From assembly GCF_029223285.1 (NCBI RefSeq), contig NZ_JARHUJ010000002.1, forward strand, positions 744,001 through 808,000: a DNA stretch of 64,000 bases, given 5' to 3'. Source of the DNA: Paraflavitalea sp. CAU 1676 (GTDB lineage Bacteria; Bacteroidota; Bacteroidia; Chitinophagales; Chitinophagaceae). Each line of letters starts with the position of its first letter. Position 1 is the stretch's first letter. The notes under the pieces are model-generated. The model was not told the origin of the DNA. It did not search any database and saw only the letters and a program-made list of their open reading frames with translations. Of the stretch, positions 1 through 64,000 are shown in pieces. The position numbers were made by a program, and so were the translations under genes.

Positions 1-478
1 TGTTATCGGCCAGCGATACATAGACCACTCCTTTCAATACCTGCACATCTACACCGCTCAGCTCTTCGCGGCTCAAGGAGCGGGTGAGGTTGTTGGTGAG
101 CACCATGTTGAGCGAGTCGCTCTTGTTCTTGGTATTCACGAGGTGCTGGATATACTTGTTGGAGGCGGTGATCTCATCGACCAGTTTGGAGATATTGACA
201 TTGCCCTGGTTGGCGCCGGAGAGACATTTCTCCAGCGAGGCCTGGAGGGCAGTGATGGCCGCTTTACCCTGGGCGATCTGCTCTTCGAGGCTGGATACGC
301 GGGTGGTGGCGGCTGCGAGGTTCTGCTGGCAGGTTTGCAGGTTGCTATTGGCCGATGCACTGGAAGCCCGCAGGGTTTCGTGATCTTTGCTCAACGCATC
401 ATATTTCTTTTTGCTGATACATCCCGTGCCTACCATGGCCAGCATGAGCAGGCCTACTGACAAACGAATTATTCTCAT
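1..478 (-). CDS. OmpA-family outer-membrane lipoprotein, N-terminal part (runs off the window)
   Basis: The reading frame opens at the ATG at 478-476 and continues past the left edge, so only about 159 residues are present. The protein begins with a basic, hydrophobic signal (MRIIRLSVGLLMLAMVGTGC) ending in a lipobox, which implies a lipid-anchored envelope protein. It continues with SKKKYDAL and a long Ala/Gln/Ser/Leu-rich coiled coil. The last visible residues (LSGVDVQVLKGVVYVSLADN) match the start of the OmpA/MotB peptidoglycan-binding domain as found in Bacteroidota OmpA lipoproteins. The C-terminal domain lies outside the window, so the family call rests on the N-terminal architecture. 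Confidence 0.75.
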   Translation of the reverse strand, partial: MRIIRLSVGLLMLAMVGTGCISKKKYDALSKDHETLRASSASANSNLQTCQQNLAAATTRVSSLEEQIAQGKAAITALQASLEKCLSGANQGNVNISKLVDEITASNKYIQHLVNTKNKSDSLNMVLTNNLTRSLSREELSGVDVQVLKGVVYVSLADN

Positions 479-960
479 ATTAAAATGGTTTAAGTAACAA
501 AAGCTTAGGACCATTCTGCGGCTGGAGCAAGGGGTGTAGTCGATTGATGACAGAGAAGATACTTTTTTTGTGCCAGCAGCCGGCCGAGTGTTAAAGAGCG
601 GCTGGCCAATTTGTATGCTTTTAGGAACATTTGGCAGGGTTGGCGGCCGCGACTGCGGCACCGTAACGATGCCCGTATATCGCGAATAGCGGACAGAGCC
701 TACTGATTGCTAATTCATTAGCCCCGTGTTATTAAAATCTCCTTAAAGAAGGCGCTGTGGCATTTTAGTGAATCGATTGCGCCCGCTGATGCTTACCGCT
801 TTTGCTTATTTTGCGATCCGTCAAAAAAATACCCTTCTTGTCAAAGCCCCTTGTTGTAGAAAATATGGAACAAAAGAAGGTGAGCTTCCGACTGATGGAT
901 CGATGGTCGTTCACGTGGAAGTTTGAGCGTTAGGCGGGGAAGGAAGCTGTAGTAACGGGC
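479..960. other. Intergenic stretch without a convincing gene
   Basis: The 5' flank of the lipoprotein gene, about 480 bases. I see no long frame and no RNA gene. A 22-codon frame at 864-932 is too short to support. Promoter elements for the leftward lipoprotein gene probably lie at the left end, but no clear box is visible. Confidence 0.4.
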
Positions 961-997
961 AAAAAAATAGGGCGCAACGTTGATACGTCCGCCCTTT
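961..997 (-). terminator. Candidate rho-independent terminator of the small lipoprotein gene
   Basis: Read on the minus strand, AGGGCG and CGCCCT form a 6-bp stem (990-995 with 969-974), followed by A and a run of T. It lies about 35 bases beyond the stop of the gene ending at 1030. The loop is long, so the support is moderate. Confidence 0.45.
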
Positions 998-1029
998 CTC
1001 CCATTAAACCCCTTAGGGCTATAAACATT

Positions 1030-1416
1030 TTACCATTTTCGTTTTAAGTTCCAGACCACACAATTGGGTGAGTTCTTTGGCCTGGAAAAATGAAAGGTGT
1101 CGATGACCTGGCTGCTGTCGTAGTTCATTACTTTGAATACGTATTCCGCTTCGGCGGACACGCGCACGTATTCAAACAAACTGTCTGTACACAGGGGTGC
1201 TTTTTCGGCATACCTGATAGGGATATCCGCGCCGTCGTTGACGAGCAGCATACAGTTTTTTGCCATTAACGAATCTGAAGAATAGAACCGGACATTGATC
1301 AGGTATTGTGCCGGCAAAGGAGAAGAAGCAGAGCCTGAACCAACTGAGCCACCACTATAGTGGCCATATTCTTTGGTGCATCCAAATAGTATTAACAGTA
1401 CCAGCGCGTATTTCAT
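1030..1416 (-). CDS. Small hypothetical lipoprotein
   Basis: 128 residues. The N-terminus MKYALVLLILFGC is a short lipoprotein signal with Cys13 as the likely lipidated residue, followed by a Gly/Ser-rich linker (residues about 19-32). The remainder is a single beta-rich domain containing three cysteines. I recognise no named domain. The gene stands alone, with a terminator-like hairpin downstream. The function is unknown. It is probably a periplasm- or surface-facing lipoprotein of the kind common in Chitinophagaceae. Confidence 0.6.
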   Translation of the reverse strand: MKYALVLLILFGCTKEYGHYSGGSVGSGSASSPLPAQYLINVRFYSSDSLMAKNCMLLVNDGADIPIRYAEKAPLCTDSLFEYVRVSAEAEYVFKVMNYDSSQVIDTFHFSRPKNSPNCVVWNLKRKW

Positions 1417-1720
1417 ACAATGGTTTAATGGATTAATGGAATAACCATGACCCTATGGGAATAACAACCTGTTAAGGCGCTTGCTGTACGATATCACTAT
1501 TTGGTTGGAGAGATAAGATTAACGCGAATCAGTGGGGAACGTTGCGTCGGTAATGACAATACTAATTTAGGAAGAAAACTTAATACAAAATTCACTTGCC
1601 GCTTTTTTTCTAAATAAATTTCTGCTCTCCCGATTTTTCTTCCACAATCGCATCTAAGCTCATGGGGTGTTTCGTATGTTACCCAAAACAGCTGCTGCGC
1701 TGTTATCCAATAAACATACT

Positions 1721-2827
1721 ATGAAATACCACAAGATCTCTTTTTGTACGGTATGCATGAACCGTACTATGCACCTGAAGTCAACGCTGCTGCGTAATAT
1801 CGAAGACAATCTTCACTATCCTCACCTTGAATATGTTTTGCTGAATTATGGATCGAAAGACGACATGCACGACTGGGTGCAAACGCATTTCGATGCCTAC
1901 CTGCAATCCGGCCTCCTTAAATATTACCGCACGGATTTTCCGGATGTATTTAAAATGAGCCATGCGAAGAACATGGCCTTCCGCCTGGCTACCGGCGATA
2001 TATTGTGCAGCATCGATGCAGACAATTATACCGGCGATGGTTTTGCGTTGTACGTGAATCAACTGTTCCGGAAAGACCCGGCCATCTTCCTGGCGCCGCC
2101 CTGGATTGCACCGGGCAAGAAGTGGTGGGATGTGCAGGGCCGTTTGTGTTTATGGCGGGAGGACTACTACCGGTTTCGTGGCTATGATGAAGGTTTTATA
2201 GACTATGGTTACGAAGACCAGGACCTGAAGCAACGTATGATGCACGCGGGCCTGCGCAAAGCGGTGATCCGCAATACCAAATTCCTGCAGGCCATTCCGC
2301 ATACGGATCAATTGCGCATGGCGGGCGGCATCAGCCGGAAGTTGCTGGCCAATTTATTACTCACGTCTATCGGTCGTCATGAATGGGAGCTGTATTACCT
2401 CCGCACCGACAATACTTATGAACATTACCGGCTGCATGCACCGCAGATCCGGATAGAAGATGCAGGAACGCTTTATTGTTCGCCGGCTATCCTCACGAAT
2501 TTGCGGCTGCACCACGTTGACACCGGCCGTTACCTACTTCATGAAAAGGGCCTAACGCTGCGCGACGACAACCGGCCGCAGCCTGAAGACCTGGAATACC
2601 GGATCGCCCAGCAATTTAGCAGCCCTGGCGGCCGCTTGTATTACCGGCTGGGGCCGGGCAGCCTGATGGACCAATTGTTACTGCACCGCTCCTGTTACCT
2701 TGGCCGGCAACGCCTGTTGCAGAACCGGAAGGAGCCCTGTATGGTGAATGCGCAGGGATTTGGAGAAGGCGCGGTGACGGCGGTGAGCGGCCGGAAGATG
2801 CCCAGCATTTTATGTAGAACGCCATAA
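1721..2827 (+). CDS. Family 2-like glycosyltransferase
   Basis: A GT-A-type sugar transferase of about 368 residues from the ATG at 1721. That start places the first beta strand (KISFCTVCMNR) at the N-terminus, as in related enzymes. An upstream in-frame ATG at 1667 would add 18 unlike residues. Visible features are the nucleotide-sugar fold start, SHAKNMAFRLATGDILCSIDADN (acceptor-side motif and a DAD metal-binding signature), and RGYDEGFIDYGYEDQDL, the ED-containing segment typical of the galactosyltransferase-like C-terminal part. The last 100 residues are not recognised. Donor and acceptor cannot be told from sequence. The gene stands alone, just upstream of a decayed gcvH. Confidence 0.75.
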   Translation: MKYHKISFCTVCMNRTMHLKSTLLRNIEDNLHYPHLEYVLLNYGSKDDMHDWVQTHFDAYLQSGLLKYYRTDFPDVFKMSHAKNMAFRLATGDILCSIDADNYTGDGFALYVNQLFRKDPAIFLAPPWIAPGKKWWDVQGRLCLWREDYYRFRGYDEGFIDYGYEDQDLKQRMMHAGLRKAVIRNTKFLQAIPHTDQLRMAGGISRKLLANLLLTSIGRHEWELYYLRTDNTYEHYRLHAPQIRIEDAGTLYCSPAILTNLRLHHVDTGRYLLHEKGLTLRDDNRPQPEDLEYRIAQQFSSPGGRLYYRLGPGSLMDQLLLHRSCYLGRQRLLQNRKEPCMVNAQGFGEGAVTAVSGRKMPSILCRTP

Positions 2828-2836
2828 AACTTTACG

Positions 2837-3048
2837 ATGAACCATTTCCCGGACGATCTGCTTTACACCAAAGATCATGGCTGGATGCGGGTGGAGGGCA
2901 AGGAAAGGAAGAGCCCGATATGGTGAACACGGATCCATACGGGGACGGCTGGATCATAAGGATACAGATCACCCATCCCGGTCAGCTCAAGGACCTGATG
3001 AGTCCGGCAGAGTATGCAGACTTCGTGAAGCAGGAAGCGGCTGGGTAA
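2837..3048 (+). pseudogene. gcvH: Glycine cleavage system H protein (gcvH) remnant with internal deletion
   Basis: The first frame (2837-2905) reads MNHFPDDLLYTKDHGWMRVEG, which is the conserved start of GcvH. From 2911, in a different frame, the sequence reads EPDMVNTDPYGDGWIIRIQI and on to a stop at 3046-3048, which is the conserved GcvH C-terminus. The middle of the protein, including the lipoyl-lysine hairpin, is missing (about 55-60 of the usual 125-130 residues) and the two ends are out of frame. It cannot make a working lipoyl carrier. A functional copy is presumably elsewhere in the genome. Confidence 0.85.
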
Positions 3049-3096
3049 GGGAGGGCTGGTTTTGTGACGGCTTGGGAGTTTGTATGACCTGTTGCC

Positions 3097-3603
3097 TCAG
3101 GCGGCTTTTAGACGCATGATGGTACTGCAGAGTGGCAGTAAGCCGAAGGAGACTGCTATGAAAATGCCTACCCGGATACAGTTGAGGAAACGCCATTGAT
3201 GGGCCCTGGCGACGAGGCCGGCGGGCTCCGGGGCTCCGTTTGCGATGGCCTGGAAGGCGATGATGTTGGGCGCGAAGTAGGTGAGGGTCCATACGCGCAC
3301 GGCGAAATGGATGGCGAAAAGTACGAGCAGCCAATTGCGGATGGGATCGATATGCCAGCAGAAGACGATGGCGAGAATAAAGGTGATTTCGTGCAGGGAA
3401 TGGATGATGATCCAGAAAGTCTTTAGATCGAGGTCGTAGGGCGCTTTAAAATAGTGCAGGGAGGCAGGTGGATGCTGTGACCATTTGGGCACGATGACGG
3501 CCGTTTCGAAGAGCTGGGCGCCGTTCATGAGGAAGTAGGCGAGGGTAGTGATGAGTAACCAGGTTTCGCCGCGGGCGATGTAGGAGGCGGTTAATGTATT
3601 CAT
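3097..3603 (-). CDS. Small four-helix membrane protein, in operon with marR
   Basis: 168 residues with about four hydrophobic segments (near residues 15-35, 65-82, 88-108 and 140-160). I recognise no named family. The start codon overlaps the stop of the upstream marR gene (ATGA at 3600-3603), so the two are co-translated and this is the likely regulated partner. MarR-linked small membrane proteins are often stress or efflux accessories, but nothing in this sequence identifies a substrate. Confidence 0.7.
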   Translation of the reverse strand: MNTLTASYIARGETWLLITTLAYFLMNGAQLFETAVIVPKWSQHPPASLHYFKAPYDLDLKTFWIIIHSLHEITFILAIVFCWHIDPIRNWLLVLFAIHFAVRVWTLTYFAPNIIAFQAIANGAPEPAGLVARAHQWRFLNCIRVGIFIAVSFGLLPLCSTIMRLKAA

Positions 3604-4082
3604 GGCTGTGTAGATTGGGTGGTGTCGTTGAGTTGTTGGGTGATATTGGTCATGATGTCGATGGCGCCGCTGAAGTAGCGCAGGATGACCTGCAGCTCAT
3701 CGGCGGAGAAGGTATCATAAAAAGCCAGGGTTTGCTGCTGGAGGGGGACAAAGAGCGGCTCCAGGAGGGTTTGGATATTCTCTTTGTGGGGCACGATGTA
3801 GACCTTGCGGCGATCGTGCTTATCGTACTGTCGCTTGACGAGCTTTAGCTTGACGAGGCGATCTACCAGTCCGGTAATGGCCCCGGTAGTGAGACCGGTT
3901 AGTGTGGCCAGTTCCCCGGCCGTTACCTGCCCTTGCTGCATGATGAGGCCAAGGTATTTGTGGTCGGTGCCCGAGAGGCCGGCCTTGCGGGCGATGGCTT
4001 CGTGCATGAGCAGGGAGGCGTCGGAATAGGTGCGACTGGCTGCCCGGAGCGATTGTATGGTATCCTGACTATCTGGTTGCAT
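3600..4082 (-). CDS. MarR-family transcriptional regulator
   Basis: 160 residues with the MarR winged-helix layout. An N-terminal dimerisation helix is followed by the HTH at about residues 55-80 (GELATLTGLTTGAITGLVDRL) and the wing RQYDKHDRRKVYI, which carries the DxRxxx signature. Helices then lead to the C-terminus. It is the first gene of a two-gene operon with a membrane protein (4-bp overlap). A perfect inverted repeat 28-50 bases upstream (4110-4132) is the likely autoregulatory operator. The inducer is unknown. Confidence 0.9.
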   Translation of the reverse strand: MQPDSQDTIQSLRAASRTYSDASLLMHEAIARKAGLSGTDHKYLGLIMQQGQVTAGELATLTGLTTGAITGLVDRLVKLKLVKRQYDKHDRRKVYIVPHKENIQTLLEPLFVPLQQQTLAFYDTFSADELQVILRYFSGAIDIMTNITQQLNDTTQSTQP

Positions 4083-4109
4083 TATTTTCGGGATTAAACT
4101 TATCAGCTA

Positions 4110-4132
4110 ATTATCTTACCCACTAAGATAAT
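4110..4132. promoter_or_regulatory. Probable MarR operator
   Basis: ATTATCTTA and TAAGATAAT form a perfect 9-bp inverted repeat with a 5-base spacer. It lies directly upstream of the marR start (4082). Size, AT-rich arms and position fit a MarR dimer site and suggest autorepression. Confidence 0.7.
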
Positions 4133-4293
4133 GCTTTACCGACGAATAAACCAAATAGGGGCTGCATTTCGTGGACCAAAACGAGGGGTCGTGAAAGGTT
4201 AATTTTGCGTGCTAATCCCTTCTAAATCATAGAAAAGAAAATTATTTCTGTAATTATTTTTGGTAGATATGATTCAAATACTACTTTTGCCGC

Positions 4294-4378
4294 GGAGAGA
4301 TGGCAGAGCGGTCGAATGCGGCGGTCTTGAAAACCGTTGACTGTCACAGGTCCGGGGGTTCGAATCCCTCTCTCTCCG
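4294..4378 (+). tRNA. tRNA-Ser (anticodon TGA)
   Basis: Acceptor stem GGAGAGA (4294-4300) pairs with TCTCTCC (4371-4377), with discriminator G4378. The anticodon arm GCGGT-CTTGAAA-ACCGT gives anticodon TGA at 4328-4330. There is a long class II variable arm, and the T arm contains GGTTCGAATCC. CCA is not encoded. The 3' end serves as the attachment site of the adjacent islands. Confidence 0.95.
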
Positions 4379-4382
4379 CTGA
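4365..4382 (+). repeat. Attachment-site core at the tRNA-Ser 3' end (left end of island A)
   Basis: The 18-base sequence TCCCTCTCTCTCCGCTGA spans the end of the tRNA and recurs exactly at 30129-30146. The integrase gene begins 260 bases downstream. This is the usual arrangement for a tRNA-targeting tyrosine recombinase element, where the incoming element restores the tRNA and the displaced 3' end marks the far junction. Confidence 0.85.
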
Positions 4383-4413
4383 TAACAATTAGGTTAAATA
4401 AGCTTAAAGCAAT

Positions 4414-4450
4414 AAAGCCTGCAAAATCAATGATTTGCAGGCTTTTTGCT
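4414..4450 (+). terminator. Rho-independent terminator downstream of tRNA-Ser
   Basis: AAAGCCTGCAAA (4414-4425) pairs perfectly with TTTGCAGGCTTT (4434-4445), with an 8-base loop and a T-rich tail. It ends tRNA transcription and separates it from the integrase gene. Confidence 0.85.
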
Positions 4451-4640
4451 TTTTAACCCTTCCTGCATTTTACTCCATTTTATGACAAGACTCCAGCGCG
4501 TCATTCGTGTACGTTGACCTCTCTTTACAAAGACGCGCTAAACTTGACGCAGACGGCTGTTTATTAACACTTTGTAAGAACTGAACTCGATTTTACCAGC
4601 ACCATTCTGGTGTAATTTCAAAACACAAAAACGTGAAATC

Positions 4641-5858
4641 ATGGAAAAGAGTTTCGGTTTGATCTTCTTTATCAAGAAGCCCAAGACGGCCACCGTCAGC
4701 CAGTATTTTGTTTACATGCGGATCACCACCAACGCCTCCTACTGCGACGTAAGTACTAAAATGAAATGGGACCCGACCAAATGGAATGCCCAGGCGGGTA
4801 GGGCGGAGGGCCGAACGGAAGCCGCTAAAACCCTCAATTCGTACCTGGACGTGCTCCAACGGAAAGTGTACGATATACGCAAACGACTGGCTGACCGGGA
4901 CGATCCGGTCACGGCAGAAAACATCAAAGCACTGTTACAGGGCGATGAGATCAAAAGGAAGAAGTATATGCTGCTGGAAATCTTTCAGCAACACAATGAC
5001 CAGATGACGGCACTGGTTGGTCAGGAGTTCTCCCGAAAAACGCTGGAACGGTATCAAACTGCCTTCCGGCATATCCGGGCTTTCCTACAATGGAAATACA
5101 AGATTGATGATATAGATATTACCGAGCTCAACTACGAGTTTGTGACGGAATACGAGTTCTGGTTAAAGAGCGTGCGTAAGTGCAGTCACAACCCGGCTAT
5201 TAAGTATATCGCCAATTTTCGGAAGATCGTCAACCGCTGTCTTCGGAACGGCTGGTTGCAGAAAGACCCGTTTGTTGGGTTTAAGATGACAAAGAAAGAG
5301 GTAGAAAGGACCGCACTCACCGAGTTTGAACTGGAAGCTATCTCAGCCCTGACCTTCAAGGCTGAACGGCTAAGGCTTGTACGGGATATCTTCCTGTTTA
5401 GCTGTTATACCGGTCTTGCTTATGTCGATGTGGCCAAGAGTAAGCGGTCGGAGGTCTTTATAGGTGTTGACGGCGAGCAATGGTTATTGAGCAAGCGGCA
5501 GAAAACGGATATCTCCGCCCGTATCCCCCTGCTGCCACCTGCACTGAAGATACTGGAGCAATACAACGGCCATCCCCAATGTCAGCACCAGGATCGATTA
5601 TTGCCGGTACTCAGTAACCAGAAGACAAACGCCTACCTGAAAGAGATCGCCGACCAGGCCGGCATCACTAAGAACCTGACCTTCCATATAGCCCGGCATA
5701 CATTCGCCACCACCGTTACCCTTAGCAATGGGGTACCCATCGAAACAGTTTCAAAGATGCTCGGCCACCGGAACCTGCGGACGACTCAGCAGTATGCGAA
5801 GATTTTGGATAGGAAGGTGAGTGAGGATATGATGAAGTTGAAGGGAAAATTCAAGTAG
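4641..5858 (+). CDS. int: Tyrosine recombinase / integrase of island A
   Basis: 405 residues, the usual length for Bacteroidota element integrases. The order is an N-terminal arm-binding domain (about 1-100), a SAM-like core-binding domain (about 108-210) and the catalytic domain (about 225-400). Visible catalytic residues are His349 and Arg352 (HIAR), His376 (LGH) and the nucleophile Tyr385 (QQYAKI). The position usually held by the first Arg (TGLR) is Ala260 (TGLAYVDVA), a substitution also known in Bacteroides IntDOT-type recombinases. The gene is adjacent to the tRNA-Ser attachment site and reads into the element. It should catalyse integration at, and excision from, the 18-bp core. Island B has no integrase, so this enzyme may also act on its end. 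Confidence 0.93.
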   Translation: MEKSFGLIFFIKKPKTATVSQYFVYMRITTNASYCDVSTKMKWDPTKWNAQAGRAEGRTEAAKTLNSYLDVLQRKVYDIRKRLADRDDPVTAENIKALLQGDEIKRKKYMLLEIFQQHNDQMTALVGQEFSRKTLERYQTAFRHIRAFLQWKYKIDDIDITELNYEFVTEYEFWLKSVRKCSHNPAIKYIANFRKIVNRCLRNGWLQKDPFVGFKMTKKEVERTALTEFELEAISALTFKAERLRLVRDIFLFSCYTGLAYVDVAKSKRSEVFIGVDGEQWLLSKRQKTDISARIPLLPPALKILEQYNGHPQCQHQDRLLPVLSNQKTNAYLKEIADQAGITKNLTFHIARHTFATTVTLSNGVPIETVSKMLGHRNLRTTQQYAKILDRKVSEDMMKLKGKFK

Positions 5859-6025
5859 AAAATAAGATTGCCTAATACTAGCAAACATCCAAAGGCATAC
5901 CCGAAACAGGTCGGATACAGCAGTCTTATTTGACTTCGCTCAATATTATTGCTTCTATATACCGTTATCAGGGTATTTACCGTTAGTCAATTAATCGCCA
6001 GATTTGCTGACTAAATGTTTGTCCA

Positions 6026-6556
6026 ATGAAGCTTCTAATATTTTGCTCGCTTTTCCCTTTTATCACCATTGCCCAAAACAAGGATTCAGTCGTCACATAT
6101 ACAGGCGTAGTTAACATTGATTCAGTTAAAAAAGAAGAGTTGTATACCAGGGCCAGACAATGGTTTAACAAAAGCTTCAAAGACTAAAGGTCAATAATTA
6201 GGGTGTCAGATAAAGAAACTGGTGAAATATTAGCAAAAGCTATTGTGCAATCAAATCACTGGTATCAGGCATTAGGAAAAGAGTCAAAAATCCCAATCAG
6301 TTACAATTTTGACATCTCTATTTACCTGAAGGATGGGAAGTACAAATACGAATTCACAAATTTCATGGAGAGTGGCGATCTCGCTTCATATTCCGGACCA
6401 TTATTGGCCACCAATGAATATCCCACAAAGGGATATCGAAGCAAAGATATTATGGATAAAATTTGGATCAGCCAACGCGAAGAACTAAATACCACAATGT
6501 CGCAAATTGTTGCCGGGTTAAAAGAGTTCATGACGAAGTCGACCCTTGATTTTTGA
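6026..6556 (+). pseudogene. DUF4468-type secreted protein, broken by a nonsense codon
   Basis: The frame starts MKLLIFCSLFPFITIAQ (signal peptide) and matches the intact 178-residue protein at 30972-31508 over its whole length. A TAA at 6185-6187 (codon 54) interrupts it. The intact copy has TCA there, so one C-to-A change explains the break. The frame then continues undisturbed to 6556. DUF4468 is a TBP-like-fold domain found in secreted Bacteroidota proteins of unknown role. Recent inactivation is likely, since almost nothing else has decayed. Confidence 0.85.
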
Positions 6557-6756
6557 CGCTTTGCAACCGGCCGAACGCAAACGGCATGTCGCCCTTTCGC
6601 TAACCTTTAAAGCTGAACGTTTGCGGCCACCACAAGACACGACAGTCATATGATGAACTTTTGATCCATTTTAATACATTTTACGATCATTGGAGAGCTA
6701 TTCAATTTTGCCATTTGCTACTTCAGTTACCATAACCAACCTAAACAATGTGCAAT

Positions 6757-8310
6757 ATGAAGCACCTAATAAAACCTCTCGTTGCTTGCTTACTGCTTGC
6801 ATTAGCATTTTCATCATTTGCACAGAGGGACGTTACTGTTCTGAACGGCTACAAGTACATCTACCTTCCGCCGCTAACTTATCAAGACGGCACAAGTGAT
6901 CGATGGGGGATCAGGAATTCTGTAAAAGAAAAATTAATGGCCTCAGGCCTTGCCGTCTTAGACGCAGTTACCCTTACTCCACAGGGTACTCCTGCTAACT
7001 GTCTTACAGCCGTTTGCACCATCGATCATACAAATAACGCATACCAAGCGGCATCCGATTACTTATACTTGAAAATACTTAACTGTCAAGGTCAGACAAT
7101 ATATACTTCGCAAGGAGCAACGGGAGCGTTAGTGTTAACCTTTCAGCAAGGTTGGAGAAAAGCAACCAAAGAATCTCTAAGAGATTTCAGCTCATATAAG
7201 TACAAATTTGACGAAAAGTCAACTTTTGAATCGAAGCTCTTTGGGAGCTTACCTCCAGTTGAAAAACTAAATGAAAATGAAGAGACGCTTAAGAAGTATT
7301 TTTCCGAAACAACAATTGACCCACTAGAAGGGATATACAAATCTTACCAAGCCCAAGGAATGACATACTACAAGGTGGCGATCAAAAAATTTGGAACGAC
7401 CTACAAGATGATTATTATAGATGCCGAATACAGAGCATGGCAGCCAGGTGAAGTAAAAGCTTATTTTGAGCAAAGCTCAATGACTGGATTATTCTCAGTA
7501 AAATGGTACATGGGAGACAAAAGACCATACGAAACCTTTGGATCCTTTGACGATGACGCTATTTTGACTATAGAATTAAAAGACAACCAAACTGGTCAAA
7601 AAAGGCAAGACAAATTTGTTAAAATGTTTCCATTAAGTTCAAACGGCGGAAATGTTAATGCTGGAACTAAAATTAAGGCATCAGGAAGTGGCTTTTTCAT
7701 CTCGACTGACGGATTGGTAGCGACAAATGCTCATGTAGTCGAACGAAGTCAAAATATAACTGTTTCAATTTCACATGAAACCGGAAATTCTAAATACAAA
7801 GCAAAGATTTTGCTTATTGACAATAAAAATGATGTCGCCATTCTGAAGATTGAGGATGAGAATTTTACTAGTCTTGCCAATTTACCGTTTGGAATAATCG
7901 AAGACGCAGAGATCGGAGAAAAGGTGTTTACTATTGGCTATCCTTTAAATGATATAATGGGTTCCAACTACAAAGTAAATGATGGCATAGTTAGCTCCAA
8001 ATCCGGCATCGCTGATGATATCAGGTATTATCAAATTTCTGTACCGCTTCAGCCCGGAAATAGTGGAGGCCCCCTTTTTAATAAACAAGGCAACATCATT
8101 GGCATCACATCTGCGCGGCTAAATAGCAAGGCAGTTGGAACTGAAGTCGAAAATGTCAATTACGCAATAAAATCAGCATACTTGCTTAATTTATACAACA
8201 TGTTGCCAAGCCGGTCAAAAATCAACAGCTCCTCCCAAGTTGCTGGCAGGGAACTGAAGGATCAAATTAAAGTCTTAAAAGACTTTGTCTGTTTAATTGT
8301 TGTGAACTGA
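6757..8310 (+). CDS. Secreted trypsin-like (S1/HtrA-type) serine protease, copy 1
   Basis: 517 residues from the ATG at 6757, which matches the start of the paralogue at 31697. The gene could begin three codons earlier. A signal peptide (residues 1-22, ending FAQ) is followed by an uncharacterised domain (about 25-300) and a trypsin-like domain (about 305-485). His326 (TNAHVV), Asp359 (KNDVAIL) and Ser436 (PGNSGGP) form a complete triad. No PDZ domain is visible. The protein is probably a periplasmic or secreted protease. It follows the broken DUF4468 gene and is convergent with the DUF5677 gene. The identical order in island B implies that the three genes travel as a unit. Confidence 0.85.
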   Translation: MKHLIKPLVACLLLALAFSSFAQRDVTVLNGYKYIYLPPLTYQDGTSDRWGIRNSVKEKLMASGLAVLDAVTLTPQGTPANCLTAVCTIDHTNNAYQAASDYLYLKILNCQGQTIYTSQGATGALVLTFQQGWRKATKESLRDFSSYKYKFDEKSTFESKLFGSLPPVEKLNENEETLKKYFSETTIDPLEGIYKSYQAQGMTYYKVAIKKFGTTYKMIIIDAEYRAWQPGEVKAYFEQSSMTGLFSVKWYMGDKRPYETFGSFDDDAILTIELKDNQTGQKRQDKFVKMFPLSSNGGNVNAGTKIKASGSGFFISTDGLVATNAHVVERSQNITVSISHETGNSKYKAKILLIDNKNDVAILKIEDENFTSLANLPFGIIEDAEIGEKVFTIGYPLNDIMGSNYKVNDGIVSSKSGIADDIRYYQISVPLQPGNSGGPLFNKQGNIIGITSARLNSKAVGTEVENVNYAIKSAYLLNLYNMLPSRSKINSSSQVAGRELKDQIKVLKDFVCLIVVN

Positions 8311-8378
8311 TATTTGTGACTTCTTGAAACTTTGGTCTCTGGGGGAAACCTGCATTATCAAAGACTAATCCCAATTTT

Positions 8379-9464
8379 TTAAGAGTTGTGAGTTGAGTTT
8401 ACTTTTTCATCAGTAATAGTACCCTGAAAACGTTCATGGATCTTTCGAAACATCATCAGATTTACTGTATATTCATGACCTGAATAAAGGTGCAAAAAAT
8501 GACTGTTAACTTCATGGAAAGTAGCAAGTGTTAATTGGGCCGGGTCAACCAAAGATCGGCGCCTAGTGTCCTGAACGGTTACGAAATTCAAAACAATACT
8601 ATTGTTATCGTCCCTAAAGTCCATAACACCTTTATATGTCGGGTGCACTTTTGTAGATGCCCAGATATAAAAGGGCCTATAACGACCCATTTCTGCGGCC
8701 TCTTCAATCGCGAGAAAATTCCCCTTTCCATTCAAGAATGGTTTAGCCCAGGAATAATCATTGTCAAAGAAGTCCTTTTGGTAGTTACCTTTGGCTTCTT
8801 CATATTCCCTCATAACGTCGTTAACAAGTTCCTCGCTGATAGCAGGAAACTTCAATATTTCATGGCGCTTAATGTAGCTCTCGACTGAGCGCTTATTTTC
8901 TTTATATGTCACATCCCGAAATCTTTCGGCGAGCTCATTCGAGTTCTGTTTCATTAAAAAGACTGCTACTACACAATGCTCGTAGAAGATCCGCCAGAGG
9001 CGAAGGGCCGCATCCGGATATCCATGAACTAGCTCTAAACCTATTTGATCAGCCATTCTACAGAGATTACCGTAAAAGGTTAAATTTAAGGAGTCTTTAA
9101 ATTCTAATTTCGATGGTTCTATCCTTGACTTCTGCAGTTTGTCGATAAATCGCGAGTATACAAGGTTTGAAGTATGTATGTAAGAAAAAAAATGGTGAAA
9201 AAGCTCCTCGTGCAATTCGACAATTTTCTTTGAGTTTCTTTCAACGATTCCATATTGTTGACGAAATTCTTCAATTGTGTATTTATTGACAAAGAACTCG
9301 GCGCACTTATCTTCCAAGATGTCAAAAAATTGATCGCCACCTTCTCGCATGAGTTTGTCCATTTCCTCATGTGAAACTTTAGATTCTGTTCGAACTTTCT
9401 CAAGAACTTTATCTAGCAGGGGAATAATATCGTCTGAAATTAAACCTTGAAATTCCATGTTCAT
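8379..9464 (-). CDS. DUF5677-domain protein
   Basis: About 361 residues from the ATG at 9464 (MNMEFQG). A longer form from 9521 would overlap the upstream gene. The protein is almost wholly helical. The centre (RIFYEHCVVAVFLMKQ, then an AERFRD segment) has the pattern of DUF5677, a family of unknown function often found in accessory islands. A degenerate copy of its C-terminal half is present at 33331-33830. It lies directly downstream of the HExxH gene (9499-10779) and is probably co-transcribed with it. Confidence 0.7.
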   Translation of the reverse strand: MNMEFQGLISDDIIPLLDKVLEKVRTESKVSHEEMDKLMREGGDQFFDILEDKCAEFFVNKYTIEEFRQQYGIVERNSKKIVELHEELFHHFFSYIHTSNLVYSRFIDKLQKSRIEPSKLEFKDSLNLTFYGNLCRMADQIGLELVHGYPDAALRLWRIFYEHCVVAVFLMKQNSNELAERFRDVTYKENKRSVESYIKRHEILKFPAISEELVNDVMREYEEAKGNYQKDFFDNDYSWAKPFLNGKGNFLAIEEAAEMGRYRPFYIWASTKVHPTYKGVMDFRDDNNSIVLNFVTVQDTRRRSLVDPAQLTLATFHEVNSHFLHLYSGHEYTVNLMMFRKIHERFQGTITDEKVNSTHNS

Positions 9465-9498
9465 TATTTTAAACTCAACATTTATCAAAATAAGATCA

Positions 9499-10779
9499 TT
9501 AACTAACCTTCTTTTTAACAAAACCCCACATAATCCATAGTTGCCCGAAAATGCATAAAGGCTCTTTTTTTGCTCTGTCCCAAGGAGATTTTTTACATGA
9601 TTCGTCAGTGATATCAGGCTGGCCGGCAGCTTTACTACTGCAGTAGGGATAAATGGTGCAATGGCTTTCCCGTAAGGCTATGATAACAGCTTCTATCCCA
9701 AGGAGGTAAATCATATGGTCATGAACTGGGCTGTTTTTGGGCGGAATGACATATGTGTTACCATTTTTGTCCGTAATAATTGGAGTTCCCAGCGCTCTTA
9801 CAAATCTATTAACTCGCCTTGCCAATATCTTGGGTTCTGTGCCATAATCCAATAATTCGACAAAAGAAAATTTACTTCTTTTAACTTTAATCGAATTGCC
9901 AATTATAGATTGGGCCCATTCTTTAAGCTTGACTAGCTTGTCGTGGATAAATATTGCTTCGAATCCTTTCCTAGTCGTGATGGCATTGGCAAAATAGAAA
10001 TTGTCGAACTTGAATTTGTGGCCTTTCCACGAAATTGAATATGTTGCTTTGAACTTATTAATTGACAGCTCGTCGAATGAAAAATTATTATTGATACAGA
10101 ATAAATGAAACTCAAAATAATACCTGGCTGGGTCATGAGACTCAAGAGCAGCCTCCATAATGAGGATTAGATTTCTGTCGGAGAAATTTCCTGAAATAAA
10201 TATTGACCGTGTTAACTTCTCAATAACCTTATAGGGAAAGATTACAGTCTCGTCCGCTAAATAATTTCTTCTAACTAAAAGATCAGTCATATTCTCTAGA
10301 AAGTGCACGGCTCCCAAATAGAACGCGTCTTCCTCAAAATTGTCTGTGTAGAGGATTCTAATAGACACTAATTCATGATTAAGTTTGGGATTCAATGTAA
10401 ATGCTTCTAAATCCATCCCAACAACTACAAAATCCCTGTCATCATTTCCTAATTCCGATGTCCCCCACAGCAATCGAAACAATTCGGTCTCAACTTGAAC
10501 ATGGGGCAGCTTCGACGTGAATGGAACACTAAAAGATGGTTGAGGTGAGTGGATGATTTCATGATTAATTTGAGAATATTCGCTAAGAAGGCTGGCAATA
10601 TTCCGCAATCCAAAGGATGTCAGGAAGTCCTGGAGGTAATGAATATATTCATGAAAAAAGATACTCGAAAACTCCTCCTTAATCTGGTTCTTTTCATTTA
10701 AAATCTGCTCATCATTGATCAATATAGAAAACATCGTTGGTTTGTATGTGCCATAAATGTCTGCTTTCAATAAATGCAT
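9499..10779 (-). CDS. Uncharacterised HExxH (putative zinc metallopeptidase-like) protein
   Basis: About 426 residues when started at the ATG at 10779 (MHLLKADIYG). A longer form from 10854 is possible. An HEYIH motif (His43, Glu44, His47) sits in a helix (SIFFHEYIHYLQDFL), the signature of zincin peptidases. A clear third ligand is not identifiable. The C-terminus is Cys-rich (CTIYPYC, then DESCKKSPW and EPLC) and may bind a second metal. No signal peptide is seen, so it is probably cytoplasmic. It is upstream of, and co-directional with, the DUF5677 gene. A catalytic role is inference from the motif only. Confidence 0.6.
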   Translation of the reverse strand: MHLLKADIYGTYKPTMFSILINDEQILNEKNQIKEEFSSIFFHEYIHYLQDFLTSFGLRNIASLLSEYSQINHEIIHSPQPSFSVPFTSKLPHVQVETELFRLLWGTSELGNDDRDFVVVGMDLEAFTLNPKLNHELVSIRILYTDNFEEDAFYLGAVHFLENMTDLLVRRNYLADETVIFPYKVIEKLTRSIFISGNFSDRNLILIMEAALESHDPARYYFEFHLFCINNNFSFDELSINKFKATYSISWKGHKFKFDNFYFANAITTRKGFEAIFIHDKLVKLKEWAQSIIGNSIKVKRSKFSFVELLDYGTEPKILARRVNRFVRALGTPIITDKNGNTYVIPPKNSPVHDHMIYLLGIEAVIIALRESHCTIYPYCSSKAAGQPDITDESCKKSPWDRAKKEPLCIFGQLWIMWGFVKKKVS

Positions 10780-11031
10780 ACCATTGAAGGAATTAGTGAA
10801 ATAATTATGAACAATACTAGGAAGGCATCTCCAACAATCCCTCATCAACACCATAATGGAACAACGATAATGTGTGTAAAGCTAAAAACAGAGAAAAAGA
10901 AATTGGAATTGGAAGCCATTCCCCTGTCTCGATTAGTGTTGAATATTAAGCTATTCATAGCAAACTGACATCAATTCCCGCTTAGTTCAGCCTTTAAACC
11001 TCCCTAAAACATGCGAGTATTAACCCTTGCA

Positions 11032-11823
11032 TCACCTATCTAGGTAATAGGGGGGCTCAAAGATTCGTCGGCAATCATTCTTGAGCTTGGCGATAAATGT
11101 ATCTAATTTCTCCTCTGTAATCACATGAATTTTAGGAATTACGCCCATAATATTCTCCTTTATATGAATCTGTGCCTCGTTTATTTCTCGACAAATGACT
11201 TCTTCATTTCTGTCAAGTTTAGCTTCAATAAGTTTTCCCTTAATTGCGATTATCGGCACAAAAATATTATGGTCTGAACCAGCACCAAATCTTGCTGCTC
11301 CGTCACTAGATTTTAAAAAATTGAGAACTCCTTGAATTGCAGCAAATGCATTGTTCTTTACTTTTTCAACCTTATGTTCGTTTTTACCATTTTCTTGATT
11401 CCCTTGCTGAGGCTTAGGCTTGCCTTCACTTGTCACCATCCCGTACCCGAGATTTCTTTCACATTCAAAAAACTCCTCAAAAAAAGGCTGCGTGACTAAG
11501 TGATCTAGCCACATCTTACCATTCTGGTTATGTACGTAGCATTGCGGAAAACCTTTTGTTATGGAGGAGAATATTATCCAAGGGGTAGCAGCATATTTGC
11601 ATTCAAGTATAAAAAAGATGTTGAAGTTAACCCCACCTTTGTTGAAATTGGACATTGCAAGCAAATCGATTTCCCTAACATTGTCGGTGTAAGGGTCCGC
11701 AAAATATATCGACTGATGAATACCAAATCCGGCAGCTTGGAACTTATGAGCAACCTTCATTTCAAAAGGGTATCCATTCCTCTCTAAGTATTCAAGAGCT
11801 ATATCTTTAGGGTTATTACTCAT
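11032..11823 (-). CDS. PD-(D/E)XK nuclease-fold protein
   Basis: 263 residues. The N-terminal third shows the restriction-endonuclease core: Glu21 in the first helix (FEMKVAHKFQAAGF), Asp53 (REIDLLA) and Glu74-x-Lys76 (FILECKYA). This is the E...D...ExK set of Mrr/RecB-like nucleases. The centre (about 140-160) is a polar linker rich in Gln, Asn and Lys. The C-terminal half is unrecognised. It is probably a DNA-cutting enzyme, and its setting in an island full of defence-type genes suggests anti-phage or anti-plasmid action. That role is inferred. Confidence 0.65.
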   Translation of the reverse strand: MSNNPKDIALEYLERNGYPFEMKVAHKFQAAGFGIHQSIYFADPYTDNVREIDLLAMSNFNKGGVNFNIFFILECKYAATPWIIFSSITKGFPQCYVHNQNGKMWLDHLVTQPFFEEFFECERNLGYGMVTSEGKPKPQQGNQENGKNEHKVEKVKNNAFAAIQGVLNFLKSSDGAARFGAGSDHNIFVPIIAIKGKLIEAKLDRNEEVICREINEAQIHIKENIMGVIPKIHVITEEKLDTFIAKLKNDCRRIFEPPYYLDR

Positions 11824-11867
11824 TGAGGGTTATTTTTGATTGCTTATGTTGTGCGGGAATAATATTG

Positions 11868-12092
11868 CTAAATTTGCACCATCTCCACTGGCGTTACTCC
11901 CAAGCCCTGCGCCAATTCAACAAGTGTAGTGTAAGTGATATTCACCTTTCCCTGCTCTATCTCGATTATTCGGTGGTGTTCCAAGTTACAGGCGGCGGCA
12001 ACCTGCCGGTGAGATAGCCCTTTTTCCTGCCGTATTTTTTTAACATGTAAGCCTAACTGCTTCAACAATTCTATATCCTTTTCGCTCTTCAT
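11868..12092 (-). CDS. XRE-family helix-turn-helix regulator
   Basis: About 74 residues from the ATG at 12092 (or 82 from 12116). A single HTH_3 domain fills the protein: LGLHVKKIRQEKGLSHRQVA, then HHRIIEIEQGKVNITYTTL, then LAQGLGVTPVEM. An 18-base palindrome at 12126-12143, just upstream of the start, is the likely operator. The same site overlaps a rightward promoter at 12146-12177, so the protein may control both itself and the divergent RNA/sigma-factor unit. Confidence 0.85.
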   Translation of the reverse strand: MKSEKDIELLKQLGLHVKKIRQEKGLSHRQVAAACNLEHHRIIEIEQGKVNITYTTLVELAQGLGVTPVEMVQI

Positions 12093-12125
12093 AGACGAAA
12101 GGTGCTGAAGATTCAAAAAAATAAC

Positions 12126-12143
12126 GGTACCAAACTTGGTACC
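12126..12143. promoter_or_regulatory. Palindromic operator, probably for the XRE regulator
   Basis: GGTACCAA and TTGGTACC form a perfect 8-bp inverted repeat separated by AC. It is placed between the divergent XRE gene and the rightward promoter that starts three bases later. Confidence 0.65.
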
Positions 12144-12145
12144 TG

Positions 12146-12177
12146 TTGAAAAGTTATCTATCTTCGATTTACATTTG
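12146..12177 (+). promoter_or_regulatory. Bacteroidota-type promoter
   Basis: TTG at 12146-12148 and TACATTTG at 12170-12177 fit the Bacteroidota sigma-A pattern TTG, about 20 bases, TAnnTTTG. Transcription would begin near 12184 and run through the structured region into the sigma-factor gene. Confidence 0.6.
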
Positions 12178-12183
12178 CAGCCT

Positions 12184-12355
12184 TAAAACATTAAGCTGCT
12201 TCTGGATTCTCGCCTGGGAACGTCGGAACTTCAACAGGGATGAGATGAAAGAAGAAAGCTCACGTTACGGCGTGGGCTCTTCTTTGTCTGTCCCTAACCC
12301 TCCGACGGGTCCCAGGCAGCAAGGTCGAGACCTGCGCCTCTTCTTTTTAGGCAGT
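12184..12355 (+). ncRNA. Candidate structured RNA or leader upstream of the sigma-factor gene
   Basis: The sequence folds into a nested structure. P1 is GCCTGGGA (12212-12219) with TCCCAGGC (12310-12317), plus CGTCGGA (12221-12227) with TCCGACG (12301-12307). Inside it, AGGGA (12236-12240) pairs with TCCCT (12291-12295). A 15-bp hairpin joins 12248-12264 and 12271-12285 with loop TTACGG. A further small hairpin (12318-12334) and a T-rich stretch follow. The region is preceded by a good promoter. It may be a free small RNA or a regulatory leader of the sigma gene at 12467. I do not recognise a known RNA family. Confidence 0.55.
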
Positions 12356-12466
12356 CTCCACTATTTCCATTCTCGTAGACGGCTCTGTTACAGGAATTCC
12401 TTTCGTCATCTGATTACCGCGCTGGTTAGCGGCAAATATCTTTTTGTCACCAATTTTCATTTGACT

Positions 12467-13000
12467 ATGAAGAAGGAACGCCATTGCCCGAACGATCAGG
12501 AATTGATCGACCTTTTGTATAGACGCGATAAGGATGCCTTTCTACAGCTTTATGACAAGTATTCTGCAAGGCTGTATGGCTTCATTATAGATTTAGTGGC
12601 CCAAGAGGAATTAGCCGCCCAAGTTTTACTGGAGGCATTTGAAAGTGCCTATCACAAAATCGACAGCTACGATCGGACCCAGCAGAGTCTCTTTATCTGG
12701 CTGTTTCACCTTGCACATAGCATTTCCCTTCAACACCTGCGTAAGAACGACGCCTGGCCTTCCGATAACACACAAACCAATTACCAAGGAGCATTTCGCG
12801 CCATCCTCACCATGATACCTGTAGCATCAAAGAAGATCATTGAGTTGATCTACTACCATGGATTGACCAAGGGGCAAATCAGCCAAATCCTTGACATTCC
12901 GGTTGCGAATGTCGAAAGTCAATTTTATACGGGAATGAAGCTGATTGAGGCTATCCTGAACAGTAACTCTACCTGTGGACTGAAAGAGCCCGACATATAG
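12467..13000 (+). CDS. ECF-type sigma-70 family factor
   Basis: 177 residues from the ATG at 12467. The open frame extends further 5', but that part overlaps the structured RNA region and has no sigma-like residues. Region 2 is ALYDKYSARLYGFIIDLV-like (about 25-85). Region 4 is about 110-165 (ILTMIPVASKKIIELIYYHGLTKGQISQILDIP). It should redirect RNA polymerase to a small regulon, possibly the element's own genes. It is followed by two small related genes in the same direction. No anti-sigma membrane protein is evident. Confidence 0.8.
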   Translation: MKKERHCPNDQELIDLLYRRDKDAFLQLYDKYSARLYGFIIDLVAQEELAAQVLLEAFESAYHKIDSYDRTQQSLFIWLFHLAHSISLQHLRKNDAWPSDNTQTNYQGAFRAILTMIPVASKKIIELIYYHGLTKGQISQILDIPVANVESQFYTGMKLIEAILNSNSTCGLKEPDI

Positions 13001-13071
13001 GGCAACTTCAACAAAAGGCGAATACATGAGAGGATTCAAGGCATGCAATACTTGCTTAAAACAAAATAGTC

Positions 13072-13416
13072 ATGAAAACAAAACATCGTCATACTAAAGA
13101 AAGTAACAGAATACTTCGGCTAAATCCGCAAGAAATCACCGACCCCAACCTCGTCGTTGTCGATTTCTTTATGAATTACCATCTGAAGAATGTTAAGGAA
13201 GCCATGTGGGAATGGTTGTCGGCTGGCCTGACAAGTTCAAATGAATATTTCAACACCGGCAGAGAACGTAGTAATCTGCTATTCTTATACGAAAACATTG
13301 AAAAACTGATCGAGGCCGCCTACCTGCAGAAACGTAGGGCAGACCGCCGTGCAAAGAAATTGAATAAAAAAGCACTGCTTTCTAACTGCACTAAATCGGC
13401 TACGAACCAGCCCTGA
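13072..13416 (+). CDS. Small hypothetical protein (one copy of a repeated helical domain)
   Basis: 114 residues, mostly helical, with a basic C-terminus. Residues about 28-90 (DFFMNYHLKNVKEAMWEWL, then a GRERSN segment, then LYENIEKLIEAAY) are similar to two segments of the next protein (13475-14029). The shared pattern is a Phe-rich start, an (L/M)W.(M/W)(F/L) helix and an ENI.(D/K)L helix. No named family is recognised. Spacing behind the sigma-factor gene suggests one transcription unit. Confidence 0.6.
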   Translation: MKTKHRHTKESNRILRLNPQEITDPNLVVVDFFMNYHLKNVKEAMWEWLSAGLTSSNEYFNTGRERSNLLFLYENIEKLIEAAYLQKRRADRRAKKLNKKALLSNCTKSATNQP

Positions 13417-13474
13417 ATGTGCAAATAGCCATTGGGGGATTTACTCAGCCATCTATGAAATAACAAATAACCTC

Positions 13475-14029
13475 ATGTACAATCACGAAATTAACCTTCG
13501 GGCCGGATGCATATACCAATGCCGCATTGTTGACCAATATGATCCCTGGAAAGCAATTGGAGCTGTCTTCTCCAGATATGACGTTAATCAAATGAAAGTT
13601 GACTTTTACAAAATGTTTAAAGTAGCGGCATTGAATCTCCGGCGATACATTACGGAAAATGACGTCCTGGACTTGAGCTACACTTATGAGCACCTTAATG
13701 ACCTCATTGAAGGATTTTTTTTTGCGGCAAAGGAAAAAGGTGTGATTACCGAAATAGCAATTGAGTCTCCGCTTTTTCCCCGCCAGTGGGTTGACAGGCG
13801 TCAGTCGGCTCAAGAGAGTGTTTTCTGCTTATGTTCTGCCTATGAACCCTACGAAATAAGGGAAGATCTGTGGGATATGTTTCAATGGGGGTTATCTGAA
13901 GAATCTGCCAGACAAACCAAAAAAGGAAGAAGGCGCATGATCGCCCTTTTTGAAAATATAACCGACCTCGTGAGTGCGGCGTATTATATGTACTACCACG
14001 AGAAAAAATCTGACGAAGTCAATGAGTAG
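13475..14029 (+). CDS. Hypothetical protein with two copies of the same helical domain
   Basis: 184 residues. Two repeats of about 60 residues are visible: about 28-90 (VFSRYDVNQMKVDFYKMF to LNDLIEGFFFAAKEKG) and about 112-175 (EIREDLWDMFQWGLSEES to FENITDLVSAAYYMYYHEK). Both resemble the single domain of the preceding 114-residue protein. They may form a regulatory pair acting with the upstream sigma factor, but the function is unknown. Confidence 0.6.
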   Translation: MYNHEINLRAGCIYQCRIVDQYDPWKAIGAVFSRYDVNQMKVDFYKMFKVAALNLRRYITENDVLDLSYTYEHLNDLIEGFFFAAKEKGVITEIAIESPLFPRQWVDRRQSAQESVFCLCSAYEPYEIREDLWDMFQWGLSEESARQTKKGRRRMIALFENITDLVSAAYYMYYHEKKSDEVNE

Positions 14030-14266
14030 GCAATCTACAATGCGAAGGTAATTAGAATCCGTTCCCTGGGTATCACTGAAGCCCATTCTTGGGAGGAGGG
14101 TGGGCTAGAAGGGGAGTGGTCAAAATGGCCATCCCCTTTTTCTTTCAGCATGGTGCGAGTTCCGCTCCAGTTTCTTCAAATCTTCTGGTTTTACTGAAAT
14201 GCTTAAATAACGAATTGACTTAGAATCTTTTCTTTAGTTTAGCGCAGTATAACCCTATCATTCGGC

Positions 14267-15060
14267 ATGCAGCAATTTGAACTACAGATAATTCCTACAG
14301 GTTTACTGAGCGCCTACCAATTTGAGCTTTCTGAGGATGAGTTGGCAACCGCATTTGAACTTCTACACGATGCCCGATTGTCTACAGAAGGTTTTAGCTT
14401 CTATTCCGCTGTTGCGGCTGTTTATTCGACAAAATAGAGGGAGAGCCAATAGAGCTTGATTCTTATATTAAGTATAAGCGGTTTCATATTGAGTTTCAAC
14501 CCGATTTTACCCGTAAAATAGATGATTTATACCTAGCTTATCAGTTTGCATCGGCTAGCAGGCCTGACAAAACCTCGATCGCAGAGATGCATGCACAATT
14601 AGCCCAGCATATAATGCCTGCCCATTGTTTGGGAAAACTCAGAAACCAAAACATGTACGTGACTACCAAAGACGGTCGTATTGAATATGTCGCTGCCTCA
14701 CCGTTTGAAATATCTGCAGAGATGGATAAATTCTATGCTGATTTGGAAAGGCTATTGGATGCAAAAATGTCCATATCCGAAGCCTTTTACTTTGCCAGCA
14801 TGGTACACCTGGTATTTGTAAAGATCCACCCATGGAACGATGGTAATGGGCGAAGTGCCCGTTTGCTTGAAAAATGGTTCCTTGCGGAGAAGTTAGGCCC
14901 ACAAGCCTGGTTTTTGCAGTCCGAAAAGTTCTACTACTTACACCACGACACTTACTACACCAATATTAGGGCGTTAGGATTGGAATACCCTTCCCTGGAT
15001 TATACTAAATCGTTTCCCTTTGCTTTGATGTTACCGAACTCGGTATTGCATTCGGAATAG
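14267..15060 (+). pseudogene. Fic (Fido) family AMP-transferase gene with frameshift
   Basis: The first frame (14267-14437) reads MQQFELQIIPTGLLSAYQFE to AAVYSTK and stops. Shifted by one base, the sequence continues KIEGEPIELDSYIKYKRF to the end at 15060. The downstream part holds the Fic core IHPWNDGNGRSAR, with catalytic His in HPxxxGNGR. Loss of one A in the run at 14431-14434 explains the break. Joined, the junction reads STKIEGE, which fits the (S/T)xxxE(G/N) autoinhibitory motif of class II/III Fic proteins. It is probably inactive, unless the shift is a sequencing error or is bypassed. A core-only product starting at 14587 could still be made. Confidence 0.8.
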
Positions 15061-15250
15061 GATATTAGTATTTCCAGTTCCTTTGCCACACAGAATCCAT
15101 CTTTCGCCAGTTGGCCTTACTTTCCTTTTGATATAAGTCTTTCCAGGCTTGCTGGTAGCGGAAAGATTTCAATTCCTCGCGCCTTGTCCATTCCCGCTGT
15201 CGACCAATGCCAAAGCCATTTGAGCAGAAAACCTAACACAAATAACCACA
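15033..15250. repeat. Left copy of the direct repeat flanking the STAND gene
   Basis: From ACTCGGTATTGCAT at the end of the Fic gene onward, this 0.2-kb stretch resembles 19378-19605, with the same order and orientation and scattered differences. It contains a decayed 3' end of the mobilization-accessory gene, whose intact copy is at 19410-19955. The 3.9-kb STAND gene is bracketed exactly by the two copies. Confidence 0.8.
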
Positions 15251-15255
15251 AGTAG
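15065..15255 (-). pseudogene. 3'-terminal fragment of the membrane coiled-coil mobilization-accessory gene
   Basis: Read on the minus strand, the fragment gives REWTRREELKSFRYQQAWKD and continues KESKANWRKMDSVWQRN to a stop at 15067-15065. This matches the last 45 residues of the protein at 19410-19955. One frameshift separates it from the preceding WLWHWS segment. It has no start and is a recombination or duplication scar. Confidence 0.8.
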
Positions 15256-15259
15256 CCAT

Positions 15260-18200
15260 CTACTTTTTGGATACAAATCTATCGAGCATAAAGGAAACTA
15301 TTTTTTCCTTCGAATAATCTATTTCTCTATCAAGGAATCTAGTAATGTCTTCTTTGGTCGGAGAACAAGGCTCGCTGTTTGAATTTTCCGAAGAGTCAAC
15401 ATAGTTTCGAATAAGGCCAGAGAAGATACTTTCGTACTCCTCCAACCACTCTTTTTCTGGCAGCGATGACAAGAGATTTTTTCTATATTCAGATAATTTC
15501 CACATGGTCGTCATCGTCTTATAGTAGTCTTCATCGTTTTTGTCTGCAACAACAGTTTTTAAATGAATGTCCCCCTCTATTTTTTCAAGTAATGTTTTTT
15601 CAGGAATTATCGGGAGGGCCAGAGAGAAACTCTCCTCCTGGTTAAACTCGCCGGTTTCAACTAATGTATTAAATCTCTCAAAATATTCACTAGCAAATCG
15701 CAATGATCCGACAACTCCCTCATTTCTATCTACAAAAACAAATGTAAAAAAATGAATACCTGTCTCAGTAAGTTTATGCAGTCCCATCGACAGATCAAAA
15801 AGGTCATTTTGTCGCTTGTTCGTAAGATCGCAACCCTGAACAGCAATGCCAACGCTTCTCAAATTATTCTCTTCGATTATCTCGGTGGGTAAAAAGAAGG
15901 TAAACGGCGATAATTCTTCATAGCCTTTTATGATCGCATGTAATTCTGCCAAGTTTTCCTTCAGTTCTGCCTCCCACCATTGCTTTACGGAACGCATTGT
16001 ATCTATTATCTTTTCTGTGCTTCCTGTTTTGACATAGTTAACATAAAACTGTGCTGTATGAGAGAGCCGAGTATACCATTCTTTTTCCTGTCCAACAATC
16101 GACTCGAACGGGAAATAACCATAACTATTATCAGTTATATTATTGAAAGCTGACTGCATTTCTGGAAGTTTATACACAGCATCCTTAAGGTTGACAATGG
16201 GCAAATTTCTGTCTTGTTCCTGCCGGGGCGAAAAAATGCCTGTCATTTGGTTGAGAAAATTCCTGAAAGAATTAAAGAAGCCTTCTATCTTTCCTTCTTC
16301 CTTCGTAAACTTTTCCTTTTCAAAATATTTGGGGTTATAGGATGGATATTTCTTTAAAATTTGGTGAATAGAAAGATGCCTATTTGCACTATGCTCCCAG
16401 TCATTGATTACGGTTTTAAGCCTTGATGAATTCTTTGTTAGGATGCATTCAAATATCCTAACGCATAGCCTGACGACCTCAATAGAATTTTTTCTGAAAT
16501 CAAAATATTGCCGCTGCCACTCATAGACTGAAGTCGATGTGTAATTCATCAGGACAGTCTTTGACCATATCTGATTGATATGTATGTCGAAGTCGTCAAA
16601 GAGGTTTTCTTTAGGTATCGCTTTTCTTCCATTTTGTATAACTACATTAAAGATTTCCTCGTATGGGAAAGGCAGAACTTTTACTTCTGTGCAGTAATGC
16701 GCATAGTCCGGAAAGAAGGAATGGACAATATTTATCCGATAGACGCTGTACTCATTAGCTTTGTCTGCGTTTTCATCCAGCAGGTAAGTAATATGAATGT
16801 CATTGCCTACTTCACTAATTGCAAGGGTGTTTGTTTTTCTTTTTATCCAACCAATGATTGTTTCACGGTGTGAACCGATCATCTTTTTGTATGCTATAGG
16901 TTGTGTAATACTGAAAAACTGAAAAAGATCCGCGGACTGGCCTATTTCTTTCGTTGGCAATACCCCCAATAGCTTTTGTTCGTTTAAATCAAGGATATCC
17001 GGAAATTCGAATCCTGCTTTTTTAAACCATTTGGATAAAAAAACAATTCCCTCTAAATTTTGTATATTTTTCTTTTCATTTAATGAGGCATGGAGATGCC
17101 GTATCAGGATTAAAACATCTGACTGGGAAAAGTTATAACTACTGAGCTCCTTAAGTTTTGTTACAAGAAAATGAATATTGTTGCCTAGGATGTCCCCAAT
17201 TGATCCGGATAATTTTTCTAAAGTATTCAACTTTTTGAAAGGAACCGAATCATAAACAAATAACTGAATCCCACCTGTTGCAAAGACTTCGTCATAAATA
17301 TCTTTGTTCTCCCTCCAATAACGGGCAGGTTCATAATGCATCAACCCGTCGATTGAGTACACCATTGCTGAAAAGTCTCTTTTAGCCAATATAACAGCAA
17401 CCTCTCTGTAGTAGCGCTCTTTAGTTGTTTGACTCAGAAAGGTGGGAGCCTCTATGAAATAATCGTAAATGCTTTCATCGTCAATAAGCTCTAATAGAAT
17501 TAGGAGCGATTCGTATACTTCAATATTTGTATGAAGTATATCAGTAAGGTGTTTTGACCTGACAGGATGCAATCCCTCAATATATTCCAATCCAAATTTT
17601 AGATAGTATTCTTTTTCCAGTTGCCTGTACACTTCGTTGCGATCTGTCTCAAAGCGGACTGAATTATTGATATAGTTGGTCAGTTTGCTTGTTCGAATCT
17701 TGATATTCATAACATCAGCCAATGATACCAATCGAAGGATTTCAGTTTTTGCAGGAGCACTTAGTTCTTTTTGTAACTGCGCCATTTGGTACCCAAGCCG
17801 ATCACTGAGCATCTCACCACTGGTAAGTAGGTAAACATATTCTAGTAATAAACCTTTCTGTCCAATTTTTTCCCAAGCAGGCTGCCATAAACGTATATCC
17901 TTGTGAGTCTTATTATTCTTATGCAGCTCTTGGAAAATATTTTCAGCTTCAGTCATCGTCAATTTAATATTGACCGTATTCAAGCTTGCCTTTGATACAT
18001 CAGCTCCGTAACGAACCCAATCTTCTTCTCGTGCTGTTATTAATACTTTTACCGGCTTATCTAAACAAAGTTTTGCCAATACTTCCCACCCGGCAACAGA
18101 GCGATTCAGCCCGTCAACAATAACCAAAGGTGTTTCCCCGATTTTCAATCTCGTCTCTACAAAATCGAATACAGCGGTTGCCTGTTCCCAATCGGGGCAG

Positions 18201-19198
18201 TAATTAATCTGGTATACTTTATGATCTTGTAAACTAAGCGTTTGCCCAACCTGCCAGGCAAGTGTTGACTTACCTTGGCCACTTGAACTTTTAATTACAG
18301 TAATATTGAAATCCTCCAGGCTTCTTTTGATTTCTGATTCCCATATTGGTCTTTTTACTGGCAAGCCAAGGGCTATATGCACGGGTCTTGCAGCTTTGCC
18401 TTCAAAATAATCTTCTGCCGATATAGAACTGCCGGAAGAATAAGAAACTTCAGTAATCCAGTTGTGTTGTAACGCAGGATTAGAAGGAAATTTGGCATAT
18501 CCGTCTCTTACAGACTGGATTAACTGGTCAAGATCATTGACAGATACTAATTTTCTGCTTTTTGACCATTGAAAGACATTATAGAAAAGGGCCTTGATAA
18601 AATTTGAGTCGGTATCTTTGTTGATCGAATATCTCTTGTATAAAAGGGTTACAATTTCTCCATATAATTTGTTTTCGCTGGAGGCTTCTATGGTAACTTG
18701 TTTAAAAAAGGTCTTTACATTTTCGGAAGAAATCGAATACCCAGCTTCCTCAAACTTCTCCCTCCAAAATTGCACAGTGGTTTCAGACGCATGGGAAGCA
18801 GTAATTATATCCAGGTTGCCTTTAGCAAATTTTGTATTGTGTACTAGTCGGAATAGGGAGGTTGGTTCCTTACTATATACCTCCAAGAAATTCTGAAATA
18901 CATTTAAGCCCCACAGTTTACCTGCATCAATCTGATTAACGGATGATTTCACTTGGACATATTCTTTGTAAACGTCCTCTAGAATATCTATATCTTCAAT
19001 TCCTTCTAAATGAATATATCTATCACTGTCAGGCGTGAGTTTAAAAAGAAGGGTATGCACAGCATACAACAACTGAAATTCTATTCCTCTAAAATTGATC
19101 GAGCCACCTATTCTCTTAGTTCTTAAATCAGCAATGCTGCTTTCTTGTACAACTAACGGAGTGCCATTGCTTTTCTTCGTCTTAATCTTTTTATTCAT
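15260..19198 (-). CDS. DUF4297 nuclease - STAND NTPase (Avs-like) defence protein
   Basis: 1312 residues. The N-terminal 230 match DUF4297/Cap4-type PD-(D/E)XK nucleases: GGSINFRGIEFQLLYA, then HLEGIEDIDIL (Glu65, Asp71), then YVQVKSS (Gln82-x-Lys84). Next is a STAND P-loop NTPase with Walker A SSSGQGKST (304-312), Walker B LVIVDG (358-363) and LITAREED. The remaining 800 residues are helical and repeat-like, the usual sensor region of STAND proteins. By family knowledge such proteins recognise a phage component, oligomerise and cut DNA. That role here is inferred. The gene is single, opposite in strand to Fic and flanked by 0.2-kb direct repeats, which points to insertion as a cassette. Confidence 0.8.
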   Translation of the reverse strand: MNKKIKTKKSNGTPLVVQESSIADLRTKRIGGSINFRGIEFQLLYAVHTLLFKLTPDSDRYIHLEGIEDIDILEDVYKEYVQVKSSVNQIDAGKLWGLNVFQNFLEVYSKEPTSLFRLVHNTKFAKGNLDIITASHASETTVQFWREKFEEAGYSISSENVKTFFKQVTIEASSENKLYGEIVTLLYKRYSINKDTDSNFIKALFYNVFQWSKSRKLVSVNDLDQLIQSVRDGYAKFPSNPALQHNWITEVSYSSGSSISAEDYFEGKAARPVHIALGLPVKRPIWESEIKRSLEDFNITVIKSSSGQGKSTLAWQVGQTLSLQDHKVYQINYCPDWEQATAVFDFVETRLKIGETPLVIVDGLNRSVAGWEVLAKLCLDKPVKVLITAREEDWVRYGADVSKASLNTVNIKLTMTEAENIFQELHKNNKTHKDIRLWQPAWEKIGQKGLLLEYVYLLTSGEMLSDRLGYQMAQLQKELSAPAKTEILRLVSLADVMNIKIRTSKLTNYINNSVRFETDRNEVYRQLEKEYYLKFGLEYIEGLHPVRSKHLTDILHTNIEVYESLLILLELIDDESIYDYFIEAPTFLSQTTKERYYREVAVILAKRDFSAMVYSIDGLMHYEPARYWRENKDIYDEVFATGGIQLFVYDSVPFKKLNTLEKLSGSIGDILGNNIHFLVTKLKELSSYNFSQSDVLILIRHLHASLNEKKNIQNLEGIVFLSKWFKKAGFEFPDILDLNEQKLLGVLPTKEIGQSADLFQFFSITQPIAYKKMIGSHRETIIGWIKRKTNTLAISEVGNDIHITYLLDENADKANEYSVYRINIVHSFFPDYAHYCTEVKVLPFPYEEIFNVVIQNGRKAIPKENLFDDFDIHINQIWSKTVLMNYTSTSVYEWQRQYFDFRKNSIEVVRLCVRIFECILTKNSSRLKTVINDWEHSANRHLSIHQILKKYPSYNPKYFEKEKFTKEEGKIEGFFNSFRNFLNQMTGIFSPRQEQDRNLPIVNLKDAVYKLPEMQSAFNNITDNSYGYFPFESIVGQEKEWYTRLSHTAQFYVNYVKTGSTEKIIDTMRSVKQWWEAELKENLAELHAIIKGYEELSPFTFFLPTEIIEENNLRSVGIAVQGCDLTNKRQNDLFDLSMGLHKLTETGIHFFTFVFVDRNEGVVGSLRFASEYFERFNTLVETGEFNQEESFSLALPIIPEKTLLEKIEGDIHLKTVVADKNDEDYYKTMTTMWKLSEYRKNLLSSLPEKEWLEEYESIFSGLIRNYVDSSENSNSEPCSPTKEDITRFLDREIDYSKEKIVSFMLDRFVSKK

Positions 19199-19377
19199 CG
19201 ATATCGAATTCAGGACGCCAATTTAGCATTTCCTTTAGATTCACACCAAACTATCGAGGCATTTTCCAGCTTCTGATTTACCGTTAGCCTAAAATTGGTT
19301 ACTCCGGCGTAGAGGCCTAGAGGGTTCAAGTACGCTTAATTAATTCGGAATACTGCAATTCCTAATGCCTTATTGTG

Positions 19378-19605
19378 ACCAAACTCGGTATTGCATGCTG
19401 AACAGAATATCAATCGTGCCAACTCCGCTGCCATACAGAATCCATCTTTCGTCTGTTAGCCTTGCTTTCCTTTTGATACAAGTCTCGCCATGCTTGTTGG
19501 TAGCGGAATGTTTTTAATTCTTCCCGTCTCGTCCATTCGCGCTCGTCGCTCCAATGCCAAAGCCATTTTAGCAGGAACGCCCCAAATAATACGGCCAACA
19601 GCCAT
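19378..19605. repeat. Right copy of the direct repeat flanking the STAND gene
   Basis: Partner of 15033-15250. It starts ACTCGGTATTGCAT and extends through the 3' part of the gene at 19410-19955, which is intact here. The right copy is therefore probably the native one. Confidence 0.8.
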
Positions 19606-19955
19606 AAAGCCAGTCTGCCGTAGATGAAATTCACAAACTGCTTCATGTTATGTTCCGGGAAAAACAGGTACCGCTTTTCATGGACAACCGATTTGCGCTG
19701 CTCCTGGACGAGGGCATGGATTCCCCTCAAACCTGCCTGCAGGGTGACCTGATCGCCTTTCCGGTCATTCAGCCGGCTTCTTTCCATAATTTCCATTTTT
19801 TCTTCCATCGCTGCAAGCTGCCGGGAAATCCGATCTATTATGATTTTTTGCTCCCGGACCTCGTTTATCAGATTTTCCTGGTTTTCGCCAAATTCGGCCA
19901 AAACGAGCTTTATGGATGACTCGTCCATATCTTCCATGTTTTCAGTTTTTGTCAT
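19410..19955 (-). CDS. Membrane-anchored coiled-coil protein of the mobilization region
   Basis: 181 residues. An acidic coiled coil (about 10-65, ENLINEVREQKIIIDRISRQ onward) is followed by one transmembrane helix (about 115-132, LALWLLAVLFGAFLLKWLW) and a charged cytoplasmic tail. It is the last gene of the mobC-relaxase unit (21 bases after the relaxase stop). Similar proteins follow relaxase genes in many Bacteroidota mobilizable elements and may link the relaxosome to the membrane or coupling protein. A 3' fragment of a second copy is at 15065-15255. Confidence 0.7.
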   Translation of the reverse strand: MTKTENMEDMDESSIKLVLAEFGENQENLINEVREQKIIIDRISRQLAAMEEKMEIMERSRLNDRKGDQVTLQAGLRGIHALVQEQRKSVVHEKRYLFFPEHNMKQFVNFIYGRLALWLLAVLFGAFLLKWLWHWSDEREWTRREELKTFRYQQAWRDLYQKESKANRRKMDSVWQRSWHD

Positions 19956-19975
19956 GGTTTCAGCATTTTTATCGT

Positions 19976-20980
19976 TTACTTAATTTTAGGCTTGTGCTGC
20001 CTCTTTTTCCGATCTTCAGCATAAGATGGTATTTGTCCTTCGTACTGCTTTTGCAGTAATGCTAAAAGCATGTCGTTAGCCACTATCGGAGCCTCAGTTT
20101 CGGAAGCCTCCTTTTGATCGACAGGTGAGTGAGTTGGGGCACTTTGTTGTTTTTGCGCAAAACCACCATTGTTCTTCAAAAAGCCGCTAATTTTTGCTTC
20201 TTCTGAGTTTTGCGCAGTATAGAGCAATTGCCGCTTTATTGTCGGAGATTTTATAGAAAGTATCCGCTCGATCTTAGCCAGTGAAAAGCCGACTTCGCTG
20301 CCTTTTATCTTCACCTTCTTGTTATCAATAAAGGAGATGCCCCGCGCCCTAATTACCTGGTACCCGGCAGCTTTCATGCCTTGCTCGAATTCGCTGTAAC
20401 TGGTAGCTTTCTGTAACATCCCTTTAATTTGAGTTTTCAGCTGTTCTTTGCGCAGATCCTGCCGTGGAATCAACCTTTGCTCTTTTGACAAAAACTGCCT
20501 CGGACTAAGCACTTGTTGCAATTCGTGCTTCAGTTCCATTTTCCGGCAGTATTGGGCAACTTTTCTATAACTGTTGCTATCGCTTACAGTTTTCCTGTCG
20601 AACCCAATTCGGTTGACTACAATGTGTAGGTGCTGGTGGTTGGTGTCTTTGTGCAGAATGCCCACATACTGATTATTGGCAAATCCCATTTCCCGCGCGC
20701 ATTCTTCGCACAAGTCCATCAGTTTGTCCTTTTCCAGTTTTTCACCGGGCGCCAGGCTAAGGGTAATATGAAGCACCGGATTCGATAGTTTCGGGTTTAA
20801 TTGGCGGACCTCATTAAATTGCCTGATCAACTCCTTTTCTGTTCCGCCGCATTGATTGAACATGATCACCTCAGCACGGTCTTTCATGACCTGCTCATTC
20901 TTGAGTTCTTCAACTTTATCATGCAGGCAGTAACTTAGGCACCCACGAAAGGATTTTCCGGTTACAACTTTTGCTATCAT
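19976..20980 (-). CDS. mobA: Relaxase / mobilization nuclease (MobA/VirD2 type)
   Basis: 334 residues. The relaxase domain occupies the first 160: MIAKVVTGKSFRGCLSYC (catalytic region; Tyr17 is the candidate nucleophile), HITLSLAPGE, and the metal-binding motif HKDTNHQHLHIVVNR (His115, His117, His119). The C-terminal half is basic and probably contacts DNA or partners. It nicks and covalently binds the transfer strand at oriT. The start overlaps the mobC stop (ATGA at 20977-20980). Together with mobC, the primase and the integrase it marks island A as mobilizable. No conjugation pore genes are present, so a helper element would be needed. Confidence 0.9.
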   Translation of the reverse strand: MIAKVVTGKSFRGCLSYCLHDKVEELKNEQVMKDRAEVIMFNQCGGTEKELIRQFNEVRQLNPKLSNPVLHITLSLAPGEKLEKDKLMDLCEECAREMGFANNQYVGILHKDTNHQHLHIVVNRIGFDRKTVSDSNSYRKVAQYCRKMELKHELQQVLSPRQFLSKEQRLIPRQDLRKEQLKTQIKGMLQKATSYSEFEQGMKAAGYQVIRARGISFIDNKKVKIKGSEVGFSLAKIERILSIKSPTIKRQLLYTAQNSEEAKISGFLKNNGGFAQKQQSAPTHSPVDQKEASETEAPIVANDMLLALLQKQYEGQIPSYAEDRKKRQHKPKIK

Positions 20981-21363
20981 TGGAGGTAATTTTTGATATC
21001 CCAGACAATCTGTTTGAATTGTCCAGCGAGTGTTTGTAGTATGGCTCTATCAATGGCGTTAAGCGGTTCGATCCCATTTCTCTTTTTAGCAATCTGATTG
21101 AGGTTTGCCGCGCTGTGATTGAGGGTACCCATAAGCTGCAAAACCTCGGGCGGCAAGCTCTTTTCACGCCTGTCAATTTTACCGGTAAGGCCCATGTGGC
21201 GGAGGTATTCTGAAATAGAAAGATTAGCCAGCTTAGACTTTTCTTCAATCAGTTGTCTTTCTTCCTGGGTGCATTTTACACCCAATAGGCAGCCTTTTTT
21301 GTTGGCCGATTTTGGCCTGCCTCCCTTACGATTACCTGTATGTTTGTTTACCTCATTTTTCAT
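20977..21363 (-). CDS. mobC: MobC-type relaxosome accessory protein
   Basis: 128 residues. A basic N-terminus (GNRKGGRPKSANKKG) leads to a ribbon-helix-helix-like segment (VKCTQEERQLIEEKSKLANL, SISEYLRHMGL). The conserved NLNQIAKKRN helix of bacterial MobC proteins follows at about residue 90. It binds oriT DNA and helps load the relaxase. It is the first gene of the mob operon, and the candidate oriT lies immediately upstream. Confidence 0.88.
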   Translation of the reverse strand: MKNEVNKHTGNRKGGRPKSANKKGCLLGVKCTQEERQLIEEKSKLANLSISEYLRHMGLTGKIDRREKSLPPEVLQLMGTLNHSAANLNQIAKKRNGIEPLNAIDRAILQTLAGQFKQIVWDIKNYLQ

Positions 21364-21383
21364 GATTTCTGGTTTTCGTTTTT

Positions 21384-21480
21384 CGAATCCCGCGCTGAGC
21401 GGGATGAGAAAAACGACCTTCCGAATCCGCCAGGATGAGGAAGCCAGTGTTTCGGTTATACCGAAACATAGCTGGCTCCC
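21384..21480. other. oriT: Candidate origin of transfer (oriT)
   Basis: The region upstream of mobC holds two inverted repeats. One is ATCCCGC / GCGGGAT (21387-21393, 21399-21405). The other is compound: AGCCAG (21442-21447) with CTGGCT (21472-21477) enclosing GTTTCGGT / ACCGAAAC (21449-21456, 21460-21467). Placement before the relaxosome genes and the hairpin layout match oriT regions of mobilizable elements. The nick site cannot be assigned. Confidence 0.6.
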
Positions 21481-21486
21481 GAACGA

Positions 21487-22434
21487 CTAAGCGCGCAGCC
21501 CCCTACGAGCGACCTGTTGGTGCTTGGTGTTTCTATTGACCAGGTATTCGTTAAAGTCTTTAAACCCGACGTAGATTTGGCTCTTGTCTATATACCTTTC
21601 TTGGGCCCGTTGAATAGCCTGGAGCGCGTGTTTCTGGCCCGGCGGATCTCTGTCAAGGTATAGGTGTACCTGCTGGTGAGCGTCCATTGTTAGCCTGGCC
21701 GATTGGAAGAAAGAAAGGCTATTGAGTACCAGAAAATTTGTCAGGGCAGGCTTTTGATCCTGTATCATTATTTGGAAGGAAAGAAAGCTGAAAACGCCTT
21801 CGAATACGGCAACAACCTGGCTGCCATTATTAATAAATGTAGGAGCTTTGGGAGAACTGCTTCCCTTGAAATTATCACAGCGTAACTCATAGCCTCCTGC
21901 ATTATTTTTAAACCCGATGGCCGAATGCCTTTTCCCGTACAATTCGAAAGAAACCTCCTTGCAGTAGGCATGTGCGATTTTAAGCGGAATACACCGCTTT
22001 TCACAATACTCCACGAGCTGGCCAGAAGTGAGCGGGCCGACCTCCAGAACGATTAATTTACCGGGACGCTCTGTTTTCTTTTCACCAGCCTCCTGGCCGG
22101 CGAGCGCGGCCAGGGCTGAAAACGCGGAAATGGGCTGGTGAAAGGAAAGGGTAGGGCCGAAGCCCATACCCTGTAACTTTTGCAAAAGCTCGCTAACGGT
22201 ACACCTGAAATAAAGGACGCCGAAGTCAATCAGGTTACCGCCTTGGCCTGTCCCGAAATCAAACCAACAATTCAGCTTTTTGCTCACTTTGAAGGAAGCG
22301 GTGTTTTCCCCCCGGAGCGGCGATTTATACCAGGAATCGTCGTTTCTTAATTTTTCGGGCCGGTAGCCCAGTTTTGCCAAAAATTCAACCAAGTCGATCT
22401 TTTTGGCATCGGTACACGAAAGCTTCTTTTCCAT
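21487..22434 (-). CDS. CHC2/Toprim-type DNA primase of the mobilizable element
   Basis: 315 residues from the ATG at 22434; the longer frame to 22617 overlaps the upstream gene. The N-terminal domain resembles DnaG zinc-binding folds (YKSPLRGENTASFKVSKKLN, CWFDFGTGQGGNLIDF), although the classic cysteine set is incomplete. The Toprim half has VVAVFEGVFSFLSFQ (catalytic Glu) and VHLYLDRDPPGQKHA (DxD). It would prime replacement-strand synthesis after transfer. It lies between the excisionase-like gene and mobC, as in related Bacteroidota elements. Confidence 0.82.
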   Translation of the reverse strand: MEKKLSCTDAKKIDLVEFLAKLGYRPEKLRNDDSWYKSPLRGENTASFKVSKKLNCWFDFGTGQGGNLIDFGVLYFRCTVSELLQKLQGMGFGPTLSFHQPISAFSALAALAGQEAGEKKTERPGKLIVLEVGPLTSGQLVEYCEKRCIPLKIAHAYCKEVSFELYGKRHSAIGFKNNAGGYELRCDNFKGSSSPKAPTFINNGSQVVAVFEGVFSFLSFQIMIQDQKPALTNFLVLNSLSFFQSARLTMDAHQQVHLYLDRDPPGQKHALQAIQRAQERYIDKSQIYVGFKDFNEYLVNRNTKHQQVARRGLRA

Positions 22435-22484
22435 ACGGAATGGTTTAATGGTTGAATAATCCACCAAATTCGTTTGAATAGGGG

Positions 22485-22814
22485 TCAGCCCGTCTGGATG
22501 AGCTGTTGCACATCCTGTGAGAGAAAGAAGACCCTTGAGCGGACTTTGAAGGGTTTTAGCTTTCCGTGCTTGATCCAGTCGTAGATGGTGGGTTTGGTGA
22601 CCTGGAAGAGTTGGCACACCTCAGCAATCTTTAGAAGCGGTTTGTGAGTGAGCCCCGGAGTTTCTAAAAGGGGCGGGGCAGGAGCGGGAATTTGGGCTTC
22701 CAGCTTTTTGACCTCTTCGCGGATAATGAGACGGACTTGTGCCCAGAATTGGGCAGGCTCGATGGGGAATAACATCGGGGTAGCCTGGTTACTTGGTTTC
22801 AGAGATTCTTGCAT
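22485..22814 (-). CDS. Excisionase-type HTH_17 DNA-binding protein
   Basis: About 109 residues from the ATG at 22814 (alternative 22832). The C-terminal 55 residues form a MerR-like HTH_17: LLKIAEVCQLFQVTKPTIYD, then WIKHGKLKPFKVRSRVFFLS. The N-terminal half is Pro-rich and helical. Proteins of this type act as recombination directionality factors or regulators of mobilization. It is the first gene upstream of the primase, on the same strand. Confidence 0.82.
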   Translation of the reverse strand: MQESLKPSNQATPMLFPIEPAQFWAQVRLIIREEVKKLEAQIPAPAPPLLETPGLTHKPLLKIAEVCQLFQVTKPTIYDWIKHGKLKPFKVRSRVFFLSQDVQQLIQTG

Positions 22815-22918
22815 GGCAAATGATTTAGGCATGCAACATACCCCTGCGAGCCAGGCAAAAACAAGCTAAGTATACTTAGACTTCCGGGAAGCCGGAAGAT
22901 AGTATGCGGAAAAGTTGG

Positions 22919-23635
22919 CTATTTGCTGGAGTCGGTGAGTTTGGAAGGCGCTTGACTGCTAAACTGGATTTCTAGTAGGTGGAGCTCCTTTAAAGCGGCT
23001 GGGTTATTTAACTGTTGGAAGAAGGTTGCGGCCTCCTCGATGGCTTTTCTCATTTCTGCCCGTTCCCGGTCAGAAATCCTGGCCGGCCGTTCGAGGCGGC
23101 TAAGGTTGTCTTTTAGGCTTTTGTTGGTGACGCCGAAAAGTTGGTTGAGGAGCGCTGCGGACTCGTCATTTGTAGGCAGAAAAGAGGATTTGCTGATTTT
23201 ACAGAAAACGTAGAAGATGACCGTTAGGGTCGGGATTGAGAACTGGGTTGTTTTGCATCGCTTTATCGGCTCTTCTTTGATTTTGATCAATTGAGCCTCC
23301 TTTTTTGAAATGACCGTTTCCAGGTATGGCAGGAAGGTAAACTTATAAGCAGGATAATATATAATGCCTGTTAGCGTTAGGAAAGTAATCGCCCCTACTA
23401 AGACAAGGGCGGGCAAAGCCTGGGACCATTCAGAAACAAACAATGTCGACACCAAAGCCCCGCCCGTTAGTATAGCCGCAAAACTCGCTAAAACATGGCG
23501 AAACCAGTATTCCGCCGCCATTTTACCGCGCGTGGCCTGAAACGGCCAGTCCTGATCCTGTACCTGATGATATTCGTGTAGCCGCGAAAACTCCGTGGAG
23601 ATGTAATTTGGCGACAGAGGGAGGTCGAACATCAT
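22919..23635 (-). CDS. Hypothetical two-helix membrane protein of the mobilization region
   Basis: About 239 residues from the ATG at 23635 (MMFDLPLSPNY); longer forms from 23671 or 23725 are possible. Two adjacent transmembrane segments lie near residues 55-75 and 80-102 (ALPALVLVGAITFLTLTGII). A charged, helical cytoplasmic C-terminus follows. No named family is recognised. Similar proteins sit next to excisionase/primase/mob genes in other Bacteroidota elements. The role is unknown. Confidence 0.6.
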   Translation of the reverse strand: MMFDLPLSPNYISTEFSRLHEYHQVQDQDWPFQATRGKMAAEYWFRHVLASFAAILTGGALVSTLFVSEWSQALPALVLVGAITFLTLTGIIYYPAYKFTFLPYLETVISKKEAQLIKIKEEPIKRCKTTQFSIPTLTVIFYVFCKISKSSFLPTNDESAALLNQLFGVTNKSLKDNLSRLERPARISDRERAEMRKAIEEAATFFQQLNNPAALKELHLLEIQFSSQAPSKLTDSSK

Positions 23636-23773
23636 GACCGAGATCAATCGTTTAGGATGAAGACGACGCATAAACGTAGTTTTACCTGAAGATACAAATA
23701 ATAGGATAAAATAGTTGGCAGCCAAAATAAGATTCTCTATTTTATAGCAATACTTTATGTTTAAACTTAATCG

Positions 23774-24205
23774 ATGAAATTTAACAATCTAAACCTAGAC
23801 CAAGGGTGTGACTGCATACTAGATGCACTAGCAGACGATCAAAACTTTTTTGCAATTAAGACAATGAAAAAAGACCTTCGGATACAAGATTTTAAATCTT
23901 ATTGGGAAAAGGGCCGTAACCTTCCTGCAACTGACTGTGCTACGGTGTGCTCGTACAAGGGTGTATCAATTTCCATTTACAATTCCAATACGGAGGAAAC
24001 AGTTGTTAAAATTTACAAATCGCTATTCCCTTTGGCACCAATGTACAAACCTTTTATCAGCATAATAAAGTTTAATGAAAACGCAGGCGTTGTGAAACAC
24101 ACGCCGAGCAATACAAATAATTATCATCATGACTTCTATAAATGCGATACATTTGACCTATCAATGGTAAACCTTATAACTGTTAACGAGTTGCATAATG
24201 TTTAG
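23774..24205 (+). CDS. Hypothetical protein, first gene of the AT-rich cassette
   Basis: 143 residues, mixed alpha/beta, no signal peptide, no recognised domain. Its 3' end overlaps the next gene by 8 bases, so the two are almost certainly translated together and probably work together. Base composition is much more AT-rich than the mob genes to the left, marking the start of a separately acquired block that runs to about 30 kb. Confidence 0.6.
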   Translation: MKFNNLNLDQGCDCILDALADDQNFFAIKTMKKDLRIQDFKSYWEKGRNLPATDCATVCSYKGVSISIYNSNTEETVVKIYKSLFPLAPMYKPFISIIKFNENAGVVKHTPSNTNNYHHDFYKCDTFDLSMVNLITVNELHNV

Positions 24206-25466
24206 CTTACTAAATAAATACCCGTACCCAGAAGGGTTATACGACATCGTTGACGACTTTATTGGTTTATTAAACGATGGAAGTAACAATCTCCTTTATA
24301 CAGGCACAAATAAGTACGGCACTAAACTATTAGGATCAATTCTTTTTGAGGACGATGAAGAGTTGTATCTAAGGTACACTCACACGCTTGTGACAGATGT
24401 AACCCTATTTGATTTTATTAATCAAAGAATAACTTTAAGAGATATCATTTTAAGTAGCCAACTTGTATTTATTGTAGACAGAAGCTACAATAATGAAATA
24501 CTCAACAAAGCTCTGGTTCCACTCTCTGAAATACCAAGTACCTTTCTTCCATTACCCGAATCATATTGTCCCCCATTTATAAAACAAAATTCCTTAGAGT
24601 ATACGTTTAGCCTTAAAGGGGCGCTCGCTGATTCAAATAAGGCAGAACCTTTAGTAATGAGCAATACTAATAGCATAGTTTATTCATTGCTCGATTCCGC
24701 TACAAAATTCCTTCCCGACCTACAAATTACTCCATTAATATATTCAGAAGTTGCGTTAGCCGGAAGTTTTAAATTGAATTTTAGAATTGAACTTAAAGAA
24801 ACATTCGGCCTATTTACGAAGTCATCCGAGGATATACGTCAGTTTCTTTACCGATTTCTGACATATCTGTTCGAAAGATTGCCTAATGAACCCAAAGATG
24901 CGTTAAAAGACGTGAACAGCGCTACTGATAATTTTAGGAAGCTTTTTAGCGAATTCCAGTATCTGTATACAAGTAGAAATTTCACAACTACGGAGGCGAT
25001 TTCTGAACAAAAAGTAATTGACCTTATCACTTACTCGGTAGATTCTGTAAAACGTTTAGATTACAAAGGATTTAATAGAATTGAAATTAGCAACAATCTT
25101 GGAAACGGAGAAGCGATCCCTGTAGCTCTAATAAATACCGACTTTTACAACTCAGTGTCCGATAAAGTGTTCAGACCGGAAGATAGCAACATTGTTGATA
25201 TTATAAAATTTGATGAAACAGATAAACCTTATAGGATCCGGGTATATTCGTTGAATAGGGAATCGGGAAACGGAAGCGCCTACTTTGAGTTTGACAATCG
25301 AACAATTAAGATTTCTCTTCATCTTAGAGGGAAAGGAGATTATCATGGTACGATTTTTACAAAAAGCTTGGATAACAATCTCTATATAGAAACAAAAGGA
25401 ATTGGAAAATGGGTAAATGGGATTCTTAAACAAGTCACAGTAAACGTGTCTGATTTCCCCACATAA
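24198..25466 (+). CDS. DUF6575-like protein of unknown function
   Basis: 422 residues. The first 130 (YDIVDDF, LLYTGTNKYGTKLLGSILF, then RITLRDIILSSQLVFIVD and SEIPSTFLPLPESY) have the layout of DUF6575 as I remember it: a barrel-like domain that reads a ligand or peptide. The rest is a longer, unfamiliar region. No catalytic motif is visible. It overlaps the upstream gene by 8 bases and precedes an MltR/HEPN-like and a DGQHR gene on the same strand. The family call is tentative. Confidence 0.5.
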   Translation: MFSLLNKYPYPEGLYDIVDDFIGLLNDGSNNLLYTGTNKYGTKLLGSILFEDDEELYLRYTHTLVTDVTLFDFINQRITLRDIILSSQLVFIVDRSYNNEILNKALVPLSEIPSTFLPLPESYCPPFIKQNSLEYTFSLKGALADSNKAEPLVMSNTNSIVYSLLDSATKFLPDLQITPLIYSEVALAGSFKLNFRIELKETFGLFTKSSEDIRQFLYRFLTYLFERLPNEPKDALKDVNSATDNFRKLFSEFQYLYTSRNFTTTEAISEQKVIDLITYSVDSVKRLDYKGFNRIEISNNLGNGEAIPVALINTDFYNSVSDKVFRPEDSNIVDIIKFDETDKPYRIRVYSLNRESGNGSAYFEFDNRTIKISLHLRGKGDYHGTIFTKSLDNNLYIETKGIGKWVNGILKQVTVNVSDFPT

Positions 25467-25527
25467 TTCTCTAACAACAACGAGCTTCGTAAGAGCGCCG
25501 ACAGTATTTGACAGATTAAAACAAATA

Positions 25528-26055
25528 ATGAATACCGAACAATTTGACTCTTTCGTTGAGGACTTGCTTAGCGAAAGATTACCAAGACCGATCATAATCG
25601 TTGGCGCTTCCAAAATCGACGATTTACTTTACAATATTTTGTCGAAATACCTTTTGGATCCTTTAGATAAAAAGAATGACGATTTACTTAAGGGTGACAA
25701 TCCGCTAACAACTTTCTCGGCAAGGATTAAAATTACATATAGGCTTGGTATTACAGATTTGTCCACCTACAAGACTTTAGAAAAGATAAGGGCGCTACGG
25801 AATCTTTGCGCTCATAGTATAGAGTTCGATGTTAGCAAATCGCCTGTTAGAGAACATTGCAACGACTTAAAAAACATGTTGATTAGTAGAAAATCATATC
25901 GACTAACCAAGTCTAGGTACTTTAAAGACCCTTTATCATTTATCCAGGAACTACAATGCTATTTTATTACAATGTGTGTAATTTTGGAGTCAATAAATGA
26001 ATCTGTTTCACGAACATCCGGAATAATTAAAACGTTAAAAATTTCAACTAAATAA
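25528..26055 (+). CDS. MltR/HEPN-like helical protein
   Basis: 175 residues, all helical. The centre (KIDDLLYNILSKYLLD, then LTTFSARIKITYRLGI and KIRALRNLCAHS) follows the pattern of the mannitol-repressor-like/DUF4145 group. RNLCAH fits the Rx4-6H signature of HEPN domains, many of which are RNases in defence and toxin-antitoxin systems. Whether it is a nuclease cannot be told from sequence. One base separates it from the DGQHR gene, which implies one operon. Confidence 0.6.
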   Translation: MNTEQFDSFVEDLLSERLPRPIIIVGASKIDDLLYNILSKYLLDPLDKKNDDLLKGDNPLTTFSARIKITYRLGITDLSTYKTLEKIRALRNLCAHSIEFDVSKSPVREHCNDLKNMLISRKSYRLTKSRYFKDPLSFIQELQCYFITMCVILESINESVSRTSGIIKTLKISTK

Positions 26056-26056
26056 G

Positions 26057-27175
26057 ATGCCAAAAATCAAAAAAACTATACAAGATTTATTGGTCTTCCC
26101 AGTTATTAGAGGAAGGGTGCTGGGCGTGAATGTCTACAGAGGATATGCAAAATTATCAGATTTGTCAGAAATATCCAAAGCTGACATCTATGATCAACAA
26201 AAAAACCCAAAAGGGACGCAGCGCGACTTAAGCCCCAAGCATGCAAAGGAGGCATTTGAGTATGTAAAAAACAGCGACCTTGGTTTTTGGCCAGAGGTAT
26301 TCTTATGTGCGAGAGCGAAAGATGCTCTAACCTTTAAGACGCTGTCAGACGAATACGATGATATCGGAATTCTGGAGATTGACAAAGCTAAACTCTCGGC
26401 TCAAAAGGGTATTGTAATTTCAAGAATAGATGGCAACCATAGGCTGCATTTTGCAGATGGGAAAGAGAAGGGATATACTAAAATCGAAAAGCTTGTTTCG
26501 TTTTGTATTGCATTTAACCTAACAAGAAATGAGGAAATTCAACTATTCAAAGATATTAATAAGAATCAAAAGCCGATGAACACCAGCCACCTTGACGGCA
26601 TTGATGTCAGGCTAACTCCCGAGCAAGAACTAAAACAAAGAAACCCCGCTTTATTTATTGCGCAAAAGTTAAGCCAAGACTCAAAAAGCCCTCTGGCCGG
26701 GAGAATTTTTGAAGGAGGTAAAAAAACTATTGGAGCCGACATACCGCTGAGAGCACTTAAAACAGGACTCGAGTACATGTTATCAAGATCGACACAGTTA
26801 CCCAGACTAAGTGATGCTGAAGCACAATACAAAGTAATTAAAAACTATTTCCTTGCTGTTAAAAAATGGCAACCTCAAGCATGGTCAAAACCAAAAGAAT
26901 ATATCATTCTCAGGGGAGCTGGTTTTTGGGCGATATGTTTTTTGGGGGCTCAAGTTATTGACCGAGTCTTGCTAAACAACAAATTTGACACTAAAACCAT
27001 GTTAACAACACTTGAGTCAGGAAAAAAATGGGACTGGTCAAATAAAGGTAGCTTCCCTGGAATGTCGGGTCGAGGTGGCGCGCTAGAAATAAGTAACAAA
27101 GTAGCCCGGCACTTAAAAGATGTAAATCAAATTTCTACAGACGAATTATTTACACAAATAATGAATGGTGATTAG
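26057..27175 (+). CDS. DGQHR-domain (DndB-like) protein
   Basis: 372 residues. The family signature appears as VISRIDGNHRLHFADG (DGxHR at about residues 124-128). LVSFCIAFNLTRNEEIQLFKDIN and KPMNTSHLDGIDVRL follow, typical of the DndB/DGQHR group. DndB regulates DNA phosphorothioation, but none of the dndA, C, D or E genes is here, so this is a stand-alone relative. It is co-directional and nearly contiguous with the HEPN-like gene. A defence role is inferred from family and neighbourhood. Confidence 0.78.
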   Translation: MPKIKKTIQDLLVFPVIRGRVLGVNVYRGYAKLSDLSEISKADIYDQQKNPKGTQRDLSPKHAKEAFEYVKNSDLGFWPEVFLCARAKDALTFKTLSDEYDDIGILEIDKAKLSAQKGIVISRIDGNHRLHFADGKEKGYTKIEKLVSFCIAFNLTRNEEIQLFKDINKNQKPMNTSHLDGIDVRLTPEQELKQRNPALFIAQKLSQDSKSPLAGRIFEGGKKTIGADIPLRALKTGLEYMLSRSTQLPRLSDAEAQYKVIKNYFLAVKKWQPQAWSKPKEYIILRGAGFWAICFLGAQVIDRVLLNNKFDTKTMLTTLESGKKWDWSNKGSFPGMSGRGGALEISNKVARHLKDVNQISTDELFTQIMNGD

Positions 27176-27242
27176 ATAGCACAAATTGATACAATTTGTA
27201 TAAAAACTACATACCAATTCTTCTTATAAGTACAGATTCAAT

Positions 27243-27560
27243 ATGTTAAATTGGATACCAACCCTTATTACCAATTCAATTTTCCTCACTTGGATAGGCG
27301 CCTTATGTGGCCACGTCTTATCAATATATTCGAAAGATTTCCTTGGTTCAAAACCTTTTTTGGAACGCATCCTTCCCAATAAATCGGATACACTTTATTT
27401 TCGAATTGATTTCTTCCTATTACCAGTTATTGGTGCATTACTGGCCTACGTGTTGCTCGAACCTACTAACCTCCGCACTTCAATATTTGCTGGATTAAGT
27501 TGGAGCGGAAGCCTTACAGCCATGCTTGGAAAGAACAAAGGCAAAACCTCTAAATCTTAG
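27243..27560 (+). CDS. Small membrane protein
   Basis: 105 residues with two to three hydrophobic segments (about 8-28, 55-72, 78-95) and a lysine-rich C-terminus. No recognised family. The next gene starts two bases after its stop, so the two form a pair of membrane proteins inside the AT-rich cassette. They may be the membrane arm of the neighbouring system. This is only positional inference. Confidence 0.55.
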   Translation: MLNWIPTLITNSIFLTWIGALCGHVLSIYSKDFLGSKPFLERILPNKSDTLYFRIDFFLLPVIGALLAYVLLEPTNLRTSIFAGLSWSGSLTAMLGKNKGKTSKS

Positions 27561-27562
27561 TT

Positions 27563-28417
27563 ATGATTCCTATTCCCGACCTTTTATTTATCGCTTCGAT
27601 ATTGCTCCTTATCACAAGTGTTACAATGATTGTGTTCTTGGGCAAAAAATTCCAAACCCAATCTGGATCAAATCTCAAAAAACTAGCGCCACTATTCGCT
27701 GTTGGAACCATCCTATTTTCTGTTATCGTTCTCACTTATACATATTCTAGCCAACTGGATACCGAAAATGAAAAATATGCAGAACTGGAATCAAGACTTC
27801 GAGCTTATGATATTCTCATAAACGACAAGCGAAACCCGACGCTAGACAGCCTAAAATATTACAAATCACAAGTCGCTTTCTTGATAAAACAAATTGAAAA
27901 GCAGGAATATGTTTCTGGCAAAAAATCAGAAGTCCTTGGCAAAGCAAATGAGCTTCTAAAGGCAACAAATGCAGAGATTATAAATGTAAGCCGATACAAT
28001 GAAGTTGTAAATATTAATGACCTATTCCCCAACCTCAAAGGAACAACCTCGTCGGCACATAATAGCTCAAGTTTCCAATTTAGTTGTCCAACAGATACAA
28101 CATCTTCAGAGATAGAACTAAAGATAAATATCACAAACCCTAAATTAATTAAAGAAATTTCATGTCTATATTTGCAGATAGTAAAAGTAAAATCGGAGCG
28201 AGAATACGTAAATATATTCACACAAAGTTATAAGCCAAAAATTGGGATTAATTATATAGGGATCCCAAACTTTTTTAAAGAAAGCGATATCTTGCTCTCA
28301 ATAGGTTATTTGACAAAATTGGACTCGAAAAAAGAGTACCCTTGGTTTGAGAAAATCAATTGCCATTCCAACAGCAATACCTTCAATGACGATTTTAATG
28401 ATGACTTTAATCGCTAA
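27563..28417 (+). CDS. Membrane protein with coiled coil
   Basis: 284 residues. Two N-terminal transmembrane helices (about 7-27 and 44-62) are followed by a coiled coil (about 68-135) and a beta-rich C-terminal domain with two Cys residues. The tail repeats FNDDFND. No recognised family. It is tightly coupled to the preceding small membrane gene. With most of the chain after the second helix, it would present a large soluble domain on one side of the inner membrane. Confidence 0.6.
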   Translation: MIPIPDLLFIASILLLITSVTMIVFLGKKFQTQSGSNLKKLAPLFAVGTILFSVIVLTYTYSSQLDTENEKYAELESRLRAYDILINDKRNPTLDSLKYYKSQVAFLIKQIEKQEYVSGKKSEVLGKANELLKATNAEIINVSRYNEVVNINDLFPNLKGTTSSAHNSSSFQFSCPTDTTSSEIELKINITNPKLIKEISCLYLQIVKVKSEREYVNIFTQSYKPKIGINYIGIPNFFKESDILLSIGYLTKLDSKKEYPWFEKINCHSNSNTFNDDFNDDFNR

Positions 28418-28535
28418 CAGGAAAATTCAGATTTTAAACTAGCGGACACTTAACCGCCCTATTTACGTCCATTATACTCCCCCAAATGTCATCAAATCCT
28501 TACAATAATCTCAAAGAAAAAAGCGTGCGAAACAA

Positions 28536-29357
28536 ATGACAACAAGGCAAAAACTTAAAGACCACTACGCGCTGTACGCTTTTAAAATTGCGAACGACGT
28601 ATATGTCAAGAAGTTACGACACAGTGAGGGAAAGGCAATTCTTGTGTCTAACTACGGCTTCAACAGCAACACTGCAGGCGATCTAATAAACGACTTTCGG
28701 TATTTAATGGAAGGTGAATCGTTCGAGCGCACGCTGAATGCATTCTATGCGAACTGTTTCCTAGAGCACATCCACGAACTTTACGGAAAACCTCACCTAC
28801 AGAAAGCCGTAATTTCTTTAACAAAACATATCGCATACTATGAAGGACATTACAGAAAAAGGCTTCTAAAGTTAAGAGAAGTACTGCAAATGTTCTATCA
28901 AATTTCAAACGACGGGAATGACGGCGGACTTGAGCAAGAGCTATTACAACGCCAGATTGACAAGAATATTGACGGTCTAGATCAAGGAGAACTTCTGAAG
29001 AAAATAAGGCAACTTGAGAGTGAAAATATTGAATTAGTTGAAGTCAATGGTGTAAAATATAAGCGTAACAACTACATAATAACTCTAATCAAGAAGTTGG
29101 GAAATTATCAATGCCAAATCTGTAACCATAAAATCCTTAAAAGGGACGGATCTAGCTACATTGAAGCGGCCCATATACAAGCAAAACACAATCATGGTCA
29201 CGAGACATTGGAGAATATAATCTTACTTTGCCCAAACCATCATAAAGAGTTTGATCTTGGAAGCACAACTATAGATAGAAAGAATAACACGTTAGAAATT
29301 ACACTTAATGGAACCACCTTTACAATTCCGCCCCTCGGAGGAGCTAGAGCTTTTTGA
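28536..29357 (+). CDS. HNH endonuclease
   Basis: 273 residues. A helical N-terminal region (1-170) precedes a C-terminal HNH domain: YQCQICNHKIL (Cys pair), SSYIEAAHI (catalytic His), LENIILLCPNHHKEFDLG (Asn and the last His, with the second Cys). All expected residues are present, so it should be an active metal-dependent DNase. The next gene, related to Abi-alpha, begins at or just after its stop. HNH nucleases with helical sensor domains are common in phage-restriction islands. Confidence 0.85.
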   Translation: MTTRQKLKDHYALYAFKIANDVYVKKLRHSEGKAILVSNYGFNSNTAGDLINDFRYLMEGESFERTLNAFYANCFLEHIHELYGKPHLQKAVISLTKHIAYYEGHYRKRLLKLREVLQMFYQISNDGNDGGLEQELLQRQIDKNIDGLDQGELLKKIRQLESENIELVEVNGVKYKRNNYIITLIKKLGNYQCQICNHKILKRDGSSYIEAAHIQAKHNHGHETLENIILLCPNHHKEFDLGSTTIDRKNNTLEITLNGTTFTIPPLGGARAF

Positions 29358-29380
29358 GTACTAATTTAAAAACCGAAACA

Positions 29381-29998
29381 ATGGAAATTAGCGTTAAACC
29401 AATTGATACGGCAATCGAAGTCGCTAAAGCATTCATACAAAAAGTAGTTTCTCCACCACTAGAAGAAGTTGGTGGCTTGCTAGTAGACACCGTTAGATCT
29501 TGGCGGTTAAAAAACCAAATTAGAATAATACAAAACGCCGAGAATATTTTAAAGGAAAAAGGCATAAGTACAATGCAAGTTTCGCTAAAAGTAATGGCCC
29601 CACTTCTTGAGGGATGCTCACTTGAGGATGATGAGGAGCTGCAACAGAAATGGGCTTCCTTACTCGTAAATACCATTGCAAGTGATAGCAAAATCCAATC
29701 AACACTTTTTTCGGGTATTCTAAAAGAAATGTCAAAACAAGATGCTCAAGTATTCGAGGTCATCCTTGAGGCTTGTACTACCCGGATCCCTTTTCAGGGC
29801 AGCACTAGAATTGAATTAAACGGTCGTACAACAATACCCATGGCATTTACTAATATTCCAGAAATTGATCTAACATTCGATAATTTAAAAAGGCTTCGTC
29901 TAATTAGAGAATTGCGAGTCAGTCATTCCAATGAGTCGCCTGTTATACCAACTGGGTTAGGGTTAAAGTTCATCGAAGCATGTCGTGTTCAGGATTAA
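29381..29998 (+). CDS. Abi-alpha (DUF4393) family protein
   Basis: About 205 residues from the ATG at 29381; a TTG at 29354, overlapping the HNH stop, would add nine. The helical core PPLEEVGGLLVDTVRSWRLK, NQIRIIQNAENILKEKG and LEGCSLEDDEELQQKWASLL matches the DUF4393/Abi-alpha family linked to abortive infection. No catalytic motif is visible. Pairing with the HNH nuclease suggests a two-gene defence unit at the end of island A. That is inference. Confidence 0.78.
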   Translation: MEISVKPIDTAIEVAKAFIQKVVSPPLEEVGGLLVDTVRSWRLKNQIRIIQNAENILKEKGISTMQVSLKVMAPLLEGCSLEDDEELQQKWASLLVNTIASDSKIQSTLFSGILKEMSKQDAQVFEVILEACTTRIPFQGSTRIELNGRTTIPMAFTNIPEIDLTFDNLKRLRLIRELRVSHSNESPVIPTGLGLKFIEACRVQD

Positions 29999-30128
29999 AT
30001 TTCTATTTTGGTGTATTTACTCTACCTTTATTTGTTCTTACAAATGGACACCTCGCGTCATCCATGGAGCACCCTAAATCAGCAGGCTAACCGAAATTGA
30101 TTATCATAGAGTAGGAAAGGAGTTCGCC

Positions 30129-30146
30129 TCCCTCTCTCTCCGCTGA
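30129..30146 (+). repeat. Attachment-site repeat between islands A and B
   Basis: Exact copy of the 18-base tRNA-Ser end (4365-4382), without the rest of the tRNA. It marks the right end of island A. A terminator-like hairpin follows directly, as after the tRNA itself. Confidence 0.85.
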
Positions 30147-30160
30147 AAATTAAAAGCAGG

Positions 30161-30190
30161 TTGCCCCCGACAGGGGGCAATTTTCATTTC
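30161..30190 (+). terminator. Strong terminator-like hairpin after the attachment repeat
   Basis: TTGCCCCC (30161-30168) and GGGGGCAA (30173-30180) form an 8-bp stem with loop GACA, followed by TTTTCATTT. It stands 15 bases after the displaced tRNA end, so it may be the original terminator of a tRNA-Ser gene. The 200 bases from here to 30391 contain only short GC-rich repeats and no gene. Confidence 0.75.
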
Positions 30191-30391
30191 GGAACGTTCC
30201 GAAAGCTTGCTTTCGGGAAAGTGGAGAAAGGAAAATTGCGGGGCCATGAGGAGCGTGGCGGCAACCTGGTTTTAATTTTAGCCCCCATCCAGGGATGGCC
30301 GGAGCGCAGCGGAGGCAATCCCGGTTTCGTCGGACTGCCGAGCGGAGCGAGGTAATTACGGAGTTTTTACAATGGTCAAACCCTGAGCCCA

Positions 30392-30796
30392 ATGAGTACG
30401 TTCTATCCAGTAAAAGTCGAAAACGTCAAATATACCGACGAATACGACGGCATTGTCACCCTATTATTTCCTTCCGGCGATACCATTGATGCCTGCTTTT
30501 GGGGTGCCACATTCGATATCGGCGATGATGTGGATGTTGTATTTGATGGTGGGGAAACCAACTTCAGCTGGGAGAATACTTTTTCCAGAAACAAGGACCA
30601 TCAAACAGGCATGCATAAGGCTTCGGAGCGGGCAGCCTACCATTGTTACGGGAAGATAACAGGCGTCAATCCGGTTATGGCTGATTTTGGGCTAATGACA
30701 CTGAAACTAGGAGATTGGACACATGATGAGCAGGTTATTGGTGAGTACATTTATTGGGAAATCGGGTGTCTGGTTGCTTTCAAACGAGTTACATAG
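30392..30796 (+). CDS. Hypothetical beta-rich protein
   Basis: 134 residues, acidic, predicted mainly beta strands (VKYTDEYDGIVTLLFPSGD, then FDIGDDVDVVFDGG). No signal peptide and no recognised family. It is the first gene of island B and occupies the place where an integrase would be expected beside the attachment site. Small acidic beta proteins at such positions can be immunity or regulatory proteins, but there is no direct evidence here. Confidence 0.5.
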   Translation: MSTFYPVKVENVKYTDEYDGIVTLLFPSGDTIDACFWGATFDIGDDVDVVFDGGETNFSWENTFSRNKDHQTGMHKASERAAYHCYGKITGVNPVMADFGLMTLKLGDWTHDEQVIGEYIYWEIGCLVAFKRVT

Positions 30797-30971
30797 AGAT
30801 ATACCTCAAAGGTGTCAGGTATCTTTAAGAACATAATTCGGTATACCTGAAACGGACCAGACATAACAGTCTTATTTGACTTCGCTCAATATTGTTGCCC
30901 ATCTATACCTTTATCCAGGTATTTATCGTTAGTCAATAAATCACCAGATTTGCCAACTAAATGAGCGTTCA

Positions 30972-31508
30972 ATGAAATGCCTACTCTTTTGCTTGCTATT
31001 CCCTTTTATTACTGCTGCCCAAAACAAAGATTCAGTTGTCACATACACCGGCGTGGTCAATATTGAATCTGTAAAAAAGGAAGAATTATACATTAGAGCC
31101 AGACAATGGTTTAACAGGAGTTTTAAAGACTCAAGATCTATTATTCGTGTTTCGGATAAGGAAACCGGTGAAATATTGGCGAAAGGCGTTGTTCAATCGT
31201 ACCACTGGTATAAGGCTTTTGGAAAAGAGTCAAAAATCCCAATCAGTTACAACTTTGATATCTCAATTTACCTGAAGGAAGGAAAATACAAATATGAATT
31301 CACAAATTTCATAGAGAAAGAAGATCCCGCTTCTTTTAAATACTCCGGACCACTATTGGTCACCAATGAATACCCCACTAAGGGCTATCGCAGTAAGGAT
31401 ATTATGGATAAAATTTGGATCAGCCAACGCGAAGAACTAAATACAACAATGTCGCAAATTGTTGTCGGATTGAATGACTTCATGGAGAAGTCAACTTCAG
31501 ACTTCTGA
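30972..31508 (+). CDS. DUF4468-domain secreted protein
   Basis: 178 residues. A signal peptide (MKCLLFCLLFPFITAAQ) is followed by the DUF4468 TBP-like fold (about 20-110: VVTYTGVVNIESVKKEELY, then ARQWFNRSFKDSRSIIRV). The C-terminus is charged and helical. The protein is exported and of unknown function. It is the intact counterpart of the pseudogene at 6026-6556. It lies upstream of the S1 protease on the same strand, 190 bases away, and may be a substrate, inhibitor or partner of the protease. Confidence 0.8.
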   Translation: MKCLLFCLLFPFITAAQNKDSVVTYTGVVNIESVKKEELYIRARQWFNRSFKDSRSIIRVSDKETGEILAKGVVQSYHWYKAFGKESKIPISYNFDISIYLKEGKYKYEFTNFIEKEDPASFKYSGPLLVTNEYPTKGYRSKDIMDKIWISQREELNTTMSQIVVGLNDFMEKSTSDF

Positions 31509-31696
31509 TCCTATGCGCCTGATCAAATTTGAACAGATTGCCACCTCTGCGTTACTCTATCATCGAGCTGTTGCGACTTCCACAAGGTTTATGACATTTT
31601 TAGAATATTTAGTATATGCTCACCGTTTTCTAAACACATTTTTCAGTTCTATCATTTGCTAGCTCAGCCAATTAAACCGACCTAAACAACGTTCAC

Positions 31697-33250
31697 ATGA
31701 AACATTTAATAACACCACTCGTAACTTGTATACTATTTGTAGTATCATTTTCAGCATTTGCACAGAGCGACGTTAGTGTTCTGAATGGCTACAAGTACAT
31801 CTACCTTCGGCCATTAACGTATCAAGACGGCACAAGTGATAAATGGGGGATTAGAAATGCTGTAAGAGAAAAACTAATGGCCTCGGGGCTTACCGTATTA
31901 GAAGCAGTAACCCTTACTCCACAAGGCACACCTGCTAATTGTCTTACAGCCGTTTGCACTATCGATCATACAAATAACGCATACCAAGCGGCGTCTGATT
32001 ATATATACTTGAAAATATTTAACTGCCAAGGCCAGACAATATATGCTTCGCAAGGAGCAACGGGAGCGGTAGTATTATCTTTTCAGCAAGGTTGGAGAAA
32101 AGCAACCAAAGAAGCACTCAGAGATTTCAGCTCATATAAGTACAAATTTGACGAAAAGTCAACTTTTGAATCGAAGCTCTTTGGAAGCTTGCCTCCAGTT
32201 GAAAAAATAGATGAAAATGAAGAGACGCTTAAAAAGTATTTTTCCGAAACAGCAATTGACCCAATAGAAGGGATATATAAATCATACCAAGCCCAAGGAA
32301 TGACATATTACAAGGTGGCAATCAAAAAATTTGGAACGACATACAAGATGATTATTATAGATGCCGAATATAGAGCATGGCGGCCAGGGGAAGTCAAAGC
32401 CTATTTTGAGCAAAGCTCAATGACTGGATTATTCTCAGTAAAATGGTACATGGGAGACAAAAGACCATATGAAACCTTTGGATCCTTTGGGGATGATGCT
32501 ATTTTAACTATAGAATTAAAAGACAACCAAACTGGGCAAAAAAGGCAAGACAAATTTATTAAAATGTTCCCATTAACTTCAAACGGCAGGAATGTAAATA
32601 CCGGAACTAAAATTAAGGCGTCAGGAAGTGGCTTTTTTATCTCGACTGACGGATTAGTAGCGACAAATGCTCATGTAGTCGAAGGAAGTCAAAATATAAC
32701 TCTTTCAATTTCACACGAAACCGGAAATTCTAAATACAAAGCAAAGATTCTGCTTATTGATAATAAGAATGATGTCGCCATTTTGAAGATTGAAGATGAG
32801 AATTTTACTAGTCTTGCCAAATTACCATTTGGAATAATCGAAGACGCAGAGATCGGAGAAAAGGTGTTTACTATTGGCTATCCTTTAAATGATATAATGG
32901 GTTCTAACTACAAAGTAAATGATGGCATAGTCAGCTCCAAATCCGGCATCGCTGACGATATTAGGTATTATCAAATTTCTGTACCGCTTCAGCCCGGAAA
33001 TAGTGGAGGCCCCCTTTTTAATAAGCAAGGCAACATCATTGGTATTACATCTGCGCGACTAAACAGCAAGGCAGTCGGAACTGAAGTCGAAAATGTCAAC
33101 TATGCGATAAAATCAGCTTACTTGCTTAATTTGTACAACATGCTGCCAAGCCGGTCAAAAATCAATACATCCTCCCAGGTTGCTAACAAGGAACTGAAGG
33201 ACCAAATAAAAGTCTTGAAAGACTTTGTTTGCTTAATTGTAGTGAACTGA
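31697..33250 (+). CDS. Secreted trypsin-like (S1/HtrA-type) serine protease, copy 2
   Basis: 517 residues with a signal peptide (1-22), an uncharacterised N-terminal domain and a trypsin-like domain with an intact triad: His326 (TNAHVV), Asp359 (KNDVAIL) and Ser436 (PGNSGGP). It is nearly identical in sequence to the copy at 6757-8310, with mostly conservative differences. Both copies are full length, so selection appears to have kept the protease while its neighbours decayed. No PDZ domain is visible. Confidence 0.85.
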   Translation: MKHLITPLVTCILFVVSFSAFAQSDVSVLNGYKYIYLRPLTYQDGTSDKWGIRNAVREKLMASGLTVLEAVTLTPQGTPANCLTAVCTIDHTNNAYQAASDYIYLKIFNCQGQTIYASQGATGAVVLSFQQGWRKATKEALRDFSSYKYKFDEKSTFESKLFGSLPPVEKIDENEETLKKYFSETAIDPIEGIYKSYQAQGMTYYKVAIKKFGTTYKMIIIDAEYRAWRPGEVKAYFEQSSMTGLFSVKWYMGDKRPYETFGSFGDDAILTIELKDNQTGQKRQDKFIKMFPLTSNGRNVNTGTKIKASGSGFFISTDGLVATNAHVVEGSQNITLSISHETGNSKYKAKILLIDNKNDVAILKIEDENFTSLAKLPFGIIEDAEIGEKVFTIGYPLNDIMGSNYKVNDGIVSSKSGIADDIRYYQISVPLQPGNSGGPLFNKQGNIIGITSARLNSKAVGTEVENVNYAIKSAYLLNLYNMLPSRSKINTSSQVANKELKDQIKVLKDFVCLIVVN

Positions 33251-33330
33251 TTTTGCGTAACTACTTGACATCTTGTTCGCCAGGAAAGTCTGCATTGTCA
33301 AAGATTAATCCAAATGTTTTAATAAGTTGC

Positions 33331-33830
33331 GAGTTGAATTTACTTCTTCATCAGTTATCGTGCCTTGAAAACATTCATTAATCTTACGAAACTGCATCAT
33401 AATTAACAATATATTCATGGCCTGGATAAAGGTGCAAAAAATGACTGTTAACTTAATGGAAAGTAGCAAGTGTTAGTTGGGCCGGGTCAACCAAAGATCG
33501 GCGCCTAGTGCCCTGAACGGTTACGAAATTCAAAACAATACTATTGTTATCGTCCCTAAAGTCCATAACACCTTTTATATGTCGGGTGCACTTTTGTAGA
33601 TGCCCAGATACAAAAGGGCCGATAACGACCCATTTCTGCGGCCTCTTCAATCGCGAGAAAATTCCCCTTTCTATTCAAGAATGGTTTAGCCCAGGGATAA
33701 TCATTGTCAAAGAAATCATTTTGGTAGTTACCTTTCGCTTCTTCATACTCCCTCATAACGTCGTTAACAAGTTCCTCGCTGATAGCAGGAACCTTCAATA
33801 TTTCATGGCGCTTAAAGTAGCTCTCGCCCG
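33331..33830 (-). pseudogene. DUF5677 gene fragment
   Basis: Corresponds to the C-terminal half of the protein at 8379-9464. The segments PAISEELVNDVMREYEEAKG and IKGVMDFRDDNNSIVLNFVT are readable but lie in two frames. A Glu codon has become TAA (LATFH then stop, at about 33453). The N-terminal half is absent, because homology stops near 33830. There is no possible product of normal length. Confidence 0.85.
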
Positions 33831-34346
33831 TTTCTCTACTATTGCCTGGTACTAAATAAGGGAGGACCTCAGTTAGAGATTTTTCTATAACCCCAACTGG
33901 GCGAATTTCGAGGGAGTCGACATGCTAACCACTTTGTATTTTGCTAATGGATGAGTCTTGATTGTATTCATTAAATCCTGTCGGTATCAGTAATAAATAA
34001 ATTAGCGTTTCTCATGCTTCAGCTTTTATGATGATTAGTTCGTGTACCCTTAATAGCCAAATCCTTTTTCGTGACTTGGGAAATGGTAAGAAAATAACTC
34101 ATTGAGTATACTATAATACTCTGAAATTTAGCTTGTAAGAAAACACGACAGCGAACGAAAGGTGATATTTCGCTCAATTCCAAAAAGGTACGAATGATTA
34201 TTCCCAAGCAAGGAATTCAATTTTTGCAATTGGAATTTACATTGTTTAATCAGATACCTAAGGCTGAGGAAGATGTTTATTACTCATAGTAACCTAAGAT
34301 ACGGTGAATATCCAACCATAGTTTGCTGAGGTTTTATTCTACAGTA
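33831..34346. other. Gene-free AT-rich stretch
   Basis: About 515 bases between the broken module and the MBL gene. No supported frame, RNA or clear repeat was seen. The boundary at 33830 is where similarity to island A ends, so this is probably a recombination junction. Confidence 0.4.
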
Positions 34347-35417
34347 CTATAGTTCAACCACAAGTACTTCTCCTTCTTTAGGATAGGTTGTGGTGTATCC
34401 ATACCTTTTCTTTAAGTTCGTGTTGTCCCAAATTTCGTTATAATCAGAACGATAGTTAAAAACAAGCATAGGGGGAACGGTGGACCTTTTAATAACCCAG
34501 GCGACCGCTTCCGGGTTTGGATGGCCATAATTACTTCCGTTAGTAGAAATCACAAACTTATTACAAAGCAATTTTTCAATAAGGTCGGGACTAGTGTTTT
34601 TTTTACTGCCATGATGAGATAGCTTTACAAGCTCGAATGGCGCTTGATTCTTATAGATTCTATCGAGCGATTGTTTTACTGTTGATGGAAATGCATCTCC
34701 ACAAAGCAAAACAGATTTTTTATTATACGTTGCAATGAAGGCAATACTACTCCCATTCGCCTCGCCACGGTCTTCCTCAAACTTTGTACTGTTTAACTTT
34801 TCAACATCGGGGCTGGCAGGAGGACCAAAGCTTTCCATTTCTTCATTATCTATCTCTGGGTCGATCAGTCCATAGCCTGGTTGCAGTCCATTCTTTCTCA
34901 CCTCTCTTTCCCAAACAGGTCTTAGTTTTTGTAAATGTTTCCAATACGGCGATAATATTGTTATCTCCAGGCCCAGCTCCAACTTTACAGTTAGTAGCGC
35001 ATCTGCTTCATCTGCAAAAGCAGCAGCATTGCTAAATGCTTCGTTCCAGGGAATTTTATGTTTTATCAGCGCAGCGGATAGTCTTTCGCCCTGATCCGGG
35101 CCAAATTGCTCCGACTCATCTTTTTCTTGAAGCTGTGCCCATCCATTAAACCAAAAGTCTGATATTGTAAAACCCAGGGTATCGTTTTCAAGCAGGGCAA
35201 GGATTCCCTCGATATGATCTCTATCGACATGAGTAACAACAATCAGCTCAAAGTGCCGTTTACCCAAAGGTAATGTTTCGATGAAGCCGCTGATATCTAC
35301 TTTTGTTCCCGAAGTGCCACCATCTATGAGGATATTTTTGAGCTCTCGTTCGTTCCCATATTCTATCCATATGCAATCTCCATAACGGGCGGGTAAGAAA
35401 TGAATATTAAAGGCCAT
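34347..35417 (-). CDS. Metallo-beta-lactamase-fold hydrolase (ComEC-like)
   Basis: 356 residues. The start (MAFNIHFLPARYGDCIWIEY) and LIDGG are typical of cytoplasmic ComEC/Rec2-like MBL domains. The metal motif is THVDRDHIEG (His63, Asp65, Asp67, His68), with later CGDAF and LSHHGSKKN. All zinc ligands seem present. Such domains hydrolyse nucleic acid or nucleotide phosphoesters in several defence settings. It is the last gene of an operon led by a caspase-like protease (29 bases after the preceding stop). It could be an effector nuclease activated by cleavage, or a signal-degrading enzyme. Both are inference. Confidence 0.78.
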   Translation of the reverse strand: MAFNIHFLPARYGDCIWIEYGNERELKNILIDGGTSGTKVDISGFIETLPLGKRHFELIVVTHVDRDHIEGILALLENDTLGFTISDFWFNGWAQLQEKDESEQFGPDQGERLSAALIKHKIPWNEAFSNAAAFADEADALLTVKLELGLEITILSPYWKHLQKLRPVWEREVRKNGLQPGYGLIDPEIDNEEMESFGPPASPDVEKLNSTKFEEDRGEANGSSIAFIATYNKKSVLLCGDAFPSTVKQSLDRIYKNQAPFELVKLSHHGSKKNTSPDLIEKLLCNKFVISTNGSNYGHPNPEAVAWVIKRSTVPPMLVFNYRSDYNEIWDNTNLKKRYGYTTTYPKEGEVLVVEL

Positions 35418-35446
35418 ATGTTAGGTTATTAATGTAAATTCAACTG

Positions 35447-36622
35447 TTAGTTTTTTGGATGGAAATCAATGAGAGTGCAGGTGGGCCGACTCATATTTGC
35501 CTTGGCAACATAAGCCCTTACAGTGCTGAGCGCCGAATTGACAAATTTGTCCCGGCCTTCAAGGAAAACAGCTATTTTTTCAAGACCATCATGGAGCAAG
35601 CGCAAGCCTTCTGTGTAGATCGGGATACCTCGTCTAAACCCCTGCAATAACCGCTTTTTAATTATTATGATGTCTTCGTCAGTTTTTGGGGTTTTGGACA
35701 TCAGAAACCATGCGTCTATGATTGCGCCATCTGGCATCCAAAGAAACCAGTTTGCCAAGTTATTAGTCCAGTCGTGCATTCTGTCCCATGCCTGCATTTT
35801 AAGGAGGTAATATCCACCTATCGCCGCTCCTGCAGGATCTTCCTTTTTATTTTGCAGTAAAAACTCTGCACTGATTGCATTAAACAGCGTTTCTTCTTCC
35901 ACTACGGGGCCACGGGTCAACATTGTAAGGAGTGCATCATTCGCCCATTGGCGGGTTTGGAAGTTGAACTCATAGGGCGTTTGATCTGATCCTTCAGTTC
36001 GCACTCGCGACACGGTTACAAATAATTTATTCGTAGGAGGAATGCAGACAAAATTCGAGGGCGCATTGGGAATGGCAACCTCAATGGCAAAACTTTTCTT
36101 TTCATAATTTTCCCAGGTAAAACCAGTACCTGTTACATCAGGAAAAATCCTTTCGTCGCTCCAAACTCTGCGTAACCACTTACCTCGCGGAAGTCTTTCC
36201 CAAAGAATTATTCTATCGAGGAGCCGGAAAATATTTGTTGGAAATCCTTTATAAATTGCGTCATAAGGCCCTTTTATCAAGGATCTATGTTTGGGCTGCC
36301 ATCCAACATGAGTATCAGAAAGCACGATGGTGCGCGTATTCTTATTGTTAACGGTCAAAAGTTCGTCGATTGGAGTTTCTCCATCAACTGTGATTACTCT
36401 ATCAATTTGCTGCCCGTCTAACAGGATAGCCCTGATTACATATGTTCCCTTTTCCTGAGCTGGCAGGTTAAAATATCCGTCTTTGCTCCAGATAGAAGAT
36501 AAAAGGCTAAGATTTTGATTCAGGAGTTGTATCTGAATTGGAGAAGCGAGGTCATCCCTAAAGCGGTAGCCCTCAACATCTACAAATCCTGATATTTCAG
36601 ATAAATTGTTACTAGATGACAT
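35447..36622 (-). CDS. Uncharacterised protein with N-terminal beta-sandwich, middle gene of the caspase operon
   Basis: 391 residues, no signal peptide. Residues about 8-85 look like a carboxypeptidase-regulatory/Ig-like beta sandwich (ISGFVDVEGYRFRDD, then GYFNLPAQEKGTYVIRAIL). The rest is helical with several Trp (WENYEKKSFAIEVAIPNAP onward). No catalytic motif is recognised. Its start overlaps the caspase gene by 11 bases, so the two are coupled in translation. It may be the target, scaffold or sensor of the caspase. Confidence 0.6.
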   Translation of the reverse strand: MSSSNNLSEISGFVDVEGYRFRDDLASPIQIQLLNQNLSLLSSIWSKDGYFNLPAQEKGTYVIRAILLDGQQIDRVITVDGETPIDELLTVNNKNTRTIVLSDTHVGWQPKHRSLIKGPYDAIYKGFPTNIFRLLDRIILWERLPRGKWLRRVWSDERIFPDVTGTGFTWENYEKKSFAIEVAIPNAPSNFVCIPPTNKLFVTVSRVRTEGSDQTPYEFNFQTRQWANDALLTMLTRGPVVEEETLFNAISAEFLLQNKKEDPAGAAIGGYYLLKMQAWDRMHDWTNNLANWFLWMPDGAIIDAWFLMSKTPKTDEDIIIIKKRLLQGFRRGIPIYTEGLRLLHDGLEKIAVFLEGRDKFVNSALSTVRAYVAKANMSRPTCTLIDFHPKN

Positions 36623-37751
36623 TCAGGGATTTTTTAACTGATGGAGGATTGGCGGTGACAAAGTCTTTTTGCGGCTTAAATTCATTAGCGTTGAAGTCAG
36701 CACTGACCTCATAAATGCCAGCCTTTACATTTATTTTCCAAGGGGCGGGCGTTGGTGTTCGTCTTTCAGTAAAGGATGATTTTGAATGTCTATAAGAAAG
36801 CTCAGCCACACCGAGCGCCGATTCAGGAAGACAGGTCAAATTCATAACGACTTGCGGAGGTTCTGCGAATCCAATAATCTCAGTTGACCTATTAGAATAC
36901 TGTGAACAACGTTGCCTGTCACCCTGCCCCGGTTTAATTAGTTCCATCAGTTCATAGATTCTGCTGGCAATAAGGCTGGTATCAACTCTCCATTCATCTT
37001 CAACGCCTGTGGCCCCTTGGCCGGTCAACGCCAGTATCAGCGCACTGCTATAAACGGACACCTGGTTAGGATCGCCGAATGCTTTTTCGTTGTGAGCAGA
37101 CGCTTTCAGTGTCAGGTTGTATTTGCATTCTGAATCCAGGTAGGCAGCATTGTCCAGTCCCATAACGCTAATATCCTTGTCCAATAACTCATAGGGAACC
37201 ATCCGGCATGAGTCTATAAAAAAAAGCTGCGTTTGAGCTTTGCAGCTATGAAATGCTCGTCTCGTATGATCAAAATTAAAAGCTTCCCGCCATGGCATTT
37301 CAGGCATACTGCCAAACCCTTCCGTTAGCAGGTATTGATCTGCTTTTTCAAGACCGTGGCCACAGAAATAAAAGATGGCAACATTGTCTTCATTAGTATC
37401 ACACCTAGCCTTCCAGTCAACATATCCCTGATAAATGTTTTGCCAGGTTGCCTTGTCGCAGGTAGGTTGTTTGGGAGTGGCTGAGTCTGAATACTCTGAA
37501 ATCAGTAGTTCTATCGAGCCCAAAGGTTTGAGCCATCTACCGGTCTGATCTCCGTTATGAATTCCAATTACGGTTTTATAGAACGCCAAAGCTGAAACAG
37601 GGGCCGAAGTAAGCTGTCCCATCGAACCTAATAACTTGTTCTGACCCTGTCTGTAATGCGCGCCATCTTTAAGCCATGGATAACTACCTACACCGATTAT
37701 GAAAACATGGGTTTGGGGATTATCATTTATTTCGTTGAAAACTAATGACAT
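36612..37751 (-). CDS. Caspase-like cysteine protease (peptidase C14 family)
   Basis: 379 residues. The C14 fold shows strand THVFIIGVGSYPWLKDG, the catalytic His in VAIFYFCGHGLEKADQYLL (His132) and the catalytic Cys in QLFFIDSCRMVP (Cys182). Both dyad residues are intact. A C-terminal beta-sandwich-like tail (about 300-379) may bind a partner. It is the first gene of a three-gene operon with the beta-sandwich protein and the MBL hydrolase. Prokaryotic caspases in defence islands act as proteolytic switches or death effectors. The specific trigger here is unknown. Confidence 0.82.
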   Translation of the reverse strand: MSLVFNEINDNPQTHVFIIGVGSYPWLKDGAHYRQGQNKLLGSMGQLTSAPVSALAFYKTVIGIHNGDQTGRWLKPLGSIELLISEYSDSATPKQPTCDKATWQNIYQGYVDWKARCDTNEDNVAIFYFCGHGLEKADQYLLTEGFGSMPEMPWREAFNFDHTRRAFHSCKAQTQLFFIDSCRMVPYELLDKDISVMGLDNAAYLDSECKYNLTLKASAHNEKAFGDPNQVSVYSSALILALTGQGATGVEDEWRVDTSLIASRIYELMELIKPGQGDRQRCSQYSNRSTEIIGFAEPPQVVMNLTCLPESALGVAELSYRHSKSSFTERRTPTPAPWKINVKAGIYEVSADFNANEFKPQKDFVTANPPSVKKSLNVI

Positions 37752-38342
37752 TTGGGACTTTTTAAATCATGTACATTATTATTCAAATTACTAAAAAGAT
37801 CTATAATCAGAACATTTGTTAGCCCAATGGGCAATTTTTTAACTATCCTTCACCTTGCCTATCAATTATGTATTCGATACGACTTAGTGTAGGTTCACTT
37901 GTACGTCGAAGCGTGGCGGAGCGCCGATAAAGGTTAGTCATTCATCGTTACATGTATTAAAACCGCTGTTCTCAAAAAGGAAGCTTGTTAGGTAAACGCG
38001 GAAACACCTACCTGCACTACTTTCGCAACTACACGTACCTTCACCTAGTAGTGTACAATATCATATTTTATAATACCTTGATTCTTTATAACCAAATGCA
38101 TCACTGCGGTTTAATGGATGATTTTATCCCAAGAAAATCCTAATCCTTAAATTGAGAGTAAAGTATATTTAGTAATGATACAGCATTGGAAATGCAAGTG
38201 CGGTTACGGCGACTTTCAGGTAAGTATTGGGTGACCATAGTTGTAACTCCATGCTAACGAGCTCTGGGTAAAAGTTACCTATTCCGAATGAATTTGCTAT
38301 TATTAATAAGCGAAGTGGAAATTTTGAGCGCTATCTGAGGCT
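37752..38342. other. Intergenic region between the caspase and Argonaute operons
   Basis: About 590 bases. It should hold the promoter of the leftward caspase operon and the 3' flank of the leftward Argonaute operon. I see no convincing Bacteroidota promoter box, terminator or gene. Frames under 20 codons are ignored. Confidence 0.4.
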
Positions 38343-39482
38343 TTAAATTTCTTTGAGACCAAAATCAATACGAAGTTCATTGATAGCGTCAGTCTCATAT
38401 TTATAGTAGTTTGCCGAGTTCGTTTGTGCTTGGCGCCAACCTTTATTTAATACTTGGGCAACAGAGAGGTGACCGGCTTGTGCTAACTCAGGATAGGAAA
38501 CGAGGTCCGCATTTTGGTAGAATGCAAAGAACTCATCAATCACATGTTGCAATAAATAGTCCGGGTATAGTAACGCGTGTTCTTTAGGCACCTGTGGATG
38601 TGTTTCTTGCAAAAAGATCTGCCAGGCTAACTCAATCTCCGCTTTTTCCTGATGAAGTCCCAGCTTATCAAGCATACAAATGATCAAGCGCATACGAGCC
38701 TCATCTGCCGGGTGAGATTCGTTTCGCTCATATATTTTGCCGAACCCACGTCCGGTAGAGAGCAACTTAAGGTTGGTCCAGCCATAGGCTGCCCCGGTCA
38801 TATAGGCACCTACCAGATCACAACTAAATTCTTCCAGCCAAGATTCCTTCCATAAATACTTTGCCTCATCTATTGCATCTGCATAGTGAGCTCCCAACCC
38901 TTCATCCTGGATGCGGACTAGCTCTCGATCAAAATGTTGTTCAATTACACCGCTGGATATTTCACAACTTTTCCCCTGGAACATGGAGTGAAGCAAATGC
39001 CCAATTTCATGATACATGTCTGGCAGATTCAATAAGCTGTATTCTTCCCCACATGGCAATGCGATGATTTCGAAATAGGGTACTGCCCAGTAATAGGAAT
39101 CATGATTGCTAATAGTTGATACAATAGGCGGGATGGCAGAAATGCGATGTTCTGAATAAATCTTAGAAATAAGTTTAAAAAAGAAAATTTCGGGGTCGTC
39201 ATAATTCCTGATAGCCAGATAACGATAAGAGTGAATAGCCATGAAAGTCCTGTAAAGACCATTGAATTTATACAAATTGTTGCCTTCCATTTGTGGTAAA
39301 TCCAGGTCCCCTCCATTGATAGTGCTTATTATTTCATCCCGAATATCGGAAAATTGTTTATTCGTTTCAGCAATAAAGCGATTTCTTATATCTGGATGGA
39401 TGCTACGACCATTAATGTCAGCCACTACAATATCAATCCGGTGTAACAAATCCACGTACAAGGCCTTAATAAAATCTTTCAT
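38343..39482 (-). CDS. HExxH metallopeptidase, last gene of the Argonaute operon
   Basis: 379 residues, no signal peptide. The zinc motif is LPDMYHEIGHLLHSMF (His158, Glu159, His162). A gluzincin-type third ligand helix lies 56 residues later (SWLEEFSCDLVGAY; Glu218, then Asp222). This set is complete for an active MA-clan peptidase. The start overlaps the stop of the preceding small gene (ATGA at 39479-39482). Being in an operon with a sigma factor, an XRE-like protein, a nuclease and Argonaute, it could cut the repressor (as ImmA/IrrE-type enzymes do) or be a toxic effector. Both are inferred. Confidence 0.72.
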   Translation of the reverse strand: MKDFIKALYVDLLHRIDIVVADINGRSIHPDIRNRFIAETNKQFSDIRDEIISTINGGDLDLPQMEGNNLYKFNGLYRTFMAIHSYRYLAIRNYDDPEIFFFKLISKIYSEHRISAIPPIVSTISNHDSYYWAVPYFEIIALPCGEEYSLLNLPDMYHEIGHLLHSMFQGKSCEISSGVIEQHFDRELVRIQDEGLGAHYADAIDEAKYLWKESWLEEFSCDLVGAYMTGAAYGWTNLKLLSTGRGFGKIYERNESHPADEARMRLIICMLDKLGLHQEKAEIELAWQIFLQETHPQVPKEHALLYPDYLLQHVIDEFFAFYQNADLVSYPELAQAGHLSVAQVLNKGWRQAQTNSANYYKYETDAINELRIDFGLKEI

Positions 39483-39916
39483 CCTCTGCTGGTTCGTAAT
39501 TTTTTAAACAATACGGATGCTTCGTTATCCAGAACTGATATGAATCTATCTACGTTGAGAAGATCCTCAATGGTGAGTTCTGTTTGGGTATTAAGCTTAT
39601 TAAGTGCAGTATTTATCTGCTCTTTAAACTCGATATTTTGCAATACCTGGTTCTTAAATAACTGATTGGTCATTAACTCATACAGCTCATTGTGGATATC
39701 CTGTTTGTTGTAAAACTGTTCCAGTAAGGACAGGATGCTGTGAAGCGTTTTTTTTGCCTTTTCTGTATCTTCTTCGCTTACCTTTAACTGCGCAGCTGCC
39801 TGGTTATTCTGGTTTATTAAATTTCTTTTTTTAAGTGTAATAATTGCGTTGTTCAAATCATTTGTAAGATTTGAAACAGAATTATATTTTTTATATAAAT
39901 GACTAAAGTCGCTCAT
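39479..39916 (-). CDS. Small helical protein of the Argonaute operon
   Basis: 145 residues from the ATG at 39916 (MSDFSHLYKKYN). An upstream in-frame ATG at 40000 would overlap the Argonaute gene and add residues that look like a shadow of it. The protein is wholly helical and polar, with coiled-coil stretches (about 15-50 and 95-125). No known domain. It is wedged between Argonaute (10 bases upstream) and the metallopeptidase (4-base overlap), and is probably an adaptor or inhibitor of one of them. Confidence 0.6.
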   Translation of the reverse strand: MSDFSHLYKKYNSVSNLTNDLNNAIITLKKRNLINQNNQAAAQLKVSEEDTEKAKKTLHSILSLLEQFYNKQDIHNELYELMTNQLFKNQVLQNIEFKEQINTALNKLNTQTELTIEDLLNVDRFISVLDNEASVLFKKLRTSRG

Positions 39917-39926
39917 AATGTTGCTT

Positions 39927-42320
39927 TTAAGCCACATGGGCGTGAACAATATTGCTTTCTTTCTGACGAATCGTAGCCAGATCATTCTCATGGGCGACAT
40001 CCCGGATCAGCGTATCAATCAGTTTCAATGGTAACGGCAGGGATGTGGGACGGTCGGGTGATGAGAACGTTATTTGTGTCAGATTGAAAATGTCCTGTAG
40101 CGCCTGCCCAAAATTAATATTTCCGCAACAATAGCTAATATGAATAGGCTGCGATGTTCCCGGAACCTGATAAGGATACCCTGTATTAAATATAAACGCA
40201 TCCTTTTTATTTTGTTCATTCGGATAAAGGTAGGTGCCACAGTCGGGGTTATGCAAGATACGTCTTGAATCATCGTATGTAGTCACGCGAATAGGAATTG
40301 CAGATGTCTTTGCGACGTTGATTACCCCGGTTTTTACAGCACCAGCATCAAGCAATTTCATTTCTGCGAGCTGATGCAGTGCATTTTGTAGCGCTTTTTC
40401 TTCTTCGCCAAAACTAACACCATCCCGAAGAATAACGATGCTGCCTGGCTTGTCTTTACTAACCTTCAGGTGGCGGGAAAGCACACTTACAATCTTATCT
40501 GATATCACCCGGTGATTAATCTTTTCGTTTCGGGAAGAGCCAACGGCTTTAGCGACAGGATCTATATCAAAGACAATTTTTTCTCCATTGCCAAAGAAAA
40601 AGCAGAACCCGGCATAAAAGTCATGCGCATCAATTCCAATGTAGATATCATGATGGAGTGGCTGAGCCAGTGCAAATGGCCATTTACGATTAATAATCAG
40701 ACATTCAAAAAGGGTGTAAGACAAATAGGAGCGGAAGCTGCGCATCAAATCGTCAGGAACTGTATATGATAAGGGTTCCCGTCCGTCCGTGCCTAATTTG
40801 AGAAAACTTTTAAGTTTATCAGCACTTACGCACTTAACTTTTACGGTGTTAAATAATTCTTTCTTGAGCATTTGATGAAATACCCTATTAAAGCGACCTC
40901 CATCACCATTGTCTTCGGGAAGGACCAGCAAAATACTGGTGCCCGCCAGGTTATGTTTATCAATATACTCTTTAAGGTCCTGGAATACCTTATGAGCATA
41001 GGGCGCCGAGCGCATTGAATATTGATGCAGGGAACACTTTGGAAATTGGGGTGCAATCTGTTTCATCCCCTTTTCAAAGTGATACTTTAACCCTTGTCCA
41101 AAGTTTAACGGAAGGTTGTCTGGAAACAGGATATGCTGGGCGTTAAATGCACTTTGGTTGATAATGCCATACTTGTAAACAAATTCGCGACGTCGCTTTG
41201 CAAAGTCCTTAAGGGCTTTTCCGTATTGGCTGGCATCTTGCTGTACATCCAGGATTTGGCCTTTACCATACATAAGCGCAGGTAGCGGAAACGTACCGCA
41301 CTGTTTAGACAGCGCTTTTTTTGCAACCTGTAATGAAACACCGTTAAATTGTAGCGACTGGAAATAGTATTTTACGAAGCTTTCGATTCGGGTAAAGCGC
41401 TGATTGGGTTCATTAATTGAGAATTTGTGAAGGTTGTCTTCTGGGTATCTGATGCGTTTGGCAAGGCATGCAGCACCGGCTAAAATGCGCTCTGAATTAT
41501 AGCCATTCGTGTGAAAGAAAGTCGGAGACTTCGGACGAAGTGGTGCTTTATGAGTAGCTGTACTGTACTTACCTTTGTGTTGTATGTACTGAAGAACGGT
41601 AATGTTCTTGCCCTGTATGTTGATCACATGCTGATCAATTGGATTACCTGGCGATTTCCCTTTCACGGTATACCAGTTATCACCGTTTAAATACAAAAAG
41701 TTACGGTCGCGTATGTATTCGATCTGCAGTTGCTCGCTCATTCCGGCAATTGCTTCGTCCAAAGTTCTTTTGTCAGCATACCGGTAGGCGAGATCAATGC
41801 AGAAAAATGCATTGTCTTTATCCAGTAGTACTACCTTAAATTTGAATCCAGGGAATATATCTGTTTCGATATCGCCGCTTAAAGGTAATGGGCTTTTTTT
41901 CAGGAACGTGTTTATTCCACCATCCCATAAGTCACGTCTATTGCCCAGTTGCCAGTTAACTGCGCTTTCCAGGAATCGTTGTACAAGTTCCAGGTTTGAA
42001 TTATCGATGTTTTTACAATTCAGTTGAAAAACACCATCCAGGGGGCTGAGCTCGATATTAAGGGGGCTTCCGGCAATCACCTCCCGTTTCAGAACTGCAT
42101 CAGCTTTAACCGCCACATATCTTCTGCCATTGTGCATGGCGATTGCAGCAGGGCCTTTAGTGATATCTGACAGATGGCTCACAGCATGGTGAAATGCCTT
42201 GTGTGCTTGGCGTTCATCATGACCTGCTCCTTGTACACTAACATTTACCAGTTGGTAACTGAGTTTAAGGTCATGCCAGTTGCTGATTCTGAACCAATTG
42301 ATAATATTCGCGCTCATCAT
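39927..42320 (-). CDS. Prokaryotic Argonaute (full-length, catalytic type)
   Basis: 797 residues, the length of long pAgos. N and PAZ-like regions occupy about 1-300 (FKFKVVLLDKDNAFFCIDLAY, then RTLDEAIAGM). MID is near 460-540 (SILLVLPEDNGDGG). PIWI is 555-797: YIGIDAHDFYAGF (Asp564), SRNEKI (Glu599), VILRDGVS (Asp633) and SLPLPLKLIDTL (Asp769). Spacing of 35, 34 and 136 residues resembles the DEDX tetrad of active pAgos such as TtAgo, so target slicing is likely. The start overlaps the Cas4-like gene by 50 bases. It is the centre of a six-gene operon. The nature of guide and target (DNA or RNA) cannot be told from sequence. Confidence 0.85.
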   Translation of the reverse strand: MMSANIINWFRISNWHDLKLSYQLVNVSVQGAGHDERQAHKAFHHAVSHLSDITKGPAAIAMHNGRRYVAVKADAVLKREVIAGSPLNIELSPLDGVFQLNCKNIDNSNLELVQRFLESAVNWQLGNRRDLWDGGINTFLKKSPLPLSGDIETDIFPGFKFKVVLLDKDNAFFCIDLAYRYADKRTLDEAIAGMSEQLQIEYIRDRNFLYLNGDNWYTVKGKSPGNPIDQHVINIQGKNITVLQYIQHKGKYSTATHKAPLRPKSPTFFHTNGYNSERILAGAACLAKRIRYPEDNLHKFSINEPNQRFTRIESFVKYYFQSLQFNGVSLQVAKKALSKQCGTFPLPALMYGKGQILDVQQDASQYGKALKDFAKRRREFVYKYGIINQSAFNAQHILFPDNLPLNFGQGLKYHFEKGMKQIAPQFPKCSLHQYSMRSAPYAHKVFQDLKEYIDKHNLAGTSILLVLPEDNGDGGRFNRVFHQMLKKELFNTVKVKCVSADKLKSFLKLGTDGREPLSYTVPDDLMRSFRSYLSYTLFECLIINRKWPFALAQPLHHDIYIGIDAHDFYAGFCFFFGNGEKIVFDIDPVAKAVGSSRNEKINHRVISDKIVSVLSRHLKVSKDKPGSIVILRDGVSFGEEEKALQNALHQLAEMKLLDAGAVKTGVINVAKTSAIPIRVTTYDDSRRILHNPDCGTYLYPNEQNKKDAFIFNTGYPYQVPGTSQPIHISYCCGNINFGQALQDIFNLTQITFSSPDRPTSLPLPLKLIDTLIRDVAHENDLATIRQKESNIVHAHVA

Positions 42321-43284
42321 ACCTGAAATTATTGAGAATTAAATGAATACAGAGTGGTTTAAACTTACACAAAGCACAAGTTTCCTTCTTATCCGTGGTT
42401 TGGTAATCTTCTATATTGAGTTCGTCCCATTTTTGAACTGAGGACAATTGTTCCTGTTCATTGCGAAATCTGTAAACATAATCAAGGGCAGCCGCTGTGC
42501 TTTCCCTGCTGAAAGCATGCTCTTTAATGTTGCCATTCATGAGATTAATTTCAAAAAGAGAAACATCTTCCATCTTCGGTAGATCCCACCCTTTGGCCTG
42601 GAAGTCCTTTTTAATATTATGGTAAGCTACGATACCCGCCAGGTATAGCTGCATAGAGTAATCGCTACTGTCACTGTCAGAAACCTTCCAGTCGATTACA
42701 TGGATAGCTTTCCCACGGTAACGTACCAGGTCAATCTGCGGTTTAATTCGCATGTCCTCAAATTGGTAATGCCAATAATTAATATTAGGTCGCAGAAAAT
42801 TAGAAGTCATTAGATATTCATGAAGCGATTTTCCTGCTTCAGGGCTGCCATATTCAGGAATTTGCATGATTATATCACTGACAGTAGCATAAATCTCCGA
42901 AATATCGTCTTCGCAATATGGTAATCCGCGTTCGTGAATATCCAACACCAGAAATTCTTCGCCAGCTTTGGTTTTAGACATGCCTTTTTGTCTGTAAAGT
43001 TGTTTTCGTGAAAACTCATACTGGAGTGAGGCAATATCGGTGATCTCGTTGGCAAGAGCTGAAAAGTCAGGTACCTCCTTATTTTGGTACATTGCAATAA
43101 GTATCTCACTAAATGCAAAGTCAACCAATGAACCTTGCCACATTTTCAGGCTTTTTGATTGAGTCAGTTCAAAAGCTTTTCTTCGTACAGGGTGTGTAAA
43201 ATGGTGGGAAGCTAGTTCATGCGCAAAATAAAATTTGCGATGGCATTGTCTGAGATTTAACAATTTTGAAATACTCCAATCCAT
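42271..43284 (-). CDS. Cas4-like Fe-S PD-(D/E)XK nuclease
   Basis: 337 residues. The layout is that of Cas4/AddB-type nucleases: SISKLLNLRQCHRKFYF with Cys14, IKPQIDLVRY (Asp185), HVIDWKVSD (Asp198-x-Lys200), MQLYLAGIVAY (Gln212, QxxxY) and ETCALCKFKPLC (Cys303, Cys306, Cys312). The four cysteines should hold a 4Fe-4S cluster, and the active site looks complete. No cas1, cas2 or CRISPR array is present. It precedes and overlaps Argonaute. It may trim DNA ends to make guides or destroy targets; Cas4-like genes are known as pAgo neighbours. Confidence 0.85.
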   Translation of the reverse strand: MDWSISKLLNLRQCHRKFYFAHELASHHFTHPVRRKAFELTQSKSLKMWQGSLVDFAFSEILIAMYQNKEVPDFSALANEITDIASLQYEFSRKQLYRQKGMSKTKAGEEFLVLDIHERGLPYCEDDISEIYATVSDIIMQIPEYGSPEAGKSLHEYLMTSNFLRPNINYWHYQFEDMRIKPQIDLVRYRGKAIHVIDWKVSDSDSSDYSMQLYLAGIVAYHNIKKDFQAKGWDLPKMEDVSLFEINLMNGNIKEHAFSRESTAAALDYVYRFRNEQEQLSSVQKWDELNIEDYQTTDKKETCALCKFKPLCIHLILNNFRYDEREYYQLVQNQQLA

Positions 43285-43296
43285 TTTACACCTTAT

Positions 43297-43905
43297 TTAT
43301 GCTTGTTGATAAAGTTCTGACAGTCGTTGAGTGTATTTATCCAGTGCCTCTTTGTTTTGGTATAAATAGCTTTCATCTTGTTTTAGGTGTCTAAAATCAC
43401 TTTGCTGAGCGTGCTGTGATATGCCTTTTTTAAAGGCTGGTTGAATTTTTGTTGGCATACTTGAAAATATCCGGCTTTCAGTTTGCAGTTTTTCGAATGT
43501 CGCGGCAATGCCAGCAGTGGCCTTTGCCAATGAAATGTTTAAGATTTTAATCAACTTGAGAAGGGATTTTACTGGTACGCTATTGGTAAAAACCATATCG
43601 TTTTTTATATTTTCCAATAGAGACGGAGTTAAACCAGTGGCCTGGTGTAGATCTGGCAGTGGCGTAACACTGGTATTCATTGCATCCTTAACCAACGCAC
43701 CAAGCGTTTCTTTAGTTAAGGAGTTGGTGAGCTTAGCGATCAACAGTTCGGTCTTTTCGCTAGAAAGGGAAGCGATAGCAGCTCTTGAGAATACGATTTC
43801 CGCTTCTTTTTCCAGGTTACCCCCAGTTGTGCCGAGCTCGTTTTCATTGATAACAAGTGTCATCAACAGGTCATTAAACGGTTGTGTATGTTGGTTCCCT
43901 TTCAT
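43297..43905 (-). CDS. Helical XRE-like protein of the Argonaute operon
   Basis: 202 residues, no membrane segment. The middle (LPDLHQATGLTPSLLENIKN, then SVPVKSLLKLIKILNIS) has the helix pattern of XRE/antitoxin DNA-binding domains, but the match is weak. The start overlaps the sigma-factor stop (ATGA at 43902-43905), so the two are co-translated. A soluble anti-sigma or repressor role would fit. It is 12 bases upstream of the Cas4-like gene. Confidence 0.55.
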   Translation of the reverse strand: MKGNQHTQPFNDLLMTLVINENELGTTGGNLEKEAEIVFSRAAIASLSSEKTELLIAKLTNSLTKETLGALVKDAMNTSVTPLPDLHQATGLTPSLLENIKNDMVFTNSVPVKSLLKLIKILNISLAKATAGIAATFEKLQTESRIFSSMPTKIQPAFKKGISQHAQQSDFRHLKQDESYLYQNKEALDKYTQRLSELYQQA

Positions 43906-44528
43906 GATAAACAGTCTTTAAGGATTTCTAATGTTTTCTTTTTTACTCTGGCTTTAGCCCTATTGAATTTTACTTTTAATTGATTGTTGGGGATGCCTAT
44001 CATTTCTGCAATTTCATTGTAACTGTAATTATTCATTCTTAACAGAAGAAGTTCCCGTTCTGTATCGGATAGTAGCAACAATGCCTTTTGCATGGCAAAC
44101 ATTAGTTGGCTTTGAGCTGATGCGTTATTATGAGGACCACTGGTCGAAATGCTCTCTATAACATCCGCAAATTCTTCCAGTGAAAAGTCGTCCTCATCCT
44201 CTTTCGCCTCTGCGATCCAATCTTGCATACTTACAGTCGGCAGTTCTTTGCTTTTCTGCGATCGAAGTATCTGTAAAATATTATTCTTATGAATTTTGAA
44301 CAACCAGTTTCGAAAATGACTTTCTGAGGTAAATTCATACCGAGTAATGACTCGTCCTACGGTCTCCAGGGTTTTATAAAGCACATCATAGCTGGCGTCC
44401 TCATCCAGGCGCCACTGATCAATACCATAGCTGTACAATTGTGGCCCATAACACCTATAGAGTAGAGCCACCCCTGTTCGTAAATCCTGCTGAAATTGTG
44501 ATATGATTTCTTGGTATTTCACTTTCAA
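43902..44528 (-). CDS. ECF-type sigma factor heading the Argonaute operon
   Basis: 208 residues. Region 2 is about 20-90 (ALLYRCYGPQLYSYGI, then HFRNWLFKIHKNNILQILRS). Region 4 is about 140-200 (LLLLSDTERELLLLRMNNYS, YNEIAEMIGIPNNQLKVKFN). No ATG begins the frame. The likely start is TTG at 44528 or GTG at 44522, with an in-frame stop shortly upstream. As first gene of the operon it probably drives its own transcription, so the system may be switched on as a block. A sigma factor in an Argonaute operon is unusual. Confidence 0.8.
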   Translation of the reverse strand: MKVKYQEIISQFQQDLRTGVALLYRCYGPQLYSYGIDQWRLDEDASYDVLYKTLETVGRVITRYEFTSESHFRNWLFKIHKNNILQILRSQKSKELPTVSMQDWIAEAKEDEDDFSLEEFADVIESISTSGPHNNASAQSQLMFAMQKALLLLSDTERELLLLRMNNYSYNEIAEMIGIPNNQLKVKFNRAKARVKKKTLEILKDCLS

Positions 44529-45210
44529 TATTTGTTCGTCTATATATTAATATGCTAAGAGGTTACAATAAAGTAAACCGTATTGATATTCAGTAGTTTA
44601 TAGTGGATTGGGTTGACAATCTTTTGTTGCTGATCTCTAGAGATTGATTTTTAAAACTGAAAAATAAGCTTCTTACGCATAATTTTGTTGACAAACAAAT
44701 ATTCGAAGAATTGGGAATGATTATAAGCAATGAAAGGAATTTAGGCAATCACCCATAAAAGTTGTAATAAGTTTTATGTGGAATTGGAGAGAAACTTATG
44801 ATCAAAACCAACTGTATTAAGAATTAACCAAATTTAATAACATCATTTTGCTCACGATATCTTGTAATTTGTATTATGATACCATTGAAAAGTGGAAAAG
44901 GAAGCTCGGTTTATCCAGTCTGAAAAAAATATTTCATTCCCCGACATCTTTATACCTATATCAGCGCACTTGGAGCGGAATTCGGTAAGTTGAATTATGT
45001 CCATGCTATGTCATTTTTATTGAGTTGCCAGGCTCTGTGACAGATGTAAAGTGATAATGCAGCAAAATTACTTGCAATTCAATTATTCATTATATTTAGG
45101 TAAGATTTGCATTGAAGTATAGAAATGTTGTCAGTGAGTGATTTTGTGAGTGATTTGAAAGTGTCTACGTAATTGATTGAATAATAATTATTCGCAATAA
45201 AAGTAGGAGA
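44529..45210. other. AT-rich promoter region and right end of island B
   Basis: About 680 bases with no supported gene. It contains the promoter of the leftward sigma-Argonaute operon. No standard TAnnTTTG box is evident, which would fit use of an alternative sigma factor. It ends at the decayed attachment repeat. Confidence 0.45.
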
Positions 45211-45222
45211 CCCTCTCTCCGC
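45211..45222 (+). repeat. Decayed attachment repeat, right end of island B
   Basis: CCCTCTCTCCGC resembles the tRNA-Ser end (CCCTCTCTCTCCGC) with one CT unit fewer. It is followed within 20 bases by a tRNA-style terminator, as at 30129-30190. I take it as the original chromosomal end of the tRNA, displaced by the first insertion. Confidence 0.65.
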
Positions 45223-45239
45223 CAGCTCAAAGCAAATTG

Positions 45240-45266
45240 TGCCCCGGTTTTACCGGGGCATTTTTT
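45240..45266 (+). terminator. Rho-independent terminator
   Basis: TGCCCCGG (45240-45247) and CCGGGGCA (45253-45260) with a 5-base loop and six T. This is probably the original terminator of the tRNA-Ser gene, now 41 kb from it. Confidence 0.85.
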
Positions 45267-45386
45267 ATGCCCGGACGCGAGGCGAGCTCGCTCGGCCGAG
45301 CGGAAGGGGAGCGCACACTCCCACTTCGCCAAGAAATCTAGCTATCGACCACTAACAACACTAAGCTGTCCATCTAAATCACACCC

Positions 45387-45415
45387 AAAGCCCCACCTGA
45401 ACAGGCGGGGCTTTT
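45387..45415. terminator. Bidirectional terminator
   Basis: AAAGCCCCACCTG and CAGGCGGGGCTTTT pair with a 2-base gap in the hairpin tip and one mismatch. It lies 35 bases beyond the stop of the leftward gene at 45450 and can serve both strands. Confidence 0.7.
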
Positions 45416-45449
45416 GATTGGGCATTAACATCAACCGACCCAGAAATCT

Positions 45450-45653
45450 CTACTTACTATCCTCAGACGTCGTGACGGCCTGGCTAACGGCACCAGCCAC
45501 GGCCAGGTAGCCGGCGATCTCCGCGAAGATATCCGGCAACTCCACCGGAGTAGACAAGATCACCCCGCTGATGGCGGCCAGCGTGACCGAGAAATTGCTC
45601 AGCTTCTGGAAAAAGGGCGGCGTGGGCGCCTTCATCCTCTCTTTTATACTCAT
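45450..45653 (-). CDS. Small two-helix membrane protein
   Basis: 67 residues. A charged start (MSIKERMKAPTPPFFQKL) leads to two hydrophobic segments (about 20-35 and 43-60, the second AEIAGYLAVAGAVSQAV). Similar small proteins are common in Bacteroidota as far as I recall, but I know no function. The gene has its own downstream terminator. A holin-like role is possible but not shown. Confidence 0.6.
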   Translation of the reverse strand: MSIKERMKAPTPPFFQKLSNFSVTLAAISGVILSTPVELPDIFAEIAGYLAVAGAVSQAVTTSEDSK

Positions 45654-45719
45654 ACGATTTGCTTTTTACGGTGAACGATGATGATTTCCTGGTTTCTCAT
45701 AGGATCTCCGCGGGCCCTT

Positions 45720-45794
45720 CCTGCCCCGGCAATGCTGCTGCAGCAACGCTACCGGTATAAGACGTCTGCACGCCGGACGGCTTAACGGGGCAGG
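45720..45794. repeat. Long-loop inverted repeat upstream of the small membrane protein gene
   Basis: CCTGCCCCG (45720-45728) and CGGGGCAGG (45786-45794) are perfect complements. The loop contains the self-complementary GCTGCTGCAGCA. It may be a structured leader or part of a repeat. Nothing else is recognisable between 45654 and 45939. Confidence 0.4.
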
Positions 45795-45939
45795 AAAAGG
45801 GACGGCGGAAGGGAAGGGGACCAAAGAGCGGCCTGGCGGGCGGACTTGCCGGCATAGTGCCGGTGTGGCTGTACCGGGCTCTGGTTATATACTGGTGTAG
45901 CGCCCTACAATTTGCCCGCGCTATTGCCGGCCGGCTTCC

Positions 45940-46302
45940 TTAGCCGCCGGTGGCCACTTCATTGAGATCTACCTTCACCAGCCCCATGGCATTGAACGAC
46001 TTGTTCAAAGGATAGAGCTTGCTGTTGGTACTGATATAGTACTGAATACCCACCACCACGAACAAGGGCAGGGTAGAAGCGGCTGTCACCTGGGGCGAAA
46101 GCGTGATGGCTGAAACGCTTTCATCCGACAGATCGAGCTCGGTGGCATACTTGATCTCACTGACATAGGTGAGGGCATTGAAGTCGAGCAGGGCAGCGCC
46201 GGCGAATATGCGGGCATAGGTGGCGCCTTCGGGCAGGTCGATGCCATCATTGATCTGAAAGGCCGGAATGCTGATGGTGGTCAACCCAGTAACGCGGTTC
46301 AC
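45940..46302 (-). CDS. N-terminally truncated hypothetical protein
   Basis: About 120 residues from a GTG at 46302. The same frame is open for another 20 codons upstream (SGKDFTTAFHPPYTATVN) and then meets a TAA with no start. The readable protein is beta-rich (TISIPAFQINDGIDLPEGAT, then AASTLPLFVVVGIQYYIS) and looks like the C-terminal domain of a longer protein. It is probably a gene remnant, although a short product from GTG or TTG cannot be excluded. No family is recognised. Confidence 0.45.
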   Translation of the reverse strand: MNRVTGLTTISIPAFQINDGIDLPEGATYARIFAGAALLDFNALTYVSEIKYATELDLSDESVSAITLSPQVTAASTLPLFVVVGIQYYISTNSKLYPLNKSFNAMGLVKVDLNEVATGG

Positions 46303-46500
46303 CGTAGCCGTATAAGGCGGGTGAAATGCCGTGGTGAAATCCTTGCCAGATTTTAAGGCGATTTAGGCACACTTACCCCTGTTTTGGGATAGCAACAGGC
46401 AGGGACCTGTAAAGCTATTTCCGTAGTGCCGAGAATGCCTGTAAAGCCTATTCAGGACAAGGCGCCGACCTGTAAAGTTTTTTACCCACCAGAAAGTGTC

Positions 46501-46665
46501 GACCAGACCCTAACCAGACCCTGACCAGGAGTTGACCAGGAGTTACTCAGACCCTCACGAGAGGTGGACCAGACGGGTACCAGACCCCGACCAGAGGGGG
46601 ACCAGGACTTTACCAGGGAATCACCAGGCAAATACCAGACAACTATCAGGCAAACACCAGGGAAA
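46501..46665. repeat. Tandem array of fifteen degenerate 11-bp repeats
   Basis: The sequence divides exactly into units of 11 bases, each centred on CCAG or a near match: GACCAGACCCT, AACCAGACCCT, GACCAGGAGTT twice, and so on to CACCAGGGAAA. The consensus is NACCAGRNNNN. The phase is kept over 165 bases although the last four bases vary. The period is not a multiple of three, so it is not a protein repeat; it matches about one DNA helical turn. Just upstream, CCTGTAAAG occurs three times about 32 bases apart (46411-46480). Confidence 0.85.
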
Positions 46666-46685
46666 ACATCCTAAAAAATGAGGGT

Positions 46686-46710
46686 TTAGGCCCTCAAAAA
46701 AGGGCCGGAG
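46686..46710 (-). terminator. Terminator-like hairpin after the small gene at 46714
   Basis: GGCCCT (46689-46694) and AGGGCC (46701-46706) flank an A-rich loop. On the minus strand the hairpin comes directly after the stop of the small gene and is followed by a T-rich stretch. Confidence 0.5.
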
Positions 46711-46713
46711 CCC

Positions 46714-46893
46714 TTAATGATACAACCGGAGCTGCACTGGAGGCAGCGCCTGACGATTTTTGCTGGCCTGGAGGATGCGGCCTGCGAACTCCTTTTCGAA
46801 GGCCGCCCGGCGGGACTTAACAACGATGTACACCACGCACTGCTCAATACCTACCAAACAACAAGACGAGGAAGCCACGAGATAATACTTCAT
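46714..46893 (-). CDS. Possible small membrane protein
   Basis: 59 residues from the ATG at 46893. A hydrophobic N-terminal segment (YYLVASSSCCLVGIEQCVVY) is followed by a basic, polar tail. The A/T-rich leader before the ATG and the hairpin right after the stop support expression. There is no known family. A related tail sequence may be present as a non-coding remnant near 55570-55640. Confidence 0.4.
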   Translation of the reverse strand: MKYYLVASSSCCLVGIEQCVVYIVVKSRRAAFEKEFAGRILQASKNRQALPPVQLRLYH

Positions 46894-46917
46894 AAACAAA
46901 CATTTAAAATTAAAAAA

Positions 46918-47153
46918 TAACAGCAAAAGCTGCCCGCAGCATTCAATGCGGCATGGGCGATAGGCCAAGTGGCAGCGGAATAAATGCGCGGATTGCTGTC
47001 GACGCCTGCGTGTTTATGGCTGGTGCGGGTAATACCGCTGAGCATGCGTACTATCGCTTTATGCCGAACCAATTGGCGGCCGGTGGGCGTGGGGTATGTG
47101 CCTAGGGTGCGATAGCATGCCGCATTAATTTGCGGGAGCGCCTTTTGATGTTT
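46918..47153. repeat. Pair of inverted repeats, with a third copy at 52132
   Basis: The stretch around 46918-46965 is an inverted near-copy of 47107-47153. Both share ATGCCGCATT, AAT, TGCGGG and TTTTG in order. A third copy (GATAGCA, GCCGCATTAAT) lies at about 52116-52169. This looks like a short dispersed or MITE-like element. No gene is supported between 46920 and 47444. Confidence 0.5.
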
Positions 47154-47301
47154 TGTGGAGAAGTGGCGAGGAGGAAGGGTTGGTAGGTGAGCAGGGGGGC
47201 GTTCGTGGAAGTAGCTGGGATGGTGGGGCTGCTGGTTCGTTGGGCGGATCCGCCCCACGCCAGAAAGGCTCCGATGTGGAATTCATGACGCCTCAGCGTT
47301 C

Positions 47302-47328
47302 GCCCCGCGTTTTTACGTGGGGTTTTGA
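47302..47328 (+). terminator. Terminator-like hairpin
   Basis: CCCCGCG (47303-47309) pairs with CGTGGGG, followed by TTTTGATTTTT. No rightward gene ends here, so it may be a remnant or protect the antiporter gene from read-through. Confidence 0.5.
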
Positions 47329-47444
47329 TTTTTAGGCAGCAAGCGCGTAGTTTTGACAGCACAGGATGAATAGCATTTGCCATTTTTTCACGGTGTTGCC
47401 GTCTGGCATTGGGCTTGATCGCACGCAGTAAACATGATTGCCTT

Positions 47445-48599
47445 ATGCACTCTTGGTTATTTTCCCTGATCGTTTTATGCTTTATTATCCTGCTGCTGGT
47501 GCCCCTGCTGAAAAGGTTCCACCTGCCTTACCTGATAGCTTATATACTGGCAGGCATTATCATCGGTCCGCATGTATTGGCGGTCTTCGATGAGCCGGGA
47601 CCGATTGAGCAAGTGGGCGAGCTGGGTGTTATGTTGCTGATGTTCTTTTTGGGGATGGAGATCGATATTCCGGATAAGAGAAGCGCCTTGTTGACTCCCG
47701 TGGCAGCACAATTGGTGCGTACCCTGCTCAGTGGAGCCGCTGCCTTGGTGGCTGGTTATATATTAGGATGGTCTGCCCCCTCTGTTATCCTCCTGATTGT
47801 TCTATTATCCTTTAACAGCACCGCTGTGGTAAGCGAGTTTTTAAAAAATCATGGAGAGCTGCAGACGGAACATGGTAAAATGGTTCTCAATATTTTGCTT
47901 TTGCAAGACATTATGCTGGCCCCCGTGCTGACCATTTTTCAGGTTTTAGGCGGTCAGTCTATCGATGTGCTAAAACTGGTGAGTGCAGCTGGCGCTTCGG
48001 TGCTCATCTTCCTGTTGCTGAGGGCTATCAGAAACCGCAATCTTTTTCAGTTGCCAATAGTACGCGAGCTTGAGCAAGACCACGATTGGCAGGTTTTTGC
48101 CGCGGCCTGTATTTGCCTGGGGTTTGGCGGCCTGGCTTCCCTTATGGGCCTCACCAGCGCGATCGGCTGTTTTGCCGCAGGCCTGTTCATTGGTAGAACA
48201 AAAGCGTTTCACTGGTTGGGCGTAGTGCTGCACCCCTTCAGGGTATTCTTTACCGCTTTATTTTTCGTTTCGGTGGGCATCCTGCTCGACCTGAATTACT
48301 TGCGGCAAAATATATGGCTGATCGTATGCGTCACCTTATTGGTGATGCTGATCAACAGTCTGCTGTCTGCGTTAGTCCTGAGACTCTTCAGGCTTTCGTG
48401 GAGCAAGAGCCTGTACACCGGTGCCTTACTTTCCCAGACCGGTGAGTTTGGCCTGCTTGCCTGCTCGCTGGCGGGCCAGATGGGGATCATCAGCGCCGAT
48501 GTACTGAAGGCCAGCATTGCGATCACCGGCCTTAGCTTGCTTCTTTCGACGATTTGGATGGAGTTCGTACGACGGTACATTCAGCCTATAACGACCTGA
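47445..48599 (+). CDS. Kef-type cation:proton antiporter (CPA2 family)
   Basis: 384 residues from the ATG at 47445; the frame opens at 47409. About twelve transmembrane segments. Signature stretches are LPYLIAYILAGIIIGPHVL, GELGVMLLMFFLGMEID, LSFNSTAVVSEFLK (ion path), LGFGGLASLMGLTSAIGCFAAG and GALLSQTGEFGLL. The C-terminal TrkA-N nucleotide-binding domain of KefB/KefC is absent, so it is a short, transport-only form. It exchanges K+ or Na+ for protons at the inner membrane. It is a single gene. Confidence 0.9.
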   Translation: MHSWLFSLIVLCFIILLLVPLLKRFHLPYLIAYILAGIIIGPHVLAVFDEPGPIEQVGELGVMLLMFFLGMEIDIPDKRSALLTPVAAQLVRTLLSGAAALVAGYILGWSAPSVILLIVLLSFNSTAVVSEFLKNHGELQTEHGKMVLNILLLQDIMLAPVLTIFQVLGGQSIDVLKLVSAAGASVLIFLLLRAIRNRNLFQLPIVRELEQDHDWQVFAAACICLGFGGLASLMGLTSAIGCFAAGLFIGRTKAFHWLGVVLHPFRVFFTALFFVSVGILLDLNYLRQNIWLIVCVTLLVMLINSLLSALVLRLFRLSWSKSLYTGALLSQTGEFGLLACSLAGQMGIISADVLKASIAITGLSLLLSTIWMEFVRRYIQPITT

Positions 48600-48607
48600 C
48601 TCCGGGT

Positions 48608-48898
48608 TCATTTTATTTTCATATTGGCCTGATTGAAGATCTCTTTACTGATGACGCGGCAGTTATGAGCCAATTCATCGAGGGTGCAACTGATTATCTG
48701 CAGATTGACAGGAAGCCCTTTGACCGTCTCCATCAGCTCCATCGATAGAAAATCCTGCTCTTTAACATCCGGGGATCCTTTCAACTGACGGAATACTTTT
48801 GCCGCCGCCTCGCGGTCATTGCCCATACAGAAGTGGCCGTAGCTCTGTGGCCCTTCCGGTGTCTTTACGTTGAACTGGATGAAAAAAATACTTTCCAT
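48608..48898 (-). CDS. Small hypothetical cytoplasmic protein
   Basis: 96 residues from the ATG at 48898 (MESIFFIQFNVKTPEGPQSY). It resembles a small alpha/beta fold of two strand-helix units. The 15 residues upstream in the longer frame are unlikely to be coding. No known function. Convergent with the antiporter gene, 8 bases between stops. Confidence 0.65.
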   Translation of the reverse strand: MESIFFIQFNVKTPEGPQSYGHFCMGNDREAAAKVFRQLKGSPDVKEQDFLSMELMETVKGLPVNLQIISCTLDELAHNCRVISKEIFNQANMKIK

Positions 48899-49133
48899 AA
48901 TGGTAATGATTTTAGGTCCAGGATTGTACCGTTTCAACTTCAATGCCAGACGGAAGTTCTGAAAAAATGTCGCTTGGCAGTGTCAGCACTCAATGTGATT
49001 TGCCGGTAAATAGAAAAAAAATAAAGACAACATTTGGTAAAAAAAAATCTCCTCATTAATTTAGTCGCGCCTTTTTCGAGAAAGTTGCTTTTACCATTTA
49101 TTAATGAATACTTAACCTCTATTTATTAATTGT

Positions 49134-50000
49134 ATGTTAGCGCTTCATTCTAATCCAAAGCGAATGCAGGGCCGACGGCTTTTACGCCCATTGCTTGTTT
49201 CGGCCATTATTTTTTCTCTCTTCTCGTTTATTCCGCCATCACGTGGCAAGACATCGCCGAGTAATCCATCGACATTAACGGCAAGACTTATCAATCTTGA
49301 GGGGACGGCCAAGGAGACATTCCGGTTCAATGCTTCCCTGCACAATGCCCGGTCGCAAGCGACCATCTACACATTCCATGCAGCTATACCCAGCGGGTGG
49401 AACCTGGCTTTCAGGGTGGATGGCATGCTGGTCACTTCATTCAAAGCGGACTCTGGCCGTACGCAGGACATTGGTATTGAATTGACGGCTATGCCGGATG
49501 CAAAGCCAGGCACGTACAGCATTCCTGTAACGGCTATTGGGGGGGCTGACACTCTTTTACTAAACCTGGAAGCGGTGGTAAAAGGATCTTATGCCCTGGA
49601 GCTAACGACTCCAACCGGCTTACTGAGTGGAGAGATCACCGAGGGTAACCGGGAACCGATTCACCTTACGCTTAAGAACACGGGTACGCTGCCTCTTGAA
49701 GGGCTGGAGCTTTCTGCGCAGGCACCTACCAAGTGGGATGCCATTTTTGAACCGGCGAAGGTGGAAAGGCTGGAGCCAGGCAAAAGTATCGACGTGGTTG
49801 CCAACCTGAAGGTTCCTGACAAAACCATCGCGGGAGATTATGTCACCACTTTTACGGCTCGTAATAACAATTCCAACGCTTCGGCTTTATTCCGCATGAC
49901 CGTAACCACCTCCTGGCTGGCCGGCTGGATGGGCGTAGTTGTGATCCTCGCAGCCGTTGGCATTATCTATACGTTGATCAAAAAATACGGAAGAAGATAA
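49134..50000 (+). CDS. NEW3-domain exported membrane protein, first gene of an ABC operon
   Basis: 288 residues. An N-terminal signal or anchor (about 17-38) is followed by two Ig-like NEW3 (alpha-galactosidase NPCBM-associated) domains (about 45-150 and 155-255: GEITEGNREPIHLTLKNTGT, then AGDYVTTFTARNNNS). One C-terminal helix (about 262-282) and basic residues end the protein. The extracytoplasmic domains probably bind the cargo or stiffen the exporter. The ABC ATPase gene starts 14 bases later. Confidence 0.8.
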   Translation: MLALHSNPKRMQGRRLLRPLLVSAIIFSLFSFIPPSRGKTSPSNPSTLTARLINLEGTAKETFRFNASLHNARSQATIYTFHAAIPSGWNLAFRVDGMLVTSFKADSGRTQDIGIELTAMPDAKPGTYSIPVTAIGGADTLLLNLEAVVKGSYALELTTPTGLLSGEITEGNREPIHLTLKNTGTLPLEGLELSAQAPTKWDAIFEPAKVERLEPGKSIDVVANLKVPDKTIAGDYVTTFTARNNNSNASALFRMTVTTSWLAGWMGVVVILAAVGIIYTLIKKYGRR

Positions 50001-50013
50001 CCTACCTCATTTT

Positions 50014-51030
50014 ATGGAACAACCGATCATTGAACTGGCAGGATTGACGAAATGCTACGGTTCTTTGAAGGCTGTAGATCAGCTTGACCTGCAGATCAGG
50101 CCTGGTGAGATCTATGGCCTGCTTGGACCTAACGGGGCCGGTAAAACCACGACGATCCTGATGATGCTGGGTCTTACAGAACCTAGTGCAGGCGTTGCAA
50201 AGGTATGCGGCATCAATGCTACGCATCATCCGATAGCTGTTAAGCGAAAAGTTGGGTACATGCCCGATAACGTCGGCTTTTACGATAGCATGACGGCTTT
50301 TGACAACCTGCAGTATATCGCACGCCTCAGCGGCTTGCCGGAACGCGAAGTGAAGAACCGCACCCGCGACATGATGGAACTGGTAGGGCTTGGCGATGCC
50401 CTGCACAAAAAAGCCGGGGCTTATTCGCGTGGCATGAAGCAAAGGCTTGGCCTGGCTGATGTGCTGATCCGCCAACCCGAAGTTATCATCCTGGACGAGC
50501 CAACCCTGGGCATCGACCCCAGTGGGGTTAAAGACTTCCTCGGGCTCATCAGGCAACTCAGTCGCCAGCAGGGAATTACCGTTCTATTGTCCTCCCACCA
50601 TCTACACCAGGTACAACAGGTTTGCGACCGGGTGGGCATCTTTGTTGGAGGCAAGTTGCTGGCAGACGGCAATGTAGAAACGCTTTCCCGGCACCTCTTT
50701 TCGGGTGACCAATTTGTAATCAGTATTACACTGGCCAACGCACTGCCCGATACTTTGCAGGTATTGACTGCTTTGAAAGCTATGGAGGGTATAAAAGATG
50801 TGAGTGCCGAAGGCCGAACCATCGAGATAACTTCCGCGCGGAATATTACGCCAGACATCGTACGCTTCTTTGTTGCAAAAGAATTGGATATCATGGGCGT
50901 GCACAAAAAGGAGTACGGCCTCGAGGATATCTATCAACGTTATTTTGAAAATAATTTAACCGATCATGAAAAGGATGGTAAATCCAGCGGTTTATTTCAA
51001 CGATCTTTTTTCCGGAAAGTTAAAAAATAG
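50014..51030 (+). CDS. ABC transporter ATP-binding protein
   Basis: 338 residues. Walker A GPNGAGKTT (about 38-46), signature YSRGMKQRL, Walker B VIILDEPTLGID and the switch His (SSHHL) are all present. The C-terminal extension matches CcmA/Nod-type exporters. The gene overlaps the permease gene by 65 bases. With the NEW3 protein and permease it forms an ABC-2 type export system. The substrate is not evident. Confidence 0.92.
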   Translation: MEQPIIELAGLTKCYGSLKAVDQLDLQIRPGEIYGLLGPNGAGKTTTILMMLGLTEPSAGVAKVCGINATHHPIAVKRKVGYMPDNVGFYDSMTAFDNLQYIARLSGLPEREVKNRTRDMMELVGLGDALHKKAGAYSRGMKQRLGLADVLIRQPEVIILDEPTLGIDPSGVKDFLGLIRQLSRQQGITVLLSSHHLHQVQQVCDRVGIFVGGKLLADGNVETLSRHLFSGDQFVISITLANALPDTLQVLTALKAMEGIKDVSAEGRTIEITSARNITPDIVRFFVAKELDIMGVHKKEYGLEDIYQRYFENNLTDHEKDGKSSGLFQRSFFRKVKK

Positions 51031-52018
51031 CGGCTGGTTAAAAAGTACCGGCAGCCTTGTCAATCAACAGCCAGGGCCACTTAGCATTATGGTGCGAAAG
51101 GAAGTTGCGGATCATATCCGTAGCTGGCGCTTCATCGTACTCCTGGCCTTGCTTTTACTTACTTTTATCGCAACGATGTATGTGTCGCTGACCAATCTAA
51201 AGGCTGCTGTGGCGAATGAAAACGATCCCGACCGTTTATTCCTTTACCTCAAACTGCTTACTACTTCGGATGGTTCGCTGCCCACCTTCCACATTTTTGT
51301 CAGCTTTCTGGGTGCGTTGCTTGGCATCAGCCTGGGCTTTGATGCCGTCAATGCAGAACAGAACAACGGCACGATGACGCGGCTGATGGCGCAACCCGTT
51401 TACCGGGACCAGTTGCTGTTGAGTAAGTTCCTGGGGGCACTCACGATCGTATCTGCTTTGTTTCTTTCTTTGGCGCTGCTGATGATCGGGGCTGGTCTTC
51501 TTATCACCGGCGTAAGCCTTGAGGCGGAGGAGTTTTTCCGGATCATGAGTTTCGTTGTGCTGACCGTACTGTATGTCGGTTTCTGGCTTGCGCTTTCGAT
51601 CCTGTTTTCGGTGAAGTTTCGCCAGGCGACGACTTCCGCGCTTACTGCCATAGGCGTTTGGTTGTTCTTTACCATTTTTTACCGAATCGTCATCAGCATG
51701 GTAGTGAAAGGATTTTTCCCAGATCCAGTATATCTTTCGGAAGCAGATGTGCTCTGGTACAATAATCTCCTGCTGGACCTGCTGCGTCTTGCTCCAAGCC
51801 AGTTGTATACCGATGCAACGACCACCTTGCTGATGCCTTCTGTACGCAGTCTGGGGCCGCTGACCGTTGAACAAATGGCTGGCGCTATACCCAAACCGCT
51901 GCCTTTCAGAGAAAGTGTGCTGATCGTGTGGCCACAGGTTTGCGGACTTGTTGCAGCCATCGCCGTGTGCTTTACCCTAACCTATTACTGGTTTATGAGA
52001 CGTGAAATACGGAGCTAG
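50966..52018 (+). CDS. ABC-2 type transporter permease
   Basis: 350 residues with about six transmembrane segments (near 55-75, 105-125, 155-180, 190-210, 220-245, 322-342). The long loop between helices five and six carries polar residues. The start lies inside the ATPase gene (65-base overlap). A later start at residue 42 (MVRKEVADHIRSW) is possible and would remove the overlap. A strong 16-bp inverted repeat follows the stop and may terminate the operon. Confidence 0.88.
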   Translation: MKRMVNPAVYFNDLFSGKLKNSGWLKSTGSLVNQQPGPLSIMVRKEVADHIRSWRFIVLLALLLLTFIATMYVSLTNLKAAVANENDPDRLFLYLKLLTTSDGSLPTFHIFVSFLGALLGISLGFDAVNAEQNNGTMTRLMAQPVYRDQLLLSKFLGALTIVSALFLSLALLMIGAGLLITGVSLEAEEFFRIMSFVVLTVLYVGFWLALSILFSVKFRQATTSALTAIGVWLFFTIFYRIVISMVVKGFFPDPVYLSEADVLWYNNLLLDLLRLAPSQLYTDATTTLLMPSVRSLGPLTVEQMAGAIPKPLPFRESVLIVWPQVCGLVAAIAVCFTLTYYWFMRREIRS

Positions 52019-52040
52019 GGGCCTACACAGAGCGCCTTAA

Positions 52041-52102
52041 GGCGGCAAGATCGTTGACTGGCTTTTGACCCGGGTTATTCCGCAGCCAACGATCCTGCCG
52101 CC
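52041..52102. repeat. Long inverted repeat after the ABC operon
   Basis: GGCGGCAAGATCGTTG (52041-52056) and CAACGATCCTGCCGCC (52087-52102) pair over 16 bases with one mismatch, loop 30. There is no T-run, so it may be an RNA-stabilising structure or part of a repeat. The adjacent 52116-52169 belongs to the dispersed repeat described at 46918. Confidence 0.6.
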
Positions 52103-52172
52103 CATTGTATGGCGCGTGGGAGATGTGCGTGGGGTAGGATAGCAAGCCGCATTAATAGGTGGGGGGCGCAGG

Positions 52173-53789
52173 TCACACCAACGCCAATACCGAATGCTGT
52201 GATCTGGCCATGATCGGTAAGCCTGCTATTTCGTTCTTTTGTAATGCGCGTTCCAACGCTTCTTCATCAATATCCAACACCGGTGCAAAAGCTTTAATGA
52301 ATTCTACCTCCAACGTAAAAGAGTTCAACAGGCCGATGCCTGCCACCGCTCTCGTGAGTTCACCATCGTATCCAAGCAACCCATGAATTCCCAGCTCCCG
52401 GACCTGCTTAAACGCCTGCGGCCAATCTGCTTCGCGGGCATTAAGGGTGCATAATGGACCGTACAGATGTTCCTGCACCGTCTTTACCTGTGGGGATACG
52501 ATATTCCAGATGGTATTTACCAGGCCATCACTATCGAGCTTCCGGGAGATGGTCTCAAAAAGGCCGTCAGAGATATCCTTGTTGGCGACATGTCTTTTGG
52601 CGAGTTCCAGATCCCGGTCTTCAAACGCACCAAACGACGACAGTAAATAGGTGCGCTGACCGATGCCAAGTATGGACAGGAGGCCATGTGCCTTGCGACC
52701 GGCCATGATGTACAATTTTCCTTCCCGTTGATTCGCAAGTTCCGGTGAAACTGTAGTATAAATATTTTCGCCTGTGTCCTTATTGATTACCTGGACGGTA
52801 TGATCAGCATCGGCTTCCAGGCGCACCTCCATGACCCCTAATACACATTGCGCACGTTCTTCCAGCAGCATATAGGTCCAGGTCGCCAGATTTTCGTAAT
52901 TGGCGCCTTTTGTAAAATCTTCCACTGTTGCTTGTTCAAAAATAAAATTAGCTTCTTCCTCTATTTCACTGTTCGAATTGATGCTGGCGACATCCACTTT
53001 TCCCTGTTCTGCGGAGTCAATCCATAAGGCTACCTTACTTTCAAGATCTTGAAACGACAATAGGCTGGCGACCCGATTCAATAAATAATTGGAGATGTTC
53101 TCCGCCGCATGCACTTCGCTGTGAGCCGGCTTCAACAACGCCAGCACCAATCCGGGATCGTCGTAAATATAGCTCCGGAGGTAGGAAAGAAACAGATCAC
53201 GGTCAACAAAGCCATTATACGCCCCGGCCATCTGTTTCCACAATGATTTAATCGAAAGGTATCCGATCGCATATGGATCAAAACCTGTTTTGGCATAAAT
53301 GCCTGCTTTCCGTTCCACCAAGTGAGGACTTCGCCGCAACTTTTGCAACATGCCCTGGAGAAGGATCTCCGGGCGGCCGTCTGTATCTACAGCAGGTGCA
53401 AAAAACAAGCACGATGCAGTGAGTGTCTGCGACATAAAAGCAGACGCTCCCGGATAGGCATCAAACTCCGCGAACAGGGAAAGTCCCTCGGTGATCGGTT
53501 CCAGCAACAACATGGCTGTCATGCATCGAACATAATCGTCAAAAGCGGAATCACCGGAAAGGACCCGGTTACCGGCTCTTAACCTAAGAAACGCAAGGGC
53601 AGCTCCCACACGCGAGTCGAAACACCAGCGATGCGTCCACTCGTGCAGAAAATTTGCCAGCAGCTCACTGCCAACGACCGGCCGTGCTTTTACCCAATTC
53701 AGGTAATCGGGTAAATCAAAATCAGCGATCAGCATTTCGTTGGTAGAAGGATCTACATAACTACGAAGCCGTTCCTTTTGATGATCCAT
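52173..53789 (-). CDS. HExxH metallopeptidase-like protein of a three-gene operon
   Basis: 538 residues, no signal peptide. Zinc motif NFLHEWTHRWCFD (His49, Glu50, His53) and a candidate third ligand in PITEGLSLFAEFD (Glu101) make a gluzincin-like N-terminal domain. The long C-terminal part is helical with a beta insertion (about 315-400, where VMEVRLEADADHTVQVIN begins). Its start lies 29 bases inside the preceding gene. It is the third gene after a membrane hydrolase and an EACC1-like protein. An effector or processing protease is a fair guess. Confidence 0.65.
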   Translation of the reverse strand: MDHQKERLRSYVDPSTNEMLIADFDLPDYLNWVKARPVVGSELLANFLHEWTHRWCFDSRVGAALAFLRLRAGNRVLSGDSAFDDYVRCMTAMLLLEPITEGLSLFAEFDAYPGASAFMSQTLTASCLFFAPAVDTDGRPEILLQGMLQKLRRSPHLVERKAGIYAKTGFDPYAIGYLSIKSLWKQMAGAYNGFVDRDLFLSYLRSYIYDDPGLVLALLKPAHSEVHAAENISNYLLNRVASLLSFQDLESKVALWIDSAEQGKVDVASINSNSEIEEEANFIFEQATVEDFTKGANYENLATWTYMLLEERAQCVLGVMEVRLEADADHTVQVINKDTGENIYTTVSPELANQREGKLYIMAGRKAHGLLSILGIGQRTYLLSSFGAFEDRDLELAKRHVANKDISDGLFETISRKLDSDGLVNTIWNIVSPQVKTVQEHLYGPLCTLNAREADWPQAFKQVRELGIHGLLGYDGELTRAVAGIGLLNSFTLEVEFIKAFAPVLDIDEEALERALQKNEIAGLPIMARSQHSVLALV

Positions 53790-54150
53790 CGAGTTTGCTT
53801 TTTAGAATCGATTCAATTTGAGAAGCACTCGCAGCCCCTTCGTCGTAGGATGATCGACTAAAATCAATGGATTCCGAAGTACCATCTTTCGATACTTTCT
53901 TGTAGGAGAAGGTCTCCGTGCGCTTACTCTTTTGTTTGGCCAGCCAAAGTGCCACCAGCGAAAGTACCGCCGGTGTTACCTGGAGTACTACCTGGAGCAA
54001 ACTTGGTTCTCCCAGTTTTGCACCTGCGAGGGCAGACGACGACGAGTCCATTATCCCGTCCCCTGCACCTTTTCCTGTAAGCTCGGCTTTCAGCTCTTCG
54101 AGTTGCAAAGCCGACAGGCCATCGATTTTCAGCATTTCGTTGTCATTCAT
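53761..54150 (-). CDS. EACC1-like small membrane protein
   Basis: 129 residues. A helical start (LSALQLEELKAELTGKG) precedes one membrane helix (about 52-70, VVLQVTPAVLSLVALWLAKQ). A small beta-alpha tail follows (FSYKKVSKDGTSESIDFSRS, then ASQIESILKSKL). The order (membrane helix, basic residues, short strand pair with DG turn, final helix) resembles the effector-associated constant component EACC1 of bacterial conflict systems. That match is from memory of the pattern and tentative. It overlaps both neighbours. Confidence 0.5.
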   Translation of the reverse strand: MNDNEMLKIDGLSALQLEELKAELTGKGAGDGIMDSSSSALAGAKLGEPSLLQVVLQVTPAVLSLVALWLAKQKSKRTETFSYKKVSKDGTSESIDFSRSSYDEGAASASQIESILKSKLDGSSKGTAS

Positions 54151-55426
54151 TATTGAAAGTTATTTGAGGTTGCTCCTGGTGGTTACCGGCCTGATCTAGT
54201 TGTTTACTAGCCGGTTTCGTGTAAATCATATTGTCCTTGTTCATGCGTTCATACAGTCTGCGCAGGCAACTGGATCCATCGGGGTAATGATCCCAATAAT
54301 GCTGATGCGCTTTTATGGAATACATGGTCATGTAATCGAGCCAGTTGAATTGGCTCATATTGGTTAGTTCATAGTAAATGTTGGATGGAAGTACGTGGTG
54401 TTTAAGAAAACTGTATTCCGCATCACCTTCGGTATTGCCATGCCTGAAATTGGACGCCAGCGCATCGGAGTTGGAGTATATGTTGTACCAGTGAACCAGG
54501 GAATTGGCGAGCAACTCCGTTCTACCGGTAAAATAGACCGGGTAATAGTTGGACAGGAATTCATACGGACAACCGATGGTAATCAGGGCTTCTACATCCT
54601 TCAGCCGGCCGGCAGGATCATTACCATAGGGAAATAACGCATCGATGCTGAGAATGGTACCAAAGCTATACGAATGAAAATGGATCTTGCATCCCTTTTC
54701 GCGCTCTGCAATGTGCTCAATTAATTGTTCGAGCCTTCCCACCAGTATCTGCCGCCTTTCGCCAAAGCGGAGATAATAATCGACACAAACAAATTCCGTA
54801 GCGAGCGAGGTGATCAATGATTTCGATTGCGGTATCAGCGCAAACAAACAGGCAGAAGCTGACAGGATGAGGGCCGAGAGGCTGGTTATCCAGGCAGGGA
54901 TTTTCAAGTCGCCGAAGGCTGCGACCTCTTTCAACTGCGTTATTTTGACGAGCACGCCAATGGCGGAGGGTATCAGCAAAACGCCCAATATGGCAATCAG
55001 CAGGAATATGGAGAAGGCATACAACGATTGAAGCCTTAAGCGGAAGGAATAATTCTTGTGTTCGGCGGGCTTAATGAGTCGCCACACCATCAACGGGAAC
55101 ATTCTCAGCACGGTCATCAATATTAACCAGGATTTGTTGACGATGGTGCTGTTCTTAAAGGTCTCGGTGAGGATACCGGAATATTGGAAGTCGTATAATA
55201 TGTATTCCAGCTTATCCTTGTCGCCGGTACGCGAATAGATGGATACTTTGGTCGTTTGACAAACTTCATCACTCTGGTAGCGATCGGTTTCTACTTTGGT
55301 GAAAAAGGTGAGGGAAGCATCGCCGGCGTTTTGGTCCATTTCGTTCTTTAGCCGGGTAGCATATTTAACCACCGACTCCTGGCGAAATGATTCCCCGAGC
55401 CCGGGAATGTAGAGACCTACTTTCAT
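54143..55426 (-). CDS. Membrane-embedded alpha/beta hydrolase-like protein
   Basis: 427 residues. The first strand and turn (VGLYIPGLGESFRQESVVKY) and the nucleophile elbow KIHFHSYSFGTILSIDAL (Ser254 in SxSxG) indicate an alpha/beta hydrolase of lipase type. Three membrane helices are inserted between them (about 99-116, 136-160, 178-198). A His in HYWDHYPDG could complete a triad. It may act on membrane lipids. It is the first gene of the operon and overlaps the EACC1-like gene by 8 bases. Confidence 0.65.
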   Translation of the reverse strand: MKVGLYIPGLGESFRQESVVKYATRLKNEMDQNAGDASLTFFTKVETDRYQSDEVCQTTKVSIYSRTGDKDKLEYILYDFQYSGILTETFKNSTIVNKSWLILMTVLRMFPLMVWRLIKPAEHKNYSFRLRLQSLYAFSIFLLIAILGVLLIPSAIGVLVKITQLKEVAAFGDLKIPAWITSLSALILSASACLFALIPQSKSLITSLATEFVCVDYYLRFGERRQILVGRLEQLIEHIAEREKGCKIHFHSYSFGTILSIDALFPYGNDPAGRLKDVEALITIGCPYEFLSNYYPVYFTGRTELLANSLVHWYNIYSNSDALASNFRHGNTEGDAEYSFLKHHVLPSNIYYELTNMSQFNWLDYMTMYSIKAHQHYWDHYPDGSSCLRRLYERMNKDNMIYTKPASKQLDQAGNHQEQPQITFNNE

Positions 55427-55648
55427 GATAGAGGTTTAGTTAGCTTGTTGAAAGTTGAGTCAAATCCCTGAACCTAACCACGTGAAAAACACGGTATTTG
55501 GGGAGGAGAGGGGGATCGGTTGGGTAGATAGCGGGGAAATAGGGGGTAGGGCCGGAAAAAGGGATGGAGGCCTTATCTGATAGAGCCGAAGCTCGGCCTG
55601 GCGGCTTTTGCTGGTCTGGCCCAGGTTGATGCCATTATTATGGGAGCT

Positions 55649-56098
55649 CTAAAACACTTGATTGGGATGCCTGGTCTCTTTAATATGCGCGTGACCATCT
55701 TTCGGAGGCACGATGCTTCTTATCTTTTTCGACAACTCCTTACTACATCCGATAACTCCATCATTAAAAATGTGAACCTTGTCGCCCATGGTCAGTATGT
55801 ACAAATCTCCTTCAGGTACAGCAGAGGAAAACACCCCTTGAAACCAGACCCTGATCTTCCCGCACTTATCACACATGAAATACGCTTTATCTATATCTGC
55901 TTTTATTAATCTTCCCACCTTCGCCGAATCTAACAGTTGGATGTTACAATCATCAAGAACTGCTATATCGTCCAAATAAATTGATAAAGTATCCTGTTGC
56001 AGTGTTATAAACTGAAACACTTCCTTCTTGTCATTATGTTGCGCTTCTATACTAAAAAAAGATAATAAACAGGTCGCTGCCAGGATTAAGCACCTCAT
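55649..56098 (-). CDS. Small secreted hypothetical protein
   Basis: 149 residues with a signal peptide (MRCLILAATCLLSFFSIEAQ). The mature part is beta-rich and contains CNIQLLDSAK and FMCDKCGKIRVWFQG, where a CxxC pair could be a disulfide or metal site. No recognised family. It is divergent from the NamZ gene and has no obvious operon partner. Confidence 0.6.
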   Translation of the reverse strand: MRCLILAATCLLSFFSIEAQHNDKKEVFQFITLQQDTLSIYLDDIAVLDDCNIQLLDSAKVGRLIKADIDKAYFMCDKCGKIRVWFQGVFSSAVPEGDLYILTMGDKVHIFNDGVIGCSKELSKKIRSIVPPKDGHAHIKETRHPNQVF

Positions 56099-56316
56099 AG
56101 AATGTCGCCCATTAGTAAATGCAAGCGTTCGAAATATACGGCTATTTCTTCGAAGATCGGAGAAGCTTCACCATCTGCGATCTTTTGCACTCAGCACAAA
56201 CATACATGCTTCTTTCGAACAGGCCCGCAGCACAAATACGCACAAAATGCTATGTGTTAATTTCCTAATTTGCACTGGTTGCCTGGAACCATTTCTGCCT
56301 GGCACTTTTGGTAACA

Positions 56317-57567
56317 ATGAAACTCCAAACATTCAAGAAGATGAGATCTATTTCCATACTTTTTCTAGCCCTTCTCGCGATCAGCACTACTACCTGTACA
56401 GCACAAGGAACTTCGACAAAGCAAGGCGCTTCTACAAAGCGGGGCATTATTACCGGTGCCGACCAGACTGAAAAATACTTGCGCTACCTAAAAGGAAAGC
56501 GCGTTGGCCTGGTGGCCAACCAGAGCTCTCAGATCGGCAACAAAAGCAGCGTAGACAGCCTACTGAGCCTTGGCATCAACATTGTAAAAGTATTTGGACC
56601 CGAGCATGGCTTTCGGGGTAATGCCAGTAATGGCGCCGTGGTGAACGATGAGAAAGATGCCAAAACCGGCATCCCCATCATCTCTCTATATGGCAAAAAC
56701 GAAAAGCCCACCGCAGCACAGCTGGCGGATATCGACCTGATGGTCTTCGATATTCAGGATGTAGGCTGCCGCTACTATACCAACATCAACACCCTTGAGC
56801 ATGTGATGGAAGGGTGTGCAGAAAACAACAAAGAACTGCTGATCCTTGACAGGCCCAATCCCAACGCCTATGTTGTCGACGGACCGGTCATGACGGAGGA
56901 TAGATTTAAATCGGCCATCGGGATACACAATACGCCTATGACCCATGGCATGACCATAGGCGAATTTGCACAATACCTGAATGGCGAAGGGTATCTTGAG
57001 AAACCGTGCAAAATACAGATCATAAAAGTTGCCAACTACGATCATGACATGCCTTATGTTTTACCGATCAATCCCTCCCCGAATTTAAATACACAACAAG
57101 CCGTGATGCTGTTCCCGAGCTTATGCATGTTTGAAGGAACAGCTATCAATGAGGGCCGGGGAACTTATATGCCATTTACGATATTGGGGGCACCTGCGTT
57201 GAAGGACAAGTATACTTTCTCTTACAAACCAGTGAGCATTCCCGGCATGAGTGAGCGGCCACGCCACAAGGATTCTGTTTGCTATGGCCTTGACCTGCGC
57301 AATTATGATATTGCCAAGCTTCGGAACAGCCGCCAGATCGATTTAAAATGGTTAATTGAATTGTACAATGCCTATCCCGACAAAGCTAATTTCTTTACGC
57401 CCGGAAGAGCGAACCAGGATATTTCAGCGTTTGACCTGCGCATTGGTACCGATCAATTGAGGAAACAGATCATAGCGGGCGTTTCGGAAGCAGACATCAG
57501 AAAAAGCTGGGAACCCGGTTTGCAGAAGTTTAAAGCCATCCGGGCGAAATATCTGCTATACCCATAA
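56317..57567 (+). CDS. namZ: Exo-beta-N-acetylmuramidase NamZ-type protein (DUF1343)
   Basis: 416 residues from the ATG at 56317; a start at 56341 (MRSISILF) is equally possible and gives a cleaner signal peptide ending near TTTCTAQ. The DUF1343 core is clear: KGKRVGLVANQSSQIG, KVFGPEHGFRG, PIISLYGKNEKP, DIDLMVFDIQDVGCRYYTNI, DRPNPN, VDGPVM, SLCMFEGTAINEGRGTYMPF and the NFFTPGRANQDISAFDLRI-like C-terminus. NamZ removes terminal N-acetylmuramic acid from peptidoglycan fragments in the periplasm, usually for cell-wall recycling. It is a single gene with a terminator. Confidence 0.9.
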   Translation: MKLQTFKKMRSISILFLALLAISTTTCTAQGTSTKQGASTKRGIITGADQTEKYLRYLKGKRVGLVANQSSQIGNKSSVDSLLSLGINIVKVFGPEHGFRGNASNGAVVNDEKDAKTGIPIISLYGKNEKPTAAQLADIDLMVFDIQDVGCRYYTNINTLEHVMEGCAENNKELLILDRPNPNAYVVDGPVMTEDRFKSAIGIHNTPMTHGMTIGEFAQYLNGEGYLEKPCKIQIIKVANYDHDMPYVLPINPSPNLNTQQAVMLFPSLCMFEGTAINEGRGTYMPFTILGAPALKDKYTFSYKPVSIPGMSERPRHKDSVCYGLDLRNYDIAKLRNSRQIDLKWLIELYNAYPDKANFFTPGRANQDISAFDLRIGTDQLRKQIIAGVSEADIRKSWEPGLQKFKAIRAKYLLYP

Positions 57568-57592
57568 TCAAATAATTTGACCTTTTCTACCC

Positions 57593-57625
57593 AGCCCTAC
57601 CTTAACAGGTGGGGCTTTTGTTTTG
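57593..57625 (+). terminator. Terminator of the namZ gene
   Basis: AGCCCTACCT (57593-57602) and AGGTGGGGCT (57607-57616) form a 10-bp stem with one G-T pair and a 4-base loop, followed by TTTGTTTT. The 280 bases beyond it hold no supported gene. Confidence 0.85.
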
Positions 57626-57907
57626 GGCGAACATCCACCCGGCATAGACCGTTACTTGCTTTCCCGGCATATGGAAACATTCGCAGGAATGCCATTGGGT
57701 CTTTTGTGAAGGAATTACAAGGGGGGGAGAAACGTTGGTGGGCGCGGAGTGGGAGAGTGACCATGATAAGCTGGGGGCACAGCTGCTGTAATTCTTACCT
57801 GACTGTTCACGGTTTGGCTATTGACCCAAGCGGGTTCCTGACGGAGATTTGTACAACAACAACCTTTGGCGAACAGGATCGTGTCCTTCACTACTAAAAT
57901 CAACTGT

Positions 57908-58300
57908 ATGATACAAGGTAAAAAGCAAACCCAGGGTTTAGGCATGCCCTGGGAAAAAGAATATGGATATGCCCAGGCCTTAAAATATGGTAATACGGTT
58001 TGGGTGGCCGGGCAGGTAGGGCATGATGAGCGTGGCCAATTACAGGAAGGCATGGAGGCCCAAATGAAGCAGGCTTATGTCAACATAGAAACCCTATTGA
58101 AAGGCTTCAACATGACCATGGAGCATGTAATGGAGGAAGTGGTGTATGTGACCGATCTTGATGCTGCCTTTATCGCCCGGAAAAACCTGGGCCGTCTGGT
58201 TTTTCCAGATGCCATGGTAGTTCCCAGCACGCTCGTTGAGGTGAGGAAACTGGCCCTGCCTGGACAATTGGTTGAAATAAAGATCGTTGCCCAGGAATAG
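57908..58300 (+). CDS. RidA-family protein
   Basis: 130 residues from the ATG at 57908 (MIQGKKQTQGLGMPWE). The chorismate-mutase-like fold of RidA is evident: GYAQALKYGNTVWVAGQVGH, MKQAYVNIETLLKGFNMTME and STLVEVRKLALPGQLVEIKI. The Arg that carries out imine hydrolysis in classic RidA (before the VEV segment) appears to be Ser here, so it may belong to a Rid subgroup with a different or lost activity. Convergent with the AraC gene. Confidence 0.85.
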   Translation: MIQGKKQTQGLGMPWEKEYGYAQALKYGNTVWVAGQVGHDERGQLQEGMEAQMKQAYVNIETLLKGFNMTMEHVMEEVVYVTDLDAAFIARKNLGRLVFPDAMVVPSTLVEVRKLALPGQLVEIKIVAQE

Positions 58301-58337
58301 GGGGTCATGCTGCCGGGGCTTTCCTTCCGTTTCACGC

Positions 58338-59150
58338 CTACAGCGATCTGCCAACAAGCTGGCTGGGTGCATAGCCGAATTGTTTCTTGAAGGCAAACGA
58401 AAAATGCGACAGATTTTCAAAGCCCACTTCGTAACAGACGTCCAAAGGTTTTCTCTTCTTTTCCGTTAGTTGATAATGCGCCAGCTCCAGCCGCTTTTGC
58501 GTAAGCCAGCGTTGTGGTGTTGTGTTGAATGCCTTCTTAAAATCCCTTTTAAAGGTCGTAAGGCTTCTGCCCGTGAGGTAACCGAATTTTTCGATGGGCA
58601 GGTTGTACATAAAATGCCTTTCCATATAATCGACCAGGTTGATCTTGCCCGGCTCTTCGAAATTGGCCAGCACCTGATCAATCTCTTTGTTCAGCGTTCT
58701 GAGTATACTGATGGCTTCCGTGATCTTTATGGAAGCTATATCCTCCGGCAGTTCCTTCATATCGAAGTAGGGCAGGAGTGAAGCCAGGCAACTTTCCAGC
58801 AAGGGGTGATTGTTGAACCGGTAGATCTTCGGAGTGGTCAGCGGCTTTGTTCTTATATTCTTATTGGCATAAAACTCCCTGAGCCTATCCAACGATAAAT
58901 GCATGACAACCGTTTTATGCGGCTGTCCATCCTTTGGATAGTTGATGATGGTAGCCAATTGATTTCTGGGGATCAGGAAGATATCGCCCTTTCCAAAATA
59001 ATAGGTCGCATCCGCCTGTACGATCCTTGTTTCGCCCGAAAGGAACCATACCAGCATGTGGTGGTCGAACATCATGTCGGACTTGAAAAACCTGTCCTCA
59101 TAGCTGGAGAGCTTTATGTCGTCGGTTATGTACCGGGCTTTGTATTCCAT
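58338..59150 (-). CDS. AraC-family transcriptional regulator
   Basis: 270 residues. The N-terminal cupin-like sensor (about 1-130: LVWFLSGETRIVQADATYYF, KGDIFLIPRNQ) is followed by a linker and two HTH motifs at the C-terminus (about 170-265: PIEKFGYLTGRSLTTFKRDF, then RKPLDVCYEVGFENLSHFSF). It lies just downstream of the SDR gene on the same strand, 50 bases apart, and probably regulates it. Confidence 0.9.
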   Translation of the reverse strand: MEYKARYITDDIKLSSYEDRFFKSDMMFDHHMLVWFLSGETRIVQADATYYFGKGDIFLIPRNQLATIINYPKDGQPHKTVVMHLSLDRLREFYANKNIRTKPLTTPKIYRFNNHPLLESCLASLLPYFDMKELPEDIASIKITEAISILRTLNKEIDQVLANFEEPGKINLVDYMERHFMYNLPIEKFGYLTGRSLTTFKRDFKKAFNTTPQRWLTQKRLELAHYQLTEKKRKPLDVCYEVGFENLSHFSFAFKKQFGYAPSQLVGRSL

Positions 59151-59201
59151 ATTTTTCTTTTTACGAAGAATTCCAGCAACACAAAAATAGACAATAGCTG
59201 A

Positions 59202-60194
59202 TTAAGGATTGAATCTCAAACCTGTCATTTCCTCCGTCCATGTCCATAGTCTTTTTGCACTGGCCTCCTCCAAAGACCAGGGGTTAACACCCATTTGGCA
59301 GGCAATATCTGCGCACACCGGGGCAATGTCTCCATCTTCACAATACACGCCGCCAATTTCGTTCAACAGGGGGCTGGTTGCACACCAAACTGTCGTAGCA
59401 GCACCTTGCGGTACTGTCTTTAAGGATGCCGCCACTTCGGGCAGCAAATTGCCGGCAGCATCCACAAAACCCATTTGTTGAAACAATTCCAGCGGGGCTT
59501 CCCTCCCCAATTCTGTGCCACCGATAGAGCCGGGATGTAGGGCATATACCCTTATGCCCGATGACTGGCCACGATGATCCAGTTCCATCGAAAAGAGGTT
59601 GAGGGCCGTTTTTGATTGCCCGTATGCCTGTAAGGTTTCGTATGGCCGGTGCCGGAAATTTGGATCATCGAAATTGAAAGCGGCAAAATGATGTCCGTGT
59701 GAGGATACATTGACCACCCTGGCGCCGTTGGCTTTTGTAAGGGCCGGCCACAATTTAGCAGTGAGTTGGAAGGGTGCCAGGTAATTGGTGGCCAATTGCG
59801 ACTCGATCCCCCTGCTATCCCTGCGTAGCGGTACCCACATGATGCCCGAATTGTTGGTCAGCAGGTGCAGCGGCCTGCCGGAAGCCAGGTAACTGTCAGC
59901 AAACGCGTCTATCGATTCCGGGGACATTAAATCCAGTTGCGCTATCTCGATATTAGGAATATCCTGCAGGTTCTTCTTTGCCTTATCCATATCCCGTGCA
60001 GGAACGATCACCGTTGCTCTGGCAGTTGCCAGCGCCCGGGTAGTTTCCAGTCCGATACCTGTGTTGCCACCGGTTACGATCGCAAATCTTCCCGTAAGGT
60101 CAATGCCTTTGATGACTTCATGAATAGTTGAGTTCGCGTTGAATCCGGAAGCAATTGGTTTTTGTAACACTCCCTGGTAATTGTTCTGTTCCAT
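59202..60194 (-). CDS. Short-chain dehydrogenase/reductase
   Basis: 330 residues from the ATG at 60194 (MEQNNYQGV). The Rossmann start is GRFAIVTGGNTGIGLETTRA (TGxxxGIG). NNSG, VNVSSHG (Ser) and YGQSKTALN (Tyr-x3-Lys) complete the SDR active site. The length and HH segment (SHGHHFAAFNFDD) resemble the retinol dehydrogenase/WWOX-like group. It is an NAD(P)-dependent oxidoreductase of unknown substrate, probably under the adjacent AraC regulator. Confidence 0.9.
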   Translation of the reverse strand: MEQNNYQGVLQKPIASGFNANSTIHEVIKGIDLTGRFAIVTGGNTGIGLETTRALATARATVIVPARDMDKAKKNLQDIPNIEIAQLDLMSPESIDAFADSYLASGRPLHLLTNNSGIMWVPLRRDSRGIESQLATNYLAPFQLTAKLWPALTKANGARVVNVSSHGHHFAAFNFDDPNFRHRPYETLQAYGQSKTALNLFSMELDHRGQSSGIRVYALHPGSIGGTELGREAPLELFQQMGFVDAAGNLLPEVAASLKTVPQGAATTVWCATSPLLNEIGGVYCEDGDIAPVCADIACQMGVNPWSLEEASAKRLWTWTEEMTGLRFNP

Positions 60195-60384
60195 TTCGTT
60201 TTGTTTTTGTTGGAACAAAAGTAGAAAGCCTGCCAACCAGCGGCTTTGTTCAAAAGTCCGAATATGCTTTGTTCACAGGGCCGGGGTCATGGCCGGCCAA
60301 TGGAGACATTGTTAGCGAATAAACATCCACCCCACAGGTAACCGATGCTTAACCCGTAACCAACCCGTAACGGTTATAAATTTG

Positions 60385-60428
60385 CGCAAACAGGTGATTG
60401 CAGATATATTTGTCATCACCTGTTTGCG
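60385..60428. promoter_or_regulatory. Perfect 13-bp inverted repeat between SDR and secreted-protein genes
   Basis: CGCAAACAGGTGA (60385-60397) and TCACCTGTTTGCG (60416-60428) with an 18-base spacer. It lies 26 bases before the rightward start at 60454 and after two direct copies of AACCCGTAAC (60350-60371). It could be an operator or a leader hairpin of the downstream gene. Confidence 0.55.
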
Positions 60429-60453
60429 TTTCTTCATCAAAATAGCCAAAGCC

Positions 60454-61227
60454 ATGACTAAACAATTTTCATTACTCCTCATCACTTGCCTTGCCATAGC
60501 ATCGGTAAGCCTTGCACAACAAAAAACAGCTGGCTGGTTATTAGACAGCATGCCGGCCAGCCTTGAAACAGACTATGCCCTGAGCGCGTTGCCTCCCCAT
60601 TTACGGAGTGCAGCCACGGTGTATTTACTTGACCCGAAAAAAGGATATTACCTGGCGCGTAAGGGAACCAACGGCTTCTGCACCTACGTAAACCGTACTG
60701 AATGGGAAAGGGCAGAATTTGTACAGGATACCTATGCGGCCATCAGTTATGATTCCGTAGGTTCCACCATTTATTTGCCGGTGGCATTCGCTGTAGCAGC
60801 GATGAGAGCTTCCGGAAAATATTCTCCCCAACAAATAAGAGATACTATTGTGCAGCGTGTAAAAGCAGGTATCTATAAAGCTCCTGCAAGGACCGGCATT
60901 TCTTATATGCTCTCTCCGCTATTGCGTACCCGGTTGGATGAAGGCATTGTAAACCACATCATGCCTCACTATATGTTTTATGCGCCCAACCTGGAGAATG
61001 TAGATGTAGGTGGCAAATGGGTAAGTGGCGGACATCAACCGTTTGTTATCAACAGCGGTGAGGTGCTGGACAAAGCGCATTCCATTTTCAATTTCATCAT
61101 TCTTGCTGCGGGTGAATCTGAAAAAGCACAGATCATCGCAGACCATCAAGCGTTATTGAAAAGATTGGCTGACTATAAGCCCATCCTGGCTTTAGCCACC
61201 AACAAAACAATGGAGCATGGTCATTAA
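60454..61227 (+). CDS. Secreted hypothetical protein
   Basis: 257 residues from the ATG at 60454. A signal peptide (MTKQFSLLLITCLAIASVSL, cut after AQ) is followed by a soluble alpha/beta protein with MPHYMFYAPNLENVDVGG and GGHQPFVINSG. I recall similar uncharacterised proteins in Bacteroidota but no named domain. The next gene, a membrane protein, starts 35 bases later on the same strand. Confidence 0.7.
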   Translation: MTKQFSLLLITCLAIASVSLAQQKTAGWLLDSMPASLETDYALSALPPHLRSAATVYLLDPKKGYYLARKGTNGFCTYVNRTEWERAEFVQDTYAAISYDSVGSTIYLPVAFAVAAMRASGKYSPQQIRDTIVQRVKAGIYKAPARTGISYMLSPLLRTRLDEGIVNHIMPHYMFYAPNLENVDVGGKWVSGGHQPFVINSGEVLDKAHSIFNFIILAAGESEKAQIIADHQALLKRLADYKPILALATNKTMEHGH

Positions 61228-61261
61228 ACAAGATAGGTGCCTGGACTTCTAAACCACTCTT

Positions 61262-61933
61262 ATGTACGTTTTACTGGCTATCGCTTTTTCACTGGTTGGC
61301 TTTTTGCTTTCTTTCCTCCGAACGGGAAGGCATCCCGTTGCGATGCAAACCTTATCGCTTGTGGTGCTTTGGCTGGCACTGATCGTAACCGCCGCCAATG
61401 CCCTCGTATTCTTTGCCGGTTTGCCTGCCGGCATTTTGAAAAACGGCTTGCTGATCATTTACAATGGGGGGAAAGCTATTTGGTTCCTTCCTGCTGTTTT
61501 GCTCGCTTCCTTACTGGCCCGGGGCAGGGGAGCGGACAACCTTTCTGTGCTGAGACGCCCTATGCTTGCCGCGGCTATCCTGTGCGCGGGTTTCTTTTTT
61601 ATGGTCACCATCGGCAAATGGCGCCACCTTGACGAGATGAAAACTTTCTTCCTTCAATCAGGGTACCCGGTCTATTTCCTTTATCTTAATATGGGGGTCG
61701 AATGCCTGGCTTCTGCAGGCTTACTGCTCCATCGTAGCTGGAGATGGGGTATGGTATGCGCCATTGTTCTTTTGCTGATGATGCTGGCTGCCGTGTTTAC
61801 GCACGTCAGGAACGGTGACCCTATTACAGACTCCTACGACGCCTTCATGCAGCTACTACTATTATTACTGTTAACGTTGTTGCTTATCCTGGAAAGGAAA
61901 TATAAGTTTCTCAAAAAGGCGTATGTTGCCTGA
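61262..61933 (+). CDS. Multi-pass membrane protein
   Basis: 223 residues with about seven hydrophobic helices. The part near residues 135-165 (QSGYPVYFLYLNMGVECLAS) resembles DoxX-like helices, but the overall family is not clear. No catalytic or transport signature. It probably shares a transcript with the secreted protein upstream. Confidence 0.6.
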   Translation: MYVLLAIAFSLVGFLLSFLRTGRHPVAMQTLSLVVLWLALIVTAANALVFFAGLPAGILKNGLLIIYNGGKAIWFLPAVLLASLLARGRGADNLSVLRRPMLAAAILCAGFFFMVTIGKWRHLDEMKTFFLQSGYPVYFLYLNMGVECLASAGLLLHRSWRWGMVCAIVLLLMMLAAVFTHVRNGDPITDSYDAFMQLLLLLLLTLLLILERKYKFLKKAYVA

Positions 61934-61973
61934 ACCTTCAAATCCCGGTGATTCATTTCGCTGCGAGCAGCAC

Positions 61974-62372
61974 CTATGCTGCTTTCCTCTTCAAGCGCGC
62001 CAGTGAAATAGCACTCAGCAAGGTGGCCACGAGCGCTATTACCAACGCAACGATGGCGCCTGCCCGTCCGCCCCCCGTACCAAAATCGCCCCTGTTGTAG
62101 AACAGGTGCAGCAGACTGAGTAAAATGCCTGCCATCCCGAGCAACAACGCAAGGCGCAGTTTGTTTTGCCGGGGCTTCTGACTGGCAGGATCGCCTGCCC
62201 CTGGCCGGGCCCTGATCGAGAGGATCAAACTGGTAATCGCCACCGCCACCCCCACGAGCGACTTAACCCGCGCGCTGGTGAGGCCGGTTACAGGTGTGTT
62301 ATTCTGTGCCCATACCCATACAGGCAACGATATTACGAATAAGCATACACTTACTGTACGAAGTCTTTTCAT
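61974..62372 (-). CDS. DUF6223-family membrane protein
   Basis: 132 residues with a signal-like first helix (ending VWAQ) and three further helices (about 35-52, 70-88, 100-122). TGLTSARVKSLVGVAVAI and GDFGTGGGRAGAIVALVIAL are the family hallmarks of DUF6223. The function is unknown. The start overlaps the stop of the DUF4199 gene (ATGA at 62369-62372). Confidence 0.75.
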   Translation of the reverse strand: MKRLRTVSVCLFVISLPVWVWAQNNTPVTGLTSARVKSLVGVAVAITSLILSIRARPGAGDPASQKPRQNKLRLALLLGMAGILLSLLHLFYNRGDFGTGGGRAGAIVALVIALVATLLSAISLARLKRKAA

Positions 62373-62893
62373 ACTGATTGTTTTTGATTGTTAGCGGGCC
62401 TGGTTTTTAAGATCAGCGAACTGATGAATGCCACCACCAACCCAACCGGCAGTACTTCATAATAGGTGATCAACACCACGAATAAGGGGTGCTTGTACCT
62501 TTCCCTGAAAAGAGCCATTTCCTGCGTCCGGGCAGCCAGCCTCGAAGGGGAACTGTTTTTTAGGACATGCTCCGTATACACATCAAGGTAGTCGGGCACA
62601 AACAAGTAATAATATCCTACCCATACCAATACATATAGGCTGGAGCCTACCAAGGCAATCAGGCAGCCCATTTTGAAGGCCCTGCCAAAGGAGATGGTTC
62701 CCTGAAGGTGCTTGTCCCGGTAATTCCTGATCCCAAAGTAGACCAGTGAAAACATGACCACCATAGCGGTATAACCAATGACCACTTTGGCCTGGTATCC
62801 CGGATTCGAATACAATTTGCCCACCTTGACAACCATATGCGCTGAAAAGATGAGGCCTGTTACGAACCCATATATCAAAACATTTCTTTTCAT
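62369..62893 (-). CDS. DUF4199-domain membrane protein
   Basis: 174 residues with four transmembrane helices (about 5-22, 38-56, 72-95, 140-162). MVVMFSLVYFGIRNYRDKHL followed by ISFGRAFKMG is the typical DUF4199 motif of Bacteroidota. No known biochemical role. It is the first gene of a pair with DUF6223. Confidence 0.82.
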   Translation of the reverse strand: MKRNVLIYGFVTGLIFSAHMVVKVGKLYSNPGYQAKVVIGYTAMVVMFSLVYFGIRNYRDKHLQGTISFGRAFKMGCLIALVGSSLYVLVWVGYYYLFVPDYLDVYTEHVLKNSSPSRLAARTQEMALFRERYKHPLFVVLITYYEVLPVGLVVAFISSLILKTRPANNQKQSV

Positions 62894-62993
62894 TTTTGTG
62901 TAGCCGGGATTAGTACAAAGCTATGGGCTGATCGAATGCCCGTATTCATACTTTAGTACCAATCTGTAATTTCCTACCAAAGTATGAGTATTA

Positions 62994-63461
62994 TCAATGG
63001 ATGATTTTCAGGCGTTTAGATTTTTCGATGGCCTGTGTACGACTTTTCACGTCCATTTTTACAAAGAGGTTGGATACATGGGTCTTGATCGTACTGACCG
63101 AGAGGTATAAATGGCTGGCTATTTCCGCATTACTATGCCCTTTGGTGAGCAACTGCAGCACCTCGTATTCTCTTGCCGAGAGGTTCAGTTTCTTTAATTC
63201 GGTTTCATTAACGGTAGCTTGCTCCGTGTTGTTAATGATGATCTCCTTTTCAATGACGATCGTTTTAACCCGCGTCCTGACAAGTTGCCGCGCCATCCAT
63301 ACGCCCAACACGGTAAAGAACACGGCGATGAGGCCTACGTACACGTCGACTGCGTTGTCAAGTATCAATACCTTCCACTGCAGCCATTTGAGGGTGAAGA
63401 TCAACACGGCCAGGCATACGCCATATAACAGAATATGCCTGATGTCTTTCCTTGATGTCAT
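62994..63461 (-). CDS. LuxR-type HTH regulator with membrane anchor
   Basis: 155 residues from the ATG at 63461 (MTSRKDIRH). Two membrane helices (about 8-28 and 40-58) precede a short coiled coil and a C-terminal GerE/LuxR HTH (LSAREYEVLQLLTKGHSNAE, IASHLYLSVSTIKTHVSNLF). A membrane-bound one-component regulator is likely. It is divergent from the ArsR gene. The repeats at 63493-63533 lie between them. Confidence 0.85.
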   Translation of the reverse strand: MTSRKDIRHILLYGVCLAVLIFTLKWLQWKVLILDNAVDVYVGLIAVFFTVLGVWMARQLVRTRVKTIVIEKEIIINNTEQATVNETELKKLNLSAREYEVLQLLTKGHSNAEIASHLYLSVSTIKTHVSNLFVKMDVKSRTQAIEKSKRLKIIH

Positions 63462-63492
63462 GCCCAAAGGTATAAATTCAGAAATATTTTTG

Positions 63493-63533
63493 CGCAAGCA
63501 AATACTTGCCTATATTCGCAAGCAAATACTTGC
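63493..63533. promoter_or_regulatory. Twin operator sites in the LuxR/ArsR divergent promoter region
   Basis: CGCAAGCAAATACTTGC occurs twice (63493-63509 and 63517-63533), 24 bases apart, and each copy contains the inverted repeat GCAAG-N6-CTTGC. The second copy ends 3 bases before the ArsR start codon. Size and place fit an ArsR dimer operator with autorepression. Confidence 0.75.
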
Positions 63534-63535
63534 AT

Positions 63536-63937
63536 ATGATGGAAGCCAGGCGGGATGTATTTCAGGCTATTGCCGACCCTACAAGACGCGAAATAATCAA
63601 TTTGGTATCTCAGGAATCAATGAACCTCAATGCCATTGCAGACAGGTTTGACATGACCCGGCAGGCTGTTTCGCTGCACATCAAGATCCTGCAGGAATGC
63701 GGCCTTATCATGATCAATCAACAGGGCAGGGAACGATTTTGCGAGGCCAAACTAACCCAGTTAAAGGAGATATCTGACTGGGTAGACCAATACCGACAGT
63801 TCTGGCAACAAAACTTCGATTCGCTCGACAAGTACCTGCAGAAGATTCAGTCAACCAATAAATCAACGGGTAAGCCAACCAAAAAGTCAACCACTCAGTC
63901 ACCCAACAAATCAAAAAGGAATAAAAATGGAAAGTAA
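63536..63937 (+). CDS. ArsR-family transcriptional regulator
   Basis: 133 residues from the ATG at 63536 (second ATG at 63539). Winged helix: RRDVFQAIADPTRREIINLV, AIADRFDMTRQAVSLHIKIL, ECGLIMINQQGRERFCEAKL. The metal-binding ELCV-type motif is absent. This is the SRPBCC-linked ArsR subgroup. The C-terminal tail is a run of Lys/Thr/Ser/Asn repeats (TNKSTGKPTKKSTTQSPNKS), possibly disordered. It overlaps the next gene by 11 bases. Confidence 0.9.
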   Translation: MMEARRDVFQAIADPTRREIINLVSQESMNLNAIADRFDMTRQAVSLHIKILQECGLIMINQQGRERFCEAKLTQLKEISDWVDQYRQFWQQNFDSLDKYLQKIQSTNKSTGKPTKKSTTQSPNKSKRNKNGK

Positions 63938-64000
63938 ACATCCAACCAGCGAGGCGCCGGAACTCTTGATCACGCGGGTGTTCGATGCGCCGAAACAATT
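63927..64000 (+). CDS. SRPBCC (AHSA1-like) domain protein, 5' end only
   Basis: Starts at the ATG at 63927 inside the ArsR gene and runs off the window. The 24 visible residues (MESKHPTSEAPELLITRVFD onward) match the first strand of the START/AHSA1-like fold. ArsR-SRPBCC pairs of this kind are common. Confidence 0.75.
   Translation, partial: MESKHPTSEAPELLITRVFDAPKQ

What the first reader, a model, noticed from the sequence alone, without database searches (positions are those of the whole stretch)
38343..44528. Six-gene Argonaute operon with its own sigma factor, a Cas4-like nuclease and a metallopeptidase
Seen: six leftward genes, mostly overlapping or within 12 bases: ECF sigma factor, helical XRE-like protein, Cas4-like nuclease with four Cys and D...DxK, Argonaute with Asp564/Glu599/Asp633/Asp769, 145-residue helical protein, HEIGH metallopeptidase. 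Known: pAgos provide guide-directed nucleic-acid immunity, and Cas4-like genes occur near some pAgos. I know of no described system that adds a sigma factor and a zinc peptidase. Inference: a self-inducible defence system in which the nuclease helps make guides, Argonaute detects or cuts invader DNA, and the peptidase either removes the repressor or kills the cell.
Basis: partly seen in the sequence, partly recalled or inferred. Interest (0 to 1): 0.92.

Follow-up and report, generated by a model that had tools for sequence, protein, structure and literature searches.

The report
Argonaute operon with protease and sigma factor
A bacterial operon couples an Argonaute whose close relatives cut RNA using DNA guides to a conserved protease-like protein and to its own sigma factor, and looks like a defence circuit in which recognising foreign RNA could switch on gene expression through protein cleavage.

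Summary
In detail: six overlapping or closely spaced leftward genes (sigma, XRE-fold protein, Cas4-like nuclease, catalytic long Argonaute, small helical protein, HExxH peptidase). The Argonaute belongs to the PnyAgo group of "D-R" pAgos (DNA guide, RNA target). Lisitskaya et al. 2022 already reported its Cas4-like and sigma70 neighbours.

New relative to the texts seen here:
- The small helical protein and peptidase are constant partners. In 394 family genomes, 11 of 11 strong Argonaute matches have the peptidase one small gene away, and 11 of 12 strong peptidase matches have the Argonaute. Both lie in the Pedobacter nyackensis (PnyAgo) and Runella slithyformis loci.
- The peptidase keeps HExxH + ExxxD (20 of 20 aligned), but its confident model matches no PDB fold.
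- Each sigma gene with readable upstream DNA (23 of 23 loci) has a (T/G)GTAACC-N5-(G/T)CAT-like element just upstream: probable autoregulation.
- One locus keeps sigma, XRE, helical protein and peptidase, with a GIY-YIG-like gene in place of Cas4 and Argonaute.

Best model (inferred): an Argonaute counterpart of the CRISPR protease-sigma circuits, where target sensing triggers the peptidase, which frees sigma from the XRE-fold inhibitor. The main rival is a toxic peptidase held by the small protein. No biochemistry was possible.

The parts
44538..44567 (-). sigma-type promoter element TGTAACC-N5-GCATA with a downstream TATAG-like block, just upstream of the sigma gene
   Evidence: an element of this type lies upstream of the sigma gene in 23 of 23 loci examined; rank 1 of its locus in a leave-one-out PWM scan in 23 of 23; only match without mismatch in the window, though matches with up to 2 mismatches are at chance level
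43902..44528 (-). ECF-like sigma70-family factor (208 aa from TTG; probable start is the GTG six bases further in)
   Evidence: Sigma70_r4_2 E 3e-8; TIGR02937 sigma70-ECF E 5e-16 above cut-off; alignment A6
43297..43905 (-). 202-aa XRE-fold protein: poorly conserved N-terminus, HTH region about 65-140, variable linker holding a PA(F/Y)RKG-like motif (156-161), conserved C-terminal helix; candidate anti-sigma or repressor
   Evidence: most top Foldseek matches are XRE proteins (prob up to 1.00 but E only 0.1; model pLDDT 68); hhalign to group-1 HTH regulators prob 76.6%, E 2e-5; column conservation
42271..43284 (-). Cas4-like PD-(D/E)XK nuclease with a four-Cys set
   Evidence: PDDEXK_1 E 2e-11, Aga_Cas4-like_Nuc E 4e-46; C14/C303/C306/C312, D185, D198, K200 conserved in 31 of 31
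39927..42320 (-). long prokaryotic Argonaute, PnyAgo group, DEDD tetrad D564/E599/D633/D769
   Evidence: PADLOC pAgo_II E 1e-281; phmmer to PDB 9wmd/8xih E 1e-141 and to 7r8f/7r8k E 1e-45; 53.5% identical to the P. nyackensis protein and in one group with it
39479..39916 (-). 145-aa small helical protein, constant neighbour of the peptidase
   Evidence: present in 23 of 23 group-2 loci; stop/start overlap with the peptidase is 4 bp in 19 of those 23; related to five small proteins of group-1 loci including R. slithyformis, hhalign 94.9%, E 5e-8
38343..39482 (-). 379-aa gluzincin-like putative metallopeptidase (H158 E159 H162, E218, D222, H257, R263)
   Evidence: these residues invariant in 20 of 20 aligned relatives; 355-460 bp from the Argonaute gene in 11 of 11 family genomes with a strong Argonaute match

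Best explanation
This is a PnyAgo-group operon (DNA-guided, RNA-cutting Argonaute) wired to a proteolytic sigma-factor switch. At rest, the XRE-fold protein holds the ECF-like sigma factor inactive and low expression comes from basal transcription. The Cas4-like nuclease helps make or trim DNA guides from invader DNA. When guide-loaded Argonaute meets invader transcripts it cuts them, and the target-bound state also activates the peptidase, which is held by its small helical partner. The peptidase then cleaves the XRE-fold protein, possibly at the conserved PA(F/Y)RKG-like motif in its variable linker. Freed sigma binds the TGTAACC promoter and amplifies the whole operon, and in some relatives perhaps neighbouring defence genes. 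Shown by sequence: gene set, intact catalytic residues, constant co-occurrence, promoter element. Taken from a published relative: DNA guide, RNA target. Inferred: guide making, Argonaute-peptidase coupling, the peptidase substrate, the XRE protein as anti-sigma.
For: (1) Argonaute close to PnyAgo, tetrad intact in 34 of 34; PnyAgo and HpeAgo cut RNA with DNA guides. (2) Sigma and XRE travel as a pair: both in 22 of 23 group-2 loci (23rd truncated) and in L064, neither in 10 group-1 loci, one of which (L029) is truncated; in 395 class genomes the same 5 have strong Argonaute and XRE matches. (3) A small gene and the peptidase are a pair in both groups, 23 of 23 and 10 of 10. (4) Promoter-like element in 23 of 23 sigma loci; in group-1 loci only two hits, both in L028 and far from its operon. 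(5) L064 keeps sigma-XRE-helical-peptidase and the promoter without Cas4 and Argonaute; its peptidase nests among group-2 peptidases, so these four form a separable unit. (6) The XRE linker is variable except the PAFRKG-like motif (mean top frequency 0.62 against 0.28 and 0.25 on its sides). (7) Precedents for target RNA -> protease -> anti-sigma -> sigma: the type III-E CASP system (passages) and Calp (abstract).
Against: No interaction, cleavage or expression data. The XRE protein has no recognised anti-sigma domain and its model is weak (pLDDT 68). Group-1 loci carry the small protein and peptidase without sigma, and cyanobacterial L074 lacks an adjacent regulator too, so freeing sigma cannot be the peptidase's only role. 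Peptidase relatives also sit beside dCTP deaminase genes with no sigma noted. L064 is a single case; none of the 22 other genomes around it gave an XRE match. Foldseek did not support a zincin fold. The extra promoter-like sites near neighbouring genes are few and weak, and the own genome shows no second promoter.
Confidence: 0.4

Rival explanations
1. Toxic-effector model: the peptidase is an abortive-infection effector kept silent by the small helical protein (antitoxin-like). Target recognition by Argonaute frees it and it degrades essential host or phage proteins. Sigma and the XRE protein only control operon expression.
For: Small gene plus peptidase is the most constant companion of the Argonaute: 23 of 23 group-2 loci and 10 of 10 group-1 loci, with a 4-bp overlap in 19 of 23 group-2 loci. 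The pair persists without sigma in group 1, and distant peptidase relatives with a small upstream gene accompany dCTP deaminase genes.
Against: L064 keeps helical protein and peptidase tied to sigma and XRE but not to Argonaute, which suits a regulatory link. No known toxin or effector family matched the peptidase in Pfam, PADLOC or NCBIfam. The Argonaute is itself predicted catalytic, unlike short pAgo systems that need a separate effector (recalled).
Confidence: 0.27
2. Repressor-cleavage model without anti-sigma action: the XRE protein is a DNA-binding repressor of the operon, and the peptidase cleaves it as ImmA/IrrE-type peptidases act on XRE repressors (recalled). Sigma is an independent activator.
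For: The middle domain of the XRE protein resembles XRE repressors and is related to the HTH regulators of group-1 loci (hhalign 76.6%, E 2e-5), which stand before the Cas4-like gene in 8 of 10 group-1 loci, so one mechanism could serve both groups.
Against: Sigma and the XRE protein occur together or not at all, as expected of a sigma/anti-sigma pair. The conserved upstream element is not palindromic (my reading) and looks like a sigma promoter rather than a dimer operator.
Confidence: 0.2
3. Guide-biogenesis or maturation model: helical protein and peptidase process the Argonaute or Cas4-like protein (or clear used complexes) and have no signalling role.
For: They neighbour Cas4-like and Argonaute genes in both groups.
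Against: L064 has neither Cas4-like nor Argonaute gene but keeps the pair.
Confidence: 0.08

Closest known systems
D-R pAgos of the PnyAgo group (Pedobacter nyackensis, Hydrobacter penzbergensis; Lisitskaya et al. 2022, PMC9360449; section 6 and passages read)
   Same: Argonaute with DEDD tetrad (D563/E598/D632/D765 of PnyAgo fall on the window residues), preceding Cas4-like nuclease, sigma70 factor; L041 from P. nyackensis shows the same six-gene order as the window.
   Different: In the passages read the paper names nuclease, sigma and (other group) HTH regulator only; the XRE-fold protein, helical protein, peptidase and promoter element are not mentioned there. Its figures and supplements were not seen.
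D-R pAgos of the PliAgo/RslAgo group (same paper)
   Same: Cas4-like, Argonaute, small protein and peptidase; the R. slithyformis plasmid locus, presumed to be RslAgo's (not checked residue by residue), has all four.
   Different: An HTH regulator stands in place of sigma plus XRE protein; no TGTAACC element found there; Argonaute 22.3% identical.
CASP or Craspase (type III-E Cas7-11/Csx29/Csx30/CASP-sigma; PMC10028731; passages read; the name Craspase is recalled)
   Same: RNA-recognising effector, protease, candidate sigma inhibitor, ECF-like sigma, sigma motifs in its own locus.
   Different: CRISPR effector and TPR-CHAT protease there; Argonaute and HExxH protein here. Cleavage of a sigma inhibitor is shown there, inferred here.
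CalpL/CalpT/CalpS (type III CRISPR Lon protease; PMC12751052, abstract read)
   Same: Protease, anti-sigma factor, sigma factor downstream of RNA sensing.
   Different: SAVED-Lon protease activated by cA4; no such match in the window genes scanned.
ImmA/IrrE-type peptidase with XRE repressor (recalled)
   Same: HExxH protein beside an XRE-fold regulator.
   Different: The window peptidase has no Pfam match at E <= 1.

Membership tests
PnyAgo group of D-R pAgos | catalytic DEDD tetrad in PIWI | tested here: met
   34 of 34 aligned Argonautes, window included
PnyAgo group of D-R pAgos | groups with PnyAgo rather than RslAgo | tested here: met
   53.5% identity to the P. nyackensis protein, 22.3% to the R. 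slithyformis one; 23 group-2 rows on one side of a branch, support 82/96, seen in 83% of bootstrap trees
PnyAgo group of D-R pAgos | Cas4-like nuclease precedes and sigma70 factor accompanies the pAgo gene | tested here: met
PnyAgo group of D-R pAgos | DNA guide, RNA target | not testable with these tools
   shown for PnyAgo and HpeAgo
Gluzincin metallopeptidase | HExxH plus downstream ExxxD | tested here: met
   H158/E159/H162 and E218/D222 invariant in 20 of 20
Gluzincin metallopeptidase | zincin fold | tested here: inconclusive
   model pLDDT 92, no PDB match at E <= 0.001, no sequence match bearing on it
CASP/Craspase (type III-E) | Cas7-11 effector and TPR-CHAT protease | tested here: not met
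   no such match among the 10 window genes scanned
CASP/Craspase (type III-E) | ECF-like sigma with motif in its own locus | tested here: met
   a weak match to the III-E sigma model (31.8 bits, cut-off 100) is below the general ECF score
CASP/Craspase (type III-E) | protease cleaves a sigma inhibitor on target RNA binding | not testable with these tools
   needs biochemistry
CalpL/CalpT/CalpS | SAVED-Lon protease | tested here: not met
   the peptidase has no Pfam match and no Lon or SAVED match was listed for the 10 window genes scanned
ImmA/IrrE with XRE repressor | peptidase of the ImmA/IrrE Pfam family | tested here: not met
   0 Pfam families at E <= 1 for the peptidase
Short pAgo systems (SPARTA and similar) | short, catalytically inactive pAgo | tested here: not met
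   797-aa protein aligning nearly end to end with long pAgos, tetrad intact

The most novel reading that the evidence does not exclude
An Argonaute-based signalling immune system: DNA-guided recognition of foreign RNA activates a previously unnamed HExxH peptidase that releases a dedicated sigma factor. This would be a CRISPR-independent origin of RNA-triggered proteolytic transcription control, with the sigma/XRE/helical/peptidase unit able to be fitted to other sensors (Argonaute plus Cas4-like, or a GIY-YIG protein).
Probability: 0.35. Interest if true: 0.93.

Novelty: new variant of a known kind. Interest (0 to 1): 0.8.

Why it matters
I saw no in-cell study of these Argonautes in the listings for PnyAgo and PliAgo, so what D-R pAgos do in cells looks open. 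If the peptidase and small protein are constant partners in both groups, the published biochemistry, as far as the passages read show, has studied these Argonautes without two core partners. A protease-sigma circuit driven by Argonaute would show convergence with the CRISPR CASP and Calp circuits, give a direct test of what RNA targeting is for, and offer a DNA-guided, RNA-triggered protease as a tool. The HExxH protein had no match in the Pfam, NCBIfam or PADLOC copies searched.

Tried and rejected
Chance clustering of unrelated genes: rejected, the order recurs across genera and families. Caspase/391-aa/MBL operon (34347-37751) as part of the same system: rejected as a core part, since the triad lies within the read flanks of only 1 other locus (L050), with an MBL homologue alone in L075. 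Phage-borne copies: none for the peptidase in phage records or viral contigs, none for Argonaute in viral contigs. GIY-YIG gene as a constant partner of the peptidase: the two plasmid homologues read (of 7 records hit) have no such neighbours, so L064 stays a single case. A wider sigma regulon in the own genome: only one other exact motif match, inside a coding region. PDB sequence relatives of the peptidase: 8 weak matches, the best a designed helical repeat protein at E 3e-4, none bearing on a peptidase. Literature: searches listed no paper that I recognised as joining a pAgo to a peptidase and sigma factor. Lists were capped (20 of 235 shown, 12 of 30), preprints are not held, and I read only listings, abstracts, one section and passages, so absence from print is not proven.

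Cautions on my own counts. The peptidase profile for the family search (A3) contains rows from 9 of the 12 genomes with strong matches, the phylum profile (A2) was built only from loci found through the Argonaute, and the XRE profile (A5) contains rows from 4 of its 5 genomes, so these searches favour Argonaute-linked copies; the plasmid search used the window peptidase alone. That the 394 family genomes are the same draw is read from matching handles. The Argonaute model also matches one control genome, Synechococcus elongatus. Promoter sites were picked with a pattern requiring GTAACC, so perfect conservation of those letters is partly by construction; that all 23 loci have one, and the leave-one-out ranks, are not. 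The leave-one-out scan did not leave out near relatives. Some rows are near-identical (L035/L039, L026/L027). Seven duplicate loci (L042, L044, L045, L068-L071) were dropped before the group counts. The XRE gene in L035 is split into two ORFs and was counted as present. The 8 weak of 19 pAgo matches were not studied. L030, L065 and L077 sit on long branches, so calling the first two 'group 1' is loose.
Full report
What is there. Six leftward genes at 38343-44528 encode an ECF-like sigma factor, a 202-aa XRE-fold protein, a Cas4-like nuclease, a 797-aa Argonaute, a 145-aa helical protein and a 379-aa HExxH protein, each within 12 bp of the next or overlapping it. The host is an 8.84 Mb genome; named relatives carrying the operon are Bacteroidota such as Chitinophaga costaii, Pedobacter nyackensis, Mucilaginibacter flavidus and Dyadobacter bucti.

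The Argonaute. It matches the PADLOC pAgo_II model at E 1e-281 and the PDB chains 9wmd/8xih at E 1e-141 and 7r8f/7r8k at E 1e-45. Its tetrad is intact, as in 34 of 34 Argonautes aligned. It is 53.5% identical to the Argonaute of P. nyackensis (L041), whose D563, E598, D632 and D765 sit at exactly the numbers published for PnyAgo. PnyAgo and HpeAgo cut RNA with DNA guides.

What was already known. Lisitskaya et al. 2022 (section 6 and passages read) describe two D-R pAgo groups: PliAgo-type with a Cas4-like nuclease and an HTH regulator, and PnyAgo-type with a Cas4-like nuclease and a sigma70 factor. That covers three of the six genes.

What is added here: co-occurrence. After removing 7 duplicates, 23 PnyAgo-type loci (window included; 'group 2') were compared: Argonaute, helical protein and peptidase in 23 of 23; sigma, XRE protein and Cas4-like in 22 of 23, the exception (L049) being a contig that begins inside the Argonaute gene. 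Gene order is the same in all 22 complete loci. Of 10 other long-pAgo loci ('group 1', including the R. slithyformis plasmid), all 10 have the peptidase, 9 the Cas4-like gene (the tenth, L029, is truncated), and none sigma or the XRE protein. All 10 have a small gene between Argonaute and peptidase, and 8 have an HTH gene before the Cas4-like gene; L029 is truncated and L074 has none. Five of the group-1 small proteins, aligned, are related to the window's (hhalign 94.9%, E 5e-8).

Genome counts. In 394 genomes of the family, 11 have a strong Argonaute match (E <= 1e-24; 8 further matches are weak) and 12 a strong peptidase match (E <= 1e-90; 2 further are weak); the two lists share 11 genomes, with the two genes 355-460 bp apart in all 11. 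In 395 class genomes, the same 5 have Argonaute matches at E <= 1e-40 and XRE matches. In 395 phylum genomes, 8 have a strong peptidase match (2 more are weak) and 7 of the 8 have the Argonaute close by. The profiles used were built from such loci, which favours Argonaute-linked copies (see cautions). With the window peptidase alone as query, all 5 plasmid records hit also carry the Argonaute beside it; a sixth Argonaute record, from Deinococcus, has a diverged peptidase-like gene on the opposite strand.

The peptidase. HExxH (158-162), ExxxD (218-222), H257 and R263 are invariant in 20 of 20 aligned relatives. From memory, this order of residues, including a histidine and an arginine six residues apart, recalls neprilysin-type gluzincins; no call tested that. 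AlphaFold2 gives a confident, mostly helical model (mean pLDDT 92), yet Foldseek finds nothing in the PDB at E <= 0.001. A metallopeptidase is therefore probable from motifs, but its fold family is unproven.

The sigma/XRE pair and its promoter. Every sigma gene with readable upstream DNA (22 group-2 loci plus L064) has a (T/G)GTAACC-N5-(G/T)CAT-like element (GGAT in L073) 28-65 nt before its listed start; in L022 the listed start lies upstream of the element, and L043 has a second copy 124 nt upstream. In leave-one-out scans this site ranks first in its locus in 23 of 23. The own genome holds only one other exact match, in a coding region. At PWM score >= 14, 11 matches lie elsewhere in the loci, one being the second L043 copy, against 2 in one shuffled set. 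Six of the 11 fall within listed ORFs, but four precede neighbouring genes: multiubiquitin genes in L064 (68 nt) and L072 (312 nt), a DUF900 hydrolase in L040, a PIN-domain gene in L037. That is a lead for a wider regulon, not proof. The XRE protein has a repressor-like middle domain (low E-value support), related to the group-1 HTH regulators (hhalign 76.6%, E 2e-5), followed by a variable linker with a conserved PA(F/Y)RKG-like motif and a conserved C-terminal helix.

A chassis without Argonaute. Locus L064 (genome G035) reads sigma, XRE protein, a 136-aa protein, helical protein, peptidase, with the highest promoter score of all (35.0) and no Cas4-like or Argonaute gene in the 18 kb read. 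The 136-aa protein has no Pfam match above a cut-off but is 38.6% identical to Synechococcus plasmid proteins annotated as GIY-YIG nucleases. Its peptidase nests among group-2 peptidases on a long branch, suggesting replacement of Cas4-like and Argonaute genes. It is one case; the 22 other genomes searched around G035 gave no XRE match.

Mechanism. The anatomy parallels the type III-E CASP system, where RNA recognition activates a protease that cleaves a sigma inhibitor and the sigma factor has binding motifs in its own locus, and Calp, where CalpL cleaves the anti-sigma CalpT to release CalpS. The best model is that D-R Argonaute is the RNA sensor, the HExxH protein the protease, the XRE-fold protein the sigma inhibitor, and the helical protein the peptidase's partner. 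It is not a member of either CRISPR family. The chief rival is a toxic peptidase restrained by the helical protein; it fits better the presence of the pair without sigma in group 1.

Verdict. The operon is real, conserved and partly described. The constant small-protein/peptidase pair, the autoregulatory element and the swapped-sensor locus make an unstudied signalling role for D-R Argonautes directly testable.

Noticed in passing
L092:7502-9647, L093:6588-8689, L073:17098-19146, L104:3522-5514, L105:2511-4469; also L066:7324-9351: Distant relatives of the peptidase sit beside dCTP deaminase-like genes, with a small upstream gene in the first five. Ten E. coli/Salmonella plasmids of about 90-96 kb were hit, one of which (L104) was read: a possible second defence module.
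   Followed up: partly
L064:6577-9834: Sigma-XRE-(GIY-YIG-like)-helical-peptidase operon lacking Cas4-like and Argonaute genes.
   Followed up: partly
L064:6500(-), L072:3929(-), L040:1999(-), L037:5489(+): Weaker sigma-type promoter matches before neighbouring multiubiquitin, DUF900 hydrolase or PIN-domain genes.
   Followed up: partly
window 34347-37751; L050:1111-4539: Caspase-fold, 391-aa and MBL-fold genes form an adjacent operon that recurs beside the Argonaute operon in L050.
   Followed up: no
L021, L024, L026, L027, L038, L040, L041, L046, L047, L050, L063: A helicase gene (RecD-like by PADLOC; PIF1-like by recall) lies near the operon in 11 of 35 loci scanned, though not near the window's copy.
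   Followed up: no
L052:13062-15157; similar genes in L051, L072, L073: An HNH plus AAA gene pair beside the operon; the L052 HNH protein, the only one tested, matches PtuB of Septu.
   Followed up: no
L077:8083-11655: A Deinococcus plasmid pairs a different long Argonaute with a diverged HExxH peptidase on the opposite strand.
   Followed up: no
L035:7243-8021: The XRE-like gene is split into two ORFs in this metagenome-assembled genome.
   Followed up: no
window 19976-22617: By eye, relaxase- and primase-like genes suggest mobile-element DNA in this part of the window; not tested.
   Followed up: no
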